Part shown: positions 1-64,000 of the stretch, in pieces | Position numbering within the stretch: the first letter of the stretch is position 1 | Layout: the number at the start of each line of letters is the position of its first letter | From: Candidatus Kryptoniota bacterium | GTDB taxonomy: Bacteria > Bacteroidota > Ignavibacteria > Kryptoniales > JAKASW01 | DNA: 64,000 bases | NCBI GenBank assembly: GCA_036567965.1 | Contig: DATCTN010000012.1 | Location: 1-64,000 of the forward strand | Direction: 5' to 3' | The notes under the pieces: model-generated | Database searches by the model: none | The model's input: the letters and a program-made list of their open reading frames with translations, nothing else | What the model was told of the DNA's origin: nothing | Made by a program: the position numbers and the translations under genes

Positions 1-1
1 C

Positions 2-376
2 GTTGGAATATCAATGTTTAAGAGTAACGCTCAGAGTTCGAACCGTGACCAGGTCATCAATGACCTCAACAACCTTGGTGCGAAAGCCCAGCAGTTCTAT
101 CGCAAGCCGATATCGATGGCTGGCGGTGGACAAGATTTTAAAGGATTCGGACTGGCTTTCGTGGACACCGGAAATGCTAATGGTAGCTACAAGGCAGTAT
201 CAGCTCAGCCGTCCGGAGCTACATACGTGCCTGGCGATACCGCTTCGATTGCTGCCACTGCACAGACGATTTACATAGTCGGCTGCGGTAAGGAAAAAGG
301 CAACGACAACGCAAACAACGTCAAAGCCTATATCACGATCACACCGGATCAGGCTGTGGCGACGGTTCTCAACTAA
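2..376 (+). CDS. Type IV pilin-like protein, 5' end missing
   Basis: Partial gene running in from before the window; the open frame enters at base 2 and ends with TAA at 374-376. The visible C-terminal ~124 residues are a mid-length soluble domain rich in small and polar residues, with an early helical stretch (VINDLNNLGAKAQQFYRKP) and a glycine-rich turn (AGGGQDFKGF). This is what follows the hydrophobic N-terminal helix in type IV pilins and pseudopilins, but that helix and its prepilin cleavage site lie outside the window. The position directly upstream of pilC/pilB/pilT genes supports a major pilin subunit. A terminator-like hairpin follows. The family call rests on context and general shape, not on a diagnostic motif. 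Confidence 0.6.
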   Translation, partial: VGISMFKSNAQSSNRDQVINDLNNLGAKAQQFYRKPISMAGGGQDFKGFGLAFVDTGNANGSYKAVSAQPSGATYVPGDTASIAATAQTIYIVGCGKEKGNDNANNVKAYITITPDQAVATVLN

Positions 377-396
377 CCAAGGCGCACGTTTTGTTT

Positions 397-436
397 AGGG
401 CAGTGTCCTGTAACCCGGGATTTCTGCCCTTTTATT
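397..436 (+). terminator. Hairpin with T-rich tail between pilin gene and pilC
   Basis: AGGGCAG (397-403) is the exact reverse complement of CTGCCCT (424-430) and is followed by TTTATTTTT. It may work as a partial terminator, so that pilin mRNA is made in excess over the downstream machinery mRNA. The 20-nt loop is large, so efficiency is uncertain. Confidence 0.5.
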
Positions 437-462
437 TTTCTTCACGATGAGGAGGGCGTTGA

Positions 463-1803
463 GTGCCAGAATTTAGATTTCAGGGTATCAAAGCAGGTGG
501 ACGAGCGGTACAAGGGATTGTATCCGCAGATTCTCGTGCCCAGGCAAAGAAGATCGTCCAGGACCTGTCACAAAAAAATCAATTTCGACTCACCGATCTT
601 AGAGCCCGTTCGACTTTTGTATACAGAGTCAGGCGCGGTGTTGAAAAGCCCGTTACTGGTGAGCAGAAAGCGTTCACAAAGCAGGAAGTCGAACAAGCTC
701 TACAGCACCTTGATTATAAGGTGCTCTCCGTCCAGAGAAAGTTCCTTGACTTCAAGCCGAAGCCACCGGCCACCGAGGTTGTTACATTCGTCAGGGTAAG
801 TGCAGATCTGCTGCGGGAGAAACTGCCGTTCAACGAGATTCTCCAGTTGCTGACAAATGACATTGAGAATAAAACTCTCAGAGATTCTGTCAGGGATATT
901 AATAATGATCTGAAACAGGGTAAGGACAGTGAGCAGGCGTTTCTGAAACACGAGAAGGTTTTTGGGAAATTCACAGCACACATGCTTGGATTGGCATCGA
1001 AGAGCGGAAACATGGCGGAAATCTACGAGAGTACCGCTAAGTTTCTTGAACGCCAGGCAGATTTCAAGAAAAACTTGAAGAGCGCGCTCATAATGCCTGC
1101 CGTTACGATGTTCGTTCTCCTCATTGCTGTGATCTATTATGTGGCCTATATTTTCCCTGCCACTGCGGAGTTGTTTGCTAAACTTGGCCAGGTTCCGCCA
1201 ATGACCGCGGCGACATTGAAGTTGAGCCATTTCCTCACTCAGAACTTTTGGTGGATGGGATTGGTTTTGGTCGCGGGTTCAATAATATTCGCTCGATTTG
1301 TCTCCACCGAAAAAGGAAGATTCTATCTGGACAAATACACAATAAGGATGCCTGCCATCGGCGGGCTCTTGCACAAGCAGTGCATCGAAATATTCTGTCG
1401 CGTGTTCTATGCCATGTACAGCGGCTCAGGTGAGAATATTGATGTCATTAGACTTGCTGCAGAAGCATGTGGGAACAAATATATGGAGCACCAGATCAAG
1501 TCTGTGGCGATACCGATGATGGTTACTCAGGGCAAAGGACTGACCGAATCGCTAGCAGCTGCAAATGTGTTTACCGAGACCGCGATATCTCGATTCCACA
1601 GCGGTGCTGAAACAGGAACGGTAAAGAGCACAGCATTGCAGCTGGCCAACTACTACGAGAAGGAAACGGGCTACAAGTTGAAAAGTGCAATCGACTTGAT
1701 CCAGGTTTTCGTTTCGATGGTTATCATGGTTGTAATGATCGCACTGACGATCGTGTCGTCCGAATCGGCGATGATTAGTCCAAAGAACCCGGCTTTAGGA
1801 TGA
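463..1803 (+). CDS. pilC: Type II secretion/type IV pilus inner-membrane platform protein (PilC/GspF)
   Basis: Inner-membrane platform protein on which the PilB and PilT motors act to add or remove pilin subunits. The 446-residue product has the usual two T2SSF domains, roughly residues 105-230 and 305-432. Each is a helical bundle followed by a membrane segment (about 206-228, 262-280 and 411-432). The N-terminal 75 residues resemble the usual PilC cytoplasmic start (FRFQGIKAGGRAVQGIVSAD). Start GTG at 463 is chosen because GAGGAGGG lies at 449-456. It sits between the pilin gene and pilB. Domain order and length are normal for the family. Confidence 0.9.
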   Translation: MPEFRFQGIKAGGRAVQGIVSADSRAQAKKIVQDLSQKNQFRLTDLRARSTFVYRVRRGVEKPVTGEQKAFTKQEVEQALQHLDYKVLSVQRKFLDFKPKPPATEVVTFVRVSADLLREKLPFNEILQLLTNDIENKTLRDSVRDINNDLKQGKDSEQAFLKHEKVFGKFTAHMLGLASKSGNMAEIYESTAKFLERQADFKKNLKSALIMPAVTMFVLLIAVIYYVAYIFPATAELFAKLGQVPPMTAATLKLSHFLTQNFWWMGLVLVAGSIIFARFVSTEKGRFYLDKYTIRMPAIGGLLHKQCIEIFCRVFYAMYSGSGENIDVIRLAAEACGNKYMEHQIKSVAIPMMVTQGKGLTESLAAANVFTETAISRFHSGAETGTVKSTALQLANYYEKETGYKLKSAIDLIQVFVSMVIMVVMIALTIVSSESAMISPKNPALG

Positions 1804-1804
1804 T

Positions 1805-1891
1805 ATGCTGACCATCGTGCAGAATCTTACGCGCGTTAACGAAGATGTGAAGAGCATGCACGTACCAGTGCCATGGAAGATGATGGTATAG
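1805..1891 (+). CDS. Possible 28-aa coupled small ORF between pilC and pilB
   Basis: ATG at 1805 lies 1 nt after the pilC stop (TGATATG) and the frame runs 28 codons to TAG at 1889-1891, one base before the pilB ATG at 1893. It could be a bridging reading frame that carries ribosomes from pilC to pilB. The peptide starts MLTIVQNLTRV and has no recognisable domain. It has no Shine-Dalgarno site of its own, so chance cannot be excluded. Confidence 0.25.
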   Translation: MLTIVQNLTRVNEDVKSMHVPVPWKMMV

Positions 1892-1892
1892 A

Positions 1893-3689
1893 ATGCCAGA
1901 AATAGATATAAGTGATAAGCTAGGCTACACGCTCCTTAAGAAGGGCATAATTGATTACGAGACTCTTGAGCTTGCGATAAAGAAAAAAGAAGCCGAAGAT
2001 TCAAAGACCCGACGCACCCTCGCGCAAATCCTTGTATCTGATTTTAATGTTGAACACGACCTCGTTTTCAAAGAGGTGGCGAATCTATACGGATTTCGGG
2101 AGATCTACCTAGCGGACGAAGTAATCGACGGGGTGAGAATAGATTTCGTCAAGAAGCTTGTAGAATCCGGGGACAATCTGAAAGATGAGATTATCAATGC
2201 CAAGATGCTTCCTCTGAAGTTTGATGAGGCCAGGCCTGACAAACTCATCATAGTTGCAGCCGACCCGACTAATAAGGAGATACCCAGACTTGCAAGAAGC
2301 TTTGCCGCCAAGCGATACGAAGTTGCTTACGTAAGATTAAAGGATCTCCAGGGATTGATCGACAAGGTCTTCCCGCCTGAAAATGAGTTCCTCAAAGTCC
2401 TCTCAAGCTCGTCGCAAGAAGAGATGGGAGAGATAACCACCGGCGAGGAAGAGGGAATTGACGAGCAGCAGCTTGAAGCTGAGATCAACAAAAGCGTTCT
2501 AATCAACCTTGTGGAAGGAATGCTTGTTGAGGCGGTTCGCAAGGGAGCGAGCGATGTTCACGTGGTTCCAAAGGACGGGAGCAAAACCGAGATTCACTTC
2601 AGGATAGACGGTGATCTTAGATTATGGTACACTCAGGAGGGTGTTCTCCCGGAGGCGATTTCCGCTGTTGTAAAAGACAGATCAAAAGGCGCCGACCGAT
2701 TTGAGAGGGAGGCAGCCCAGGACGCGTTCATTCAGAGAAAGGTTGACGACCACTGGATTCGCTTTCGTGTCTCAATCTTGCCGATGGTAGCCAGCGAATT
2801 CAAGCATAAATTTGAGACAATAGTCATCCGCGTCCTTGATGATCGTAAGGTTATTACCGATCTTGAAAAGCTCGGACTGCAGGGTCCGGCCCGGGAGTCT
2901 TTCTACAAGGCCATCAACAAGCCGCAGGGAATGATTATTCTGACCGGTCCAACGGGAAGCGGCAAGTCTACTACTCTTGTCGCAGCACTTTATCAGGTGA
3001 TTGATCCTACTGTAAATGTACTGACGGTCGAAGACCCTGTCGAATACATAATCAATGGTGCCAGGCAGCTTCGCATCGGACCTAAGATGGGATTCGAGCA
3101 GGCGATAAGATCGATCTTGCGTCACGATCCTGACATCGTACTTGTGGGAGAGATACGCGATCGTGAAACGGCAGAAATCGCGGTGAAGCTAGCGAACACT
3201 GGTCACCTTACGTTTTCTACGCTTCACACCAATGATGCATCTAGTGCTGTAGCCCGGTTGTATAAGATGGGCATTGAGCCGTTCCTCTTAGCAAGCGCTG
3301 TGAACATCATCGTAGCTCAGCGTCTAGTGAGGACATTATGTGCGGACTGCAAGAAACCGGTCGGAAAAGACGAAATAGATCACCCGGCTTATATTCGATT
3401 TGGATTCACAGAGGAAGAACTAAAACAACACACCATCAACAAAGCCATCGGCTGCGAGAAGTGCGGCGGGACCGGCTACAAGGGCAGGGCGGCAATCCAT
3501 GAAGCGCTTTACTTCACTCGCGAAATAAAACATATAATCATGTCGGCTGGTGAAGACATAAATGAAGATGACATCCGGGATCAGGCAATAAAGGACGGGA
3601 TGTGGACGCTCCGGCGCGCGGGAATCAATCGAGTGCTCGAAGGGATAACCACTATGGAAGAAGTGGCCGCCACAACTACTGAAGACTAG
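1893..3689 (+). CDS. pilB: Type IV pilus assembly/type II secretion ATPase (PilB/GspE)
   Basis: Cytoplasmic hexameric ATPase powering pilin polymerisation. The 598-residue product has a MshEN-type N-terminal domain (about 1-160) and an ATPase core. The core has Walker A GPTGSGKS at 352-359, the Asp box/Walker B region with DPDIVLVGEIRDRETAE, and the His box THTND-like FSTLHTND. A C-terminal zinc module has four cysteines in two CxxC pairs (CADC ... CEKC), typical of extension ATPases and absent from PilT. Length is normal. It lies directly downstream of pilC in the same operon and is followed 114 bp later by a retraction-type ATPase gene. Confidence 0.93.
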   Translation: MPEIDISDKLGYTLLKKGIIDYETLELAIKKKEAEDSKTRRTLAQILVSDFNVEHDLVFKEVANLYGFREIYLADEVIDGVRIDFVKKLVESGDNLKDEIINAKMLPLKFDEARPDKLIIVAADPTNKEIPRLARSFAAKRYEVAYVRLKDLQGLIDKVFPPENEFLKVLSSSSQEEMGEITTGEEEGIDEQQLEAEINKSVLINLVEGMLVEAVRKGASDVHVVPKDGSKTEIHFRIDGDLRLWYTQEGVLPEAISAVVKDRSKGADRFEREAAQDAFIQRKVDDHWIRFRVSILPMVASEFKHKFETIVIRVLDDRKVITDLEKLGLQGPARESFYKAINKPQGMIILTGPTGSGKSTTLVAALYQVIDPTVNVLTVEDPVEYIINGARQLRIGPKMGFEQAIRSILRHDPDIVLVGEIRDRETAEIAVKLANTGHLTFSTLHTNDASSAVARLYKMGIEPFLLASAVNIIVAQRLVRTLCADCKKPVGKDEIDHPAYIRFGFTEEELKQHTINKAIGCEKCGGTGYKGRAAIHEALYFTREIKHIIMSAGEDINEDDIRDQAIKDGMWTLRRAGINRVLEGITTMEEVAATTTED

Positions 3690-3803
3690 GACGAATCATT
3701 GAAGTCAAACATTCGCTCAGTCGAACCGGATTCTGGACGTAACTCGACCACCTCGCGGTCTCGTGCGGCGAATCAATTGAGCAGAAGTAGGTAGAGGAGA
3801 GAA

Positions 3804-5045
3804 TTGGAAGCGGTTCAAACATCAAGCATGGCAGGCGCAAGAAGTCTGCTCAAGCAGCTTGCATCACAGGTGTCGGAACTCGTGCATGGTCTCGAGAGGC
3901 ATATATTTATCGGTAACATGATCTCGAATCTGCCTGATGACCAGCGTATCGAAATCAAAGGTCATCTGAACGGGTTCCTAATGAAGATGCGTGACAACAG
4001 CGCGTCTGATGTTGATCTCGGCGGATTCGGAGCACAAGGTAAAATCTGGTACAGGATTTTTGGCTCCAAGCGCCCCGACGACTCATGGGGTGCGTATTCT
4101 TCCGAAGAAGCAAGCATCCTCGTCCAAAACATATTGAGCGACAGACAGAGGCAATTTTTCTACGACAAACGCAACCTGGATTTTTCTTATTCGCTGAGTG
4201 ACAACGGAAAGATATATAGGTACAGGGCCGACGCGTATCTCGATCTCGATGAAGTTGCTCTCAACATGCGCGCGATCAACGAGCAGATTCGTTCAATCCA
4301 AGATCTTGCACTTCATCCAAACGTGCTTGATGTGCTGAGCCTGGCTCACACTAAGGAAGGACTCATACTCATCACCGGTATCACCGGCTCAGGGAAGAGC
4401 TCGAGTCTTGATTCGATAATCGACATGAATAATCACACTGTGAACTCGGACATCGTGATAATCGGATCTCCAATTGAGTACGTCCATAAGTCGGATAAGT
4501 GCATTATCCGTCATCGTGAAGTGGGCCGTGACACTCTTTCTTTCAAAGAGGGAGCAATCGAGGCACTCAGGCAGGATCCTGATATCGTCATGATCTCAGA
4601 AATGCGCGACGCCGACACTATCATGACGGCTCTTGAGATAACAGATAGCGGGCATAAGGTCTTCTCGACTTTGCATACCGCATCTGCGGTTGAAAGTATA
4701 GACAGAATAGTAGCAGAAGTTCCTCCGGTCGAACAAGAACGTGTATGGCAGCGTCTGGCTGATGTCCTCCAATGTGTCATATCTCAAAAGTTAATACCAA
4801 GCCTGGATGGTAAACGCGTGCTTGCGAAGGAGATTTTGATAGGTAGCCCATCGGTTAAGGCAGCGGTGAAGAATAAGAACACGAGCGAAATTTACCAGAT
4901 GATAGCTGAGGGCTCGGAACTCGGTATGGTTACTATGGAACAGGATCTTAAGCGGCTTTACGTGCAGCGGAGAATATCGAAGGAGAATGCACTCAACTAC
5001 GCGAACAACAAACGCAGGATGGAACAGCTCCTGCAAATGATGTGA
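3804..5045 (+). CDS. pilT: Retraction ATPase, PilT family, with extended N-terminus
   Basis: 413-residue P-loop ATPase. Walker A GITGSGKS is at 192-199, followed by an Asp box/Walker B region (DPDIVMISEMRDAD), the His box FSTLHTA, and the PilT-style C-terminal part (EILIGSPSVKAAVKN ... GSELGMVTMEQDL). It lacks the CxxC zinc module of PilB, so it is the retraction-type partner. Walker A lies about 60 residues later than in ordinary PilT, giving a longer N-terminal region of unknown role. Start TTG at 3804 follows AGGAG (3795-3799). An ATG at 3828 is possible but has no ribosome site. The gene sits between pilB and the pilMN-like gene in one operon. Confidence 0.85.
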   Translation: MEAVQTSSMAGARSLLKQLASQVSELVHGLERHIFIGNMISNLPDDQRIEIKGHLNGFLMKMRDNSASDVDLGGFGAQGKIWYRIFGSKRPDDSWGAYSSEEASILVQNILSDRQRQFFYDKRNLDFSYSLSDNGKIYRYRADAYLDLDEVALNMRAINEQIRSIQDLALHPNVLDVLSLAHTKEGLILITGITGSGKSSSLDSIIDMNNHTVNSDIVIIGSPIEYVHKSDKCIIRHREVGRDTLSFKEGAIEALRQDPDIVMISEMRDADTIMTALEITDSGHKVFSTLHTASAVESIDRIVAEVPPVEQERVWQRLADVLQCVISQKLIPSLDGKRVLAKEILIGSPSVKAAVKNKNTSEIYQMIAEGSELGMVTMEQDLKRLYVQRRISKENALNYANNKRRMEQLLQMM

Positions 5046-5066
5046 GTCTCAACAAAGGAGTTCAAC

Positions 5067-6593
5067 ATGTCAGCCAATAGGTCTCTAGGTCTTTATGTAG
5101 ACGGAGTCGATCTCAAGGTCGCGAATGTTGTCCGTCGCGGCAACAAGATCTCGCTGGTCGATCTCTACGATGCGAAACTCGTTCAGAGACTCGAGCTGGT
5201 TGCAGCGGCCGCTGGAGGAGGTGGCGAATCCACCGCGGAAACAATCGACCTGACGCAGGCAACCGCCGCCGAGACTCCCCTTAATGAGAATAATTCGTCG
5301 ATTGTTACGGAGCTGTTTAACAGGTATCGAAAGAGAAAGAATGTCGTTGCACTATCGATAGGCGAACCGTACATCTTCTACCACCCGGTCGAAGTGCCGA
5401 TGAAGCAAAAACCCGAAAAGATTGTGGCAAGGATTATCGAAGAGTTGCAGGCCACGCGCGCCGGGATTACGAAGGATCAGGTGGAAATTCTTCCGACAAC
5501 TTCTGAGTCGACATATATCGGCGTGGTCCGGGAACAGGATATACCCGCTCTGGATCTTATAGTGAGTGCAAAGCCTTATTTGGGTTCGAAGATGCCCAAG
5601 ATAGCCTTTGTCGAGAGTAGCGACGTTGCACTCGTAAATCTCGTCAGGAATAACTACGCTCTGAAGGTTGACGAGATTACCGTGGTAGTTTATGTAGGCA
5701 TCGAATATACCCGCCTGATTTTCATGCGCGGCCGTGGGCTCTTTAATATTGCGCCCATAATTAGCGAAGGAGCAGACTCATTCAGCGTTCAAAATACAAT
5801 CTACAGCAGGATCTTGCTCGGACAGGATAATCTAAGCCTTCCCAGAATCGACCGCGTTATCTTGTGCGGTGAGTGCAAGAACTTTGACATCAAGGGCTTC
5901 CTGTCTTCGCTTCTTGTGGGTGCAGAGGTAGATTACCTGCAGCTCTCGAGGGTGGACGTCGCTCAGCTTCCTGCTGGCGGAGCAGATTTGATTCCACAAT
6001 ATGCAGTGCCCATCGCAACTGCGGTGAGAGCGGTCTCCGGTAAGGCGAAGACTTTTTATGTGGCTGACCTGACACCCCATAAGATCCTTGAAAGTCAAAA
6101 GATATTTAAGCTGGCGTGGCACGGACTTGTGCTTGCCACTTTTGTGTTTGGTTCAACATTCTACTTTACCTATAACTATGCTTCGAATCAAAGCAAGATC
6201 AAGAAGATCCAATCGGATATTGTTACGAAGCAAGCACAAGCTGCAGAGATATCCGCGTTGAGATCTCAGATCTCGACAGTGCAGGCACAGTTTGTAAAAT
6301 ACTCCGCAGCGACGACTCTTCTTGATTCACTCATGCCAAATACGATTCGTTGGTCCACTTTGATGGCCTCATTGTCAGAAACCGCAAGACAGGTAGGCAG
6401 CATGTGGCTGGTCGATGTTCATCAGATCAACAACGATACCTATTCCGTCGAGGGATTCTCTATCTACCGTGACCGGATACCGCGCTTTGCGCAATCCTAT
6501 CCCGGTTCTATACTGAGAAAAGTCATGGTCGCGGATATCCGCGGCAAGACAGTTTATGATTTCCAAGTAGATCTAAAATTCTCTGGAAGGTGA
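5067..6593 (+). CDS. PilM-PilN-type fusion protein of the pilus alignment complex
   Basis: 508-residue protein that joins two usually separate alignment-complex proteins. Residues about 1-340 look like an actin-like PilM/GspL cytoplasmic domain (start SLGLYVDGVDLKVANV; VVVYVGIEYTRLIFMRG). One membrane segment at about 351-370 follows, then a coiled-coil stretch (~375-415) and a PilN-like periplasmic domain. Start ATG 5067 has AAAGGAG at 5054-5060. The next gene supplies the PilO/PilP part. GspL of type II secretion has the same architecture, so GspL-like is an equally fair name. Inferred role: links the cytoplasmic motor to the periplasmic ring below the secretin. Confidence 0.75.
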   Translation: MSANRSLGLYVDGVDLKVANVVRRGNKISLVDLYDAKLVQRLELVAAAAGGGGESTAETIDLTQATAAETPLNENNSSIVTELFNRYRKRKNVVALSIGEPYIFYHPVEVPMKQKPEKIVARIIEELQATRAGITKDQVEILPTTSESTYIGVVREQDIPALDLIVSAKPYLGSKMPKIAFVESSDVALVNLVRNNYALKVDEITVVVYVGIEYTRLIFMRGRGLFNIAPIISEGADSFSVQNTIYSRILLGQDNLSLPRIDRVILCGECKNFDIKGFLSSLLVGAEVDYLQLSRVDVAQLPAGGADLIPQYAVPIATAVRAVSGKAKTFYVADLTPHKILESQKIFKLAWHGLVLATFVFGSTFYFTYNYASNQSKIKKIQSDIVTKQAQAAEISALRSQISTVQAQFVKYSAATTLLDSLMPNTIRWSTLMASLSETARQVGSMWLVDVHQINNDTYSVEGFSIYRDRIPRFAQSYPGSILRKVMVADIRGKTVYDFQVDLKFSGR

Positions 6594-6603
6594 GAGTCAT
6601 AAT

Positions 6604-7488
6604 ATGACTTATGCACTGAGAAATACCGTCGTTCTCGCGGCGTTCCTGGCTGTGATCTTCGGCGTCGGATTCTATCTGACAAAAGTTGTCCAGCCCGGTG
6701 AGCAAGACAAACTTCAGAGGGAAATCTATTCCCTGGACCAGACAATAGCCCAACGGCCTGGTGTTGAAGAGGAACTGACATCTTCACAACAAAAACTCGC
6801 CGAAATGAAGGCGAAATATTCAAGGAGATTCAAAGTCATCCCGACGAATGATACTACTGCTGTGACTTATGCATACCTCAATCGGATAATGGACGCGAGC
6901 GGATTTGTGAAGTTTGACATGTTATACCAGGGAAACAAATCTCTTCATGATTATGGTTACAACGTTTACAATCTCAAAGGTGAGACTTCGTACGATAATC
7001 TTTTCAAGTTTGTATGGTATCTGGAGCATGCGAGACTGCTTTACAAGGTAGGAGAGCTGTCCTTGACAGGCCACGAAGTGAGAGAAGAGACTCAGGAGAA
7101 ACCAACAACGATTGTGCCTTTCACTATGGAGTTACACGCTTTCTATGCTTCTCTTTCGGGCGTGTCATCCGAGCAGAGAGGTGAGGATCAGACTCTTTAT
7201 CGTCCGGTGAGCGTTGGGTTGAATTTCCTGAAGCCGATGATCTCATCCGAACCCCCTCCGAATCTAAGAGGGCTTGTCGATGTCGAACGATCGGACCTGC
7301 GAGCAGTAATGGCGGATAAGATATTTATCGTCGATGAAAAGGGCAAAGGTCACATTCTCAGGGTTGGCGACGAAGTTTACTTGGGTTACCTGACCAGGAT
7401 CGATCCGAACAAGAATCAGGCGGAATTCACGCTAAACAAGGGCGGAATAATTGACCGCGTGGCTCTAAACGTAAGATTTGGCAAATAG
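6604..7488 (+). CDS. PilO-PilP-type fusion protein of the pilus alignment complex
   Basis: 294-residue bitopic inner-membrane protein. It has an N-terminal membrane segment (about 7-26), a coiled coil with a heptad-like run (~35-75), then a PilO-like ferredoxin-fold domain (~80-190). The C-terminal ~75 residues (from LRGLVDVERSDLRAVM, then GHILRVGDEVYLGYLTRID) resemble the PilP/GspC homology-region beta domain that contacts the secretin N0 domain. Order PilMN-PilOP-secretin matches the usual pilM-N-O-P-Q order with two fusions. The PilP part is assigned from pattern only and could be tested by structure prediction. Confidence 0.68.
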   Translation: MTYALRNTVVLAAFLAVIFGVGFYLTKVVQPGEQDKLQREIYSLDQTIAQRPGVEEELTSSQQKLAEMKAKYSRRFKVIPTNDTTAVTYAYLNRIMDASGFVKFDMLYQGNKSLHDYGYNVYNLKGETSYDNLFKFVWYLEHARLLYKVGELSLTGHEVREETQEKPTTIVPFTMELHAFYASLSGVSSEQRGEDQTLYRPVSVGLNFLKPMISSEPPPNLRGLVDVERSDLRAVMADKIFIVDEKGKGHILRVGDEVYLGYLTRIDPNKNQAEFTLNKGGIIDRVALNVRFGK

Positions 7489-7500
7489 AAGAGGACTGTA

Positions 7501-8793
7501 ATGAAAAAACTGGTACTGTACCTTTTTGTGCTCTTGAGCATCGGCAGTGAGGCAAGGGCGCAAATCAATGCCGAGCCTAAGGAATTGAGGCACGAGTATG
7601 TTTCGCCGCAGCAGATGGTCACTATCGTTGCCACTACACCGTTTAACCAAGCGATAAGTATTCTCGACAGCTACAGTCGCAAGTTCCTCAACAAAATCAT
7701 CGTCGATCCTGATAACCGCACCACGCCAATCGGCGTTGATGTCGACCGTATGCAATGGCTGGACGCCCTGGAGGCCATTCTGAGGCAAAATGGTCTCTGG
7801 TACAAAGAGTATGAAACCTACATCCAGGTAATTTCCGGTCAGCAGCAAGTGGTCGTCAAGGGCGAAGAGAAGCAGACACTGCAGCAAGCCCTCCCCGCCG
7901 GAACTCCTACTCTTGATAGCAGGGAAGTGAACATCAGAGCGGTTTTCTTTGAGGCTAACATCACGAAACTGGACTCACGTGGGATTAATATTAATCTGCT
8001 TCTCCAGAATACAGTGAATGGAATTAATCCGCTGACCACCCAGAATATCACTATTCCAAATGCGACTATATCGTCCGGCGCGACAATCACTCAGGGCCAG
8101 CCGGCAAGCGTGGCAGGCCAACTTAATCTTAGCGGCCAGTATACTATTAGCAACTTTGGGACACTTTCAGCACTATTTGGTTTCCTCGAGACGGAGGATT
8201 TGGGGACAATCCTCGCAAGCCCCGAAGTAACTGTGAGGTCGGGCATGCCGGGTCGTATACAGGTTGGCCAGAATTTCTTCGTTACTACCAAGGATTTTGC
8301 CGGCAATACAGTCCAGCAGATGTATAACGCCGGAATAATTATTAGCGTCACGCCAACTGTCTACAGCCAGGACAGTGTGGATTTTGTCAGCCTCGATCTT
8401 GATCTGACGAACAGCTCTCTCGGTGGAAGCCAGCAAACCGGGCAGGTAATTAACACTGAAAATGCAACGACAAAGGTCCTGCTGTTAGATGGTGAACAGA
8501 CGACAATTGGCGGATTGTATAGTACTACTGTTACGATTCATCGCGAAGGAATTCCTGTATTAAAAGACCTTCCGTGGTGGGTGTTCGGAATCAGGTACTT
8601 GACGGGTTCAGACCAGGTCGTGGATCAGAAGAAAGAACTCGTAATCCTCATGAAGGCGACTATAGTTCCCACTTTGAAGGAACGGTTCGAAGCGCATGCC
8701 GCGGCGGGAGCACAGCCAAACAAAACTTATCAACAGGAGCTACAACGTCTTGAACAAAGCATCAAGAACAACGATCAGTCGGCAGGAAAGTGA
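7501..8793 (+). CDS. Compact outer-membrane secretin (PilQ/GspD family)
   Basis: Outer-membrane channel subunit through which the pilus or substrate passes. The 430-residue product has a signal peptide (cleavage after about residue 21, EARAQ) and an N0/STN-like domain at about 35-115 (TTPFNQAISILDSYSRKF ... WLDALEAIL). A C-terminal secretin barrel domain (~150-405) ends with the family signature around GIPVLKDLPWWVFG and KKELVILMKATIVP. It is much shorter than typical PilQ or GspD (600-750 aa) because AMIN and extra N domains are absent. It follows the PilOP-like gene by 12 bp, within the operon. Confidence 0.88.
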   Translation: MKKLVLYLFVLLSIGSEARAQINAEPKELRHEYVSPQQMVTIVATTPFNQAISILDSYSRKFLNKIIVDPDNRTTPIGVDVDRMQWLDALEAILRQNGLWYKEYETYIQVISGQQQVVVKGEEKQTLQQALPAGTPTLDSREVNIRAVFFEANITKLDSRGININLLLQNTVNGINPLTTQNITIPNATISSGATITQGQPASVAGQLNLSGQYTISNFGTLSALFGFLETEDLGTILASPEVTVRSGMPGRIQVGQNFFVTTKDFAGNTVQQMYNAGIIISVTPTVYSQDSVDFVSLDLDLTNSSLGGSQQTGQVINTENATTKVLLLDGEQTTIGGLYSTTVTIHREGIPVLKDLPWWVFGIRYLTGSDQVVDQKKELVILMKATIVPTLKERFEAHAAAGAQPNKTYQQELQRLEQSIKNNDQSAGK

Positions 8794-8800
8794 GAAGTTA

Positions 8801-9181
8801 ATGTCGAAGCCGAAAGTCTTGGTTGTCGATGACGAAGAGGCTCTGAGATTTCTCCTCGCCAGCGAGCTCGAGGCAGAAGCATTCGAGGTCCAAAGCGCGG
8901 GTGACGGTGATGAAGCGATCGAATTTGTGCGCAAGAAAAACGAACAAGGAGACCGCTACGACGTTGTTCTCCTAGACATCAAGATGCCCAAGGTCGACGG
9001 ATTTGAGGTTCTGAAGTACGTTAAAGTCAACGTCCCGGAGACGAAGGTCATAATGTTGACGGCTTATGCTGACGTAAAGAATGCAATCGAATCGCTCCGT
9101 CTGGGGGCGTCAGATTTTGTGAGCAAGCCGTATGACCTGGATGATATACTTACGTCGATAAATCGCGCTCTCGGAAAATAA
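8801..9181 (+). CDS. Single-domain response regulator (CheY-like receiver)
   Basis: 126-residue stand-alone receiver domain with acidic pair D10-D11, phospho-acceptor D59 (VVLLDIKMPKVDG), conserved T near 87 (MLTAY) and K near 109 (VSKPYD). There is no output domain. An upstream in-frame extension overlaps the secretin gene, so ATG 8801 (MSKPKVLVVDDE, with GAGAAG upstream) is chosen. As last gene of the pilus operon it may switch pilus extension or retraction, as CheY-like proteins do in twitching motility. This is inference. Its cognate kinase is not adjacent. Confidence 0.85.
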   Translation: MSKPKVLVVDDEEALRFLLASELEAEAFEVQSAGDGDEAIEFVRKKNEQGDRYDVVLLDIKMPKVDGFEVLKYVKVNVPETKVIMLTAYADVKNAIESLRLGASDFVSKPYDLDDILTSINRALGK

Positions 9182-9189
9182 TTTGTAAA

Positions 9190-9221
9190 AACCTGCCCTC
9201 GGTAATTTGGGAAGGCAGGTT
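9190..9221. terminator. Hairpin ending the pilus operon
   Basis: AACCTGCC (9190-9197) pairs perfectly with GGCAGGTT (9214-9221), 8 nt after the receiver gene stop. There is no strong T tract on the + strand, but an A run precedes the stem. It is a plausible but weak terminator. Confidence 0.45.
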
Positions 9222-9273
9222 AGTAAATTCGAAAAAAAGATTTGAACATGAGAATTTTTATTCGGAGGTTGAT

Positions 9274-11961
9274 ATGAAAGTTCGATTCGGTACGGCGCTT
9301 CTGATAGGCATTTTGGCGATTGCTTTTGACTGGAGCTGCAAAAACAACAACATTGTCGGGACTTCAGTGCCAACCTCTGCCACTATTTCGGGGACTGTCA
9401 CCAGTTCGCTCTCGTCGTCTCCCGTCACAGGAGCATCGGTGATTTTAATCTATGGCAGCGTAAGAGATACAACATATACTGGAAGTGACGGCAAGTTTCA
9501 ACTCCCTCCGCTGGAAATTTCCTCCGACACCGCCGGCGTAAATGTGACTTTGATTGTGTCAGCTACTGGATTCAAATCAAGGACATACAGCAATATAAAC
9601 GTGAAAGGCGATCTAAGTCTTCCAATCACGCTTGATATTGATCCTGCCTTCTATGCAATTATTCTGGGTGTGGTCAGAGACAGCAGCACTGCATATCCTT
9701 TGAGGGACGCTTCAGTCTCAATCTCATTGCCTGGTGCAGTCGATACTGCCACCACACTCCAGAATGGGGCTTTCGCAATTTATATCAACCTCGAGGGTCT
9801 TAAGTCTCTGCCTACAACCCTGACTATTACAAAAGCTGGCTTTAAGACATACAGGAGCAATCTAACCCTTGTAAGCGGGACTGACAGTATCGGGACTATT
9901 TTCCTTCCAATTGACAAAGGGTCGACAATTGCGCACATCACTGGTACTGTCACAGATAGTCGAACAGGGCAGCCGATCCCAAGTGTGAACGTTGTTCTCT
10001 CATCTTCAATAGCTGGAGACAGCACAAAGACTTTAGGGGATGGTACTTACAGATTTGATCCGAACCTTCAAGGGCAGCCCTCCGCTCCGGTGACATTAAC
10101 GTTCAGGCAAACCGGGTATAATGATGCGTCCGCGAATTTTACTATAAATTCCGGAGAATCACTTACGGAAAATGTTGTCATGACATCAAACTATAACTAC
10201 GCGATCATTACCGGCAGAGTTCGCGATAGCCTCAGCGGATATGTACTGGCGGGAGCAAAAGTGATCGTTGCCCTTAGCGGGAACCCTGGTTCAAATACAA
10301 AGTTCATGGCTTCCCTCAAGTCACACAGTCATTCAGTTTCGTCGATTGTTCTCGATTCGACCACGACGTTTGTGGATGGATCATTCAGTCTGGCAGTCAA
10401 TCTCTTTGACTTGGATTCAATCACAGCAACTATGACTGTATCAGAACCCGGATACAAAGTGTATCAGTTTGTTCAGACGTTTGTAAAGGGAGCAAACTAT
10501 CTGGGGAACATCTTGGTTTCATTAGACAATAGTCTGACGACTGCGCATATCACAGGTTATGTCACAGATATTCAAAGCAAGTTGCCTATTTCAGGTGTGT
10601 CCGTGTATGTTACGACTCCCATAAAAGTGGATAGCACAAAAACATCCTTTGGTGGGAGCTATTCTTTCGACATGAATCTGCAGGGATTGTCTTCTATCTC
10701 CGGGACTTTGCTGTTTAGTCTGAACAGCTATAATGATACGTTGATCAACTTTTCAGTAAATGCTGGCCAGACGATAAGTAATAACATCTCACTTTCCGCA
10801 AAGCCTGTCATTGTCGGAGGAGACAGCAACACTGCCAGGGGAATCGCCAGGTCAATATCGCTTCTGAACATATCAACACAGGAGATATCGATCCATGGCG
10901 TGGGGAAGAATGAGACTAGTATTCTCACATTCCAGGTGCTCGACAGTCTCGGGTTCCCGATAGACATTAACCATAAGGTCACCGTGACTTTTGTTCCCAG
11001 CGGTATTCCAGTCACACAAGGTGGTGCTTATGTTACTCCCACTTCCGCGGTTAGTGATGGCTCCGGAGATGTCTCCACCACAATAAACAGCGGAACGGCT
11101 GCAGGCACAATCCAATTGACTGCGCAAATAGCGCTTTCGAGCGGCTCGTTCGTAAAAGTTTTTCCTAATGTTGTCACAGTGGATGGCGGCTTCCCTGATC
11201 AAGCTCACTTCGAGCTGAATTCCAATCCTCCTCACTCACAGAACTTTGCTGGATATGATTGGTCTGAGGTCGCGCAAGGATTCACTGTGCAAGTTGGCGA
11301 CAAGTACGGTAACCCAGTTGCACCCAAGACGGCTGTCTACTTCACCACAAGCGACGGACTCGGACATCCGATCGGCGGTATTATAACTGCTGCAGGGCAG
11401 ACGGACGTTGACGGTCACGCAAACGCGACTCTCTACAGCGGCAAACCGTTACCTCAGGTTCCGGGATTAGATAGCACGTTGTTCGGAGATGGGACTGGCT
11501 ACGCGTACGTAAAGTCGTTTACTCAAGGCGAGAATTCAAGCATAGTGTCTGACAGCGGACTCATTTGTTTCTCGGCGAGCACGGGTCCGATTCTGTTTAA
11601 TGATTCACTATCGATAGCGCCTGTTATACTGCACAGCGGCGGCTCGGTCAACATCCCTGTACATATCTCAGATCGATTCGGCAACCCACTCGAATCGGGG
11701 AATGTAGTATCTGCTAGTGTAGATGTCACGCCTCCGCCATCCAATTCAGGAGTAACCTGGAAAGTGAGCGCGGATGGTCTGCCAGCTACACTTGGCGACT
11801 ACTTGACAAGGGGATATGGATCTACCGAATTCGTGGTCGTTGTATCTGGAACTGAGAATGTTGCGATAAATCTGGCCTTCACAGTGACAGTCACCGTGAC
11901 CGGCAGAAACAGTGCCAACGCGCAGGTGACCAATACTTTCAGCGGAGTGCTGGAACCTTAG
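9274..11961 (+). CDS. Exported protein with five carboxypeptidase-regulatory-like repeats and Ig-like C-terminal part
   Basis: 895-residue secreted or lipid-anchored surface protein. It has a hydrophobic N-terminus ending in Cys22 (AFDWSC), a lipoprotein-like but non-canonical box. Five related beta-sandwich repeats start near residues 38, 128, 221, 309 and 423. Each opens with an ISGTV/ILGVV/ITGTV/ITGRV/ITGYV-like strand and carries a (G)DG-type turn, as in CarboxypepD_reg-like/Cna-B-type folds. The rest (~520-895) contains bacterial Ig-like (Big_1-type) stretches (VQVGDKYGNPVAPKT; VHISDRFGNPLESGN). Start ATG 9274 has GGAGG at 9263-9267. It follows the pilus operon and ends at a strong terminator, so it is probably its own unit. 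Adhesion or cell-surface role is inferred; no catalytic motif is seen. Confidence 0.75.
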   Translation: MKVRFGTALLIGILAIAFDWSCKNNNIVGTSVPTSATISGTVTSSLSSSPVTGASVILIYGSVRDTTYTGSDGKFQLPPLEISSDTAGVNVTLIVSATGFKSRTYSNINVKGDLSLPITLDIDPAFYAIILGVVRDSSTAYPLRDASVSISLPGAVDTATTLQNGAFAIYINLEGLKSLPTTLTITKAGFKTYRSNLTLVSGTDSIGTIFLPIDKGSTIAHITGTVTDSRTGQPIPSVNVVLSSSIAGDSTKTLGDGTYRFDPNLQGQPSAPVTLTFRQTGYNDASANFTINSGESLTENVVMTSNYNYAIITGRVRDSLSGYVLAGAKVIVALSGNPGSNTKFMASLKSHSHSVSSIVLDSTTTFVDGSFSLAVNLFDLDSITATMTVSEPGYKVYQFVQTFVKGANYLGNILVSLDNSLTTAHITGYVTDIQSKLPISGVSVYVTTPIKVDSTKTSFGGSYSFDMNLQGLSSISGTLLFSLNSYNDTLINFSVNAGQTISNNISLSAKPVIVGGDSNTARGIARSISLLNISTQEISIHGVGKNETSILTFQVLDSLGFPIDINHKVTVTFVPSGIPVTQGGAYVTPTSAVSDGSGDVSTTINSGTAAGTIQLTAQIALSSGSFVKVFPNVVTVDGGFPDQAHFELNSNPPHSQNFAGYDWSEVAQGFTVQVGDKYGNPVAPKTAVYFTTSDGLGHPIGGIITAAGQTDVDGHANATLYSGKPLPQVPGLDSTLFGDGTGYAYVKSFTQGENSSIVSDSGLICFSASTGPILFNDSLSIAPVILHSGGSVNIPVHISDRFGNPLESGNVVSASVDVTPPPSNSGVTWKVSADGLPATLGDYLTRGYGSTEFVVVVSGTENVAINLAFTVTVTVTGRNSANAQVTNTFSGVLEP

Positions 11962-11975
11962 TCATTTAGAAATTG

Positions 11976-12020
11976 ACCGCCATTCATTTGAGAAATCAAT
12001 GTGAGTGGCGGTTTTTTTTT
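11976..12020 (+). terminator. Rho-independent terminator
   Basis: 11-bp stem, 11976-11986 with 12002-12012 (ACCGCCATTCA against TGAGTGGCGGT, one T-G pair), followed directly by nine T. It ends the 895-aa surface-protein gene. Confidence 0.9.
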
Positions 12021-12045
12021 GTGCCCAGGTCCCCAGGCATAAATA

Positions 12046-12079
12046 AAGGGGGTGCGATCCGATTGGGTCACACCCCCTT
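12046..12079 (-). terminator. Hairpin downstream of the minus-strand T9SS gene
   Basis: AAGGGGGTG (12046-12054) pairs perfectly with CACCCCCTT (12071-12079). It lies 26 nt beyond the stop of the minus-strand gene. The U tract in that direction is weak (ATTTATG), so efficiency is uncertain. Confidence 0.55.
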
Positions 12080-12104
12080 GTTGAGCGTTGGCTTGGAGGG
12101 AAAC

Positions 12105-12842
12105 TTATTTCAAGAAAACCATTTTCTGAGTTACGCTGTTGATGCCGGCGTACAGCTTGTAAAAATACACACCTGAGTCGACGGGTTTTCCATTGTCATC
12201 TCTTCCGTCCCATTCTACACTATGTACTCCCCCACCGACCGTTGCATCGAGAAGAGTCTGAATCAACGCGCCCGCGACATCGTATACGACCAACCTCACA
12301 CTTGTTCGCTCGGGAAGTTTGAACTCTATTCTTGTGGACCCGCTAAACGGATTCGGCTCATTCTGTTCGAGCACCAGCGCATTCTCTTCGCTCAAGCCAT
12401 TTGAGGTCGAATGGGCTATCTCGACGATCCCGAAATTACCGAAGGATGCGTAAGAGGATGCTACTTCAAAATTCTGATTGGCTTCAGAGGGTATCCGGAC
12501 AATTGTATCGTCCCCGGCTTGGATTCCCTTGCCACCCATATCGAGGAGGACGAATGTGAGCGTGTTGTCTTGGAAGTTTATGTAGTTATTTAAATTTCTG
12601 ACTCGATCGGAGAGGTCCGGAGTGCGGTACGCAAACTTGTCTGCAAATCTCACCTCAAATCGAATCGCAAAAATCGGAGCGGAGTTAATCAATTTTATGT
12701 CGATACCGTCAGACGACACTAAGAAACGTAGAGACGCCTCTGCGTTTGAAACTGAAAAAGTCTCCGACATGGATTTCATAATTCTCGGACTTATCATATG
12801 GTCGGGTCTTTGAAATGTCAGTGGTTCAATCGTTGTTGCCAT
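12105..12842 (-). CDS. Protein with T9SS C-terminal sorting domain, no visible signal peptide
   Basis: 245 residues. The last ~85 residues form a type A T9SS sorting/FlgD-like Ig domain (NEPNPFSGSTRIEFKLPE; VYDVAGALIQTL; DGRDDNGKPVDSGVYFYKL). The middle (about 40-120) is a beta-rich, cohesin-like stretch (FAIRFEVRF ... LTFVLLDMGG). T9SS cargo normally begins with a Sec signal peptide, but this product starts MATTIEPLTFQRPDH with no hydrophobic segment. An AAGGAGAGG lies about 11 nt upstream of the ATG, a rather long spacing. It may be a 5'-truncated remnant, or the true start may differ. The gene is isolated, between the surface-protein gene and the rRNA operon. Confidence 0.7.
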   Translation of the reverse strand: MATTIEPLTFQRPDHMISPRIMKSMSETFSVSNAEASLRFLVSSDGIDIKLINSAPIFAIRFEVRFADKFAYRTPDLSDRVRNLNNYINFQDNTLTFVLLDMGGKGIQAGDDTIVRIPSEANQNFEVASSYASFGNFGIVEIAHSTSNGLSEENALVLEQNEPNPFSGSTRIEFKLPERTSVRLVVYDVAGALIQTLLDATVGGGVHSVEWDGRDDNGKPVDSGVYFYKLYAGINSVTQKMVFLK

Positions 12843-13047
12843 ACGCTTTATGACCTCTCCTTAAATTCCATAGTGAAAATTAAACAATCGCTATGCCGGA
12901 AAACCTCTTTAACTACCGAGGTCGAATCAATCATAAGCATCAAAAAATGACGGTCTGAGGTTCGGTCAAGAGGATGCTGCTGTCTGATGTGGTGAAGTGG
13001 CGGCAAATATTACAAACCCGATGCAAAAATTACCGGAGGGAGGGAAA

Positions 13048-13158
13048 ATGAATGCAAGCGATAATGTGAACAGGCGCGAAAAACTCTTGACTTTTGAGGG
13101 TGGACAGTATATATTTCAATGCTTTGAACGACCCTTGGTCGTAAGAATTCCTGAATAA
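13048..13158 (+). CDS. Candidate 36-aa small protein upstream of the rRNA operon
   Basis: ATG at 13048 is preceded by GGAGGGAGGG with ideal spacing, one of the strongest ribosome sites in the window. The frame runs 36 codons to TAA at 13156-13158. The peptide begins MNASDNVNRR, ends VVRIPE, has one Cys and no membrane segment. A perfect terminator hairpin follows 14 nt after the stop. Together these look like a small independent gene. Against it: a good promoter match lies inside the frame (13087-13115), so the stretch may instead be rRNA-operon regulatory DNA. No homologue is recognised. Confidence 0.45.
   Translation: MNASDNVNRREKLLTFEGGQYIFQCFERPLVVRIPE
13087..13115 (+). promoter_or_regulatory. 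Sigma70-type promoter match, possibly for the rRNA operon
   Basis: TTGACT (13087-13092), 17-nt spacer, TATATT (13110-13115). Predicted start near 13122. A terminator at 13173-13204 lies between it and the 16S gene, so it would give either an ~83-nt RNA or an rRNA transcript that must read through. It overlaps the 36-codon small ORF. Confidence 0.5.
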
Positions 13159-13172
13159 GTTTGAGTTTGGAA

Positions 13173-13204
13173 CGCCCCCTTCGTATTGCGGGGGCGATTT
13201 TTTT
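13173..13204 (+). terminator. Intrinsic terminator in the rRNA operon leader
   Basis: CGCCCCC (13173-13179) pairs with GGGGGCG (13190-13196) and is followed by ATTTTTTT. It fits the end of the 36-codon ORF, or an attenuator-like element upstream of boxA. Confidence 0.8.
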
Positions 13205-13230
13205 CGGTTCCTGAACCATGTTCGGGAGAA

Positions 13231-13252
13231 GTTCTTTGACAAGTCTGTGCAC
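13231..13252 (+). promoter_or_regulatory. boxA-like antitermination sequence and 5' strand of the pre-16S processing stem
   Basis: GTTCTTTGACAA (13231-13242) resembles rRNA boxA and recurs exactly before the 23S gene. Bases 13236-13252 (TTGACAAGTCTGTGCAC) are complementary, with one bulge, to 14959-14974 just after the 16S gene. This would form the long stem cut by RNase III. Confidence 0.65.
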
Positions 13253-13354
13253 AGCGAGAAGTCAATTCGATTTCAAGGTTCAGCCTTGACACAAAGAGAT
13301 GTCAGGCGAACTCTCAGCGAAAAGCTGATGAGCCTTTGGCTCAAAAGTTTTTTT

Positions 13355-14898
<1,544 letters not shown>

Positions 14899-14958
14899 AG
14901 CCTAAATCGATTGATATGCTCGTAGCGTCGCCGAAATCCTTCGTGGATGAAGGCGACC

Positions 14959-14974
14959 GTGCACAACTTGTCAA
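14959..14974 (+). other. 3' strand of the pre-16S processing stem
   Basis: GTGCACAACTTGTCAA is the reverse complement of 13236-13252 apart from one bulged base, and lies 65 nt after the 16S 3' end. Confidence 0.6.
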
Positions 14975-15010
14975 GATTTTTTTTGTTCTTTCTTTCAGTT
15001 GTAAAACACT

Positions 15011-15084
<74 letters not shown>

Positions 15085-15147
15085 CTGTAGGCGTGGCCGT
15101 ACATCGAGTGCGTCAGACGTGAAAGGTGTACCACGATCACCAGCTAC

Positions 15148-15220
15148 GGGGCTGTAGCTCAGCTGGGAGAGCACCTGGTTTGCAACCAGGGGGTCGAGGG
15201 TTCGAATCCCTTCAGCTCCA
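15148..15220 (+). tRNA. tRNA-Ala (TGC)
   Basis: 73-nt cloverleaf. Acceptor stem GGGGCTG/CAGCTCC with one G-T pair, D-arm AGCTCAGCTGGGAGAGC, anticodon TGC in the loop TTTGCAA, T-arm GAGGGTTCGAATCCCTTC. Standard second spacer tRNA; CCA not encoded. Confidence 0.97.
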
Positions 15221-15224
15221 CGAA

Positions 15225-15293
15225 GTCAGCTGTAAGTTGTCAGCTGACAGCGGTCAGCACGCTGAAAGCCGAAGGCTGACGGCTGATCGCTGA
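15225..15293. repeat. GTCAGC/GCTGA-rich degenerate repeat in the rRNA spacer
   Basis: Within 69 nt the words GTCAGC, GCTGAC and GCTGA recur about seven times in both orientations. There is a perfect 10-nt palindrome GTCAGCTGAC at 15239-15248 and a hairpin around AGCCGAAGGCT. It lies between tRNA-Ala and the boxA-like motif. No function is known to me. Confidence 0.5.
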
Positions 15294-15297
15294 ATAT

Positions 15298-15320
15298 GTT
15301 CTTTGACAATTTGGGAAGAG
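15298..15320 (+). promoter_or_regulatory. Second boxA-like sequence and 5' strand of the pre-23S processing stem
   Basis: GTTCTTTGACAA (15298-15309) is identical to the copy before the 16S gene. Bases 15304-15320 (TGACAATTTGGGAAGAG) pair with 18580-18595 after the 23S gene, with one bulge. Confidence 0.65.
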
Positions 15321-15488
15321 CAAGCGCATTGACATTTAGTAGCGAAACGGCTTCGGTCGTCTTAGCCAACGGGTCATGAGAGCTTGCTGAGTCTGGAACA
15401 TTTCTGTTAGGGTCATCATTGAAAGATGATCCGTCCCTAAATAAGTAATAGAAAGTCTGGTTACTCTAGTCTCAAAAAAGGATTTTTC

Positions 15489-18529
<3,041 letters not shown>

Positions 18530-18579
18530 AATCTTTTTCTGAGACGCCAGATGATTGACGAAATGTTTTTGATTCAGCA

Positions 18580-18595
18580 CTCTTCCCAGTTGTCA
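18580..18595 (+). other. 3' strand of the pre-23S processing stem
   Basis: CTCTTCCCAGTTGTCA is complementary to 15304-15320 with one bulge; it lies between the 23S and 5S genes. Confidence 0.6.
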
Positions 18596-18604
18596 CAATT
18601 TTTT

Positions 18605-18719
18605 CCGGCGACTATATCGAGGGGGAAACACCCGTTCCCATTCCGAACACGGCAGTTAAGCCCCTCAGAGCCGATGGTACTTGATGGGTAACTGTCTGGG
18701 AGAGTAGGTCGTTGCCGGG
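18605..18719 (+). rRNA. rrf: 5S ribosomal RNA
   Basis: About 115 nt with terminal stem CCGGCGA.../...TGCCGG and the conserved loop block CCCATTCCGAACACGG. Last RNA of the operon, followed by a two-hairpin terminator. Confidence 0.93.
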
Positions 18720-18728
18720 AGTATTTTT

Positions 18729-18780
18729 CCGAAGGTATGCCTTCGGCATAAAGCCCCGCCTTTCTGGCGGGGCTTTCTAT
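18729..18780 (+). terminator. rRNA operon terminator, two hairpins
   Basis: A first stem, CCGAAGG/CCTTCGG (18729-18746), is followed by AAAGCCCCGCC (18750-18760) paired with GGCGGGGCTTT (18766-18776) around a 5-nt loop, then CTATTTT. Confidence 0.9.
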
Positions 18781-19032
18781 TTTGTACAGCGGCGAGATTC
18801 GGCAGCCCGATCATGCGGGCGTGTAACTCTCCGCGAGTCCGCTCCATGTTTACAACATACTGTCCTTCACACATACTCAAGATATCAAGCTGAAAACTTT
18901 GGTTGTCGGGGAGCCAGCGTGCTAAACGGGTGCGTCTTCGCCGTCACTTTAACCATGTTTCAGTCAATTGCCATCCGCACATGCGGGAAATTTGTTGACT
19001 CAATTTATATTAGGTAAAAATCCGGAGGGACA
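18781..19032. other. Intergenic stretch without recognised features
   Basis: About 250 bases between the rRNA terminator and the methyltransferase gene. Short frames here lack ribosome sites. A small inverted repeat CCGCA-CA-TGCGG lies near 18976. No convincing promoter was found for the downstream gene. Confidence 0.4.
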
Positions 19033-19770
19033 GTGAATAGAATAGAGGCGAAAGTATTTGAAATCATAAAATCAAATCTGCCGGACAAGAGCATCCGGAT
19101 TCTTGAACTGGCGCCTGGCGAAGGAAGCCTTACACAGGCGTTGATCGAACATGGTTACAAGAACGTCGAGGCGTTGGACATCAATCCCCAAAGGTTCGAT
19201 GCGACTGCAGTGAAATGCCGCAAAGGCAACCTGAATGATCCGTTGCCTTTTGAATCAAGCTCCTTCGATCTTGTGATTACGGTCGAGGGGATTGAACACC
19301 TTGAAAGCCAGTATCAGTTTGCTTCCGAGCTGAACAGGGTATTGAAAGAAAATGCTTTCGCGATCATCACTACGCCCAACATTATTAATTTTGCATCCAG
19401 GATCAGATTCATAATGACCGGTTTCTATGCTCTCGCGGTGAGGCCTAGCAGCGAGTTTGAGAAGAACTGGGTGATTGAACACATCTACCCTCTAACATTC
19501 TGGCAATTGCGCCACATTCTTCACACGAACGGCCTCTTTATCAAACAGATTGAGACGGATCATATCCGCAAGTCTTCGATCGTTGGATTGCTGGTCCTTC
19601 CTTTAGCTTATGCGCTTACCTGGAAATCGCTCGCGAGGGAAGGCGATGCGAGGCAACGAGAGAAGAACAAGGAAATACTGCGGCAAATTCATACTCCCGC
19701 GATTTATCTAGGCCGCACACAAATAGTCATGGCACAGAAGCAGAGGAGCTCCTATATAAAGTCGACCTGA
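19033..19770 (+). CDS. SAM-dependent methyltransferase, class I
   Basis: 245 residues. Motif I is ILELAPGEGSLTQAL (about 22-36), motif II acidic residue in VEALDINPQ, motif IV in FDLVITVEGIEHLE, then a post-motif region AIITTPNIINF. This is the Methyltransf_11/23 pattern seen in small-molecule and glycan methyltransferases. Start GTG 19033 has CCGGAGGG upstream. A hydrophobic stretch near 190-205 (VGLLVLPLAYALTW) may touch the membrane. It is alone between the rRNA operon and a promoter-driven zinc-ribbon gene. The substrate is unknown. Confidence 0.82.
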   Translation: MNRIEAKVFEIIKSNLPDKSIRILELAPGEGSLTQALIEHGYKNVEALDINPQRFDATAVKCRKGNLNDPLPFESSSFDLVITVEGIEHLESQYQFASELNRVLKENAFAIITTPNIINFASRIRFIMTGFYALAVRPSSEFEKNWVIEHIYPLTFWQLRHILHTNGLFIKQIETDHIRKSSIVGLLVLPLAYALTWKSLAREGDARQREKNKEILRQIHTPAIYLGRTQIVMAQKQRSSYIKST

Positions 19771-19840
19771 CTTGATGCGCAATTCAGCTTATCAGAATCT
19801 GAATTTGGAATCGTGTCGTGAACTCGACCAATAGGTGCAG

Positions 19841-19869
19841 TTGATACCTGCCGAGAAACCTGTTACAAT
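19841..19869 (+). promoter_or_regulatory. Sigma70-type promoter for the zinc-ribbon gene
   Basis: TTGATA (19841-19846), 17-nt spacer, TACAAT (19864-19869). Predicted start near 19876 leaves a ~46-nt leader before ATG 19922. Confidence 0.6.
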
Positions 19870-19921
19870 GAGATCAACTCTGATGATTCAACTGTGGTTT
19901 GATTAACATAAGAATAACCTT

Positions 19922-20452
19922 ATGACGGAATTCGCAAGCGGTGACATGAAAGATGACGCGTTCGTCTGTTCCGAGTGTGGCTCCCCGACCGCGCCGGATA
20001 ACGATTTTTGTCCGAACTGCGGGAGTCTCTTCAAGGAAAATGTCGATTGTGCAAATCATCCCGGTGCTTTAGCTGAAGGCGCATGCGTCATCTGTTCCAG
20101 CCCGTTTTGTACGGATTGCGGACTGTGGGTTAACAAGACGTTCTTATGCACCTAGCACTGCAAGTACGAGCTCATTGCGGGAAACGCAAGAGTACTCGGT
20201 GGTAACGACATCCTTCAAATGCAGTATGCGGAAACTTGCCTGAAGCAGGAGGGCTTACATCCCACTCTTTATTCCAGAAAAGCGAGTCCGATATCTCTCG
20301 GTGCCCCGGAGTACACATTGTTTCGCGCGTCAGGGGAATACGATGGCCATATTATTAACGAACTTAAACTGATGGTCCCTTATCAAGAGGTGGAAGAGGC
20401 GGAACGCGTGCTGGTAGAAACCGGGATCCTCCCCCCGTTGTCCGCCGAATGA
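19922..20452 (+). pseudogene. Zinc-ribbon/B-box-like plus DUF2007-like protein interrupted by an in-frame TAG
   Basis: One reading frame of 177 codons contains a single in-frame TAG at codon 78 (20153-20155). Codons 1-77 encode a double zinc ribbon (CSEC ... CPNC), then a B-box-like cysteine/histidine array (CANHPG ... CVICSSPFCTDC ... FLC). After the TAG the frame continues directly with HCKYE and ends in a ~65-residue domain resembling DUF2007 signal-transducing domains (MQYAETCLKQEGLHPTLYS ... VPYQEVEEAERVLVETG). The array seems to span the stop, so the parts belong together. A good promoter lies upstream. Either the gene is recently inactivated, the TAG is a sequence error, or it is read through. 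TAG is a normal stop elsewhere in this window (for example pilB). The function is unknown. Confidence 0.65.
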
Positions 20453-20516
20453 ACGAGAAAAGCAAGCTCGATTTTGAATTGACCCAGTCACCCTTCAGTT
20501 GACCGGAGGGATCGTT

Positions 20517-22481
20517 TTACGCCTTCTGTAGGTTCTCTATCTCTTCTGTCAATCTTGTCCACCTGGAATAGGATCCATCCAAACTCTTCACCAAGTCCCG
20601 ATACTCAACTGAAGCTTCCCTTGCTTCTTCACCGTTTTTATAAAAGTCCTGCCTGGCCATCATTGTTTCTATTTCTTTTCGTCTTGTTTCCATCCGGGAT
20701 ATTTCTTCTTCAATTGTCATCAACTCTTCTTTCAATGGCCGCAACTTCTTCGAGAGCTCGTTCCTCTTCTCCGCTTCAAGGCGCTTTCTCCCCTTCACGG
20801 AGAGATCCGGCCTGAGATCGCTCCCATCTCGGTCAACAGCCGGCAATTGATTCGCGACTTCAGTCGAAATGTCCTGCTCCTGCCTCTTCTTCCACAGATA
20901 ATCACTGACATTGCCGTGGAATGTCCTCACAGCCCCGTGACGAAATTCTGCAACTTTGTTCACCAATGGATCAAGAAAAGATCTGTCGTGTGAGACTATC
21001 ACGAATGTTCCTTTGAATTCGTCTAGAGCTTCCTGTAGAATCCTCTTCGACTTCATGTCGAGATGGTTTGTGGGTTCATCCATGATCAGAAAGTTAGCAG
21101 GCTGCAGAAGCATCTTGGCAAGCGCCAGCCTGCTTTTTTCTCCTCCCGATAGAACAGAGACTTTCTTAAATACGTCGTCGCCATGAAATAGGAATGCACC
21201 CAATATGGTTCTTATCTTGGTCCGCACTTCGCCTGTAGCCGCGCTGTCGACAATCCCCAGCGCGTCGCTGGTCAGCTCGAGCTCTTCTGCCTGGTGCTGG
21301 GCGAAATAAGAAGGGATGACGTTGTAGCCGGTTTTGATTTCACCCGAATCGACCGCCTCCACCCCCGCAAGTATTCGGACAAACGTTGATTTGCCTGCTC
21401 CGTTGACTCCCAGCACCGCAATCCTGTCTCCCCGTTCGACAAGATAACTCAATCCGTCGAAAACCTTCGTGACGCCGTAGCTCTTCTTTACGTTCCTTAG
21501 CTCCATCACGGTGTGTCCGCTCGCCCTCGGCTCGGGAAAATGGAAATGGATCTCCTCTTCGTTGTCCTCAATTTCGATGTGTTCCATTTTCTCGAGATGT
21601 TTTATTCTGCTCTGTACCTGTCGGGCTTTTGTCGCTTTATACCTGAACCTGTCAATGAACTGCTGGGTCTGTTTGATCTGCTGCTGCTGGTTCTTGAACG
21701 CGTTTAGCTTCTGCTCCTTTCGGATTTCTTTTTCTTTTTCATAGAACGAGTAATTCCCGGAATACTCTTCGAGTCGCCCGAGACTGAGTGCCCAAGTCCG
21801 CTTTGTGAGATTGTCGAGGAACGCCCGATCATGTGACACGAGGATGACTGCCCCGTTGTAGGAGCTGAGTTTTTGCTCCAGCCATTGAAGAGACTCGATG
21901 TCAAGGTGGTTCGTCGGCTCGTCGAGGAGGAGAACAGAGGGCTCTTTGAGGAGGAGCTTCGCCATCTCTATCCGCATCTGCCAACCGCCGCTGAACTCGT
22001 CTGTCAGACGGTGGAAATCCGACTCAACGAAACCTAACCCGATGAGCACCTGTTCAATCCGAGACTTCATCCGGAAGGCGTCCAGGTCTTCGAGCTTGTG
22101 CTGGAGCTCGCCGAAAACTTCGAGTGTGTCCGCGTATTCGGCGGCAGCAGGATCAAGTTCCTCAAGCCGCTTGTGCGCCTCATCTATCTCCTGTCTCACC
22201 TGTATCACGTCTTCGAATGCGGTCTCGGCTTCTTCGAAGAGTGTCTTTCCATACGATGCGATGCCTTCCTGCGGAAGGTATCCCACCGTCACATATCGCG
22301 CCTTGCCGATTTCTCCCCGATCCGGCTGCACTAATCCCGCAACAGTCTTGAGCAGGGTCGATTTCCCCGCGCCGTTCGGTCCGACAAGACCGATTCGATC
22401 ATGAGCGCCCACCGTGAATGAGAATCCACGAAAGAGAAATCGCTCTCCGAATTGGATTGTCAGATCTTTCGCGCTTAACAT
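20517..22481 (-). CDS. ABC-F family ATPase (Uup/YheS-like)
   Basis: 654-residue soluble protein with two ABC ATPase domains and no membrane segments. Walker A motifs are GPNGAGKST (~35) and GVNGAGKST (~358); signatures are FSGGWQMRIEM and LSGGEKSRLALAK; Walker B regions are LLLDEPTNHLD and LIMDEPTNHLD. A charged inter-domain linker lies at ~235-310 and a C-terminal coiled coil at ~560-654. This is the ABC-F translation-factor layout; members act on the ribosome, and the C-terminal coiled coil is as in Uup-like forms. Start ATG 22481 has GGAG upstream. It converges on the zinc-ribbon gene. Which ABC-F subgroup cannot be settled by eye. Confidence 0.93.
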   Translation of the reverse strand: MLSAKDLTIQFGERFLFRGFSFTVGAHDRIGLVGPNGAGKSTLLKTVAGLVQPDRGEIGKARYVTVGYLPQEGIASYGKTLFEEAETAFEDVIQVRQEIDEAHKRLEELDPAAAEYADTLEVFGELQHKLEDLDAFRMKSRIEQVLIGLGFVESDFHRLTDEFSGGWQMRIEMAKLLLKEPSVLLLDEPTNHLDIESLQWLEQKLSSYNGAVILVSHDRAFLDNLTKRTWALSLGRLEEYSGNYSFYEKEKEIRKEQKLNAFKNQQQQIKQTQQFIDRFRYKATKARQVQSRIKHLEKMEHIEIEDNEEEIHFHFPEPRASGHTVMELRNVKKSYGVTKVFDGLSYLVERGDRIAVLGVNGAGKSTFVRILAGVEAVDSGEIKTGYNVIPSYFAQHQAEELELTSDALGIVDSAATGEVRTKIRTILGAFLFHGDDVFKKVSVLSGGEKSRLALAKMLLQPANFLIMDEPTNHLDMKSKRILQEALDEFKGTFVIVSHDRSFLDPLVNKVAEFRHGAVRTFHGNVSDYLWKKRQEQDISTEVANQLPAVDRDGSDLRPDLSVKGRKRLEAEKRNELSKKLRPLKEELMTIEEEISRMETRRKEIETMMARQDFYKNGEEAREASVEYRDLVKSLDGSYSRWTRLTEEIENLQKA

Positions 22482-22681
22482 TTCACTCCAACGATTCTCC
22501 AGATGCAGTAATTGAGATAAAAATATAATCAGAATGCGGAATATTAATGGAGATGGATTTTATCAGAAGCGGATTCGACCTGAATCAGGATACCGGGTGT
22601 TTGCTATTAGCCATCTGCAAGCTATTTTTACGCGGTGTTCCTGATAACAAGTCTTGCCGTTCTTCCGTTAAGAGGTGATTA

Positions 22682-23122
22682 ATGAACGATATTGAAATCG
22701 ATTTAAGAAAAGCCACTGAAAAAGATGTGGTTCGAGTATCTGAGTTGTGTAGTCAACTTGGATACCAAGCAAATCCCGACATGGTGCTGTCACGTTTGAA
22801 GAAAATAGACTCAGAGCGTGAGCATCGGGTATGGGTCGCCGAAATTGAGGGACTGGTTGTCGGTTGGATCCAGTGTGCATCCAGAATAACGATTGAGTCG
22901 GGTGAATTCGCGGAAATAGTCGGTCTTGTTGTCGACGAAAAGTCGCGAACCCGGGGAATAGGGAGGAAACTTGTTGAAAAGGCCGAAAGGTGGGCGAAAG
23001 AAATTGGTCAGCAGTCAATCAGGGTCCGAACAAATGTAAAACGCGTAGAGTCTAATATCTTTTATCGCACGCTCGGATTCAGCGAAACGAAGAAACAATC
23101 CGTCCTTCAGAAATCAATCTAG
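22682..23122 (+). CDS. GNAT family N-acetyltransferase
   Basis: 146 residues covering one complete GNAT fold. Start IDLRKATEKDVVRVSELC, central strand VVGWIQ, acetyl-CoA binding motif A VVDEKSRTRGIGRKLVEKAE (R-x-x-G-I-G loop), and C-terminal SNIFYRTLGF as in many small-molecule or peptide acetyltransferases. Start ATG 22682 follows AAGAGGTG. It is a single gene diverging from the ABC-F gene and converging on the M28 peptidase gene. The substrate cannot be told from sequence. Confidence 0.9.
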   Translation: MNDIEIDLRKATEKDVVRVSELCSQLGYQANPDMVLSRLKKIDSEREHRVWVAEIEGLVVGWIQCASRITIESGEFAEIVGLVVDEKSRTRGIGRKLVEKAERWAKEIGQQSIRVRTNVKRVESNIFYRTLGFSETKKQSVLQKSI

Positions 23123-23209
23123 CTCATAACTCCGGTAACTTCTCGAATCCCGCCCTAACAAGTCACCCGCGTGGAGTCAAAATGTATTTGTGCCCAGTGC
23201 GCGGGGCAG

Positions 23210-25300
23210 TCAGCGCTTGGACAGGTTCTCCGTGATATGCCGCGCTATGTCGGTCGCTTTCTCCAGGTCTTCGGAAAGAACGGTCAGCTCTTTCTGCAGT
23301 TCATCGGGACTTCCGCTGTCGATAGCCCGCGCGACACCCGGGATCGGCTGTGTCCCATAGCCGGAGTAGAATCCCGGCGCGTAGATTTGGTGCTTGAACC
23401 ATGGACTTTGCGGCAAGCCTGCATCATTTGTGAATGCTCTTTCAATCCGCATTAAATCCGAATTAACCTGTTCGTTGTCAGGCGACCTATCCAGTGCTAA
23501 GACTGAATCCAATTCCCGTGTCACAGACACAAAACTGTCTGCGGCGGCCTCAGCTGACTTGAAATCAATTCCTTTCAGCTTATCGAGGTCCGCAGCCTTC
23601 TTTTCTCTTTCATCCACATAATTTGAAATTTGTCTCGCGTAATCTGAATACCTGAATGGAAGCAGCTCATCGTCTGCCAGTCTGAGAATCGCGATGCCAA
23701 GCAGTTTCGAGACAGTCGCGTGGTACTGGAACGTCGGATCACCCCAATGTTCCATCCAAAAGAAGTCGTCGAGCATTGAATGGTAAACTCCGTATGGGCC
23801 GCCGAATCCGAAATCAAATGACGGAACGCCGAGATGGTCAAGGAAGACCGTGTAATCCGATCCGCTTCCCAGTCTTCCCAACCGCGTCGTTGCCGTATCG
23901 GGCACTTGCGAGTGCTTCATGAAGTAATTCTTGTTCTGATTCATATACCAGCTGTCGAATACGCTCTTTGAAATCTTGGGATCAGTTACCGATTTTGTTA
24001 CGTCCATGATGAACTTATCGAGCGAGGGTACCGCGCTTGATCCGAAGTTTGTCCCGCTTACCGGCGCGTCGATGTTTATATATGCGACTGCATTCTTCGT
24101 GAGGTCAATTGCGTTTTGCTCGCCCCACTCTGTCGACCCGATCAGGCCGAATTCCTCTCCATCCCACGAGCATATATCGATGGTCCTGTTAGGCTGCCAA
24201 CCCGACTTCAGAAGTTCTCCAAGCCCGCGCGCGGTCTCAAGGAGCGATGCTGTCCCGCTGTTCGGGTCAACCGCACCATACACCCAGGCATCCCGGTGGT
24301 TACCGACAACAACTTTTTCTTCGGGGTCGGCTCGACCGGGTATCGTACCTACTACATCCCAGATCGGTCTTATCTCGTAGTCCATTTCAATCGTGAGATG
24401 GACTTCGGTTGCACCCGGTCCGATATGATAATGAAAGGGAAGTCCTCCCTGCCAACCATCCGGTACAGGCGGTCCCGCAAGATTGGACAGAAGTTTCTCG
24501 GCATTTCCATACGATATAGGTAAACACGGGAGATGAGGGAGATCCGTAACCTGATTCAGCGGAATCCTCTTCGCGTCTCTTGTAGAAGCGTACCCTGGTG
24601 TCAGCGGGTCTCCGGGATAGATTGTGAGATCCTGAATACTTCCGCGCTGAACCGCATCTTTCGGCCGCATGGGTCCGCGCGGATATATGTCTCCCTCAAC
24701 ATATCCATCATCGGCCGGATCGGAAAAAATAATTACACCCGCCGCGTGATGTTCCTCTGCGACTTTCACTTTTATTCCGCGAAAACTTCTTCCGTATCGC
24801 ACAAGCATAACTTTTCCGCGGACATCGATTCCGACCTGTTCAAGATATTCGTAATCTTCAGGCAGACCATAGTTGGCGTAAACGATCTGGCCCTTCAAAT
24901 CGCCGCTCGGAGTATACGCGTTAAAGGGAATCACGGCGGTCGAATTGTAACTGTCTTTATCCCAGCTCCATCCTTTTTCCATAAGATCGAATTTATAGTC
25001 TTCCGGTTGAGTCATTTCGAGCTCCTCAACTTTCGGATATGGGAGATAGACATAATAGGTAATTATCTCTGAATTGATGCCGTACTCCCGCAGACGATTG
25101 TTTACAAACACCGCGAGCAGGCTGTCATCCGGACTTCCAGCCATATGAGGCTCCTGTGTCAGGATAAACAAATTTCTCCTGCAACTGTCAGCATTCGGAT
25201 ATCCAAGAAACTTCGCCTCATATTCACTTTCCGACTGGGAGAAAACCACTGAAGCTGTGAGTAACATTCCTGTTATGGCAACAAAAACATCCCTTCTCAT
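23210..25300 (-). CDS. Secreted M28 family peptidase, glutamate carboxypeptidase II-like
   Basis: 696-residue exported zinc peptidase. It has an N-terminal signal peptide (hydrophobic run to about residue 22, VVFSQ), a protease-associated insert, the M28 catalytic domain and a C-terminal TfR-type dimerisation domain. The di-zinc ligands expected from GCPII are present: H335 and D345 in NHRDAWVYGAVDP, the EE pair in WDGEEFGLIGSTEW, D in YINIDAPVSG, and H in YHSMLDD. The active site thus looks intact. Start ATG 25300 is chosen over an in-frame TTG at 25318 because GGAG stands 6 nt upstream and the signal peptide starts cleanly. It probably trims peptides in the periplasm or outside. Confidence 0.92.
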   Translation of the reverse strand: MRRDVFVAITGMLLTASVVFSQSESEYEAKFLGYPNADSCRRNLFILTQEPHMAGSPDDSLLAVFVNNRLREYGINSEIITYYVYLPYPKVEELEMTQPEDYKFDLMEKGWSWDKDSYNSTAVIPFNAYTPSGDLKGQIVYANYGLPEDYEYLEQVGIDVRGKVMLVRYGRSFRGIKVKVAEEHHAAGVIIFSDPADDGYVEGDIYPRGPMRPKDAVQRGSIQDLTIYPGDPLTPGYASTRDAKRIPLNQVTDLPHLPCLPISYGNAEKLLSNLAGPPVPDGWQGGLPFHYHIGPGATEVHLTIEMDYEIRPIWDVVGTIPGRADPEEKVVVGNHRDAWVYGAVDPNSGTASLLETARGLGELLKSGWQPNRTIDICSWDGEEFGLIGSTEWGEQNAIDLTKNAVAYINIDAPVSGTNFGSSAVPSLDKFIMDVTKSVTDPKISKSVFDSWYMNQNKNYFMKHSQVPDTATTRLGRLGSGSDYTVFLDHLGVPSFDFGFGGPYGVYHSMLDDFFWMEHWGDPTFQYHATVSKLLGIAILRLADDELLPFRYSDYARQISNYVDEREKKAADLDKLKGIDFKSAEAAADSFVSVTRELDSVLALDRSPDNEQVNSDLMRIERAFTNDAGLPQSPWFKHQIYAPGFYSGYGTQPIPGVARAIDSGSPDELQKELTVLSEDLEKATDIARHITENLSKR

Positions 25301-25318
25301 TTTCCACTCCGGTTTCAA

Positions 25319-25334
25319 TTGGCACTAATGCCAA
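25319..25334. promoter_or_regulatory. Inverted repeat near the M28 start
   Basis: TTGGCA-CTAA-TGCCAA, a perfect 6-bp inverted repeat just upstream of the M28 ATG. Possible operator or 5'-UTR hairpin. Confidence 0.35.
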
Positions 25335-25342
25335 AAATAAAG

Positions 25343-25355
25343 TGACGTTTCGTCA
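25343..25355. promoter_or_regulatory. Inverted repeat in the M28/TetR intergenic region
   Basis: TGACG-TTT-CGTCA, perfect 5-bp arms. Possible binding site; the protein is unknown. Confidence 0.3.
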
Positions 25356-25444
25356 AATCCAATTTTGGCGTAACAATATTACACGATTTGTCGTAAGTTA
25401 AGTCGTTTCGTGCTTATCGATTTGATGATCAAAGGCCTATTCAC

Positions 25445-25457
25445 TGACCGACGGTCA
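25445..25457. promoter_or_regulatory. Likely TetR-family operator
   Basis: TGACCG-A-CGGTCA, a perfect 13-nt palindrome, 30 nt upstream of the TetR gene start. Its form is typical of TetR/AcrR operators, which suggests autoregulation of the efflux operon. Confidence 0.6.
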
Positions 25458-25487
25458 TGTACAAACTACATCTGTCAGGAGAGTAAA

Positions 25488-26231
25488 ATGGGCATTCCTG
25501 AACGAAAAGAGCGGGAAAAGCAGATGCGCCATGATGCCATCCTTGCTGCTTCCCAGTCCGTATTCCTCGACAAAGGTCTCTATGGGGCGACACTGGATGA
25601 AATAGCCGAAAAAGCCGAGGTGAGCAAAGGGACGATTTATCTGTACTTCCGCAGCAAAGAAGATCTCTACTTTTCTCTGATGGCTCTTGGACTCCGAAAA
25701 CTTTTACTGATGTTCGAAGCCACAGGTCCCGAAGAAAGGTCGCCTTCAGAAATCATTCATGGATTCGCGGAGGCTTATCGCAACTTCAGCCGGAAGGAGA
25801 ACTACCTTTTCAAAATGCTGGCGATGGTTGAAAGTCCCGTGGCGAATGAACAGGTATCACCGGATGTGCTGTCAGAACTTGAAAAAGTGAGTGACGAGGT
25901 ATTGAGTTACGTCGCGAAGTTTGTGCAGAAAGGAATGGAAGCCGGTGATTTTCGGAAAGAACTATCTTCCTATGAAGCAGTGATATTGTTTTGGGTTTCA
26001 TTGAGCGGCGTTCTCAATTTGAAAGGCCGCGCGGAATCTATGCGTGACAACAAGTACATCAGCAAGGAATCTTTTCTGCACCAAGTCGAATACGACTTAC
26101 TGTATGATAAATGTGTGACGTTTTTGGTAAGTCTTCTTCTAAGCCGCGATCCGAAAGATAAGTCGTCACGCGAAGTCCATGTGAAAACAAAAAAGATGTC
26201 AAGACGTCTAAAGGGGGTTAAGAAAAAATGA
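25488..26231 (+). CDS. TetR/AcrR family transcriptional regulator
   Basis: 247-residue regulator. The N-terminal helix-turn-helix (about 8-60) is clear: AILAASQSVFLDKGLYG, TLDEIAEKAEVSKGTIYLYF, RSKEDLYFSLM. The rest is a helical ligand-binding and dimer domain. Start ATG 25488 is chosen because CAGGAGAG lies at 25476-25483; the open frame extends 26 codons further up without a ribosome site and through the operator. Its stop overlaps the next gene (ATGA). It most likely represses itself and the MFP-RND pump genes. The C-terminal tail is strongly basic (KKMSRRLKGVKKK) and lies in a sequence duplicated before the RND gene. Confidence 0.92.
   Translation: MGIPERKEREKQMRHDAILAASQSVFLDKGLYGATLDEIAEKAEVSKGTIYLYFRSKEDLYFSLMALGLRKLLLMFEATGPEERSPSEIIHGFAEAYRNFSRKENYLFKMLAMVESPVANEQVSPDVLSELEKVSDEVLSYVAKFVQKGMEAGDFRKELSSYEAVILFWVSLSGVLNLKGRAESMRDNKYISKESFLHQVEYDLLYDKCVTFLVSLLLSRDPKDKSSREVHVKTKKMSRRLKGVKKK
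26191..26231 (+). repeat. Duplicated 41-nt junction sequence, copy A
   Basis: Matches 27293-27333 at 32 of 41 positions by eye, in the same place relative to the downstream ATG. It contains AAAAGATGTC, GACGTC and the ribosome site AGGGGG. Here it encodes the last codons of the TetR gene. Confidence 0.6.
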
Positions 26232-27292
26232 AATCGAAGAGGTTGATGCTGATCTTTGTTGCATCGATACTATTCATCGGGGCGGTGGTCATACTGAGGT
26301 TGCGTTCCCAATCCTCGGCAGGTAGCGATGCTGCAAAGTCTTCGATAATGTCTGTGACGGTCTCAAGAGTGGAACATGGGTCGGTTTCACGAAGTCTTGA
26401 TATGACCGGCACGCTCGAGGGTATCCATGAAGCGGACATCATTTCGGAGACAAGCGGTAAGATCACCAAGATCAATACCGAGGTCAAAGAATACGTCCGG
26501 GTAAATTCGAGCATTGCTGAGGTGGAAAACGATTTGCAGGAAATTGCCCTCGAGTCCGCACGGGTGAATAGCATGAAAGCAGATGCGGATTTGAAACGAG
26601 TAAAGGAGCTGTTCTCTCAGAATGCTGTTTCGGAAACACAGGTTGAGAATGCGGAGGTAGGAGCTAAAGCCGGACTCGCGCAATTAAAGCTTGCACAGAG
26701 AAATTATGACTATACTTTCTTGAGGACCCCGATTGCCGGCAGGCTGGCGGAGAAATTTGTTGTGATTGGCCAAATGGTGGTTCCGGGTACCAAGATCGCA
26801 ACCGTCGTCGACGATAGCCGTATGAAGCTGAAGGTAGGAATTCCTGAAAACTTCGTTTCGTATGTCAGTATCGGGCGCAAGGTCAAGATTAAGTCGGATG
26901 CAGTTCCGAATCGTGAGTTTTCGGGAAATGTGGAGACGATTGCTTTGAAAGCTGATCTGCAGACGAGGACCTTTCAGGCTGAGATCGAATTACCAAATGA
27001 TCGTGACCTGTCTCTAAGAAGCGGGATGTTCGCCAAGGCTGAGCTGACCGCTTTGGGAGATTCCGGAGCGCTTGTCGTTCCCGTGGCTGCGCTGATCGAG
27101 GGGGGAGCAAATTCTCCGTCGGTATTTGTCGTGAAAGATTCTTTGGTTTCATTGAAACATGTCAGCGTCGGATCAAAGAATGATTCGCTTATTGAGATCG
27201 TGTCAGGACTTAATCCAGGCGATCTGGTGGTAGACTTCGGACAACAGAACATCAGGGATGGTGCTAGAGTCAGATACACGATAGACAACTGA
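26228..27292 (+). CDS. RND efflux periplasmic adaptor (membrane fusion protein)
   Basis: 354-residue HlyD/AcrA-type adaptor that bridges the RND pump to an outer-membrane channel. It has an N-terminal membrane anchor (about 5-24), a split biotinyl-lipoyl domain (GTLEGIHEADIISETSGKI and FLRTPIAGRLAEKFVVIGQM), a short helical hairpin between, then beta-barrel and membrane-proximal domains (VPVAALIEGG ... IVSGLNPGDLVV). Its ATG overlaps the TetR TGA (ATGA), so translation is coupled. No Cys lipobox is seen; it looks anchored by an uncleaved helix. No TolC-like gene is in the operon, so the channel must come from elsewhere. Confidence 0.92.
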   Translation: MKSKRLMLIFVASILFIGAVVILRLRSQSSAGSDAAKSSIMSVTVSRVEHGSVSRSLDMTGTLEGIHEADIISETSGKITKINTEVKEYVRVNSSIAEVENDLQEIALESARVNSMKADADLKRVKELFSQNAVSETQVENAEVGAKAGLAQLKLAQRNYDYTFLRTPIAGRLAEKFVVIGQMVVPGTKIATVVDDSRMKLKVGIPENFVSYVSIGRKVKIKSDAVPNREFSGNVETIALKADLQTRTFQAEIELPNDRDLSLRSGMFAKAELTALGDSGALVVPVAALIEGGANSPSVFVVKDSLVSLKHVSVGSKNDSLIEIVSGLNPGDLVVDFGQQNIRDGARVRYTIDN

Positions 27293-27333
27293 AAAAGATG
27301 TCGAGACGTCGTCAGGGAGTTGATCTAAAATGA
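27293..27333 (+). repeat. Duplicated 41-nt junction sequence, copy B
   Basis: Second copy of the junction found at 26191-26231. It contains a 12-codon mini-frame (ATG 27298 to TGA 27331-27333) whose stop overlaps the RND gene ATG, as the TetR stop overlaps the adaptor ATG. Encoded tails are alike: MSRRRQGVDLK here, MSRRLKGVKKK in copy A. Confidence 0.6.
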
Positions 27334-30300
27334 GACTTACAGAAATTGCGATAAAGCGCCCGGCTTTCATCACGATGATCTTTGTTGCGATGGCTGTTCT
27401 GGGATTGTATTCATACAACCAAATGGGTGTCGACCTCTTGCCTAAGACGGACTGGCCGATTGTCACCGTAGCGACCGTTTATCCGGGAGCAGGACCGAAA
27501 GAGGTTGAGAACGACATCTCCAAACCTCTTGAGGATGGGTTGAGCTCATTAAACAATATCGACAATATTCGCTCCTACTCGAGGGAAAACGTTTCGATAA
27601 TTGTCGTGCAGTTCGGGTTCAGCACAGATCTGAACACTGCGGTGAACGACGTGCAGAGAAATGTGGACATGGTTCGTTCCACCCTTCCGAAAGAAGCTGA
27701 AGCGCCGAAGATCCAGAAAGCCGATCTCAATTCTTTTCCCATCGTGAGAATTTCCGCTGAAGGATCGATGAGCCCGGTTGTATTGTATCAGTTCATAAAG
27801 GACAATGTTAAACCCGCTCTTGAGCAGGTTCCGGGTGTAGCGAGTATTACTCTGGTCGGCGGGAAGCAGCGTGAGATAAGAGTGGAGGTTGACAATGCAC
27901 GATTGAGGGCTTACAACATGTCGTTGATGCAAGTGGCGCAGGCGCTCGGCAACGACAACTTGGATTTTCCGGCGGGAACGGTAACTGCCGCAACACGCGA
28001 GTTTACCGTGAGACTTTCAGGGAAATTCCAGAGCCTCGATGAGCTTCGTAATATGGTAATCGCGTCGACTTCCAGGGGTGTTGTGCATTTGAGCGATATA
28101 GCCGACGTAAGGGATACTTATAAACAGGAAGATCAGACCTTCAGCAGGATTGAGGGTACTTCCGCCATTGGGTTGATTATTCAAAAGACTTCGGACGCAA
28201 ACTCGGTTAAGACGAGCGACGGCGTCCAAAAAGAGCTGGCGCGTCTGGAGAAAACGTATACCGATCGTAATCTGAAATTCACTATTGCCCAGGACATAAC
28301 CGATTTCACCCGCAACTCGATAGACGAAGTGAGGCGCGATCTTGGACTTGCCGTACTCATGGTGGCAATTACGCTTTTCCTGTTCCTCCATTCGGTTCGC
28401 AATTCGCTGATTGTCCTACTGTCTATACCCACCTCTCTTATCAGCACTTTTTTCTTCATGTATGCAATGGGATTCACCGTCAATCTTGTCTCTACGATGG
28501 GGCTGGCCCTTGTGATAGGCATTCTCGTTGATGATTCCATAGTTGTCCTTGAGAACATTCACCGACATCTGGAGAAAGGCGAGGATAAAAAGACTGCCGC
28601 CATTAATGGGCGGAGTGAAATTGGATTCGCCGCGATAGCGATTACTCTCGTTGACGTGGTCGTGTTCCTCCCCATTGCGATGGTAGGTGGACTGGTCGGC
28701 AAAATCTTCCGGGAATTCGGGTTGACAATCGTTGTTTCGACTCTAATCTCACTCTTTGTCTCGTTTACATTGACGCCAATGCTCGCATCAAAATGGTCTA
28801 AGCTCACTCATTACACGGACGCTACAATCTTAGGTCGGTTCATTATTTGGTTTGAAGATTTGCAGAAACGGCTCGACGCCGGCTACAGGAAACTTCTCGA
28901 TTGGGGTCTAAAGAGAAGGAAGACCATTCTCGGAATAAGCGGCATCGCGTTGCTGGTTAGTCTTATCCCGCTTCCGCTGCATTTGATCGGCACAGAGTTC
29001 ATGACTCAGGCGGACAGGGGAGAATTCGCTTTAATCGTCGAGATGCCGGTGGGAACTCCTATTGAGAAAACCGATGAGACTATCGCTGCGATTGAGAATC
29101 GCCTGAAGGAGGATCCCAACATAGAACGATTTTTCAGTACGGTCGGAATGTCCGAACAGATGTTCTCAAGATCCACCACACCAAACGTCGGGCAAATCCA
29201 AATCAAACTCGTGCCGGCGTGGAGGCGAACGGCAAGCACCGACCGTGAAATGGCTTATGTCAGGAGTATTGCGGATAATTTTCCGGGAGTGAGCGGGAGG
29301 GCGAGCGTCATCGGCATGTGGGGTACCGCCAACTATTCACCACTCGAAGTGGAAATTCAGGGCGCGAATCTATCAGAAGTCGTGTCTGCGTCTCAGAAGG
29401 TTTCGGATATCATGACGAAGACCGACGGAGTCACGGATGTGAAGAGTACGTGGGAGAACGCGCGACCGGAACTGCAGGTGATTGTCGACCGTGAGAAGGC
29501 TGCATCGTTCGGCTTAACGCTCGGCGAAATTGCGGCAGCACTTCAGACGGCTATCCAGGGAAACGTGGTCACAAAATACAGCGACAACGGCACGGACTAT
29601 GACATCAGGCTACAGCTTGCAGAACAGAATAGAAATCGAATCTCTGATGTCGGCAATCTCACATTGATGTCGCGGTCCGGCAAGCAGATTTATCTGAATC
29701 AAGTTGCGGAAGTAGTCAGCGGTAATGGACCGGTCGAGGTCGACAGGAAGGATCGTGAGCGTCTGGTCACGATTCTCGGAAACCTGACCGGCTCACGAAG
29801 CCTCGGCGACGCAACGAGAGACATACGGACCGGAATCGCTTCTCTGAATCTGCCTTCGGATATTAAAGTCTTCTTTGGCGGCGACAACGAGAATATGTCG
29901 GACATGTTCAGCGACATGGGGCTGGCGCTGGGAATGGCAATACTCTTCGTTTATATGATCATGGTGTCCCTGTTCGAATCCTATGCGCATCCATTCACAA
30001 TCATGTTTTCACTTCCGGTTGCACTGGTGGGAGGGCTGATCGCCCTTTTCCTGACCGGGCAGACGCTCAATACATTCTCGATGATCGGTGTCATCATGTC
30101 CGTGGGACTTGTAACAAAGAATGCGATCCTGCTTGTTGACTACACTAACACTCTTCGTGCGCGCGGACTCGGAATGAAGGAGGCAATACTCGAAGCCGGT
30201 CCTACCAGATTGCGGCCGATAGTGATGACGACAGCAACGATGGTTCTCGGAATGCTGCCGCTGGCTCTGGGACTCGGGGCTGGGAGCGATATCAGGCAGA

Positions 30301-30497
30301 GCATGGCAATCATAGTCATCGGGGCATTGATCAGCTCAACCCTGTTGACGCTTGTCCTCATACCCGTGATGTACACATACGTCGACGGGTTGAAGCAAAA
30401 ATTCCCGGCGCTATTCCGGCAATTGAGTTGGCTCTCGTCAATAAGAATCAAACCGAGACCGCAATATGCGGACCCAGTGGCTCAACAAGGAAAATGA
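27330..30497 (+). CDS. RND multidrug/solute efflux transporter (AcrB/HAE1 family)
   Basis: 1055-residue inner-membrane pump, normal RND length with 12 membrane segments and two large periplasmic loops. It starts MRLTEIAIKRPAFITMIFVA; the TM4 acidic pair of the proton relay is in GILVDDSIVVLENIHRHLEKG; the second-half signature is SVGLVTKNAILLVDYTN with GPTRLRPIVMTT. Ribosome site AGGGAG precedes ATG 27330. It is third in the TetR-adaptor-pump operon. The substrate (drug, lipid or metal) is not decided by sequence, but the TM4 DD pair favours the hydrophobic/amphiphilic efflux group over heavy-metal pumps. Confidence 0.95.
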   Translation: MRLTEIAIKRPAFITMIFVAMAVLGLYSYNQMGVDLLPKTDWPIVTVATVYPGAGPKEVENDISKPLEDGLSSLNNIDNIRSYSRENVSIIVVQFGFSTDLNTAVNDVQRNVDMVRSTLPKEAEAPKIQKADLNSFPIVRISAEGSMSPVVLYQFIKDNVKPALEQVPGVASITLVGGKQREIRVEVDNARLRAYNMSLMQVAQALGNDNLDFPAGTVTAATREFTVRLSGKFQSLDELRNMVIASTSRGVVHLSDIADVRDTYKQEDQTFSRIEGTSAIGLIIQKTSDANSVKTSDGVQKELARLEKTYTDRNLKFTIAQDITDFTRNSIDEVRRDLGLAVLMVAITLFLFLHSVRNSLIVLLSIPTSLISTFFFMYAMGFTVNLVSTMGLALVIGILVDDSIVVLENIHRHLEKGEDKKTAAINGRSEIGFAAIAITLVDVVVFLPIAMVGGLVGKIFREFGLTIVVSTLISLFVSFTLTPMLASKWSKLTHYTDATILGRFIIWFEDLQKRLDAGYRKLLDWGLKRRKTILGISGIALLVSLIPLPLHLIGTEFMTQADRGEFALIVEMPVGTPIEKTDETIAAIENRLKEDPNIERFFSTVGMSEQMFSRSTTPNVGQIQIKLVPAWRRTASTDREMAYVRSIADNFPGVSGRASVIGMWGTANYSPLEVEIQGANLSEVVSASQKVSDIMTKTDGVTDVKSTWENARPELQVIVDREKAASFGLTLGEIAAALQTAIQGNVVTKYSDNGTDYDIRLQLAEQNRNRISDVGNLTLMSRSGKQIYLNQVAEVVSGNGPVEVDRKDRERLVTILGNLTGSRSLGDATRDIRTGIASLNLPSDIKVFFGGDNENMSDMFSDMGLALGMAILFVYMIMVSLFESYAHPFTIMFSLPVALVGGLIALFLTGQTLNTFSMIGVIMSVGLVTKNAILLVDYTNTLRARGLGMKEAILEAGPTRLRPIVMTTATMVLGMLPLALGLGAGSDIRQSMAIIVIGALISSTLLTLVLIPVMYTYVDGLKQKFPALFRQLSWLSSIRIKPRPQYADPVAQQGK

Positions 30498-30545
30498 TCT
30501 AGGAGGGGATTCAGCCGCAGCCCAAACGGTGGTCAGCGACCCTTA

Positions 30546-30692
30546 TTATCCGTAAATATTTTGTTCGTCGTATTCCTGAATGAAGAAGCCCTTGCCGATT
30601 TTTCCTGCTCTGCCATTTAGCATTGCCGCTACGATCAGAATGGCCGCTATCGGGAGGAAGAGCAACCCAACCACTTTCATGAACTTAGACAT
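30546..30692 (-). CDS. Small single-span membrane protein, hypothetical
   Basis: Possible 48-residue product with one clear membrane segment (VVGLLFLPIAAILIVAAML) followed by a basic, glycine-rich turn and an acidic tail ending EYDEQNIYG. Several in-frame ATG codons exist (30710, 30692, 30680); 30692 is chosen as a compromise and none has a strong ribosome site. It lies alone on the minus strand between the RND gene and the glycan cluster. No family is recognised. Confidence 0.35.
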   Translation of the reverse strand: MSKFMKVVGLLFLPIAAILIVAAMLNGRAGKIGKGFFIQEYDEQNIYG

Positions 30693-30998
30693 TTCCAAAA
30701 AGCTTTCCATTTGCCCGGAATCCCATGACAAAGAATTCGCGGAAGTCCGATTTGATGAGATATTTGTTTTTACTAAACATTCACTTAGATATTTACCAAC
30801 TTCAACGATGAAATTTACCAACAGCAGGCCGTTCAATCAAGGACTCGCCTATTTTCTTCTGCGTTTGCCTAAGAAACTGTGCCAAGGCTCACATGCAGCG
30901 AAAAAGTGAAAGGCTCCGCGGTGGCGGTACAAATCACCACGTTTCGTTGCATCTTTGCCGCGTCAAAGGTATTTTTTGATAAAAATATCGGTATCAGA
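30693..30998. other. Intergenic region before the glycan cluster
   Basis: About 300 bases. It should hold the promoter of the glycosyltransferase cluster (+) and of the small membrane ORF (-). I see no strong -35/-10 pair. The plus frame open from 30879 into the GT2 gene reads as non-coding leader before ATG 30999. Confidence 0.35.
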
Positions 30999-31997
30999 AT
31001 GAGCGAAACCATCCAAAGACCAAACGAAGAGCAACATCACCGGCCGATTCAAAATAGACCTCCCAAGAGAATCGATATTTCCGTTGTGATTCCGCTCCTC
31101 AACGAGGATCAATCTTTGATGCCTCTCTCGCTTTCACTCAGGGACGTGCTCGACAGGATGAATGCAACATATGAAGTCATCTTCGTCGACGACGGTTCTA
31201 CGGACAATTCGCTGAGGTTGCTCCGCGAAATCCACCGTAAGAACAGGAGGTACAAGTACATAAGTTTCCGCCGTAATTATGGCAAGTCCGCTGCACTATC
31301 GGTGGGTTTTCAACATGCGATTGGACGAATAGTTGTCACGATGGATGCCGATCTTCAGGACGATCCTAACGAAATCCCAAAACTTGTAGAGAAGCTCGAG
31401 TCAGGGTTCGATCTCGCGAACGGTTGGAAAAAGAAGAGGCATGATCCGCTCAGCAAGACAATCCCGTCCAAGTTCTTTAACTTTGTGACATCAGTGATGA
31501 CAGGGATGAAGCTTCGCGATTTCAACTCGGGGCTTAAGGCGTATCGAAGGGAAGTGGTCCAGGATATAAAAGTGTACGGTGAGATGCATCGGTTCCTTCC
31601 GGCTCTTGCTCACTGGGCCGGCTACAGAGTTGCCGAGATTCCGGTGCTTCATCATCCGAGGAAATACGGAAAGACTAAATTTGGCCTGAGCAGGTTTTGG
31701 CACGGATTCCTGGATCTCGTCACGGTCATTTTCACTACCAGGTACAGCAGGAGACCGCTTCACTTCTTCGGTGGAATCGGTTTGATTACGCTGCTGGTGG
31801 GAATCGCGATTGATCTCGAGTTGACAATTGAATGGGCACTGGGAAAAACAGCAATCAGCAATCGACCTCTTTTCACGGTTGGCATTCTTCTGATTATCGT
31901 CGGCGTTCAATTCATTTCAATTGGACTTTTGGGCGAAATGATTACGAGGACGAACGTGACTGAAGAATATGTGATCAAAGAGAAGGTATTTAATTAG
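30999..31997 (+). CDS. Family 2 glycosyltransferase, polyprenyl-phosphate type
   Basis: 332-residue GT-A enzyme with two C-terminal membrane segments (~262-283, ~298-322), the layout of GtrB/DPM1/ArnC-like transferases that load a sugar onto undecaprenyl phosphate. Motifs: SVVIPLLNEDQSL, IFVDDGSTDNS, the metal-binding TMDADLQDDP, and HHPRKYGKTKFGLSRF. ATG 30999 is chosen since the motifs start ~28 residues later; the upstream frame lacks a ribosome site. It opens a run of six same-strand genes for surface glycan making. Confidence 0.88.
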   Translation: MSETIQRPNEEQHHRPIQNRPPKRIDISVVIPLLNEDQSLMPLSLSLRDVLDRMNATYEVIFVDDGSTDNSLRLLREIHRKNRRYKYISFRRNYGKSAALSVGFQHAIGRIVVTMDADLQDDPNEIPKLVEKLESGFDLANGWKKKRHDPLSKTIPSKFFNFVTSVMTGMKLRDFNSGLKAYRREVVQDIKVYGEMHRFLPALAHWAGYRVAEIPVLHHPRKYGKTKFGLSRFWHGFLDLVTVIFTTRYSRRPLHFFGGIGLITLLVGIAIDLELTIEWALGKTAISNRPLFTVGILLIIVGVQFISIGLLGEMITRTNVTEEYVIKEKVFN

Positions 31998-32001
31998 AGT
32001 A

Positions 32002-33135
32002 ATGTCGTCGAACGAAACCCGAAACGGGGTTTTCGGTGGAGAGGTTGTCAAAACCGACTGCCGCTTTTTCCGCGGATACGTCCCTTGCAAGCCCAATAAG
32101 CTTTACGGTGTACATTGCAGCAACTGTGACTACTACCAGCCGATCAGGGAGCGAATACTAATAATCAAACTCGGTGCCCTCGGTGATGTAATAAGGACTA
32201 CGCCGTTAGTCAGGAAATTGAAGGCGCTTCATCCGCAGGCAGAGATATGGTGGCTCACCCATGCTCCAGATTTCCTCCCGGATGAAGTAGACCGCAAATT
32301 GAAGTTCGACGTGTCGTCAATCCTCCAGATCGAGGAAACTGAGTTTGACTACCTCTTTTCGCTTGACAAAGACTACGAGGCGGCCGCTCTCGCATTGAAA
32401 GTCAAGGCGCGCGTCAAGCGGGGCTTCGTGCTGCGAGATGGAAAAACTATTCCCATCGACGGGCTTTCCGATCATAAGTACTTGACAGGATTGTTCGACG
32501 ATCTCAACAAGGCAAACAGGAAAAATTATCTCCAGGAAACGTTCGAGATGTGCGGGCTTACGTTTGCGGGGGAAAAATACTGGCTGTCAAACTTTGATTC
32601 GGACGGCTACAAATGGGAACTGGGTTTGGCTCATCCTCTTATAGGACTTAACACGGGCTGCGGCGGAAGATGGACCAGCAGGCTGTGGAGCGAAGAGAAT
32701 TGGTCGCGAGTAGCATCGGAACTGATCTCGAAGGGCTTTGGAGTGGTTTTGCTCGGAGGTGAGCAGGAGAACGAACGCAACAAATCTGTAGCCGCGTCAA
32801 GCGGCGCACTTTACCCGGGCTTCTTCCCTTTGAAACAATTCATCAATCTCGTCGACCAGGTTGACCTAGTAGTAACGGGAGTCACCATGGGACTCCATAT
32901 AGCAATCGGCTTGAACAAGAAAGTCGTTCTCATAAACAATATTTTCAACAAATATGAATTCGAGCTTTACGGTCTCGGGAAAATTGTCGAGCCGGAGAAG
33001 GAATGTAAGTGTTTCTTCCTGCCTAAATGCACTAACAAGGATTACTTCTGCCTGGATCACCTGTCGCCGCAAAAAGTCCTTCAGGCTGTTTCGGAGGTGT
33101 GGGAGTCACAGCCCGCGGTGCCTTCCGCGAAATGA
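32002..33135 (+). CDS. Family 9 glycosyltransferase (heptosyltransferase-like) with Cys-rich N-terminus
   Basis: 377-residue GT-B enzyme of the ADP-heptose:LPS heptosyltransferase family. The N-terminal Rossmann start is ILIIKLGALGDVIRTTPLV; the donor site region is GLNTGCGGRWTSRLWSEENW; then VVLLGGEQE and VTGVTMGLHIAIGL. Extra cysteine clusters sit before the fold (CRFFRGYVPC ... HCSNC, about 20-43) and near the C-terminus (CKCFFLPKC ... FC); these may bind metal. It starts 4 nt after the GT2 stop and overlaps the next gene by ATGA. It probably adds a core sugar to lipid A or a related lipid-linked glycan. Confidence 0.88.
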   Translation: MSSNETRNGVFGGEVVKTDCRFFRGYVPCKPNKLYGVHCSNCDYYQPIRERILIIKLGALGDVIRTTPLVRKLKALHPQAEIWWLTHAPDFLPDEVDRKLKFDVSSILQIEETEFDYLFSLDKDYEAAALALKVKARVKRGFVLRDGKTIPIDGLSDHKYLTGLFDDLNKANRKNYLQETFEMCGLTFAGEKYWLSNFDSDGYKWELGLAHPLIGLNTGCGGRWTSRLWSEENWSRVASELISKGFGVVLLGGEQENERNKSVAASSGALYPGFFPLKQFINLVDQVDLVVTGVTMGLHIAIGLNKKVVLINNIFNKYEFELYGLGKIVEPEKECKCFFLPKCTNKDYFCLDHLSPQKVLQAVSEVWESQPAVPSAK

Positions 33136-34262
33136 GAATTGTAATAATAAGTACTGCTTACCCGCTGCGCGGTGGAATCGCACATTATGTCGCGCTGCTT
33201 TATAAACATCTTTCGCTCCGGCATAAAGTCTCAGTCGTGACGTTTAAGAGGCAGTACCCCCGTTTTCTTTTTCCAGGAAAATCCCAGGAGGAAGCCGGAG
33301 AAGACGCTTACAAGGTTCCTGCGGTCCAGATCATTGACACACTTAATCCGCTGACCTGGTTTAAGGCGGGGCGCGTCGCGGCCAGGTTTCAGCCCGACCT
33401 TGTGATATTCAAATACTGGATGCCGTTCTTCGCGCCGGCGTTCGGCGTGGCGGCAAGAGTTGCAAAGAGGAGAACCGGATGCAAAGTCCTTTTGATTTGC
33501 GACAACGTTCTCCCTCATGAGAAAACGCCGGTTGACAAAGTTCTCACTCGATGGTTCTTTAAAATCGCCGACTATTTCATTGTGCAGTCAAAGGCGGTGG
33601 AGAGGGACCTGCTTGCGTTGGCAAAGCATCCCAAATACAGATTTGTCCCTCATCCGGTTTATGAAATATTTGGCAAGCCGATCGACAGAGACGAAGCAAG
33701 AAGACAACTTGGAATTGCTGAGAATGAAAAGATTGCACTCTTTTTTGGATACATCAGGAAATACAAGGGGTTGAACGTACTTCTGGACGCCACGCGCAAG
33801 GCTTTGGAAAAGATCAGGTATAAATTGCTTGTGGTTGGAGAATTTTACGACGATGAGACCGCTTATCGAAATCAAATCGGGAGCTTAAAATTAAATGAAG
33901 AGGTCATTGTGGTCGGCGATTATGTCCCGAATGAGAAAGTGGCGGTCTATTTCTCGGCGGCCGACGTAGTCATCCTTCCTTACATCAATGCCACTCAAAG
34001 CGGGATCGCGCAAATCGCATATAACTTTGACAGGCCGGTCATCACGACGGATGTCGGCGGACTGGCGGAAATAGTTCTCGACGGAGTCACCGGACTTGTC
34101 GTCAAGCCCGCGTCGGCGGACGATCTCGCGAACGGAATCGTCAGGTTCTTTCGAGAGGATCTCGGCTCAAGGTTTTCAGCAGGCGTGCGCGAACAGAAGA
34201 AAAAATTTTCATGGGATAATCTTGTGGGTGCCATCGAAGACCTCGCGGAAAGAAGCAATTGA
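33132..34262 (+). CDS. GT-B glycosyltransferase (family 1/4 type)
   Basis: 376-residue retaining GT-B glycosyltransferase. N-terminal acceptor domain starts MRIVIISTAYPLRGGIAHYV with the glycine-rich loop. The C-terminal donor domain has ALFFGYIRKYKGLNVLLDA, then VILPYINATQSGIAQIAY (an E/G-rich donor loop variant) and PVITTDVGGLAEIVLDG. Start ATG 33132 overlaps the GT9 stop (ATGA) and is preferred over an in-frame upstream start that lies inside GT9. Part of the glycan cluster; the sugar is unknown. Confidence 0.88.
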   Translation: MRIVIISTAYPLRGGIAHYVALLYKHLSLRHKVSVVTFKRQYPRFLFPGKSQEEAGEDAYKVPAVQIIDTLNPLTWFKAGRVAARFQPDLVIFKYWMPFFAPAFGVAARVAKRRTGCKVLLICDNVLPHEKTPVDKVLTRWFFKIADYFIVQSKAVERDLLALAKHPKYRFVPHPVYEIFGKPIDRDEARRQLGIAENEKIALFFGYIRKYKGLNVLLDATRKALEKIRYKLLVVGEFYDDETAYRNQIGSLKLNEEVIVVGDYVPNEKVAVYFSAADVVILPYINATQSGIAQIAYNFDRPVITTDVGGLAEIVLDGVTGLVVKPASADDLANGIVRFFREDLGSRFSAGVREQKKKFSWDNLVGAIEDLAERSN

Positions 34263-35065
34263 AATACGAGCCAATAAAAGACAAACTAAGCTCAATCATC
34301 GGAGATAGTACGTTCTTGAGACGCGCTCTCTATGCCCTCCTTGGAATAATCTTCCTTCGCGAATGGCATGTGAAACGCGGGCTGCGGAAGACCATGCGTG
34401 AATTGAAGCCGCGAACCATACTCGACGCGGGAAGTGGATTCGGTCAATACTCATATTATGTTGCAAAGAATTCGGACGCCGAAGTACTCGGAGTGGATAT
34501 TAACGGGGACGAGGTGGAGAAGTGCAACAAATTTGCCGGAGCGATGCGGATCGCCCGACTTTCATTTCAACAGGGGGATCTTGAAAAACTCGAGATCGAC
34601 CGAAAATTCGACCTGGTAATTTCCGTCGATGTGATGGAGCATATCAAGAACGACTTGCAGGTGTTCACGAATTTCTTCAGGCTCCTTTCGGCTGGTGGAA
34701 AAGTCCTGATCTCCACGCCAAGCAACTTTGGAGGATCGAACGTTCACGAAGAAGGGGAGCATTCTTTCATCGATGAGCACTACAGGGACGGGTACACCGA
34801 GAGCGATATCACGTCGAAGCTCGAATCAGCCGGCTTCAAAATCGAGTCTATCCGATACACTTACGGGAAGATAGGGTCATGGTACTGGAATCTGGCAGTG
34901 AGGATCCCGGTTCGTCTACTGAACAGGAGTTTCGGATTTATGCTGGTTCTTCCGTTTTATTACATTCTCGTTTTTCCATTCGCACTCGTGTTCATGACAT
35001 TCGACTATTACTTCCCTCCTGAAAAGGGGAGTGGACTCCTTGTCATTGCGCGTAAAGGCGGATAA
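34259..35065 (+). CDS. SAM-dependent methyltransferase with C-terminal membrane hairpin
   Basis: 268 residues. Motif I TILDAGSGFGQYSYYV, acidic motif II VLGVDINGDEVEK, motif IV FDLVISVDVMEHI and following LISTPSNFGG mark a class I methyltransferase. A hydrophobic C-terminal stretch (about 220-255) would sit in the membrane. Start TTG overlaps the previous stop as TTGA. Its position among glycosyltransferases suggests methylation of a sugar or lipid-linked glycan. Confidence 0.85.
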   Translation: MKYEPIKDKLSSIIGDSTFLRRALYALLGIIFLREWHVKRGLRKTMRELKPRTILDAGSGFGQYSYYVAKNSDAEVLGVDINGDEVEKCNKFAGAMRIARLSFQQGDLEKLEIDRKFDLVISVDVMEHIKNDLQVFTNFFRLLSAGGKVLISTPSNFGGSNVHEEGEHSFIDEHYRDGYTESDITSKLESAGFKIESIRYTYGKIGSWYWNLAVRIPVRLLNRSFGFMLVLPFYYILVFPFALVFMTFDYYFPPEKGSGLLVIARKGG

Positions 35066-35136
35066 CTGGGAATGCAGACACCCAATTCATATTTTCTCCG
35101 TTCTTGAGTTTAGATGAAGTTTCATCCAGAAAGTCG

Positions 35137-36474
35137 ATGAAGAAAGTTCTCATTGTGTCATATTATTTTCCTCCTTCGGGCGGGCCGGGAGTTCAGCGGG
35201 TATTAAAGTTTGTGAAATATCTGCCGTCATTTGGTTATGAACCGTCTGTACTCACCGTCGCGGATGGTGATTTCCCGGCTGTAGACGAGTCACTCCTGAA
35301 ATCAATTCCTGAAGGAGCCAAAGTATACCGAACAAAGATCTTCGAACCCTACGGTATCTACAGAAAACTGACCGGGAAAAAGAGGGGTGCCGCAGTGGAT
35401 GTTGAGAATATTCCATCGGGGAAAAAGAGGGGAATCGCGGAGAAGATTTCAGAATTCATCCGCTCGACTTTCTTCATACCCGATGCGCGAATTGGATGGT
35501 ACCCTTACGCTCTGCGAAAAGGGCTCGACATCGTCAAGAAGGAGAAGATTGACATTCTGTATTCCAGCTCCCCTCCATACACTTCAGCCGTGATTGCGGG
35601 CAAGCTCCAGGCGAAGACCGGCATTCCCTGGGTGATGGGATTACGTGATCCGTGGACAGGATTTATATCTGCACCAAAGCGGTGGTTCATTCCTGCGGCC
35701 ATCGACCGGCGTATGGAACGGAATTCGATTTCAAATGCCAAGAGTGTAGACGTGGCCTGGGAGGGAATCGGAACAGATCTTCAGAATAAATATCCCGATC
35801 TCGATAAGTCGAAACTGGAATACATACCTAACGGCTTCGACTCTGAAGATTATCCGGCAATCGAGAAGACAAAGAACAAGGCATTCACAATCACTTATAC
35901 CGGCTCATTGTACGGTAAGAGAAACCCGCGCCTTCTCCTTGACGCGATAACCCGGCTCAAGAACGAAGGCAGGATTCAAACCGACAAGCTGAGACTTGTA
36001 TTCGCCGGCAGGTTTGGAGCAGAGGTAAGGGAGATGTTCGAGCATCCGGAACTCCGAGGCATGATCGAAGTGAAGGAATATGTTCCTCATGAAGAAAGCA
36101 TCCGGCTCCTTCTACGATCGGACCTGCTCGCCCTGATCGTCGATGAGTCTCCGCTCAGCCGGGAAATTGTTCCGGGTAAAGTGTTTGAATATATTGGATC
36201 GCGAAATCCAATAATTGCATTTGCCCCTGATGGGGCAGCGGCGAGGATCATAAGAAGCACCGGGAGCGGGATAGTCGTTGGACCGGGCGACCTCGACGCG
36301 GCAATGTCGGCGATAATGGCATTTTATTTGCGTTTCATCGGCGACAGAGAAGGAGGTCCGGGATATGGCGGAGATTTCAAGCCGGTGGGAGAAGCGATCA
36401 TGGCATACGACCGGAAGGAAGCGACGCGCAAACTTGCACTTTTGTTCACAAAAATCCTAGAGAGAAACCAATGA
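35137..36474 (+). CDS. GT-B glycosyltransferase (family 4 type)
   Basis: 445-residue GT-B enzyme. N-terminal MKKVLIVSYYFPPSGGPGVQ carries the acceptor-domain glycine loop; the linker has YIPNGFDSEDY; the donor domain starts FTITYTGSLYGKRNP and continues with VFEYIGSRNPIIAFAP. Start ATG 35137 fits the family N-terminus; a TTG at 35104 gives 11 extra residues without a clear ribosome site. It ends in an ATGA overlap with the YfhO-like gene. Role in the surface glycan is inferred. Confidence 0.86.
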   Translation: MKKVLIVSYYFPPSGGPGVQRVLKFVKYLPSFGYEPSVLTVADGDFPAVDESLLKSIPEGAKVYRTKIFEPYGIYRKLTGKKRGAAVDVENIPSGKKRGIAEKISEFIRSTFFIPDARIGWYPYALRKGLDIVKKEKIDILYSSSPPYTSAVIAGKLQAKTGIPWVMGLRDPWTGFISAPKRWFIPAAIDRRMERNSISNAKSVDVAWEGIGTDLQNKYPDLDKSKLEYIPNGFDSEDYPAIEKTKNKAFTITYTGSLYGKRNPRLLLDAITRLKNEGRIQTDKLRLVFAGRFGAEVREMFEHPELRGMIEVKEYVPHEESIRLLLRSDLLALIVDESPLSREIVPGKVFEYIGSRNPIIAFAPDGAAARIIRSTGSGIVVGPGDLDAAMSAIMAFYLRFIGDREGGPGYGGDFKPVGEAIMAYDRKEATRKLALLFTKILERNQ

Positions 36475-38969
36475 GCAAGCAATCTGGAAAACAGAAAGCC
36501 TCAAAACGAGTGGTAGAGGATAAACAACTCATTCCGACCAAATATGAAACGCCCGTACTCATATTGCTGCTCCTGGTACTCCTCGTGGTTTTTTTGAATA
36601 AGGGAATTTTCGGAAACAAGGTTTTCATCGCGCCGGACATTAACGCCTCGCAGGGACTTGATCCGTTTGTCAATCAGGCAAAGCACGAAGGAGTTTTTCC
36701 GCTCTGGATCCCTTACGCATTCAGCGGCATGCCGTCTTTTGCCAGCTTGCTGACGACAGGAGCCCGATGGTATGACTTTGTGCTCGACGCGTGGTTAGAT
36801 CTTGATCGCGCATTATCATACGCACTGATTAATCCGGACATCGGCTGGGTGTTGGTTTACTATTTTCTTTTCGGGATTGGAATGTTTTGGCTGTTAAGGC
36901 GATTCAACCTCACAAAGTTTGCGGCGTTCTTCGGCGCAACTGCGGCGATATTTTCGACATTTATAATCAACTGGATAATGGTAGGGCACAACACAAAGAT
37001 TGCCGCCATCGCCTTCTTCCCGTTCATCTTTCTCCTGGTCATTGAACTCGGTCGGCGCTTCAGATGGATTTACGTTGTAGCGCTGGCTGTCGCACTCCAT
37101 CTTGAATTTCAGTCCACCCATATACAAATGATCTTCTATTCTTACTTTGCAATCGGAATCTATTTGATTTACATGTTTGTCAGGAATCTTGTCAAGAAGG
37201 AAAAGGTCGTTGGTACGCTTCGATCTGCGGGCGTGTTGGTTATTGCCAGCGTCATTGCCCTTCTCATGTCATCCGATCTCTATTTTTCTACCTATGAGTA
37301 CAGTAAGTACTCGATACGCGGCTCGTCTCCGATTGTTCAGACGGCCGAAGACAAAACTCAAACGGGCGGCGGGCTCGACTATCAGTACGCGACGAACTGG
37401 TCCTTCGCCCCCGAAGAGATGGCGATTTTCTTCGTGCCGTCGTTTTACGGTTTCGGCGACATCACGTACAACGGCCCGCTGTCGAACAACCAGGAGGTTC
37501 ATCCCAATACTTATTTTGGTCCCGAACCATTCATGGTTGCGTCGCCGTACATGGGCGTGATCGTCCTGCTGTTTGCCGTGATCGGATTCTGGAGGAACAG
37601 GAAGAATCCACTGGTAATCGCCAGCCTGGTCATCATCTTTATCTCGCTCCTCATTTCGTTCGGTCGTGAGTTTCCGGTACTGTACGACCTGATGTTCAAC
37701 TACTTCCCGTACTTTAACAAGTTCAGATCACCGAACATGATTCTTGTCCTGGTACAGATATTCGTACCGGTGCTGGCAGCATTCGGTGTCGATGCAGTGG
37801 CCAAAGCTCGCGAGAACTCTGATTCTGCTTTGGCGAAACGTATGATGACATCGACAATTGTTTTCGGCGTCTTGATCTTGCTGGCTCTCCTCCTTCAGGG
37901 CGCCCTCCAGGATTACTACAGAGGGGTCATTCAATCGCAGGGTAAACAGGTCCAGGATGCGCTCTTCACGCTCTTGTTTAACAACATGTCGGGCGATTTA
38001 TATGCGTCGCTGATAATATGTCTTATTACCTGCGGCACGATTTACTTTTTCATTAACAGAAAGATCACTGCCCTGATCGGTGGTGGTATCCTGTCGCTGC
38101 TTCTTATAATTGATTTGTGGCGGGTGGATTACCTGCCGATGCAGCTTTACGATCGCAAGACTCAACAGGAGCAATTCGTTACGCCCGATTATATCCAGTT
38201 TGTGAAGAGCGACAGCAGCCTTTGCCGAACGCTTCTTCTGGACAGGGGTCAGCCCGCCACATCGTTGGAGCTTGCGACCTATCTTGTGCAGGGCGCGAAC
38301 GGTTATTCCGGCGCGAAATTGAGAGTGTACCAGGATATGATCGATGTAGTCGGCCTGACAAATCCTAATTTGATGCGACTCCTTGGAATCAAGTATGTCA
38401 TAATGGATAAACCCGACCCGTCGCTCGGGAAAATTGTTTTCAAGGGGTCGAGAATCGTAGAGGAGAACGACAACACGCTGCCGCGAGCGTTCTTTGTGGA
38501 TAATTATCGAGTCGAATCCGGTTTGGTTATTCTAAATTCTATTCGCACGGGTGCGTTCGATCCAGGCAAGACAGTCATGTTCGAGAAGGATCCCGGCTTG
38601 AAAGTCGATCCAACGGACACGGGTTGCCGGGTCACGTTTACGGATTACGAACTCCAGTCGATGAAGATGGAAGCAACAACATCTGGTAACAATCTTCTCC
38701 TCCTTAGCGATGTCTACTATCCGGCCGGTTGGAAAGCTTATATAGATGGCCATCCAGCGCAAATTTATAAGGCAGACTACTTCCTCCGTGCATTGTTGGT
38801 TCCTAAAGGAAATCATGAAATAGAACTGAAATTTGAGCCGAGGATGTATTCACTCGGTCGAGGTCTCACGCTGGCATCGAACGGGTTGGTCATACTTCTC
38901 CTGGTGTCGACTTTGCCCGGCGTCATCGCAAAGAGGCGTAAGAGGGTTGAACCGGCCGCGGCCGCGTGA
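36471..38969 (+). CDS. YfhO-like polytopic membrane protein
   Basis: 832 residues with about a dozen membrane segments in the first ~560 residues and a soluble C-terminal part ending with one more segment. The family mark GWKAYIDGHPAQIYKADYFL near 760 and the N-terminal SGMPSFASL region match the YfhO family, a GT-C-like group tied in Bacillus to glycosylation of lipoteichoic acid. It starts by ATGA overlap with the preceding GT4 gene and ends the cluster. It may transfer or display sugars on the outer face of the inner membrane. Confidence 0.85.
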   Translation: MSKQSGKQKASKRVVEDKQLIPTKYETPVLILLLLVLLVVFLNKGIFGNKVFIAPDINASQGLDPFVNQAKHEGVFPLWIPYAFSGMPSFASLLTTGARWYDFVLDAWLDLDRALSYALINPDIGWVLVYYFLFGIGMFWLLRRFNLTKFAAFFGATAAIFSTFIINWIMVGHNTKIAAIAFFPFIFLLVIELGRRFRWIYVVALAVALHLEFQSTHIQMIFYSYFAIGIYLIYMFVRNLVKKEKVVGTLRSAGVLVIASVIALLMSSDLYFSTYEYSKYSIRGSSPIVQTAEDKTQTGGGLDYQYATNWSFAPEEMAIFFVPSFYGFGDITYNGPLSNNQEVHPNTYFGPEPFMVASPYMGVIVLLFAVIGFWRNRKNPLVIASLVIIFISLLISFGREFPVLYDLMFNYFPYFNKFRSPNMILVLVQIFVPVLAAFGVDAVAKARENSDSALAKRMMTSTIVFGVLILLALLLQGALQDYYRGVIQSQGKQVQDALFTLLFNNMSGDLYASLIICLITCGTIYFFINRKITALIGGGILSLLLIIDLWRVDYLPMQLYDRKTQQEQFVTPDYIQFVKSDSSLCRTLLLDRGQPATSLELATYLVQGANGYSGAKLRVYQDMIDVVGLTNPNLMRLLGIKYVIMDKPDPSLGKIVFKGSRIVEENDNTLPRAFFVDNYRVESGLVILNSIRTGAFDPGKTVMFEKDPGLKVDPTDTGCRVTFTDYELQSMKMEATTSGNNLLLLSDVYYPAGWKAYIDGHPAQIYKADYFLRALLVPKGNHEIELKFEPRMYSLGRGLTLASNGLVILLLVSTLPGVIAKRRKRVEPAAAA

Positions 38970-39074
38970 CTTCGAAAAGTGACGCAATGCTCGCGTGCGG
39001 CTTGAAGTCGTCAGTCGGGTCACGATTCGTGTCCTCGTTGATTAACGGGCTGCCGTTTCTTAATTTTTGATTGC

Positions 39075-39908
39075 ATGGAAACCCAGGTAAAGGATCTGAA
39101 GATCAATTCGGCACTCGTGAAGGATCTGCTGGTGCGATTCATTCGCGAGGAGGTCGAAAAGGCCGGATTTAAGAGAGTTGTGGTTGGTCTTTCCGGCGGC
39201 GTAGATTCAGCTCTATCGGCTGTGCTCGCTGCAGAAGCGATCGGAAAGGCAAACGTGCTCTGTGTGATACTGCCGTACAGGACATCTTCCAAGGAAAGTG
39301 CATCCGATGCGAATCTGCTCGCGAGCAAATTTGGATTAAAGACTGAAACATTCGATATAAGCGAGGCCGCTGACAAAATAATCGCCAGGGAGCCCGGGCT
39401 GGGAAATGTCCGCAAGGGAAATATATTCTCGCGGATACGAATGATTGCTCTTTATGATATTTCAGCGCGTGACAAATCCCTCGTACTCGGGACTAGCAAC
39501 AAGACGGAGCTGCTCCTTGGCTACGGAACGCTGTTCGGCGACATGGCACATGCCATAAACCCGATCGGTGACCTTTACAAGACTCAGGTCTGGCAGTTGG
39601 CCGGGTTTGTCGGGGTTCCCGACTCAATCGTAAAGAAGAAGCCGACTGCTGATCTCTGGGTAGGACAGACCGATGAGGCTGAACTCGGGTATTCATACCG
39701 GCAGATTGACGAGGTTCTCTATCTGCTTGTCGATCAAAAGATGAGTGTGGAAGAAGTCACTTCACTTGGTCACCCGGCAGAGATGGTGAAGAGTCTTCAT
39801 CGTATGATTGTTCGGAGTCAATTCAAGCGGAGGCCGCCGATCATCGCGAAGGTCGGCCACAGGACTATCAACGTGGATTTCAGGTACTTGAGAGACTGGG
39901 GAGCGTAG
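39075..39908 (+). CDS. nadE: NH3-dependent NAD+ synthetase
   Basis: 277-residue ATP-pyrophosphatase enzyme making NAD+ from nicotinate adenine dinucleotide, ammonia and ATP. The PP-loop SGGVDS is at 40-45; further signatures are LVLGTSNKTELLLGYGTLFGDMAHAINPIGDLYKT-like (seen as TSNKTELLLGYGT and NPIGDLYKTQVW), then KKPTADLWVGQTDEAELG. No N-terminal glutaminase domain, so it uses free ammonia. Start ATG 39075 has no good ribosome site. The next gene, rsmI, overlaps by one base. Confidence 0.94.
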   Translation: METQVKDLKINSALVKDLLVRFIREEVEKAGFKRVVVGLSGGVDSALSAVLAAEAIGKANVLCVILPYRTSSKESASDANLLASKFGLKTETFDISEAADKIIAREPGLGNVRKGNIFSRIRMIALYDISARDKSLVLGTSNKTELLLGYGTLFGDMAHAINPIGDLYKTQVWQLAGFVGVPDSIVKKKPTADLWVGQTDEAELGYSYRQIDEVLYLLVDQKMSVEEVTSLGHPAEMVKSLHRMIVRSQFKRRPPIIAKVGHRTINVDFRYLRDWGA

Positions 39909-40633
39909 TGTCAGAACCCAGGTCCGATCTGGCCGGACCATCTCACGAAACTCGAAATAACCCCGGCAAGCTTCTGATTGTTGCCACACCCATCGGAAAT
40001 TTATCAGACATCACTTTACGGGCGCTGGAGGCGCTCAAGTCCGTCAACTTCATCGCCGCCGAGGATACACGAACGAGCTCGGTACTCTTGAAGCACTATG
40101 GAATCTCAAAGCCTATGTTGAGCTTCCATTCGCGAAGCGGTGCCGGCCGATCTTCGGAAATAGTCGGAAGGATATTGGGCGGAGAATCCGCGGCATTAAT
40201 CACAGATGCCGGTACTCCGGGTATCTCGGATCCTGGATATGTTCTCGTACGCGACGCCGTCGCAGCTGGAATCAAGGTAACACCTTTGCCCGGTCCCGCG
40301 GCCTTTATCGCGGCACTCTCGTCGAGCGGACTGAGAACTGACCGGTTTGTTTTCGAAGGCTTTCTTCCTCTCAAGAAGGGGAGACAAAAGAAGCTGGCCC
40401 TGCTTTCAAAAGAAGCCAGGACCGTGGTCTTCTACGAGTCCCCTCATCGAATCGTGAAAACTCTCGGAGAACTCCTCGAGCACTTTGGAGACAGGAGATG
40501 CGTTATCGCCCGCGAGGTCACGAAAATTCATGAGTCTTTTTACAGGGGAAAAATTTCGGAGATGCGCGAACTTATCAGACCGTCGGAAGTGCGGGGAGAA
40601 TTCGTGGTTATGATCGAGGGGGCGGATAATTGA
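39908..40633 (+). CDS. rsmI: 16S rRNA 2'-O-ribose C1402 methyltransferase
   Basis: 241-residue tetrapyrrole-methylase-fold enzyme. The motifs GKLLIVATPIGNLSDITLRA, FIAAEDTRTSSVLLKHY, ALITDAGTPGISDPGY, PLPGPAAFIAALSSSGL, and FYESPHRIVKTL are diagnostic for RsmI. GTG at 39908 shares a base with the nadE stop. It overlaps the next gene by TTGA, so it is part of a coupled run. Confidence 0.95.
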   Translation: MSEPRSDLAGPSHETRNNPGKLLIVATPIGNLSDITLRALEALKSVNFIAAEDTRTSSVLLKHYGISKPMLSFHSRSGAGRSSEIVGRILGGESAALITDAGTPGISDPGYVLVRDAVAAGIKVTPLPGPAAFIAALSSSGLRTDRFVFEGFLPLKKGRQKKLALLSKEARTVVFYESPHRIVKTLGELLEHFGDRRCVIAREVTKIHESFYRGKISEMRELIRPSEVRGEFVVMIEGADN

Positions 40634-41313
40634 TCAGTCTGATTCCCGAATGGCTCGAAACAAAATTCAAGGCGATACTCGAACCGCTGGCGAGGTGGCT
40701 GGGGGCACGGAACGCGAACCCGAATTGGCTGACAACTTTGGGATTTCTGATGAGCATTTATGCCGCCCGCGAGATTGCGGTGGGCGAGCTGGAAATCGGC
40801 GGAATACTGGTTTTGATAAGCGGACTCTTCGACACGATCGATGGCGCGGTGGCCAGAAAAACCGGAAGGGTGACAAGATACGGAGCGGTTTACGACTCCA
40901 CGATCGACAGGTACTCTGAAGTCACGGTATTCTTTGGACTAGGATTTTATTTGGTCGGACATCATTTCTATCTCACCTCGATTGCCGCGTTTTTCGCGAT
41001 CGGCGGATCGATAATGGTGAGTTATATCAGAGCTCGCGCTGAAACCCTTGGCTTCAAGGCAAATGTCGGGCTCGCGCGAAGGCAGGAAAGAGTTGTCATA
41101 CTCGGCGCAGGACTCGTCCTGAATGTGTTTGACGATTTCTTTGAGCGCATTTTCCGACCATTAATCGACAACGCACTGGGAAAGGGTTTTCAGCATCCTC
41201 CATTCTTGCTTGCGGTCTCCATTGTCCTCCTGGCATTACTAACAAATATCACTGCAGTTCAAAGGTTGTTCTATGTCTACAGGCAATTCAAAAATGAAAA
41301 AGCTCAGTCTTAG
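40630..41313 (+). CDS. CDP-alcohol phosphatidyltransferase (likely inositol-phosphate lipid synthase)
   Basis: 227-residue integral membrane enzyme joining CDP-diacylglycerol to an alcohol. The family motif DG..AR........G...D...D is seen as DGAVARKTGRVTRYGAVYDS then TIDRYSE. About six membrane segments. TTG at 40630 overlaps the rsmI stop (TTGA) and has GAGGGGG upstream. The end overlaps the ino1 gene by 41 nt. With inositol-phosphate synthase next door, the likely acceptor is inositol phosphate, giving phosphatidylinositol phosphate. This is inferred from context. Confidence 0.85.
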   Translation: MISLIPEWLETKFKAILEPLARWLGARNANPNWLTTLGFLMSIYAAREIAVGELEIGGILVLISGLFDTIDGAVARKTGRVTRYGAVYDSTIDRYSEVTVFFGLGFYLVGHHFYLTSIAAFFAIGGSIMVSYIRARAETLGFKANVGLARRQERVVILGAGLVLNVFDDFFERIFRPLIDNALGKGFQHPPFLLAVSIVLLALLTNITAVQRLFYVYRQFKNEKAQS

Positions 41314-42622
41314 TCGCCGGAAAAAAATTATCAGGCCCGAAGGACCTCTGACTGTATTCCTACCGGGAATCGGGGCCGTTTCGACAACACTAATGGCTGG
41401 AGTAGATCTCGTGAGAAAAGGTCTCAGACAACCGGTCGGCTCCCTTACTCAGCTAGGTACGGCCCGGCTCGGAAAAAGGACCGAGAACCGCAGTCCCAGG
41501 TTAAAAGAATTTGTTCCTCTCGCGGAAGTAAGCGACCTGGTGTTTGCCGGTTGGGACATATTCGGCGGTAGCGCCTACGAAGCAGCAAAGAAAGCGGGTG
41601 TGCTCAACCAAGCGGACCTTTCGATAGTCAAGCCATTTTTGCAAAGTGTTGAGATCATGCCCGGGGTTTTCGAGCAGGACTACGTGAAGCGATTGCGTCC
41701 GAAGGTGATCAAGAATACTCGCTCGAAAAAGGAACAGGTCCGGTTGCTTCGCGAGGATATCAGAGCCACGATGAAAAAGCACAACTCTCAAAGAGGAGTA
41801 ATGGTGTGGTGTGGGAGCACCGAGACCTACATCGAGCAAGGGAGGGCGCATCAGACTTTGAAAAGTTTCGAGCGAGCCCTTGCTGACAACGACCCCTCTA
41901 TACCACCGAGCATGCTCTATGCTTATGCCGCCTTGTCGGAAGGGATCCCGTTTGCGAATGGTGCTCCAAATCTTACGGTGGATGTTCCTGCAATGATTGA
42001 GCTGTCAAAAAAAAGCGGAGTGCCGATAGCAGGAAAGGATTTCAAAACCGGCCAGACTCTCCTCAAGACCGTAATAGCGCCGATGCTCAAGGCAAGGATG
42101 CTCGGACTGAACGGCTGGTTCTCCGCGAACATTCTCGGCAACCAGGACGGTGAGGTCCTCGACGAGCCCGGTTCATTCAAGACAAAAGAAAAAAGCAAGC
42201 TGTCCGTTTTGGAGCATATCCTTCAGCCGCAGCTATACCCGCAGCTCTATTCGAACTATTATCACAAAGTCAGGATCAACTATTACCCGCCTCGCGGAGA
42301 CGACAAGGAAAGCTGGGATAACATAGATATCTTTGGCTGGCTTGGATACCCAATGCAGATCAAAGTGAATTTCCTTTGCCGTGATTCGATTCTCGCAGCT
42401 CCCGTTCTACTCGATCTGATTCTCTTCCTCGATCTTGCGAAGCGCGCAGGACTTTCCGGGATACAGGAGTGGCTCTCGTTTTATTTCAAGAGTCCGATGT
42501 GTGCACCCGAGCTCTATCCCGAACACGACCTTTTCATACAGCTCACCAAGCTGAAGAATTTTCTGCGATATCTGATGGGAGAGGAATTGATTACGCATCT
42601 TGGTGTTGAGTATTACAAGTAA
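41273..42622 (+). CDS. ino1: myo-Inositol-1-phosphate synthase
   Basis: 449-residue NAD-dependent enzyme that turns glucose-6-phosphate into inositol-1-phosphate. Features: LTVFLPGIGAVSTTLMAGV (NAD-binding glycine-rich loop), FAGWDIFGGSAYEAAKKAGV, VPIAGKDFKTGQTLLKTV, LGLNGWFSANILGNQDG. Length is near that of bacterial and archaeal long forms. ATG 41273 lies inside the end of the preceding CDP-alcohol transferase gene (41-nt overlap), so the two are translated together. Supplies inositol for membrane lipid. Confidence 0.94.
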   Translation: MSTGNSKMKKLSLSRRKKIIRPEGPLTVFLPGIGAVSTTLMAGVDLVRKGLRQPVGSLTQLGTARLGKRTENRSPRLKEFVPLAEVSDLVFAGWDIFGGSAYEAAKKAGVLNQADLSIVKPFLQSVEIMPGVFEQDYVKRLRPKVIKNTRSKKEQVRLLREDIRATMKKHNSQRGVMVWCGSTETYIEQGRAHQTLKSFERALADNDPSIPPSMLYAYAALSEGIPFANGAPNLTVDVPAMIELSKKSGVPIAGKDFKTGQTLLKTVIAPMLKARMLGLNGWFSANILGNQDGEVLDEPGSFKTKEKSKLSVLEHILQPQLYPQLYSNYYHKVRINYYPPRGDDKESWDNIDIFGWLGYPMQIKVNFLCRDSILAAPVLLDLILFLDLAKRAGLSGIQEWLSFYFKSPMCAPELYPEHDLFIQLTKLKNFLRYLMGEELITHLGVEYYK

Positions 42623-42628
42623 GAGCGA

Positions 42629-43228
42629 ATGAAAGAAGAAGAGCGCCACAAACGAGCTGAAGAGGACGCCGTTCTCGTACGAGAGGCAATTGCCGGCGAC
42701 GAGAAAGCTTTCAAGGCGCTGATCAGAAGATACAGGAATCCCGTCGCTCAGATAGTATATAAGCTTGTCAAGGACAGAAGTCAGATCGAAGATCTTACTC
42801 AGGAAGTATTCATAAAGGCGTTCCAGCACCTGGGGGATTTTGACTACGAACACCAGTTTGCCTCGTGGCTATTCAAGATCACGAATAACCACTGCATCGA
42901 TTACATCAGGAAGAAGCGGCTCAGGGTGTACTCCATAGACGAACAAATCAGAACCGATGATGGCGAAATGGAGTATGAGATTCCGGACTCCACCTACGAA
43001 CCTGATCTTAACATGCTACGCGAACAGAAGTCGAAGCTTATTAGACAAGCCATCGAATCATTGCCGAAGAAATACCGTGAAGTGATCGTCCTAAGGCATC
43101 AAGATGAGCTTAGTTATGAGGAAATCGCCAAGAAGACCGGGCTTCCCGTAAACACAATCAAGGTCCAACTCTTTCGCGCGCGTGAAATGATGTACAAATT
43201 TCTGAAAGACAGGATAAGGCATTACTGA
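42629..43228 (+). CDS. ECF-type RNA polymerase sigma factor
   Basis: 199 residues with sigma region 2 at ~25-95 (FKALIRRYRNPVAQIVYKL; IEDLTQEVFIKAFQHL; FASWLFKITNNHCIDYIR) and region 4 at ~135-190 (LPKKYREVIVLRHQDELSYE; IAKKTGLPVNTIKVQLFRAR). No regions 1 or 3, so group IV/ECF. It begins 6 nt after ino1. The expected anti-sigma gene is not next; instead an exported toast-rack-like protein follows by 23 nt. It may control an envelope or lipid regulon. Confidence 0.93.
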   Translation: MKEEERHKRAEEDAVLVREAIAGDEKAFKALIRRYRNPVAQIVYKLVKDRSQIEDLTQEVFIKAFQHLGDFDYEHQFASWLFKITNNHCIDYIRKKRLRVYSIDEQIRTDDGEMEYEIPDSTYEPDLNMLREQKSKLIRQAIESLPKKYREVIVLRHQDELSYEEIAKKTGLPVNTIKVQLFRAREMMYKFLKDRIRHY

Positions 43229-43251
43229 AACAAAATGAGCTCCGAACCGTA

Positions 43252-44094
43252 TTGACAATTAAGGTGAAGACTCTAATAGCAGTACTACTGGTGGCATCAA
43301 CCGCACTAGCTCAAAGAAATCTCAAAACGGATGAGGACCTGCGCGGTGCCAAACACATTACCGTGATTTTAAAGCTCGGAGCGGTAGACCTCGGACTGAG
43401 AAAGAGCAATGATCCGTCAAAAGCATTCAAGATTTTCTATTCGTACTCAGAGGAGGAGAAAGTGCCGCGCTTGAGCTACGATGTGGACGGTGATGAGGGA
43501 ACTTTCCGTTTGTCGAACAACAAAGGGGATGACGATTATTCCTTCTGGCGTTTCCACAATACGAAAGACTCAGTGAATCTTGAGCTGTCACAATCTGTCC
43601 CGATGTCGATGACTGCAAATTTTGGGGTGTGCGACGCCAATGTCGACCTCGGTGGAATGAAAGTCACCGACGCGGCGTTTTCCACCGGAGTGTGCAGTTT
43701 CTCTCTTAACTTCTCCACCCCGAACCAAATTCAATGCGAGAAGGTCACGATAAAAGCGGGTATCTCGAGCATCTCCGTCAATGACTTCGCCAACGCACGC
43801 GCAAAGTCGATCGACCTCGAGGGCGGGATCGGTTCGATCAAGGTCGATTTCGGCGGAAAGTTCACGACTGACTGCGATGTAAGAATAAAGACGGGTCTCG
43901 GATCGGTAGATATTTCAATCCCATCGGATATCAATACTACCATCACGACTCCTGAGAGTTTTCTGACGGGCGTCGATGTGGCGGGATTCTATTCGGAGGG
44001 CGGCGGTGTCTATCGATCAAAGATGACAACCGGTCCCTACCTTCATATCATGATTGAATCCGGAATGGGCGGAGTAAATATCAAGAGCTACTGA
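43252..44094 (+). CDS. Exported toast-rack-like (DUF2154/LiaF-like) protein
   Basis: 280 residues. A signal peptide (VKTLIAVLLVASTALAQ) precedes a beta-rich domain of repeating short strands: ITVILKLGAVDLGLRK, FGVCDANVDLGGMKV, STGVCSFSLNF, IKAGISSISVNDFANA, LEGGIGSIKVDFGGKF, IKTGLGSVDISI and ESGMGGVNIKSY. This resembles the toast-rack/LiaF adhesin-like fold. Start is TTG 43252 (TTGA with a 6-codon mini-frame) or GTG 43264. It follows the ECF sigma gene closely, so may sense or report envelope stress. Tail overlaps the opposite GH57 gene by 7 bp. Function unproven. Confidence 0.7.
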   Translation: MTIKVKTLIAVLLVASTALAQRNLKTDEDLRGAKHITVILKLGAVDLGLRKSNDPSKAFKIFYSYSEEEKVPRLSYDVDGDEGTFRLSNNKGDDDYSFWRFHNTKDSVNLELSQSVPMSMTANFGVCDANVDLGGMKVTDAAFSTGVCSFSLNFSTPNQIQCEKVTIKAGISSISVNDFANARAKSIDLEGGIGSIKVDFGGKFTTDCDVRIKTGLGSVDISIPSDINTTITTPESFLTGVDVAGFYSEGGGVYRSKMTTGPYLHIMIESGMGGVNIKSY

Positions 44095-46199
44095 AATAAT
44101 TTGAACTTAGCGACTCCTTGCTGTGGCAAGCTGTCGATCTGATCCTTCCCCTCAAGTACCACTAAAGAGAACGATGCCTCAGCAGAACTCATCTCGCCGC
44201 AGTTGAGTGCGATTGCGATGTTCTTGTTCATATTACAGCTCAGAGTAATGCGTTTCCCCGGCTCGTAGGCTTCGCATCTGAAAACAGGGTCCCTGCCCAC
44301 CTCAAATTTCAATCTCCACGGTGAATAGAAATCTACAATAATTTTTTCGGAAGCCAATTCTCTTGAAGGTTCAATCCTGAGATAAATACTTTGTTGATCG
44401 TTCCCGAACATCAATCGCCGAATCGTCAACCCTGAACGCTGCATGGATCCGCTGTCATCCTCGTGACCGATCGATCCGGCCTGTTTCCAATCTTGGAGAC
44501 GATCGGGGCGATTGATATCGGGAGTAATAATTCCGCTGGGCTCGGTTTGGACCAAACCTGGGAGCTTGCGTTTGATCGGATCGTTCAGGACTTTAGGAGG
44601 CTCCTCACCGATCAGGAGATACATTCGTTTCAGATGGTACCTGAAGAGTTCGTCGAACTTCACAGACTCCACAGACTTATGCTCATCACCGTACCACCAG
44701 CACCAGTCTGAACCCTCGGCGATCATAATTTCCTTGTAGGCCAGCTCTCTCTTTTTTTTCGATATCCTTTTTCCTGCCTTACTGAACGACTCGCGCGCGT
44801 CGTGGAGCAGGTCCCATGCTTTGTTGTCTTCCGGATGTCCGATCCAGATGTTGAAATTTCCGTTTATCCAGGATCCGGGCTCGATGTGCTTCAATACGTT
44901 TCCCGGTTTCACTTTCATTTTCGAAGGCAAAGCAGTTTCAAGACGGTCCTCATGCTCGAAAAGATGGTAGAGCGTTCGCAAGAAGTCTTTGCCGTCACTT
45001 TGATAAAACTCCCAGGCATTTTCTCCATCAAGCACGATATTCGCCGACGCGTACTTCAGTAATGCCGGTCCACCCTTATTCAATATCATTTCTCTGATCT
45101 TCAATAAGCGCGAAATGAAATCTCTCGCTGCATCGTCAGGGCTCCATCGGGAATAAGCGAAGCCGATGAGATCTGAAAGTGTATGATCCCTGAAGAAAAT
45201 ATTTGTTGCCGATTTTCCGGACTGATACCTGTAAGCAAAGTACTTCTCCGCGAATTCGCCTGCGGAGGCGCGTCCCTGATTTGCGAGAGTCTTCCGGAGG
45301 ATACCTTCGTCGGTTGCGACCCAGCCTACCCCTGATTTTGCGAATAGGGCAAGGGCGTCATCGCTCACTGAACCTTCGCTCGGCCACATCCCCGCAGGAT
45401 TTTTTCCGAACACCTTCTTTGCGTAACGCAACGCTGATTCGATCTGGTACTTCGCGTCTTCCGGGTGCCTGTAATGTGTAATCGGAAGATTGATTCCCGG
45501 GTCCGCTCTTTTCGCTATTTCGGTATCACAGAGCAGAGGTAATATTGGATGATAAAACGGTGAAATGGCAATTTCAATTTGTCCGTCACGAGCCGCCTTC
45601 CGATGATGGGAGACAATCCTTCTTAGAATTGTCATCTGGGCGTCGAGGAGATCCTTCTTTTCCGATTCCGAAAAATTCCTTCCCTTGTCGAGATATTGCT
45701 TGAACGGCGGGTCAAATCGGGAGTATTCGCCGACCCATGCCAGGTTCCACCATACCTGGAGATCGCGGAAATCCTGCGATGTGAATCTCTTTGCCGATGA
45801 ATAAAGATCCCGCTCATTCTTCACCGGCCCTCGCTTCTCCAGGAGCTCCTCGTATCTCTGGTATCGGCGGACCATGCGGGATTCGTTCGCGAAGAAGAAA
45901 GTCTTCAACGCCTCTATTCTATCTTCATCAGTAAAAGACTCCGGGTCCTTCTGCGAAAGGAGAAGTGCTAAGTCTTTTGCCCCCGTCGTCAGGTAGTCTT
46001 CGATTTGTTCGAGGAGGGACGGCGCAAAATTAAACGTCTGCCTGATTGTCGGGTAATCGTCGAGGATTCTCACCATGTCCCAGTAGTCTTTGATGCCGTG
46101 CATTCTAACCCACGGCATGAGGTACGTGCCGTCAGTCTTGTAATAAGGCTGGTGATGATGCCAGATGAAGATTACCTTCAGCTTATCGACGCCGGTCAC
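44088..46199 (-). CDS. Glycoside hydrolase family 57 protein with C-terminal beta domain
   Basis: 703 residues by the GTG start at 46199, which overlaps the stop of the upstream gene (GTGA). An in-frame ATG at 46244 would lie inside that gene. GH57 marks: FIWHHHQPYY near residue 10, the nucleophile candidate E275 in GMWPSEGSVSDDAL, the acid/base candidate D297 in WVATDEGIL, and LDGENAWEFYQ. This is the COG1449 alpha-amylase/alpha-mannosidase type. The last ~150 residues (from ~540) form a beta-rich domain like glucodextranase-C/CBM9-type modules (YLRIEPS ... FYSPWRLKFEVG). No signal peptide, so probably cytoplasmic glycan or glycogen work. Third gene of rimO-GWxTD-GH57. Confidence 0.88.
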   Translation of the reverse strand: MTGVDKLKVIFIWHHHQPYYKTDGTYLMPWVRMHGIKDYWDMVRILDDYPTIRQTFNFAPSLLEQIEDYLTTGAKDLALLLSQKDPESFTDEDRIEALKTFFFANESRMVRRYQRYEELLEKRGPVKNERDLYSSAKRFTSQDFRDLQVWWNLAWVGEYSRFDPPFKQYLDKGRNFSESEKKDLLDAQMTILRRIVSHHRKAARDGQIEIAISPFYHPILPLLCDTEIAKRADPGINLPITHYRHPEDAKYQIESALRYAKKVFGKNPAGMWPSEGSVSDDALALFAKSGVGWVATDEGILRKTLANQGRASAGEFAEKYFAYRYQSGKSATNIFFRDHTLSDLIGFAYSRWSPDDAARDFISRLLKIREMILNKGGPALLKYASANIVLDGENAWEFYQSDGKDFLRTLYHLFEHEDRLETALPSKMKVKPGNVLKHIEPGSWINGNFNIWIGHPEDNKAWDLLHDARESFSKAGKRISKKKRELAYKEIMIAEGSDWCWWYGDEHKSVESVKFDELFRYHLKRMYLLIGEEPPKVLNDPIKRKLPGLVQTEPSGIITPDINRPDRLQDWKQAGSIGHEDDSGSMQRSGLTIRRLMFGNDQQSIYLRIEPSRELASEKIIVDFYSPWRLKFEVGRDPVFRCEAYEPGKRITLSCNMNKNIAIALNCGEMSSAEASFSLVVLEGKDQIDSLPQQGVAKFKLFQ

Positions 46200-47494
46200 C
46201 TTGGGGAAAAGTCGGGGCCGTAGGGTGGAGATTCGCTGTCCCACTGCGGGTTAAGAAGACGATAATCGCCGAAGCCCGTGTCGTCCAGGAATTCAAACGT
46301 CCGATTCCTCTGGTAGTAGTACCAGACCTCGTAGGGTTTGCTGTCGATCTCGAAGGGATGCCTGTCGACACTATTTGGCGGCCCGAACATTATGTATATC
46401 ATGCCCATATCGGATTTCCACCCAGGGAAGTAGCGGCTGAAGTGAGCGTTGGCATATGCGACTCGTTCATAGTAGACTTCCATCGGAGGATTCTGATGCG
46501 AAGAGGGGTTCGGATTGAATCTCTGCCAGAATTCGATGAATCTCTTTTCCTTAACGAAAATGTCAGGCGGAGATTTTATGCTGTCGATCGTCCTGCTTCT
46601 CGCGACGTAAAGCATTTCGTCAGCCGCCTTGTCGAGATCCGTTATTGTCAGGGGGAGCTCAGGGAAATGGATCGTAAAGAAGCGCGTTGCGGCCGCCAGC
46701 ACTTCGGCATCTTCACTCGAAGATCTTTTGAGACTGATGCTTAACCTGTACGCGCCCATCGCGAGCGAGTCCTTCGGTATGGATGCAAATTCCTGATTGG
46801 CACCGACAGCACCCTTCATCCATTCGCCGCTCGAGTAGGCCACAGAGTTCTTCGGACCGAAAATCTCCGTGACCGCGAGAACCGAATCTGATGGCTTTTG
46901 AAAGTAGATCTCATAGAAAACTGGGAACGATTTCTTCTGAGATATTACGTTCTCATCGACATTCGGGACGATGACGTGTTTCCCCTCAGATTGCGATGAG
47001 CCCTTCAACAGCATTATGTCTGACATCGACTCCGGTTCACTTGAGAAATCTCGTGCCACAAAAGCACGTTGCGCCATATATGATTTCTTGGTTTCCGAAT
47101 CGGTGACTGCGACCTGCAGGGTGTACGAGCCAGGTTTGACGGTAAAATGTCTTTGTGAGGACGAGAATATATTCGGATCGACGGTTTCGTCAAACTTCTT
47201 AGCGACAGCCTTCTCATTCCAGCTTTCCGACAATACCGGATTCCCGTCGCTGTCCGTTAATTGAAGAAAAATCTCGTACGCGGAATAAAATTCATTTCCT
47301 TCCTTTACGAATTGCAGCTCGTTATAAGGGATCTGAAAATAGAAATCGAGCCTGCTCTCGCTTGTAGCGGATCTGAAATTGAGCGCATCAAAATAGAAGT
47401 GCGGAAGAGAGTATGATTGGTTGGACTGCATCTCGACTTGCGCTGAAACCCCAGTCGATAGAAGAACAAGCGCGATTAACCACTTAACGGACAT
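46196..47494 (-). CDS. GWxTD domain-containing exported protein
   Basis: 432 residues with a signal peptide (VKWLIALVLLSTGVSAQ), a beta-rich middle and a C-terminal GWxTD-type domain (~300-425). There the motif reads PGWKSDMGMIYIMFGPPNSV, followed by YEVWYYYQRNRTFEFLDDTG. Ser replaces Thr in the motif. Start ATG 47494 is preferred over ATG 47497 because AAGGAGG (47501-47507) then stands 6 nt away. The family is widespread in FCB bacteria but its role is unknown. The gene sits between rimO and a GH57 gene and overlaps the latter. Confidence 0.88.
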   Translation of the reverse strand: MSVKWLIALVLLSTGVSAQVEMQSNQSYSLPHFYFDALNFRSATSESRLDFYFQIPYNELQFVKEGNEFYSAYEIFLQLTDSDGNPVLSESWNEKAVAKKFDETVDPNIFSSSQRHFTVKPGSYTLQVAVTDSETKKSYMAQRAFVARDFSSEPESMSDIMLLKGSSQSEGKHVIVPNVDENVISQKKSFPVFYEIYFQKPSDSVLAVTEIFGPKNSVAYSSGEWMKGAVGANQEFASIPKDSLAMGAYRLSISLKRSSSEDAEVLAAATRFFTIHFPELPLTITDLDKAADEMLYVARSRTIDSIKSPPDIFVKEKRFIEFWQRFNPNPSSHQNPPMEVYYERVAYANAHFSRYFPGWKSDMGMIYIMFGPPNSVDRHPFEIDSKPYEVWYYYQRNRTFEFLDDTGFGDYRLLNPQWDSESPPYGPDFSPR

Positions 47495-47505
47495 CATCCA
47501 CCTCC

Positions 47506-48792
47506 TTAGACGGCGGTGCCGTACAAATCGTGTTCGTATGCGTCGTCTATAATCATTTCAACGAAACTTCCCACCTTCGCGTTTCCTCCGGGTGCGACCA
47601 CCACTTCGGAATCGATCTCAGGGGCATCAAATTCCGTACGTGCTATGAATTCACCATTATTCTCCCTGTCGACCAGGACTCTCAGCTTTTTTCCCATTTT
47701 CTCCTTGTTCAGATTCCATATGATCGACCTTTGTGCTTCCATAATCGCCGCGTGCCGCCTCTCCTTCTCTTCCTGAGGCACCGGATCTCCGAGTATCGCT
47801 GCAGTCGTCCCGTCTTCGACCGAATAGGTGAAAGCACCCAGCCTATCGAACTTGAATTCGTTCACAAACTTGTACAACTCTTCAAATTCTTTCTCTCCTT
47901 CAGCAGGGTAACCGACAATCAGGGTGGTCCGGATTGCGATCCCCGGTACTTTTTCCCGGATCCTGGTCAGTAATTCTTCAAGTCTTCGCCTGGTAATTCC
48001 CCGGCGCATGGACTTCAGGACCGGATCGCAAATATGCTGAATAGGAATGTCGATGTACTTGCAGATCTTCTTGCTCGCACTCATGACATCGAGTACTTCT
48101 TCGGGAAACTTCGAGGGGTAAGCGTACATAAGTCTTATCCACTCGATCCCCGGAACCGCATCAAGTTTAGATAGAAGTCCCGCCAACTCGCGGTTCCCAT
48201 AGATATCCAGGCCGTAGCAGGTTGTGTCCTGCCCGACAACTATCAGTTCTTTCACACCTTTTTCCGCGAGAAGCTCGGCCTCATGGATTACCTGCTCCAC
48301 AGGTTTCGACACGTGCACTCCGCGCATAGAGGGGATTGCACAGAACGAACACGGATTGTCGCATCCTTCCGAAATCTTTAGATACGCATAATGAGAAGGA
48401 GTGGATAGCACACGGTCGCCAAGCATTTCATATTTGTACTCAGCTCCGAGCTCCTCCAAAATGTCTGCGAGTTCTCTCGTACCGTAAAACGCGTCGACTT
48501 CATTCATTCCTTCCCGAAGTTCTTTCTTATAGCGCTCAACGAGGCACCCGGTAACAACTACCTTCTTAAGTCTGCCCGAATTCTTCTGCTGAGTGACCTT
48601 TAAAATCGTCTCTATCGATTCCTGCTTTGCCGCATCGATGAACCCGCACGTATTTATGACGGCGATGTCTGCGTCCTTAGCACTCGCTGCGAACCCGAAT
48701 CCGTTCGCCTTCAGCTGTGCAGCGAGGACCTCGCTGTCGACTTGATTCTTCGGACAGCCGAGCGTTATAAGATGAATTTTCTTTTCCCTCAT
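47506..48792 (-). CDS. rimO: Ribosomal protein S12 methylthiotransferase
   Basis: 428-residue radical-SAM enzyme that methylthiolates an Asp of ribosomal protein S12. The UPF0004 domain has three cluster cysteines (TLGCPKNQVDSE, INTCGFIDAAKQES, VTGCLVERY), the radical-SAM loop is CDNPCSFCAIP, and a C-terminal TRAM domain follows (~360-428). LGCPKNQVDSE and FIDAAKQES distinguish RimO from MiaB. Start ATG 48792. Its stop lies inside the ribosome site of the GWxTD gene, so the two are one operon. Confidence 0.95.
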   Translation of the reverse strand: MREKKIHLITLGCPKNQVDSEVLAAQLKANGFGFAASAKDADIAVINTCGFIDAAKQESIETILKVTQQKNSGRLKKVVVTGCLVERYKKELREGMNEVDAFYGTRELADILEELGAEYKYEMLGDRVLSTPSHYAYLKISEGCDNPCSFCAIPSMRGVHVSKPVEQVIHEAELLAEKGVKELIVVGQDTTCYGLDIYGNRELAGLLSKLDAVPGIEWIRLMYAYPSKFPEEVLDVMSASKKICKYIDIPIQHICDPVLKSMRRGITRRRLEELLTRIREKVPGIAIRTTLIVGYPAEGEKEFEELYKFVNEFKFDRLGAFTYSVEDGTTAAILGDPVPQEEKERRHAAIMEAQRSIIWNLNKEKMGKKLRVLVDRENNGEFIARTEFDAPEIDSEVVVAPGGNAKVGSFVEMIIDDAYEHDLYGTAV

Positions 48793-48875
48793 GCATCAAT
48801 TTACCGTAGCCTTGAATTCATTCCAATGGTGCAAAGAGGCGGATGGAGCGCCGAATCCCTTCAAACATTTGAAAA

Positions 48876-48904
48876 TTGAAACTTCGGCCGCTGCAAATTA
48901 TATT
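48876..48904 (+). promoter_or_regulatory. Sigma70-type promoter for tRNA-Thr
   Basis: TTGAAA (48876-48881), 17-nt spacer, TATATT (48899-48904). Predicted start near 48911, 26 nt before the tRNA. Confidence 0.65.
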
Positions 48905-48936
48905 AGTCCATAGCTTCAAGTAAGAATGTTATTTAT

Positions 48937-49008
48937 GCTGAAGTAGCTCAGCGGTAGAGCAGCGGTTTCGTAAACCGCAGGTCGTGGGTTCAAATCCCAC
49001 CTTCAGCT
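48937..49008 (+). tRNA. tRNA-Thr (CGT)
   Basis: 72-nt cloverleaf. Acceptor stem GCTGAAG/CTTCAGC, D-arm AGCTCAGCGGTAGAGC, anticodon loop TTCGTAA (CGT), T-arm GTGGGTTCAAATCCCAC. CCA not encoded. Confidence 0.96.
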
Positions 49009-49190
49009 CTCCTCTCCGAATGCAGCCTTTATCGCCGTGGCGGCTGAGCGTGAAGGAACGGTCTTTGATCTGAATTCCTCCTGCCAGGTTGTTCTGAACA
49101 TGACCCAAGTTGAATTAGTTGCTCTATTTTGTTGTTCCCTGAGTATGAATCACAACTTGCTCACACGAATTTAGAAATGGATAAGATTCA

Positions 49191-50198
49191 TTGAAGAAGT
49201 ACGACTTAATAATCATCGGTGCGGGTCCGGCGGGGATCTCCGCCGCAGTCGAGGCGGGAAAGACGGGCCTCTCGGTATTGCTAATTGACAAGGGAGCGAT
49301 TGTAAATTCGATTCAAAATTTCCCGACAGAAATGATATTCTTCTCAACCGCTGAGTTATTGGAAATCGCGGGCGTACCATTCATCTCGACGGCTACGCAT
49401 CCGACGCGGGCGGAGGCGGTCAGCTACTACACAAGAGTCACAAGGGCGCATTCAATTGAGTTCAATGGCAATACACGGGCGCTCTCAGTCGAACCGCGCG
49501 GAAATCGTGAAGGCCGATTCGTCGTGGAGATGATGCGAGACTCCGCATCACTCTCGGATTTTGTATCCGCCGATAATGTCGTTGTGGCAACCGGATTCTA
49601 CGACAATCCGAATTTGCTCAAGGTGCCCGGTGAAGAGCTCCCCAATGTTTCGCATTACTATGGCGAACCGGGTCGGCACTATGGACAGCGAGTCGTAATC
49701 GTCGGCGGAAAGAACAGCGCCGTAGAAGCTGCGCTTGACCTCTATAGACACGGGGTCAACGTGATATTGATTCACAGGCAGGACTGGTTCGGGAAGAGCG
49801 TCAAGTATTGGATCCTGCCGGACATTGAGAACCGGGTCCGCAAAGGGGAGATCCGGACGCACTTCAATTCGAAAATCATCGCGATAAGATCGGACAGGAT
49901 TATCACGGAGATGGGTGGGGAGAAGTTCGAGGTGGAAAGCGATTTCGTGTATTTGCTAACCGGGTACCATCCTAATGTAGAATTTCTCGGTCAACTCGGC
50001 GTAATGGTTGATTCAAATACGGGTGTTCCACACCACGATCCGTCCACCCTTGAAACAAATGTCGGTGGGATCTATGTCGCGGGGTCCATCGTTGCTGGAT
50101 TTGATTGCAACAAAATATTCATAGAGAACGGGAGAGAGCACGGCAAACTCATCGCTGCCGGGATAATGCGCGAGCGCGCTCACTCCGGAGTGATTTGA
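49191..50198 (+). CDS. YpdA-family FAD/NADPH bacillithiol disulfide reductase-like enzyme
   Basis: 335-residue flavoprotein. FAD site KKYDLIIIGAGPAGISAAVE, the YpdA-type segment IQNFPTEMIFFSTAELLEIA, NADPH site VVIVGGKNSAVEAALDLY, and a second FAD motif GGIYVAGSIVAGFD. It lacks the redox-active CxxC of thioredoxin reductases, as YpdA does. In bacillithiol users YpdA reduces oxidised bacillithiol. Start TTG 49191 gives the family N-terminus exactly. Its stop overlaps the next start (TGATG), opening a coupled chain of four genes. Confidence 0.9.
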   Translation: MKKYDLIIIGAGPAGISAAVEAGKTGLSVLLIDKGAIVNSIQNFPTEMIFFSTAELLEIAGVPFISTATHPTRAEAVSYYTRVTRAHSIEFNGNTRALSVEPRGNREGRFVVEMMRDSASLSDFVSADNVVVATGFYDNPNLLKVPGEELPNVSHYYGEPGRHYGQRVVIVGGKNSAVEAALDLYRHGVNVILIHRQDWFGKSVKYWILPDIENRVRKGEIRTHFNSKIIAIRSDRIITEMGGEKFEVESDFVYLLTGYHPNVEFLGQLGVMVDSNTGVPHHDPSTLETNVGGIYVAGSIVAGFDCNKIFIENGREHGKLIAAGIMRERAHSGVI

Positions 50199-51145
50199 TG
50201 CCGCTTCATCTAACTGAGCACGATGTATCGCGGCTGGTCGGAATTGATGACGCGCTATCGGCAGTTGAAAGCGTCGGGAGATCGATGGCGGCTGGAGAGG
50301 TGGTATTCACTCCCAGGAATAGACTCCGCATGCAAAACGGATTTCTTCATTTTATGCCGGCATCTCTTGAGAAGGAGGGTGTTTTCGGTTACAAGGCATA
50401 CACAAGCTTTCGGGGCCAGTCGAAATTCCTTGTCTACCTGTTCGATAATAGTTCGGGCAAACTCCTCGCGGTGATCGAGGCTGACAAGCTGGGTCAACTA
50501 AGAACCGGGGCCGCAAGCGGTGTGGCCACGCGGGTCCTTTCAAAGAAAAATGTGGAATATCTTGGATTGATTGGATCGGGTTATCAGGCCGAGACTCAGC
50601 TGATGGCTCTTGCCCGAGTCAGGGAGTTCAAGGCAGCGAAGGTGTTCAGCAGAAACCATGACCACGCCGAAGAATTCTGCGAAAAAATGCAGAAAGAGGT
50701 CCGACTTTCACTGAAGGCGGTAAAGGATGTTACCGAGGTCGCTGAGGCTGATGTGATCGTAACTGCCACCTCCGCTGCTACGCCGGTCCTGAACGGAGAT
50801 TATTTGAGAGTCGGCTGTCATGTCAATGCTATCGGTGCAAACACGCTGATCAAGAGAGAACTCGACGAGAAGACTGTCGAGCGGGCGGGCGTAATTGTGA
50901 TCGACAGCCGCGAGCAGGGAAAACTCGAGTGCGGGGATTTTATTCCTCTCACCGAGAAGGGCAAGCTTCATTGGAACAACATCCTAGAATTCCAGGATCT
51001 CTTCAACGGACATGCGAAGCGGAGCAGCGAAAAAGAAATTACTATCTTCAAATCCCAGGGAATCGCACCATGGGACGTTTCCCTTGCGAAATTCTTGTAC
51101 CAGCGGGCCACAGAGGAAAAGGCCGGACGACAAATCGACTTATGA
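50198..51145 (+). CDS. Ornithine cyclodeaminase/mu-crystallin family protein
   Basis: 315-residue NAD(P)-dependent enzyme of the OCD/mu-crystallin family, which deaminates or reduces amino and imino acids. It has the N-terminal LTEHDVSRLVGIDDALSAVE, the Arg-rich substrate region QLRTGAASGVATRVL, the Rossmann loop LGLIGSGYQAETQLMAL, VIVTATSAATPVL, and VNAIGANTLIKRELD. ATG 50198 is chosen: GGAG lies upstream and the frame overlaps the YpdA stop. The overlong upstream frame runs inside YpdA. Exact substrate (ornithine, proline imine, alanine) cannot be read from sequence. Confidence 0.9.
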   Translation: MPLHLTEHDVSRLVGIDDALSAVESVGRSMAAGEVVFTPRNRLRMQNGFLHFMPASLEKEGVFGYKAYTSFRGQSKFLVYLFDNSSGKLLAVIEADKLGQLRTGAASGVATRVLSKKNVEYLGLIGSGYQAETQLMALARVREFKAAKVFSRNHDHAEEFCEKMQKEVRLSLKAVKDVTEVAEADVIVTATSAATPVLNGDYLRVGCHVNAIGANTLIKRELDEKTVERAGVIVIDSREQGKLECGDFIPLTEKGKLHWNNILEFQDLFNGHAKRSSEKEITIFKSQGIAPWDVSLAKFLYQRATEEKAGRQIDL

Positions 51146-52287
51146 CCCCGAGCCACGAAATAATTTCCTCATTGTCATCTAAAGTCAATCTCTTCGGCAT
51201 GACTGTCGACGAGCTGAAAAGATATTTCTCGTCGATCGAAGAACCTTCTTACAGGGGTGCGCAGATATTCGGGTGGATATATCAACGCGGCGTTAATGAC
51301 TTCAGCACGATTACTGATTTCACTAAATCGCTTAGGATGAAACTTGAAAGCATCGCGGAGATTAGGCATCCGGAGGTTGTTCGCACGGAGGAATCGCCGA
51401 CCGATGGAACCATAAAGTTCCTAATCCAACTCTCAGATGGAAACAACATAGAGACTGTCCTGATCCCGAAAGAAAAATCCCCCGAAGAGGGAGGACTGGT
51501 TCGCGAGACCGTTTGTGTCTCCACGCAGGTCGGTTGCCCTCTTGATTGTCTGTTTTGTGCAACCGGTGCAATGAAATATTCGCGCAATCTAACAGCCGGT
51601 GAGATACTGTCGCAAGTTTACATTGCCCAACGCCGCGCAAAGAAGCGGATTACGAATGTAGTTTTCATGGGCATGGGTGAACCGCTTCTGAATCTGGAGT
51701 CGGTGCTCGGAGCGATAAGAATATTGACCGATGACAGGTCGGTCAACATAAGAGCAAAAGCGATAACCGTATCAACTGCCGGCATTGTGGACAAACTGCC
51801 CGCCGCCGCGGATGAGAAAATAAAATTCAGGTTGGCTGTCTCACTTCACAGTCTCGACGACGGAATTAGAGACATGTTAATGCCCATAAACCGGAAGCAC
51901 GGGTTGGACAAGCTTATTCCTGCGGTGTCGGAATTCGCCCGACGCAGGCGGGACAGGGTCACTTTCGAGTACATTCTCTTTGACGGGTTGAACGACAAAA
52001 AATCGGATGCGGCTGGACTCATAAAATTGTCACGCACGATTCCGCTAAAGATAAATCTTCTTCGATACCATCCGCTCGATCATTTGAGCAAAGTCGGTTT
52101 GCAGATAAATCCAGAAGCGCTCGGGTTGAAACCAAGTGATCGAATTGAGGAATTTGCGGACATCCTCAGGTCAGCGGGGATAACTGTGTTCGTCAGATCG
52201 AACGCAGGAGAAGACATCGATGGCGCTTGCGGTCAACTTGCAGCAAAAAACAATCGAAAGAAAAAATACGCAAAGGTGAATGTATGA
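51142..52287 (+). CDS. rlmN: 23S rRNA (A2503-C2) methyltransferase / tRNA m2A37
   Basis: 381-residue radical-SAM methyltransferase. Cluster cysteines C132, C136, C139 in CPLDCLFC, the GMGEPLLN motif, and the methyl-carrier Cys near the C-terminus in DIDGACGQL. Normal length and intact active site. ATG 51142 overlaps the OCD stop (ATGA); upstream frame is inside OCD. Its own stop overlaps the adk start. Confidence 0.95.
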   Translation: MTPSHEIISSLSSKVNLFGMTVDELKRYFSSIEEPSYRGAQIFGWIYQRGVNDFSTITDFTKSLRMKLESIAEIRHPEVVRTEESPTDGTIKFLIQLSDGNNIETVLIPKEKSPEEGGLVRETVCVSTQVGCPLDCLFCATGAMKYSRNLTAGEILSQVYIAQRRAKKRITNVVFMGMGEPLLNLESVLGAIRILTDDRSVNIRAKAITVSTAGIVDKLPAAADEKIKFRLAVSLHSLDDGIRDMLMPINRKHGLDKLIPAVSEFARRRRDRVTFEYILFDGLNDKKSDAAGLIKLSRTIPLKINLLRYHPLDHLSKVGLQINPEALGLKPSDRIEEFADILRSAGITVFVRSNAGEDIDGACGQLAAKNNRKKKYAKVNV

Positions 52288-52937
52288 TAATCATTCTGTT
52301 CGGGCCGCCGGGCGTCGGAAAGGGAACGCAGGCGAAAATTCTGTCGAGGAAAAATAATATTGTCCATATCGCGACCGGCGACATTTTAAGAGAAGCCATC
52401 GCGCGGGGATCGGAACTCGGGAAGAAAGCGAAATCATTCATGGATCGCGGGGAACTCGTCCCGGATGATGTCGTAATAGGTATCATTGAGGACAGGCTAA
52501 AAGAAAAAGATGCGCTGAAGGGATTCGTGCTCGACGGATTCCCAAGGACCTTGCCCCAGGCTGAAGCGCTCGACAAGGTCTTCTCAAGATCGGGGATACG
52601 AGTCGACAGTGTTGTGATCATGGAAGTCGACAAGGATGTGTTGATGGAAAGGCTCACTTCGAGGCGCGTCTGCCGGAACTGCGGATCGATATTTAACCTG
52701 CAGGCGGACCATCTTGCCGGTCCGAAGTGCCCGAAATGCGGCGGCGAGCTCTATCAGCGTGACGACGACAAACGCGAGACTATTGAGCGCCGATTCGAAG
52801 TCTATCAAAAACAGACAAAACCGGTCAGAGAATTCTATTCAAAGAAGAAAATGCTTATCGAAGTGGATGGCATCGGAGAAATAGATGATGTGACAAAAAG
52901 GCTGGACGAAGCCGTCTCAAGAAGTCGCAAAATTTGA
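52284..52937 (+). CDS. adk: Adenylate kinase
   Basis: 217-residue nucleotide kinase (ATP + AMP to 2 ADP). P-loop GPPGVGKGT at 7-15, AMP site ATGDILREA and GFPRTLPQAE, and a zinc-type LID with four cysteines (CRNC ... CPKC) as in long-form enzymes of Gram-positives and some FCB bacteria. ATG 52284 overlaps the rlmN stop (ATGA) and has AAAGGTGA upstream. Last gene of the coupled chain YpdA-OCD-RlmN-Adk. Confidence 0.96.
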   Translation: MIIILFGPPGVGKGTQAKILSRKNNIVHIATGDILREAIARGSELGKKAKSFMDRGELVPDDVVIGIIEDRLKEKDALKGFVLDGFPRTLPQAEALDKVFSRSGIRVDSVVIMEVDKDVLMERLTSRRVCRNCGSIFNLQADHLAGPKCPKCGGELYQRDDDKRETIERRFEVYQKQTKPVREFYSKKKMLIEVDGIGEIDDVTKRLDEAVSRSRKI

Positions 52938-53006
52938 ATTGTTGATTACGGGCACTTTTGTTATTTTCATCAGGCTCTAAGTTCTTCATAAAATCAAGGA
53001 GGAAAT

Positions 53007-53972
53007 ATGCGTAAAACCATTTCCGCAGTTATGGTGGTCTTCGTGCTTGCTGGCTTTGCGAACGCGCAGGATCTCGGTTCCAGCCTGGGCAAAGTGGCAT
53101 CCCCGTACGCCCAAGCGTACGTTGCCCCGTTTGTTAATTCGTTTGGCGTTGATATGAATTCCGGTCTCTTCCATGGAGCGACCATGACCGGCTTGCTCCC
53201 CTTGGGACTTCACCTTTATATAGGCGTACAGGTCGGCGCAGCTTTTGTCGGGAGTGCCGACAAGTCTTTCTCCCTCAGCTATGAGGACACCGAGTACATA
53301 ACGATCGGCGGTGTAACTACCGCTCATCCTGCCACGGTGACCGCCCAGGGACCGACAATCTTTGGGGACAAGACTCCCGGGTCTGTCACTTACACTCCAC
53401 ATGAGGCACTACTTCCAACGACAACTCAGCCAACGATAGGCGGATTGGTCAGCACGAGCATCGCTCCTCTTCCGATTCCCCAACTCGGACTGGGGACACT
53501 CTTCGGAACTGACGTCATGGTACGATTCCTTCCGAAGATCAAATTGTCGAGCTACGGTTCTTTGCAACTCTTCGGCTTCACCATAAGACACAGCATCAGT
53601 CAGTATATTCCTCTGGTGCCGGTAGATGTCGCAGTGCAACTCGGAATCCAGAATTTCTCAATCAAAGACTCGACGGGTGGAAACCTCCTGAAGACTTCCG
53701 CTTTTGCGGCCAACGTTGAAGTGAGCAAGACGTTTGCTATCCTCACCATTTATGGCGGACTTCAATACGAAAGTTCAAGCGTCGATTTTACTTATTCGTT
53801 TACTCCGAATCCAGGTGCAACTCCGATACCGGTATCATTCAACATGAAAGGCAAGAACCATTTTAGAGTTCTGGCCGGACTCAGCCTCGGACTTGGCCCA
53901 TTAACAATAAACGGCGATTATGACCTTGGCGCAGTCAGCTCGGCGACTGTGGGCGTTGGTTTTTCCATTTAG
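53007..53972 (+). CDS. Outer-membrane protein, DUF6588-like
   Basis: 321 residues. Signal peptide (KTISAVMVVFVLAGFANAQ), then alternating amphipathic strands ending in VGVGFSI, a terminal aromatic/hydrophobic strand as in beta-barrel proteins. The opening LGSSLGKVASPYAQAYVAPF VNSFG-like stretch (first part quoted) is typical of DUF6588 proteins of FCB bacteria, whose role is unknown. AAGGAGG precedes ATG 53007, and a strong terminator follows, so it is a single-gene unit after adk. Confidence 0.78.
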   Translation: MRKTISAVMVVFVLAGFANAQDLGSSLGKVASPYAQAYVAPFVNSFGVDMNSGLFHGATMTGLLPLGLHLYIGVQVGAAFVGSADKSFSLSYEDTEYITIGGVTTAHPATVTAQGPTIFGDKTPGSVTYTPHEALLPTTTQPTIGGLVSTSIAPLPIPQLGLGTLFGTDVMVRFLPKIKLSSYGSLQLFGFTIRHSISQYIPLVPVDVAVQLGIQNFSIKDSTGGNLLKTSAFAANVEVSKTFAILTIYGGLQYESSSVDFTYSFTPNPGATPIPVSFNMKGKNHFRVLAGLSLGLGPLTINGDYDLGAVSSATVGVGFSI

Positions 53973-53993
53973 TCTCGAGTAATAAATCTCACA

Positions 53994-54028
53994 GGCTGCA
54001 AGATTGATGAAACCTTGCAGCCTTTTTT
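53994..54028 (+). terminator. Rho-independent terminator
   Basis: GGCTGCAAG (53994-54002) pairs perfectly with CTTGCAGCC (54014-54022), followed by six T. Confidence 0.9.
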
Positions 54029-54081
54029 GTTTGTTGATTTGACTAGACAATGAATCTAGATTTATTTAAAAGGAGCACCAT

Positions 54082-57003
54082 TTGAGACTTCGACTTCTTT
54101 CCCGCGCCGCGTTTGTCGTCTTTGCGGTCCTCATTGCGAGCGCCTGCATGTGTGCACGCGCTCTTGCCAACGCGCATGGCGGCAACCGTGCATCTGCGCC
54201 GCAGGAGAGGACCACGACAATAAATCCCGCAAAACTTGCCCTTCCCGGAGTCGTGGTAGTCAAGTTCAAGCCTGGTGTTCAACAATCGCTGCAGGATCTC
54301 TACAACGTGCCCGAGCTTCCGGGCAGGATCTTGAAGGAAGCCGATCTCGCTTCAATGAAGCCGATGCTCCAAATGCTGAGGATCAAATTGGACAAGTCCT
54401 CAGCGCTCTTGAATAATATTTACATCATCCATTATTCCGGCTCAATTACTCCGGCATTTCTGTCTCAGTCCTTAATGAAGAACCCGGATATTTTGTACGC
54501 AGAACCTCACTACATTTACAAAATCAATGATGTCACATTCACTCCAAACGATTCACTTCTCTCAGATCAGTATGCGCTTCCGCTGATACAGGCATTTCAG
54601 GCGTGGGACGTTACGCAGGGCGACACATCGGTCGCAATAGGGATCGTTGACACGGGAGTGGACTGGATGCATCCGGATTTGTACGCGAACATCTGGCACA
54701 ATTGGAAGGACATCAATAGCGGATGGAGCGGTGACGCTGACGGCTTTGTCGCTGACTCTATTGGGTGGGATTTCGGCGGGAGCAGCGGCGCCCCGGACAA
54801 CAATCCCATGGAAGATGCACCGTACCATGGAACACATGTTGCGGGTATCGCTGCCGCAGTTTCGAATAACTCCATAGGTATCGCCGGCGTGGCGCCGCAC
54901 TGCAAGATAATGGCGGTTAAAGTTGCAGAGGGCGACCAGGTAGATCCGAGCTCCGGTGAACCGTACATTCTCTATGGCTTTGAGGGGATTGCGTACGCGG
55001 CTGACAACGGCGCGAGAGTAATAAACTGCAGCTGGGGCGGCGTCGGTTATTCTCAGTTCGAACAGGACGTGATCAACTATGCAACTTCGGAGGGCGCTCT
55101 CGTCGTGGCGGCGGCAGGAAATGATGGTAATCAGGAATTCCAGACACCTGCCTATTATGACAATGTGCTCTCTGTTGCAGCAACCGACGCTCAAGACTCA
55201 AAGACTTATTTTACAAATTACAGTTACAATGTCTCGGTTTCGGCTCCAGGAATGTCAATCTGGTCGACCTGGGGTACCAATACCTACGCAGAGCTGAGTG
55301 GAACATCGATGGCAACGCCATGTGCGTCCGGGGTAGCAGCCCTTGTTGCGAGCAAATTCCCGCATTATACACCGGAGCAAATACTTGAACAGGTTCGAGT
55401 CACCTCGGATAATATCGATACAATAAATACAAATACCGGCTATGTCCATATGTTAGGTTACGGACGCGTAAACGCGTATCGTGCCGTCACCGTCTCTTCA
55501 CCCGCAGTGAAGATAGACAATATCGTATGCAGCGACTCGGTGTTTGGAAATAACGACGGCAATTTTACTGACGGCGAGACTATCCAGGTATTCGGGACCG
55601 CCACCGACTTGTTGAATCCTGCGACAAACCTCCAGCTCACTCTGACTTCCTCTGATCCCTATGTCACCGTCGTAAATAGTAATTTGACTATTGGGGCTCT
55701 TCAGACACTGGCTAGCAAGAGTCTGAACAGCAATCCCATGAGCTTCAAAGTCGCGGATGGTGTACCCGCCGGACACATAGCTACATTTCTCATTGAGATT
55801 CGGGACGGGAGCTATAGTGACTACAAAGTGTTCGCTGTCTTGCTGAAGCCTCTTTTCAACCAGCTGAAGGCAAACGATGTCCTAACAACTATAACGGCGA
55901 AAGGAAATATTGGCTTCAACGATTATCCGGATAATTCACAAGGCATAGGATTTATTTATTCGCCGGACGTTAACAATGTCCTCTTCGAGGGAGCGTTCAT
56001 GGCAGGGAAGTCAAGCTCAAACGTAGTGGACGTCGCCCGCGATTCCACCGGTAATGAGGAGTCGAACGATTTTCTACCGTCGGCGTTGGTGACGGTACAG
56101 TCACCCGGTCCAACGGCGGATCAGGAAGGTGTTGCTGTTTTCAGCGATAGCATCGCATTAAAAAATATGATGGGAATTCATGTTACTCTCCACACCTATG
56201 CGTTTGAAAGGGATTCGACAAGCAATTTTGTCATCCTCAAATACACAATTCACAATCTCAATCCCACACCGATCAACAATTTCTTCGGCGGGCTCTTTCT
56301 CGATTGGGATGTAGGTACCAATGGCGCGAATAACATTGCGGCGTATGACAGATCTTACCAACTCGGTTACGCGTACGATACGACGCGCTCTCAAAGGACA
56401 TTTGCCGGTTGCGCCTTACTGCAGGGCGGGAGTCCAAATTTCACGGCAATAGATAACGCGGACCCTGTCAACGGAATCTACCAGGGGTTCACGAAGCTCC
56501 ATAAGTGGCAGGCGATGTCGGAAGGTATACTTGATCCGAAAGCGGGTCCGAGCGATGTGTCGATGGTCGTATCGGCAGGCCCTGTTGTTATTCCACCGAA
56601 TCAAGATACGGCGCTGGTCTTCATCCTGGCAGCGGGGGATACGCTGCAAGATCTCGAGCGCGCGGTAGTAGTGGCAAGAGAAATCTATGGCACGCCGACT
56701 CAGGTCGTGACTCCGCCGCCCATTCCGGTGATAGCTTCACTTGCCCAGAACTTTCCAAATCCATTTAACCCCAGCACCACAATCCAGGCAAACGTTTTCT
56801 CAAAGTCGAGAATTACGCTGGAAGTCTTCAACATCCTGGGTCAGAAAGTGAGAACTATTGCAGACCAAGAAGTTGAGGCCGGCATTCGCAATTTCATTTT
56901 TAATTCTGAGAGTCTGCCAAGCGGGGCTTACTTCGTCCAGCTGAAAGCGGTTTCCGGAACCCAGACTTACATCGACCGGATCAAAATTGCCATAATAAAA
57001 TGA
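54082..57003 (+). CDS. Subtilisin-like S8 protease with T9SS C-terminal sorting domain
   Basis: 973-residue secreted protease. Signal peptide to about residue 32 (ARALANA), a fervidolysin/subtilisin-type propeptide with VVVKFKPGV (~50-150), then the S8 catalytic domain with D190 (IVDTGVDW), H249 (HGTHVAG) and S409 (SGTSMATP). A beta-rich region (~480-880) precedes a type A T9SS sorting domain (~885-973: QNFPNPFNPSTTIQ, GQKVRTI, SGAYFVQL). Triad is intact. TTG 54082 has AAGGAG upstream. The export is thus Sec plus type IX, with the C-terminal domain removed at the cell surface. Single gene. Confidence 0.93.
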   Translation: MRLRLLSRAAFVVFAVLIASACMCARALANAHGGNRASAPQERTTTINPAKLALPGVVVVKFKPGVQQSLQDLYNVPELPGRILKEADLASMKPMLQMLRIKLDKSSALLNNIYIIHYSGSITPAFLSQSLMKNPDILYAEPHYIYKINDVTFTPNDSLLSDQYALPLIQAFQAWDVTQGDTSVAIGIVDTGVDWMHPDLYANIWHNWKDINSGWSGDADGFVADSIGWDFGGSSGAPDNNPMEDAPYHGTHVAGIAAAVSNNSIGIAGVAPHCKIMAVKVAEGDQVDPSSGEPYILYGFEGIAYAADNGARVINCSWGGVGYSQFEQDVINYATSEGALVVAAAGNDGNQEFQTPAYYDNVLSVAATDAQDSKTYFTNYSYNVSVSAPGMSIWSTWGTNTYAELSGTSMATPCASGVAALVASKFPHYTPEQILEQVRVTSDNIDTINTNTGYVHMLGYGRVNAYRAVTVSSPAVKIDNIVCSDSVFGNNDGNFTDGETIQVFGTATDLLNPATNLQLTLTSSDPYVTVVNSNLTIGALQTLASKSLNSNPMSFKVADGVPAGHIATFLIEIRDGSYSDYKVFAVLLKPLFNQLKANDVLTTITAKGNIGFNDYPDNSQGIGFIYSPDVNNVLFEGAFMAGKSSSNVVDVARDSTGNEESNDFLPSALVTVQSPGPTADQEGVAVFSDSIALKNMMGIHVTLHTYAFERDSTSNFVILKYTIHNLNPTPINNFFGGLFLDWDVGTNGANNIAAYDRSYQLGYAYDTTRSQRTFAGCALLQGGSPNFTAIDNADPVNGIYQGFTKLHKWQAMSEGILDPKAGPSDVSMVVSAGPVVIPPNQDTALVFILAAGDTLQDLERAVVVAREIYGTPTQVVTPPPIPVIASLAQNFPNPFNPSTTIQANVFSKSRITLEVFNILGQKVRTIADQEVEAGIRNFIFNSESLPSGAYFVQLKAVSGTQTYIDRIKIAIIK

Positions 57004-57009
57004 GTTTAA

Positions 57010-57477
57010 CTATTTGCGGAATCGACCCAGCAGAAATTTCTTAAGCGAATCGAAGTCGGAAAAAATATCATCGGCACACCCGATCACCCAACTCGGTATT
57101 TTCGAAACCGGCATACCGAGCACCAAATAGACGGGCTTGCCGAATAAAGCCGCGACCGTAAGTTCTCCCTTCGTCCCTGCCCCGCGCTGCGCGCTTTCAT
57201 CATAAAAACAAATCAGGTAATTGCTGCGCAGAATTATTTCCCGGCTATCCAGGTTTACGATTTCTCGCGCGACCTTCCGGTGAATCGTCAGATCTTCTTG
57301 CTTGCTTAGTCTGAAATCTAATCCGGGATGTTCAGTTGAGAGAAACACTTCGCTCGCCCTCACGGGATTGAACGACTCGTGAGCCAGAGACTCTTTCAGC
57401 CACTCCTCTATTCCCGATCTCCAATCAGCCCCGTAATTTTCTGCATACTCCATTCCTCCTGAGAGATAGGCTGTCAT
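57010..57477 (-). CDS. Nucleoside 2-deoxyribosyltransferase-like protein
   Basis: 155 residues. The start MTAYLSGGMEYAENYGADWR and the later NLDSREIILRSNYLICFYDE, GTKGELTVAALFGKPVYLV give the order glycine loop, Asp strand, catalytic-type Glu (GTKGEL) of the nucleoside deoxyribosyltransferase superfamily. True transferase activity is not certain; many members act on other nucleotides. ATG 57477 is chosen since the homologous part begins there; the open frame continues 26 codons upstream. It converges on the subtilase gene (7-nt gap) and diverges from the SAM riboswitch. Confidence 0.68.
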   Translation of the reverse strand: MTAYLSGGMEYAENYGADWRSGIEEWLKESLAHESFNPVRASEVFLSTEHPGLDFRLSKQEDLTIHRKVAREIVNLDSREIILRSNYLICFYDESAQRGAGTKGELTVAALFGKPVYLVLGMPVSKIPSWVIGCADDIFSDFDSLKKFLLGRFRK

Positions 57478-57590
57478 CTTCACGGACAGAAGATAGCGAA
57501 CTGCCGTACCTCTTGCAAAACGGAATCGACTTTCCGCCTTGCTCCGCGAAAACAAAATGAAGTCTCGCGAAAAAAATATTTAATTTATAC

Positions 57591-57618
57591 TTGACATTTC
57601 TTTCCAGATTATTATATT
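57591..57618 (+). promoter_or_regulatory. Sigma70-type promoter for the metY-metX leader
   Basis: TTGACA (57591-57596), 16-nt spacer, TATATT (57613-57618). Predicted start near 57625, about 23 nt before the riboswitch aptamer. Confidence 0.75.
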
Positions 57619-57647
57619 GAATTAGTTCTTTACAAATCATTTTAACT

Positions 57648-57766
57648 TCATCGAGAAGGGTGGAGGGATCAGGCCCGACGAAACCCTGGCAACCGTCCCC
57701 GTCAATTGCGGGGAGTCCGGTGCTAACTCCTGCCCATGATATTCTGCATGGGAAAGATGAGCCAGA
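57648..57766 (+). ncRNA. SAM-I riboswitch (S-box)
   Basis: The conserved core is clear: GGGTGGAGGGATCAGGCCC, GACGAAACCCTGGCAACC, GGTGCTAACTCCTGCCC, then GGGAAAGATGAG closing P1 with TTCATC. A variable P3 hairpin (CCCCG...GGGG) is present. It lies between the promoter and metY, with a terminator directly after, so it should shut off sulfur-amino-acid genes when S-adenosylmethionine is plentiful. Confidence 0.95.
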
Positions 57767-57771
57767 ATCAG

Positions 57772-57815
57772 AACCTCTTCTTGCTATCTTTCTGAAATGC
57801 ATGGAGAGGTTTTTT
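57772..57815 (+). terminator. Riboswitch expression-platform terminator
   Basis: AACCTCTTC (57772-57780) pairs with GGAGAGGTT (57803-57811, one T-G pair), followed by TTTT. Fits a SAM-controlled terminator; the matching anti-terminator was not drawn. Confidence 0.75.
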
Positions 57816-57824
57816 CATATATAG

Positions 57825-60307
<2,483 letters not shown>

Positions 60308-60376
60308 CAGGCACTTGCTGTTGCGCATCTGGAGCGAGTGGTACTGCAAAACGGAGGTACGGGTGAGGGGGGCTCG

Positions 60377-60405
60377 TTGCAATTTTTACACGTGTTAGTT
60401 AAACT
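60377..60405 (+). promoter_or_regulatory. Possible promoter for the histidine kinase gene
   Basis: TTGCAA (60377-60382), 17-nt spacer, TAAACT (60400-60405). The leader to ATG 60426 would be only ~14 nt, so this is tentative. Confidence 0.35.
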
Positions 60406-60425
60406 ATTCTCAAAATTCACTGAAA

Positions 60426-61967
60426 ATGCACATCCTTTTAGTAGATGACGACCCCGATAACTGCCTGGCCCTTTCCGAAGTGTTGAAAGGCGAAGGGTAT
60501 ACGGTCGAAACGGCGTCCGACGGTTACGAGGCATTGGAGGTGGTACGCAAAGGGAAATTCGACGCCGTCATATCCGACGCTCTCATGCCCCGGATGGATG
60601 GGTTCGTTCTGTGCAGGACGCTTAAAGAGGAGGACGAGTACAAAAATATTCCGGTCATTATTGTCACCGGCGAATATACGGACAAGTCCGACATCCAATT
60701 CGCGTTGAGTGTAGGAGCTGCCAAAGTAATAAGAAAAACGGCGGATGCGGATGAACTTCTGAAAGCGCTTGTCCAGATTAAGAATTCGGCGGTTACGAAA
60801 GCCGCGCCTCCTTCCGGCAGGATTATTCCGGAAGAAGAATACCTGAAGGGCTACTCAACCGTACTCTTCAGAAGACTTGAAGCAAAAATGAAGGAGCTTC
60901 AGGAGACAAACCGGAAGCTCGTGGAGAAAAACGTTCAGCTCGATCGTGAGCGACAGAAGTATCATCAGTTGTTCATGTCGGCGAACGATGGCATACTCCT
61001 GGTCAGCCAAATCGCCGCTACCATAGTCGAAGTTAATGCCCATGCGAAGAAGATCCTCGGGTTGAACGAAAAATCAATAGGTCAGAAGAAGTTGAACGAG
61101 TTGAAGCCTTTCGGCGAGCTTCTTCTCGAGAAGCTCTCCCGCGGTGAGCCTGTTCAATTTGAAAGCACGTATGAGAGCGGGAAGAGCAGGATCTTTCTTG
61201 ACATCAGTGGGTCGCACGTACCCACCGAGGAGAACCTGTACCTCATCATACTCAGAAATGTAACCCGCCGAAAGGAATGGCTGGAGAGATTCATATCTCT
61301 CGACAAGCTCCGGGCGCTCGGCAGGCTCTCTAATGGTCTGGTTCACGAAATAAGGAATCCGTTGAATGTCGTGTCGGTGAACCTGCAATATCTGGAAAAA
61401 AACCTGGGTGAGGAATCTCCCGAAAAGAATTTCACGAAGGCTGCACTTGCGGGTGTCTCGGCGATTGAAAAAGTGATCAGAGAGACGATGAATTTCGCAC
61501 AGCCGCAAACTCCCGCGAGGTCGAGACTCAGGCTCGGACCGCTCATTTCGGAAATTGCGGGACTGTCCCGGACCTCGCTGCAGAAATCCAAGATCACTCT
61601 CGAGATTGAAAAGAGCGACATGCAGGACATCGTCCTTGCGGACAAGTCGCAAATTCTCCATGCGTTGCTCAACATCGTTCAGAATTCAATCGAGTCGATG
61701 CCGAACGGCGGAAAGCTGCAAATGAAACTCGAGGAATCGGACGTGGAGGATGAAATCCTCCTCAAGATTGTCGACACAGGAGTGGGAATGGACGAAGATG
61801 TCGCGAAGCTTGCGGTCGAGCCGTTCTATACGACGAAAGAGGGCGCCACCGGAATGGGACTCTCTATCTCCAATCGTCTGTTCGAGTTGAATGACGCGAG
61901 CCTGGTGTGCGAAAGCCGGCCGGGGGCAGGCACCACTGTCACTGTTCGATTCCAGAGAGAGAAATAA
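60426..61967 (+). CDS. Receiver-PAS-histidine kinase
   Basis: 513-residue cytoplasmic signalling protein with no membrane segment. It has an N-terminal receiver domain (~1-120; D7-D9, phospho-acceptor D51 in AVISDALMPRMDG, K in IRKTAD), a coiled linker, and a PAS domain (~180-285). A HisKA dimer domain follows with phospho-His H307 in GLVHEIRNPLN, then a HATPase_c domain with N (LLNIVQNSIESM), G1 (VDTGVGMDE) and G2 (ATGMGLSIS) boxes. All catalytic parts are present. It is followed 3 nt later by a mini-protein derived from an NtrC-type regulator, perhaps its former partner. Confidence 0.92.
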   Translation: MHILLVDDDPDNCLALSEVLKGEGYTVETASDGYEALEVVRKGKFDAVISDALMPRMDGFVLCRTLKEEDEYKNIPVIIVTGEYTDKSDIQFALSVGAAKVIRKTADADELLKALVQIKNSAVTKAAPPSGRIIPEEEYLKGYSTVLFRRLEAKMKELQETNRKLVEKNVQLDRERQKYHQLFMSANDGILLVSQIAATIVEVNAHAKKILGLNEKSIGQKKLNELKPFGELLLEKLSRGEPVQFESTYESGKSRIFLDISGSHVPTEENLYLIILRNVTRRKEWLERFISLDKLRALGRLSNGLVHEIRNPLNVVSVNLQYLEKNLGEESPEKNFTKAALAGVSAIEKVIRETMNFAQPQTPARSRLRLGPLISEIAGLSRTSLQKSKITLEIEKSDMQDIVLADKSQILHALLNIVQNSIESMPNGGKLQMKLEESDVEDEILLKIVDTGVGMDEDVAKLAVEPFYTTKEGATGMGLSISNRLFELNDASLVCESRPGAGTTVTVRFQREK

Positions 61968-61969
61968 GA

Positions 61970-62197
61970 GTGGCCAGCAAAGTCCTCATCGTTGACGATG
62001 ATGAACTTCTGAACAACTCACTCAACGCAGTCCTTACCAGGAGGGGCTACGAAGACGTCTCGGTCATCAAGGGCGGAAACCAAATACAGGCTGCGAAGAT
62101 TCTCGGGCTGACACGCTCGAGGCTCCGCTACCGGATGCAGCAGCTCAGGATCAAGTACGAGCCCAAAAAGGAAGCGTCCGCGGGATCAGGCGGATGA
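61970..62197 (+). CDS. 75-aa protein: receiver N-terminus joined to a Fis-type HTH (internally deleted NtrC-type regulator)
   Basis: GTG 61970 opens a frame of 75 codons. Residues 4-31 match the first strand and helix of a receiver domain with the acidic triad (KVLIVDDDELLNNSLNAV). From about 33 the sequence is a C-terminal Fis-type HTH as in NtrC-family regulators (KGGNQIQAAKILGLTRSRLR). The phospho-Asp, the rest of the receiver and the whole AAA+ sigma54 domain (~370 residues) are missing. The join is in frame. It starts 3 nt after the kinase gene and its stop overlaps gltX (ATGA). It may be a remnant kept for translation coupling, or a small DNA-binding protein. Confidence 0.72.
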   Translation: MASKVLIVDDDELLNNSLNAVLTRRGYEDVSVIKGGNQIQAAKILGLTRSRLRYRMQQLRIKYEPKKEASAGSGG

Positions 62198-63648
62198 CTT
62201 CAGGGATCGTCAGGGTAAGGTTCGCGCCGAGCCCGACAGGCTTTCTTCACGTCGGCGGACTCAGGACCGCGCTTTATAATTTCCTCTTCGCGGCAAAGAA
62301 CGGCGGAAGATTCGTCCTCAGGATCGAGGATACCGACCGGAACAGGTATGTCGAAGGCGCCGTGGATAACCTCATCAAGACAATGAAGTGGGCCGGGTTG
62401 GATTATGATGAAGGCCCGGGCGCCGGAGGAGACTTCGGGCCTTACGTTCAGAGCGAGCGGACGAAAATTTACAGTAAACATGTCGACGAGCTTTTGGAGA
62501 AGGGCGCCGCTTACAGGTGCTTCTGCACCACGGAACGGCTGGAGGCGATGCGAAAAGAACTGCAGAAGAAGAAGCTAACTCCAAAATATGACCGGACATG
62601 TCTCCGGCTCCCTGATTCCGAAATCCGTGAGAACATCTCTTCGGGAAAACCCTATGTCGTCCGGATGAGAGTACCGGACAACGTCACGGTCCGTTTCTCC
62701 GATGTTATTCGAGGAGACGTGGAATTCAAAAGCGAACAGATCGACGATCAGGTCTTGTTGAAATCGGATGGCTACCCTACGTACCATCTTGCCAATGTCG
62801 TGGACGATCACCTGATGGAGATTTCACACGTCATCCGGGGGGAAGAATGGCTTTCGAGCACACCCAAACATGTTTTATTGTACCAGGCTTTCGGCTGGAC
62901 GCTTCCGATCTTTGCTCACCTTCCGCTCCTTCTAAATCCGGACCGGTCGAAATTGAGCAAGCGACAGGGAGATGTTGCGGTCGAAGACTATGAGCAAAAA
63001 GGCTATTTAAAGGAAGCACTCGTCAATTTTATCGCCCTCCTTGGCTGGAACCCCGGAGATGAGCGCGAAGTCTTCACACTTGAAGAACTACAGAAGGAAT
63101 TCACACTCGAGAAGGTGAACAAGTCCGGAGCGGTGTTCAATATTGAGAAACTGAATTGGCTGAATTTCCAACACCTTCGCCTGAAACCGGATGCGGATGT
63201 GCTTTCAATGCTTAAAGAATTCCTTGTGAAATCCGGAATTGACTCAAGAAATTTCGCAGATGAGTACTTGCTGCGGGTCATTAGCGCAATGCGGGACCGA
63301 GTTTCTTTTGTGAAGGACTTTTATGAGAAGAGCCCGTATTTCTTCAGGCCGCCGCTTGAGTATGACGAGGGAGTTGTCAGGAAAAGATGGAAACCCGAAT
63401 CAGGAAAGTATCTGAATGCGCTCTCCAAAGAGTTCTCCCGAATTTCCGCCGCACGAAAGGAAGACTACGAATCTGCCCTCCACAAAGTGGCTGAATCGCT
63501 GAAGATCCCGAACGGCGAGCTGATCCATCCGCTTCGCTTAGCGGTATCGGGGATGGGCGAAGGACCGGGCCTCTTTGATATCGTGTATATACTGGGAAGG
63601 GACGAGACCATCAGAAGAATTGATTCGGCAATCGAGAAGATCAAGTGA
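62194..63648 (+). CDS. gltX: Glutamyl-tRNA synthetase
   Basis: 484-residue class I synthetase charging tRNA-Glu. HIGH-type motif is [26 protein letters not shown]-type motif is [11 protein letters not shown]; domain order and length are those of discriminating or non-discriminating bacterial GluRS. ATG 62194 overlaps the stop of the mini-regulator. glnS follows with a 4-nt overlap, so the cell has both GluRS and GlnRS and can charge tRNA-Gln directly. Confidence 0.96.
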
Positions 63649-64000
63649 GCAAAATGGAAAACGAGAAGAATCAGGAATCGCAGAAAACTGAATCGCCGGA
63701 GAGAAGGAATTTCATCCGCGACATAATCGATGAAGATCTGAAGAGCGGAAAGTACAAGAAGGTCCACACCCGTTTTCCACCGGAACCGAACGGATATCTT
63801 CATATAGGTCATGCGAAATCGATTTGTCTCAACTTCGGCACTGCGAAGGATTATGACGGCCGGTGCAATCTGCGCTACGACGACACCAACCCGACAAAAG
63901 AGGAAGTTGAATATGTCGACTCGATCGAAGAAGACGTAAGGTGGTTGGGTTTCAGCTGGGACGACAGAAAATACTATGCGTCGGACTATTTTGACAAATT
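63645..64000 (+). CDS. glnS: Glutaminyl-tRNA synthetase, 3' end outside window
   Basis: First 118 codons of a class I synthetase. [20 protein letters not shown], the HIGH region [17 protein letters not shown], and [14 protein letters not shown] are typical of GlnRS. The start is GTG 63645 (GTGA overlap with gltX) or ATG 63654, 3 codons on. It is cut by the window end. Confidence 0.93.

Follow-up and report, generated by a model that had tools for sequence, protein, structure and literature searches.

Extent and composition of the interrupted frame

In the 64,000-nucleotide stretch of DNA analysed here (referred to as the window), the plus-strand segment 19922–20452 translates into 177 codons that end with a TGA codon and comprise one internal stop, a TAG at codon 78 (positions 20153–20155). 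Does this TAG reflect the loss of a gene, is it passed by ribosomes, does it divide one protein into two, or is it an error in the assembled sequence? The translation bears out the two structural claims of the original prediction, namely that the TAG is the single stop in an otherwise open frame and that the frame beyond it contains neither a frameshift nor a further stop before the terminal TGA. As judged from sequence comparison, the interrupted frame corresponds to one genuine gene rather than to a chance arrangement because homologues of the read-through frame in other genomes span the TAG position uninterrupted; the best of them align with the read-through frame over 155–160 residues, with 45–56% identity. 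The features of the locus are as follows:

13355–14892 (16S), 15489–18530 (23S) and 18604–18720 (5S): rRNA operon upstream of the gene
19946–20155, plus strand: N-terminal open part, which matches the Zn_Ribbon_1 profile and a B-box-like Cys/His array minus its last His; the frame is also open from ATG 19922
20153–20155, plus strand: in-frame TAG, one codon ahead of the invariant last His of the array; a sense codon in all homologues examined
20156–20452, plus strand: downstream continuation with the last His of the array and the DUF2007-like domain, ending with TGA; 23 of 26 family positions kept
20219–20452, plus strand: possible re-initiated ORF of 77 amino acids, from the first in-frame ATG past the stop; the C-terminal domain of its product would be missing its first strand
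20517–22481, minus strand: ABC-F type ATPase gene, convergent with the TAG-split gene

The reading of the encoded protein as a zinc-binding array followed by a DUF2007-like domain turned out to be right, the second part by way of a homologue. The 77-residue N-terminal piece matches both Zn_Ribbon_1 (27.8 bits) and zf-B_box (24.6 bits) above the Pfam cut-off. Taken alone, the C-terminal part of the window protein gives a weak DUF2007 match that lies below the cut-off (E 0.13), and its assignment as DUF2007-like relies on a homologue (L003) that is 45% identical to the window protein over the whole length and that passes the cut-off for DUF2007 (PF09413; 28.1 bits versus 25.7). The AlphaFold model of the read-through frame, built with 23 homologues, is confident (mean pLDDT 87, pTM 0.78); it displays zinc-binding strands up to about residue 75, followed by a domain in which a strand–helix–strand unit precedes a strand–helix unit. 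A fold search returned no match with an E value of 0.001 or less. Twelve columns are invariant in the 24 sequences, ten of which are Cys or His residues of the zinc sites.

The relatives come from Ignavibacteria and from metagenome genomes labelled Bacteroidetes, and the domain content assigns the gene to a small Ignavibacteria family that combines a zinc ribbon, a B-box-like finger and a DUF2007-like C-terminal domain. The window gene shares with these PF09413 proteins the order of the domains and, once the TAG is read through, all 12 Cys/His ligands; its identity with the long-type group amounts to 35–56%. Unlike them, it is interrupted by a TAG and lies behind an rRNA operon, and not at the stomatin-like/secD locus occupied in the genus members examined.

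Genomic location, start site and dispensability

In those genus members, the family gene sits between a stomatin-like gene and secD. The window copy is found away from this locus, just past the rRNA operon (window 19033–20452 compared with L160, in G000:C19): the operon precedes a methyltransferase-like ORF, which ends 151 bases upstream of the TAG-split gene (the names given to the methyltransferase-like and ABC-F neighbours were read from their sequences, with no profile search). This differing location suggests a relocation or a separate acquisition of the window copy. Shared synteny was rejected as a proof of orthology, the window copy being off the genus locus and the tree leaving its exact kin unsettled. 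In the window's genome, a universal-stress-protein gene lies upstream of secD.

Translation may start at ATG 19946 rather than at ATG 19922, a choice that fits the relatives better without being decisive. Intact relatives start at about the former position, where the ribosome-site pairing is also stronger (−3.5 kcal/mol versus −0.4 kcal/mol at 19922). The good promoter initially reported did not withstand comparison with chance: the promoter-like element TTGATA-17-TACAAT (19841–19869) represents one match, versus 1.2 in shuffled sequence.

Within the genus, an intact long-type copy is present in 5 of 13 genomes (G004, G005, G008, G011 and G012). In six others, the long type was not found and only a more distant paralogue was, an absence that is not fully certain since these are draft genomes. 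The remaining two carry the TAG-split copy (the window's genome) and an internally deleted copy (G009). The latter (L014:1459–1800, in G009:C82) has 113 codons. Compared with G012, to which its flanks are collinear, it has lost about 250 bp internally, and with them what remains of the B-box and the bulk of the C-terminal domain. Given this deletion between conserved flanks, the gene has therefore been damaged at least twice in the genus, and the distribution of intact and damaged copies indicates that it is dispensable there. The window's genome also contains an intact, more distant paralogue (L002; G000:C30:170844–171206, minus strand) with a zinc ribbon, a B-box-like finger and a C-terminal domain; this paralogue might partly stand in for the split gene.

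The TAG position across relatives and the age of the stop

Homologues were sought in the genus, the class, the phylum and a set of named genomes. All those found cross the TAG position in frame, except the G009 copy, in which the region is deleted. The TAG column corresponds to the second, variable residue inside a Cys-x2-His pair, with an invariant Cys two positions before and an invariant His one position after; in each of the 20 long-type homologues, it is occupied by a sense codon (encoding E, H, R, N, Q, D, A or P). Among the 23 genomes that give a strong match in the phylum sample of 395, the window's genome is the only one with an internal stop; likewise, the window's copy is the only one with such a stop among the 13 genomes of the genus. 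Relatives thus encode an amino acid at this site, the outcome that the original prediction had named as its refutation, and this counts against anything beyond a private change. Termination at the TAG costs the final zinc ligand, i.e. the invariant last His, and the entire C-terminal domain. A nonsense pseudogene is expected to have a stop that is absent from close homologues and a truncation that removes essential parts, and both are observed here, whereas programmed readthrough predicts a stop conserved in relatives, which none of the 20 long-type homologues displays.

The age of the stop was assessed from positions conserved in 70% or more of the family. Of these, the window gene retains 22 of 24 upstream of the stop and 23 of 26 downstream of it, where intact relatives retain 17–25 of 26–27. 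Because the downstream half is as well kept as in intact relatives, the stop appears to be evolutionarily young, a very recent origin being unproven; the same 23 of 26 positions would fit a working read-through gene equally well. For both halves, the window copy is about as distant from outgroups as its nearest intact relative (L083) is. In a neutral simulation, a divergence above about 0.13 substitutions per site since the loss was unlikely (P below about 0.05–0.07); this value is an upper limit, and the stop may have arisen much later.

According to a survey of bacterial genomes, single in-frame stops are common and widespread in protein genes; they are usually short-lived, like polymorphisms, although some have been argued to be read through, and the affected genes often have a dN/dS below 1 (PMC7918605). 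The window gene resembles the single-nonsense pseudogenes of this survey in having one stop, no frameshift, a conserved downstream part and a short age. It differs from the core set of the survey, in which stops are common to at least two species, in that its stop is private to one genome. The window case fits the short-lived class. A codon-usage scan over 464 kb of the same genome turned out to be unusable for estimating a genome-wide rate of interrupted genes: the focal gene received a low score, owing to its cysteine-rich N-terminal part, and a checked candidate (a TGA at C12:128654) was false, as it corresponds to two separate genes, for a C1 peptidase and an MFS transporter.

Origin and consequences of the stop

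Our favored explanation, which we regard as probable, is a recent private nonsense mutation in the gene of a small zinc-binding protein with a zinc ribbon, a B-box-like finger and a DUF2007-like domain. The mutation would have arisen recently in this lineage, and RF1, which is found above the cut-off in the genome, would stop translation at the TAG, yielding a product of 69–77 residues devoid of the last zinc ligand and of the whole C-terminal domain. With such a product, the gene has probably lost all or nearly all of its function, a loss that the organism would tolerate given that the genus can do without the gene. The stop, its restriction to this genome, the domain it removes, the conservation beyond it and the lack of the suppressor machinery tested for are observed; we infer that ribosomes mostly terminate there in the cell, and that the DNA itself, not the assembly, carries the change. 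As regards the latter point, the TAG might be a wrong base, an assembly error or a minority allele that entered the consensus, in which case the gene would be intact in the organism. This is rather unlikely in our opinion, even though the downstream half free of decay, the stop shared by no homologue and the otherwise defect-free frame all agree with it; there is no direct counter-evidence; the genome, which is nearly complete, with little contamination and in 32 contigs, is silent on single bases.

Of the three readings put forward originally, a young nonsense mutation and a base error fit the data, and programmed readthrough has no support in them. If ribosomes passed the TAG at some level, the full-length protein would be made and the stop would lower its expression. 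The intact downstream conservation is compatible with this idea, as is the finding that in-frame stops are widespread in bacterial genes, often with a dN/dS below 1, but the same survey considers most such stops short-lived and polymorphism-like (PMC7918605), and the stop is conserved in no homologue of the window gene. Moreover, the search for a suppressor tRNA suggested by the original prediction, performed with covariance models and with ARAGORN, detected no CTA anticodon among 46 tRNA genes. Matches to pyrrolysyl-tRNA synthetase (PylS) were all below the cut-off (37 bits versus 178) and similar to those obtained in ordinary control genomes. Pyrrolysine and amber suppression systems have in common with the window gene an in-frame TAG and a frame continuing beyond it; unlike them, the window's genome has no PylS over the cut-off and no CTA tRNA, it has RF1, and TAG is an ordinary terminator, ending 11 of the 42 long ORFs of the window. 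Amber recoding with or without pyrrolysine was rejected in view of the tRNA, PylS and RF1 results, and so was a readthrough-promoting RNA structure, since the folds predicted across the stop and beyond it are unremarkable and no better than those of shuffled sequences (z scores of 0.34, −1.29 and −1.02). Functional readthrough is consequently improbable. Slimmer still is the chance that the TAG is tolerated and partly read by near-cognate tRNAs, in which case it would serve as a switch that keeps a signalling-like zinc/DUF2007 protein at low expression.

Gene fission, with the two halves made separately and the second one produced by re-initiation at ATG 20219, is the reading to which we give the least credit. 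This ATG is in frame, 64 bases past the stop, and the 22 bases preceding it are predicted to form a duplex of −6.4 kcal/mol with the 16S tail, but this pairing occurs farther upstream of the ATG than is usual for a ribosome site. Furthermore, the split falls inside a zinc-binding site and not between domains, re-initiation would leave out the strand that opens the C-terminal domain (residues 80–86 of the AlphaFold model), and no homologue is split in this way.

A recent nonsense mutation therefore remains our preferred explanation for the TAG. The case calls for caution, in that a lone stop in a conserved frame resembles recoding, while checks on relatives, tRNAs and release factors reduce such a stop to ordinary young gene loss or to a base error. 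If readthrough were nevertheless true, the window gene would add a case to the debate on whether such stops lower the expression of genes or kill them.
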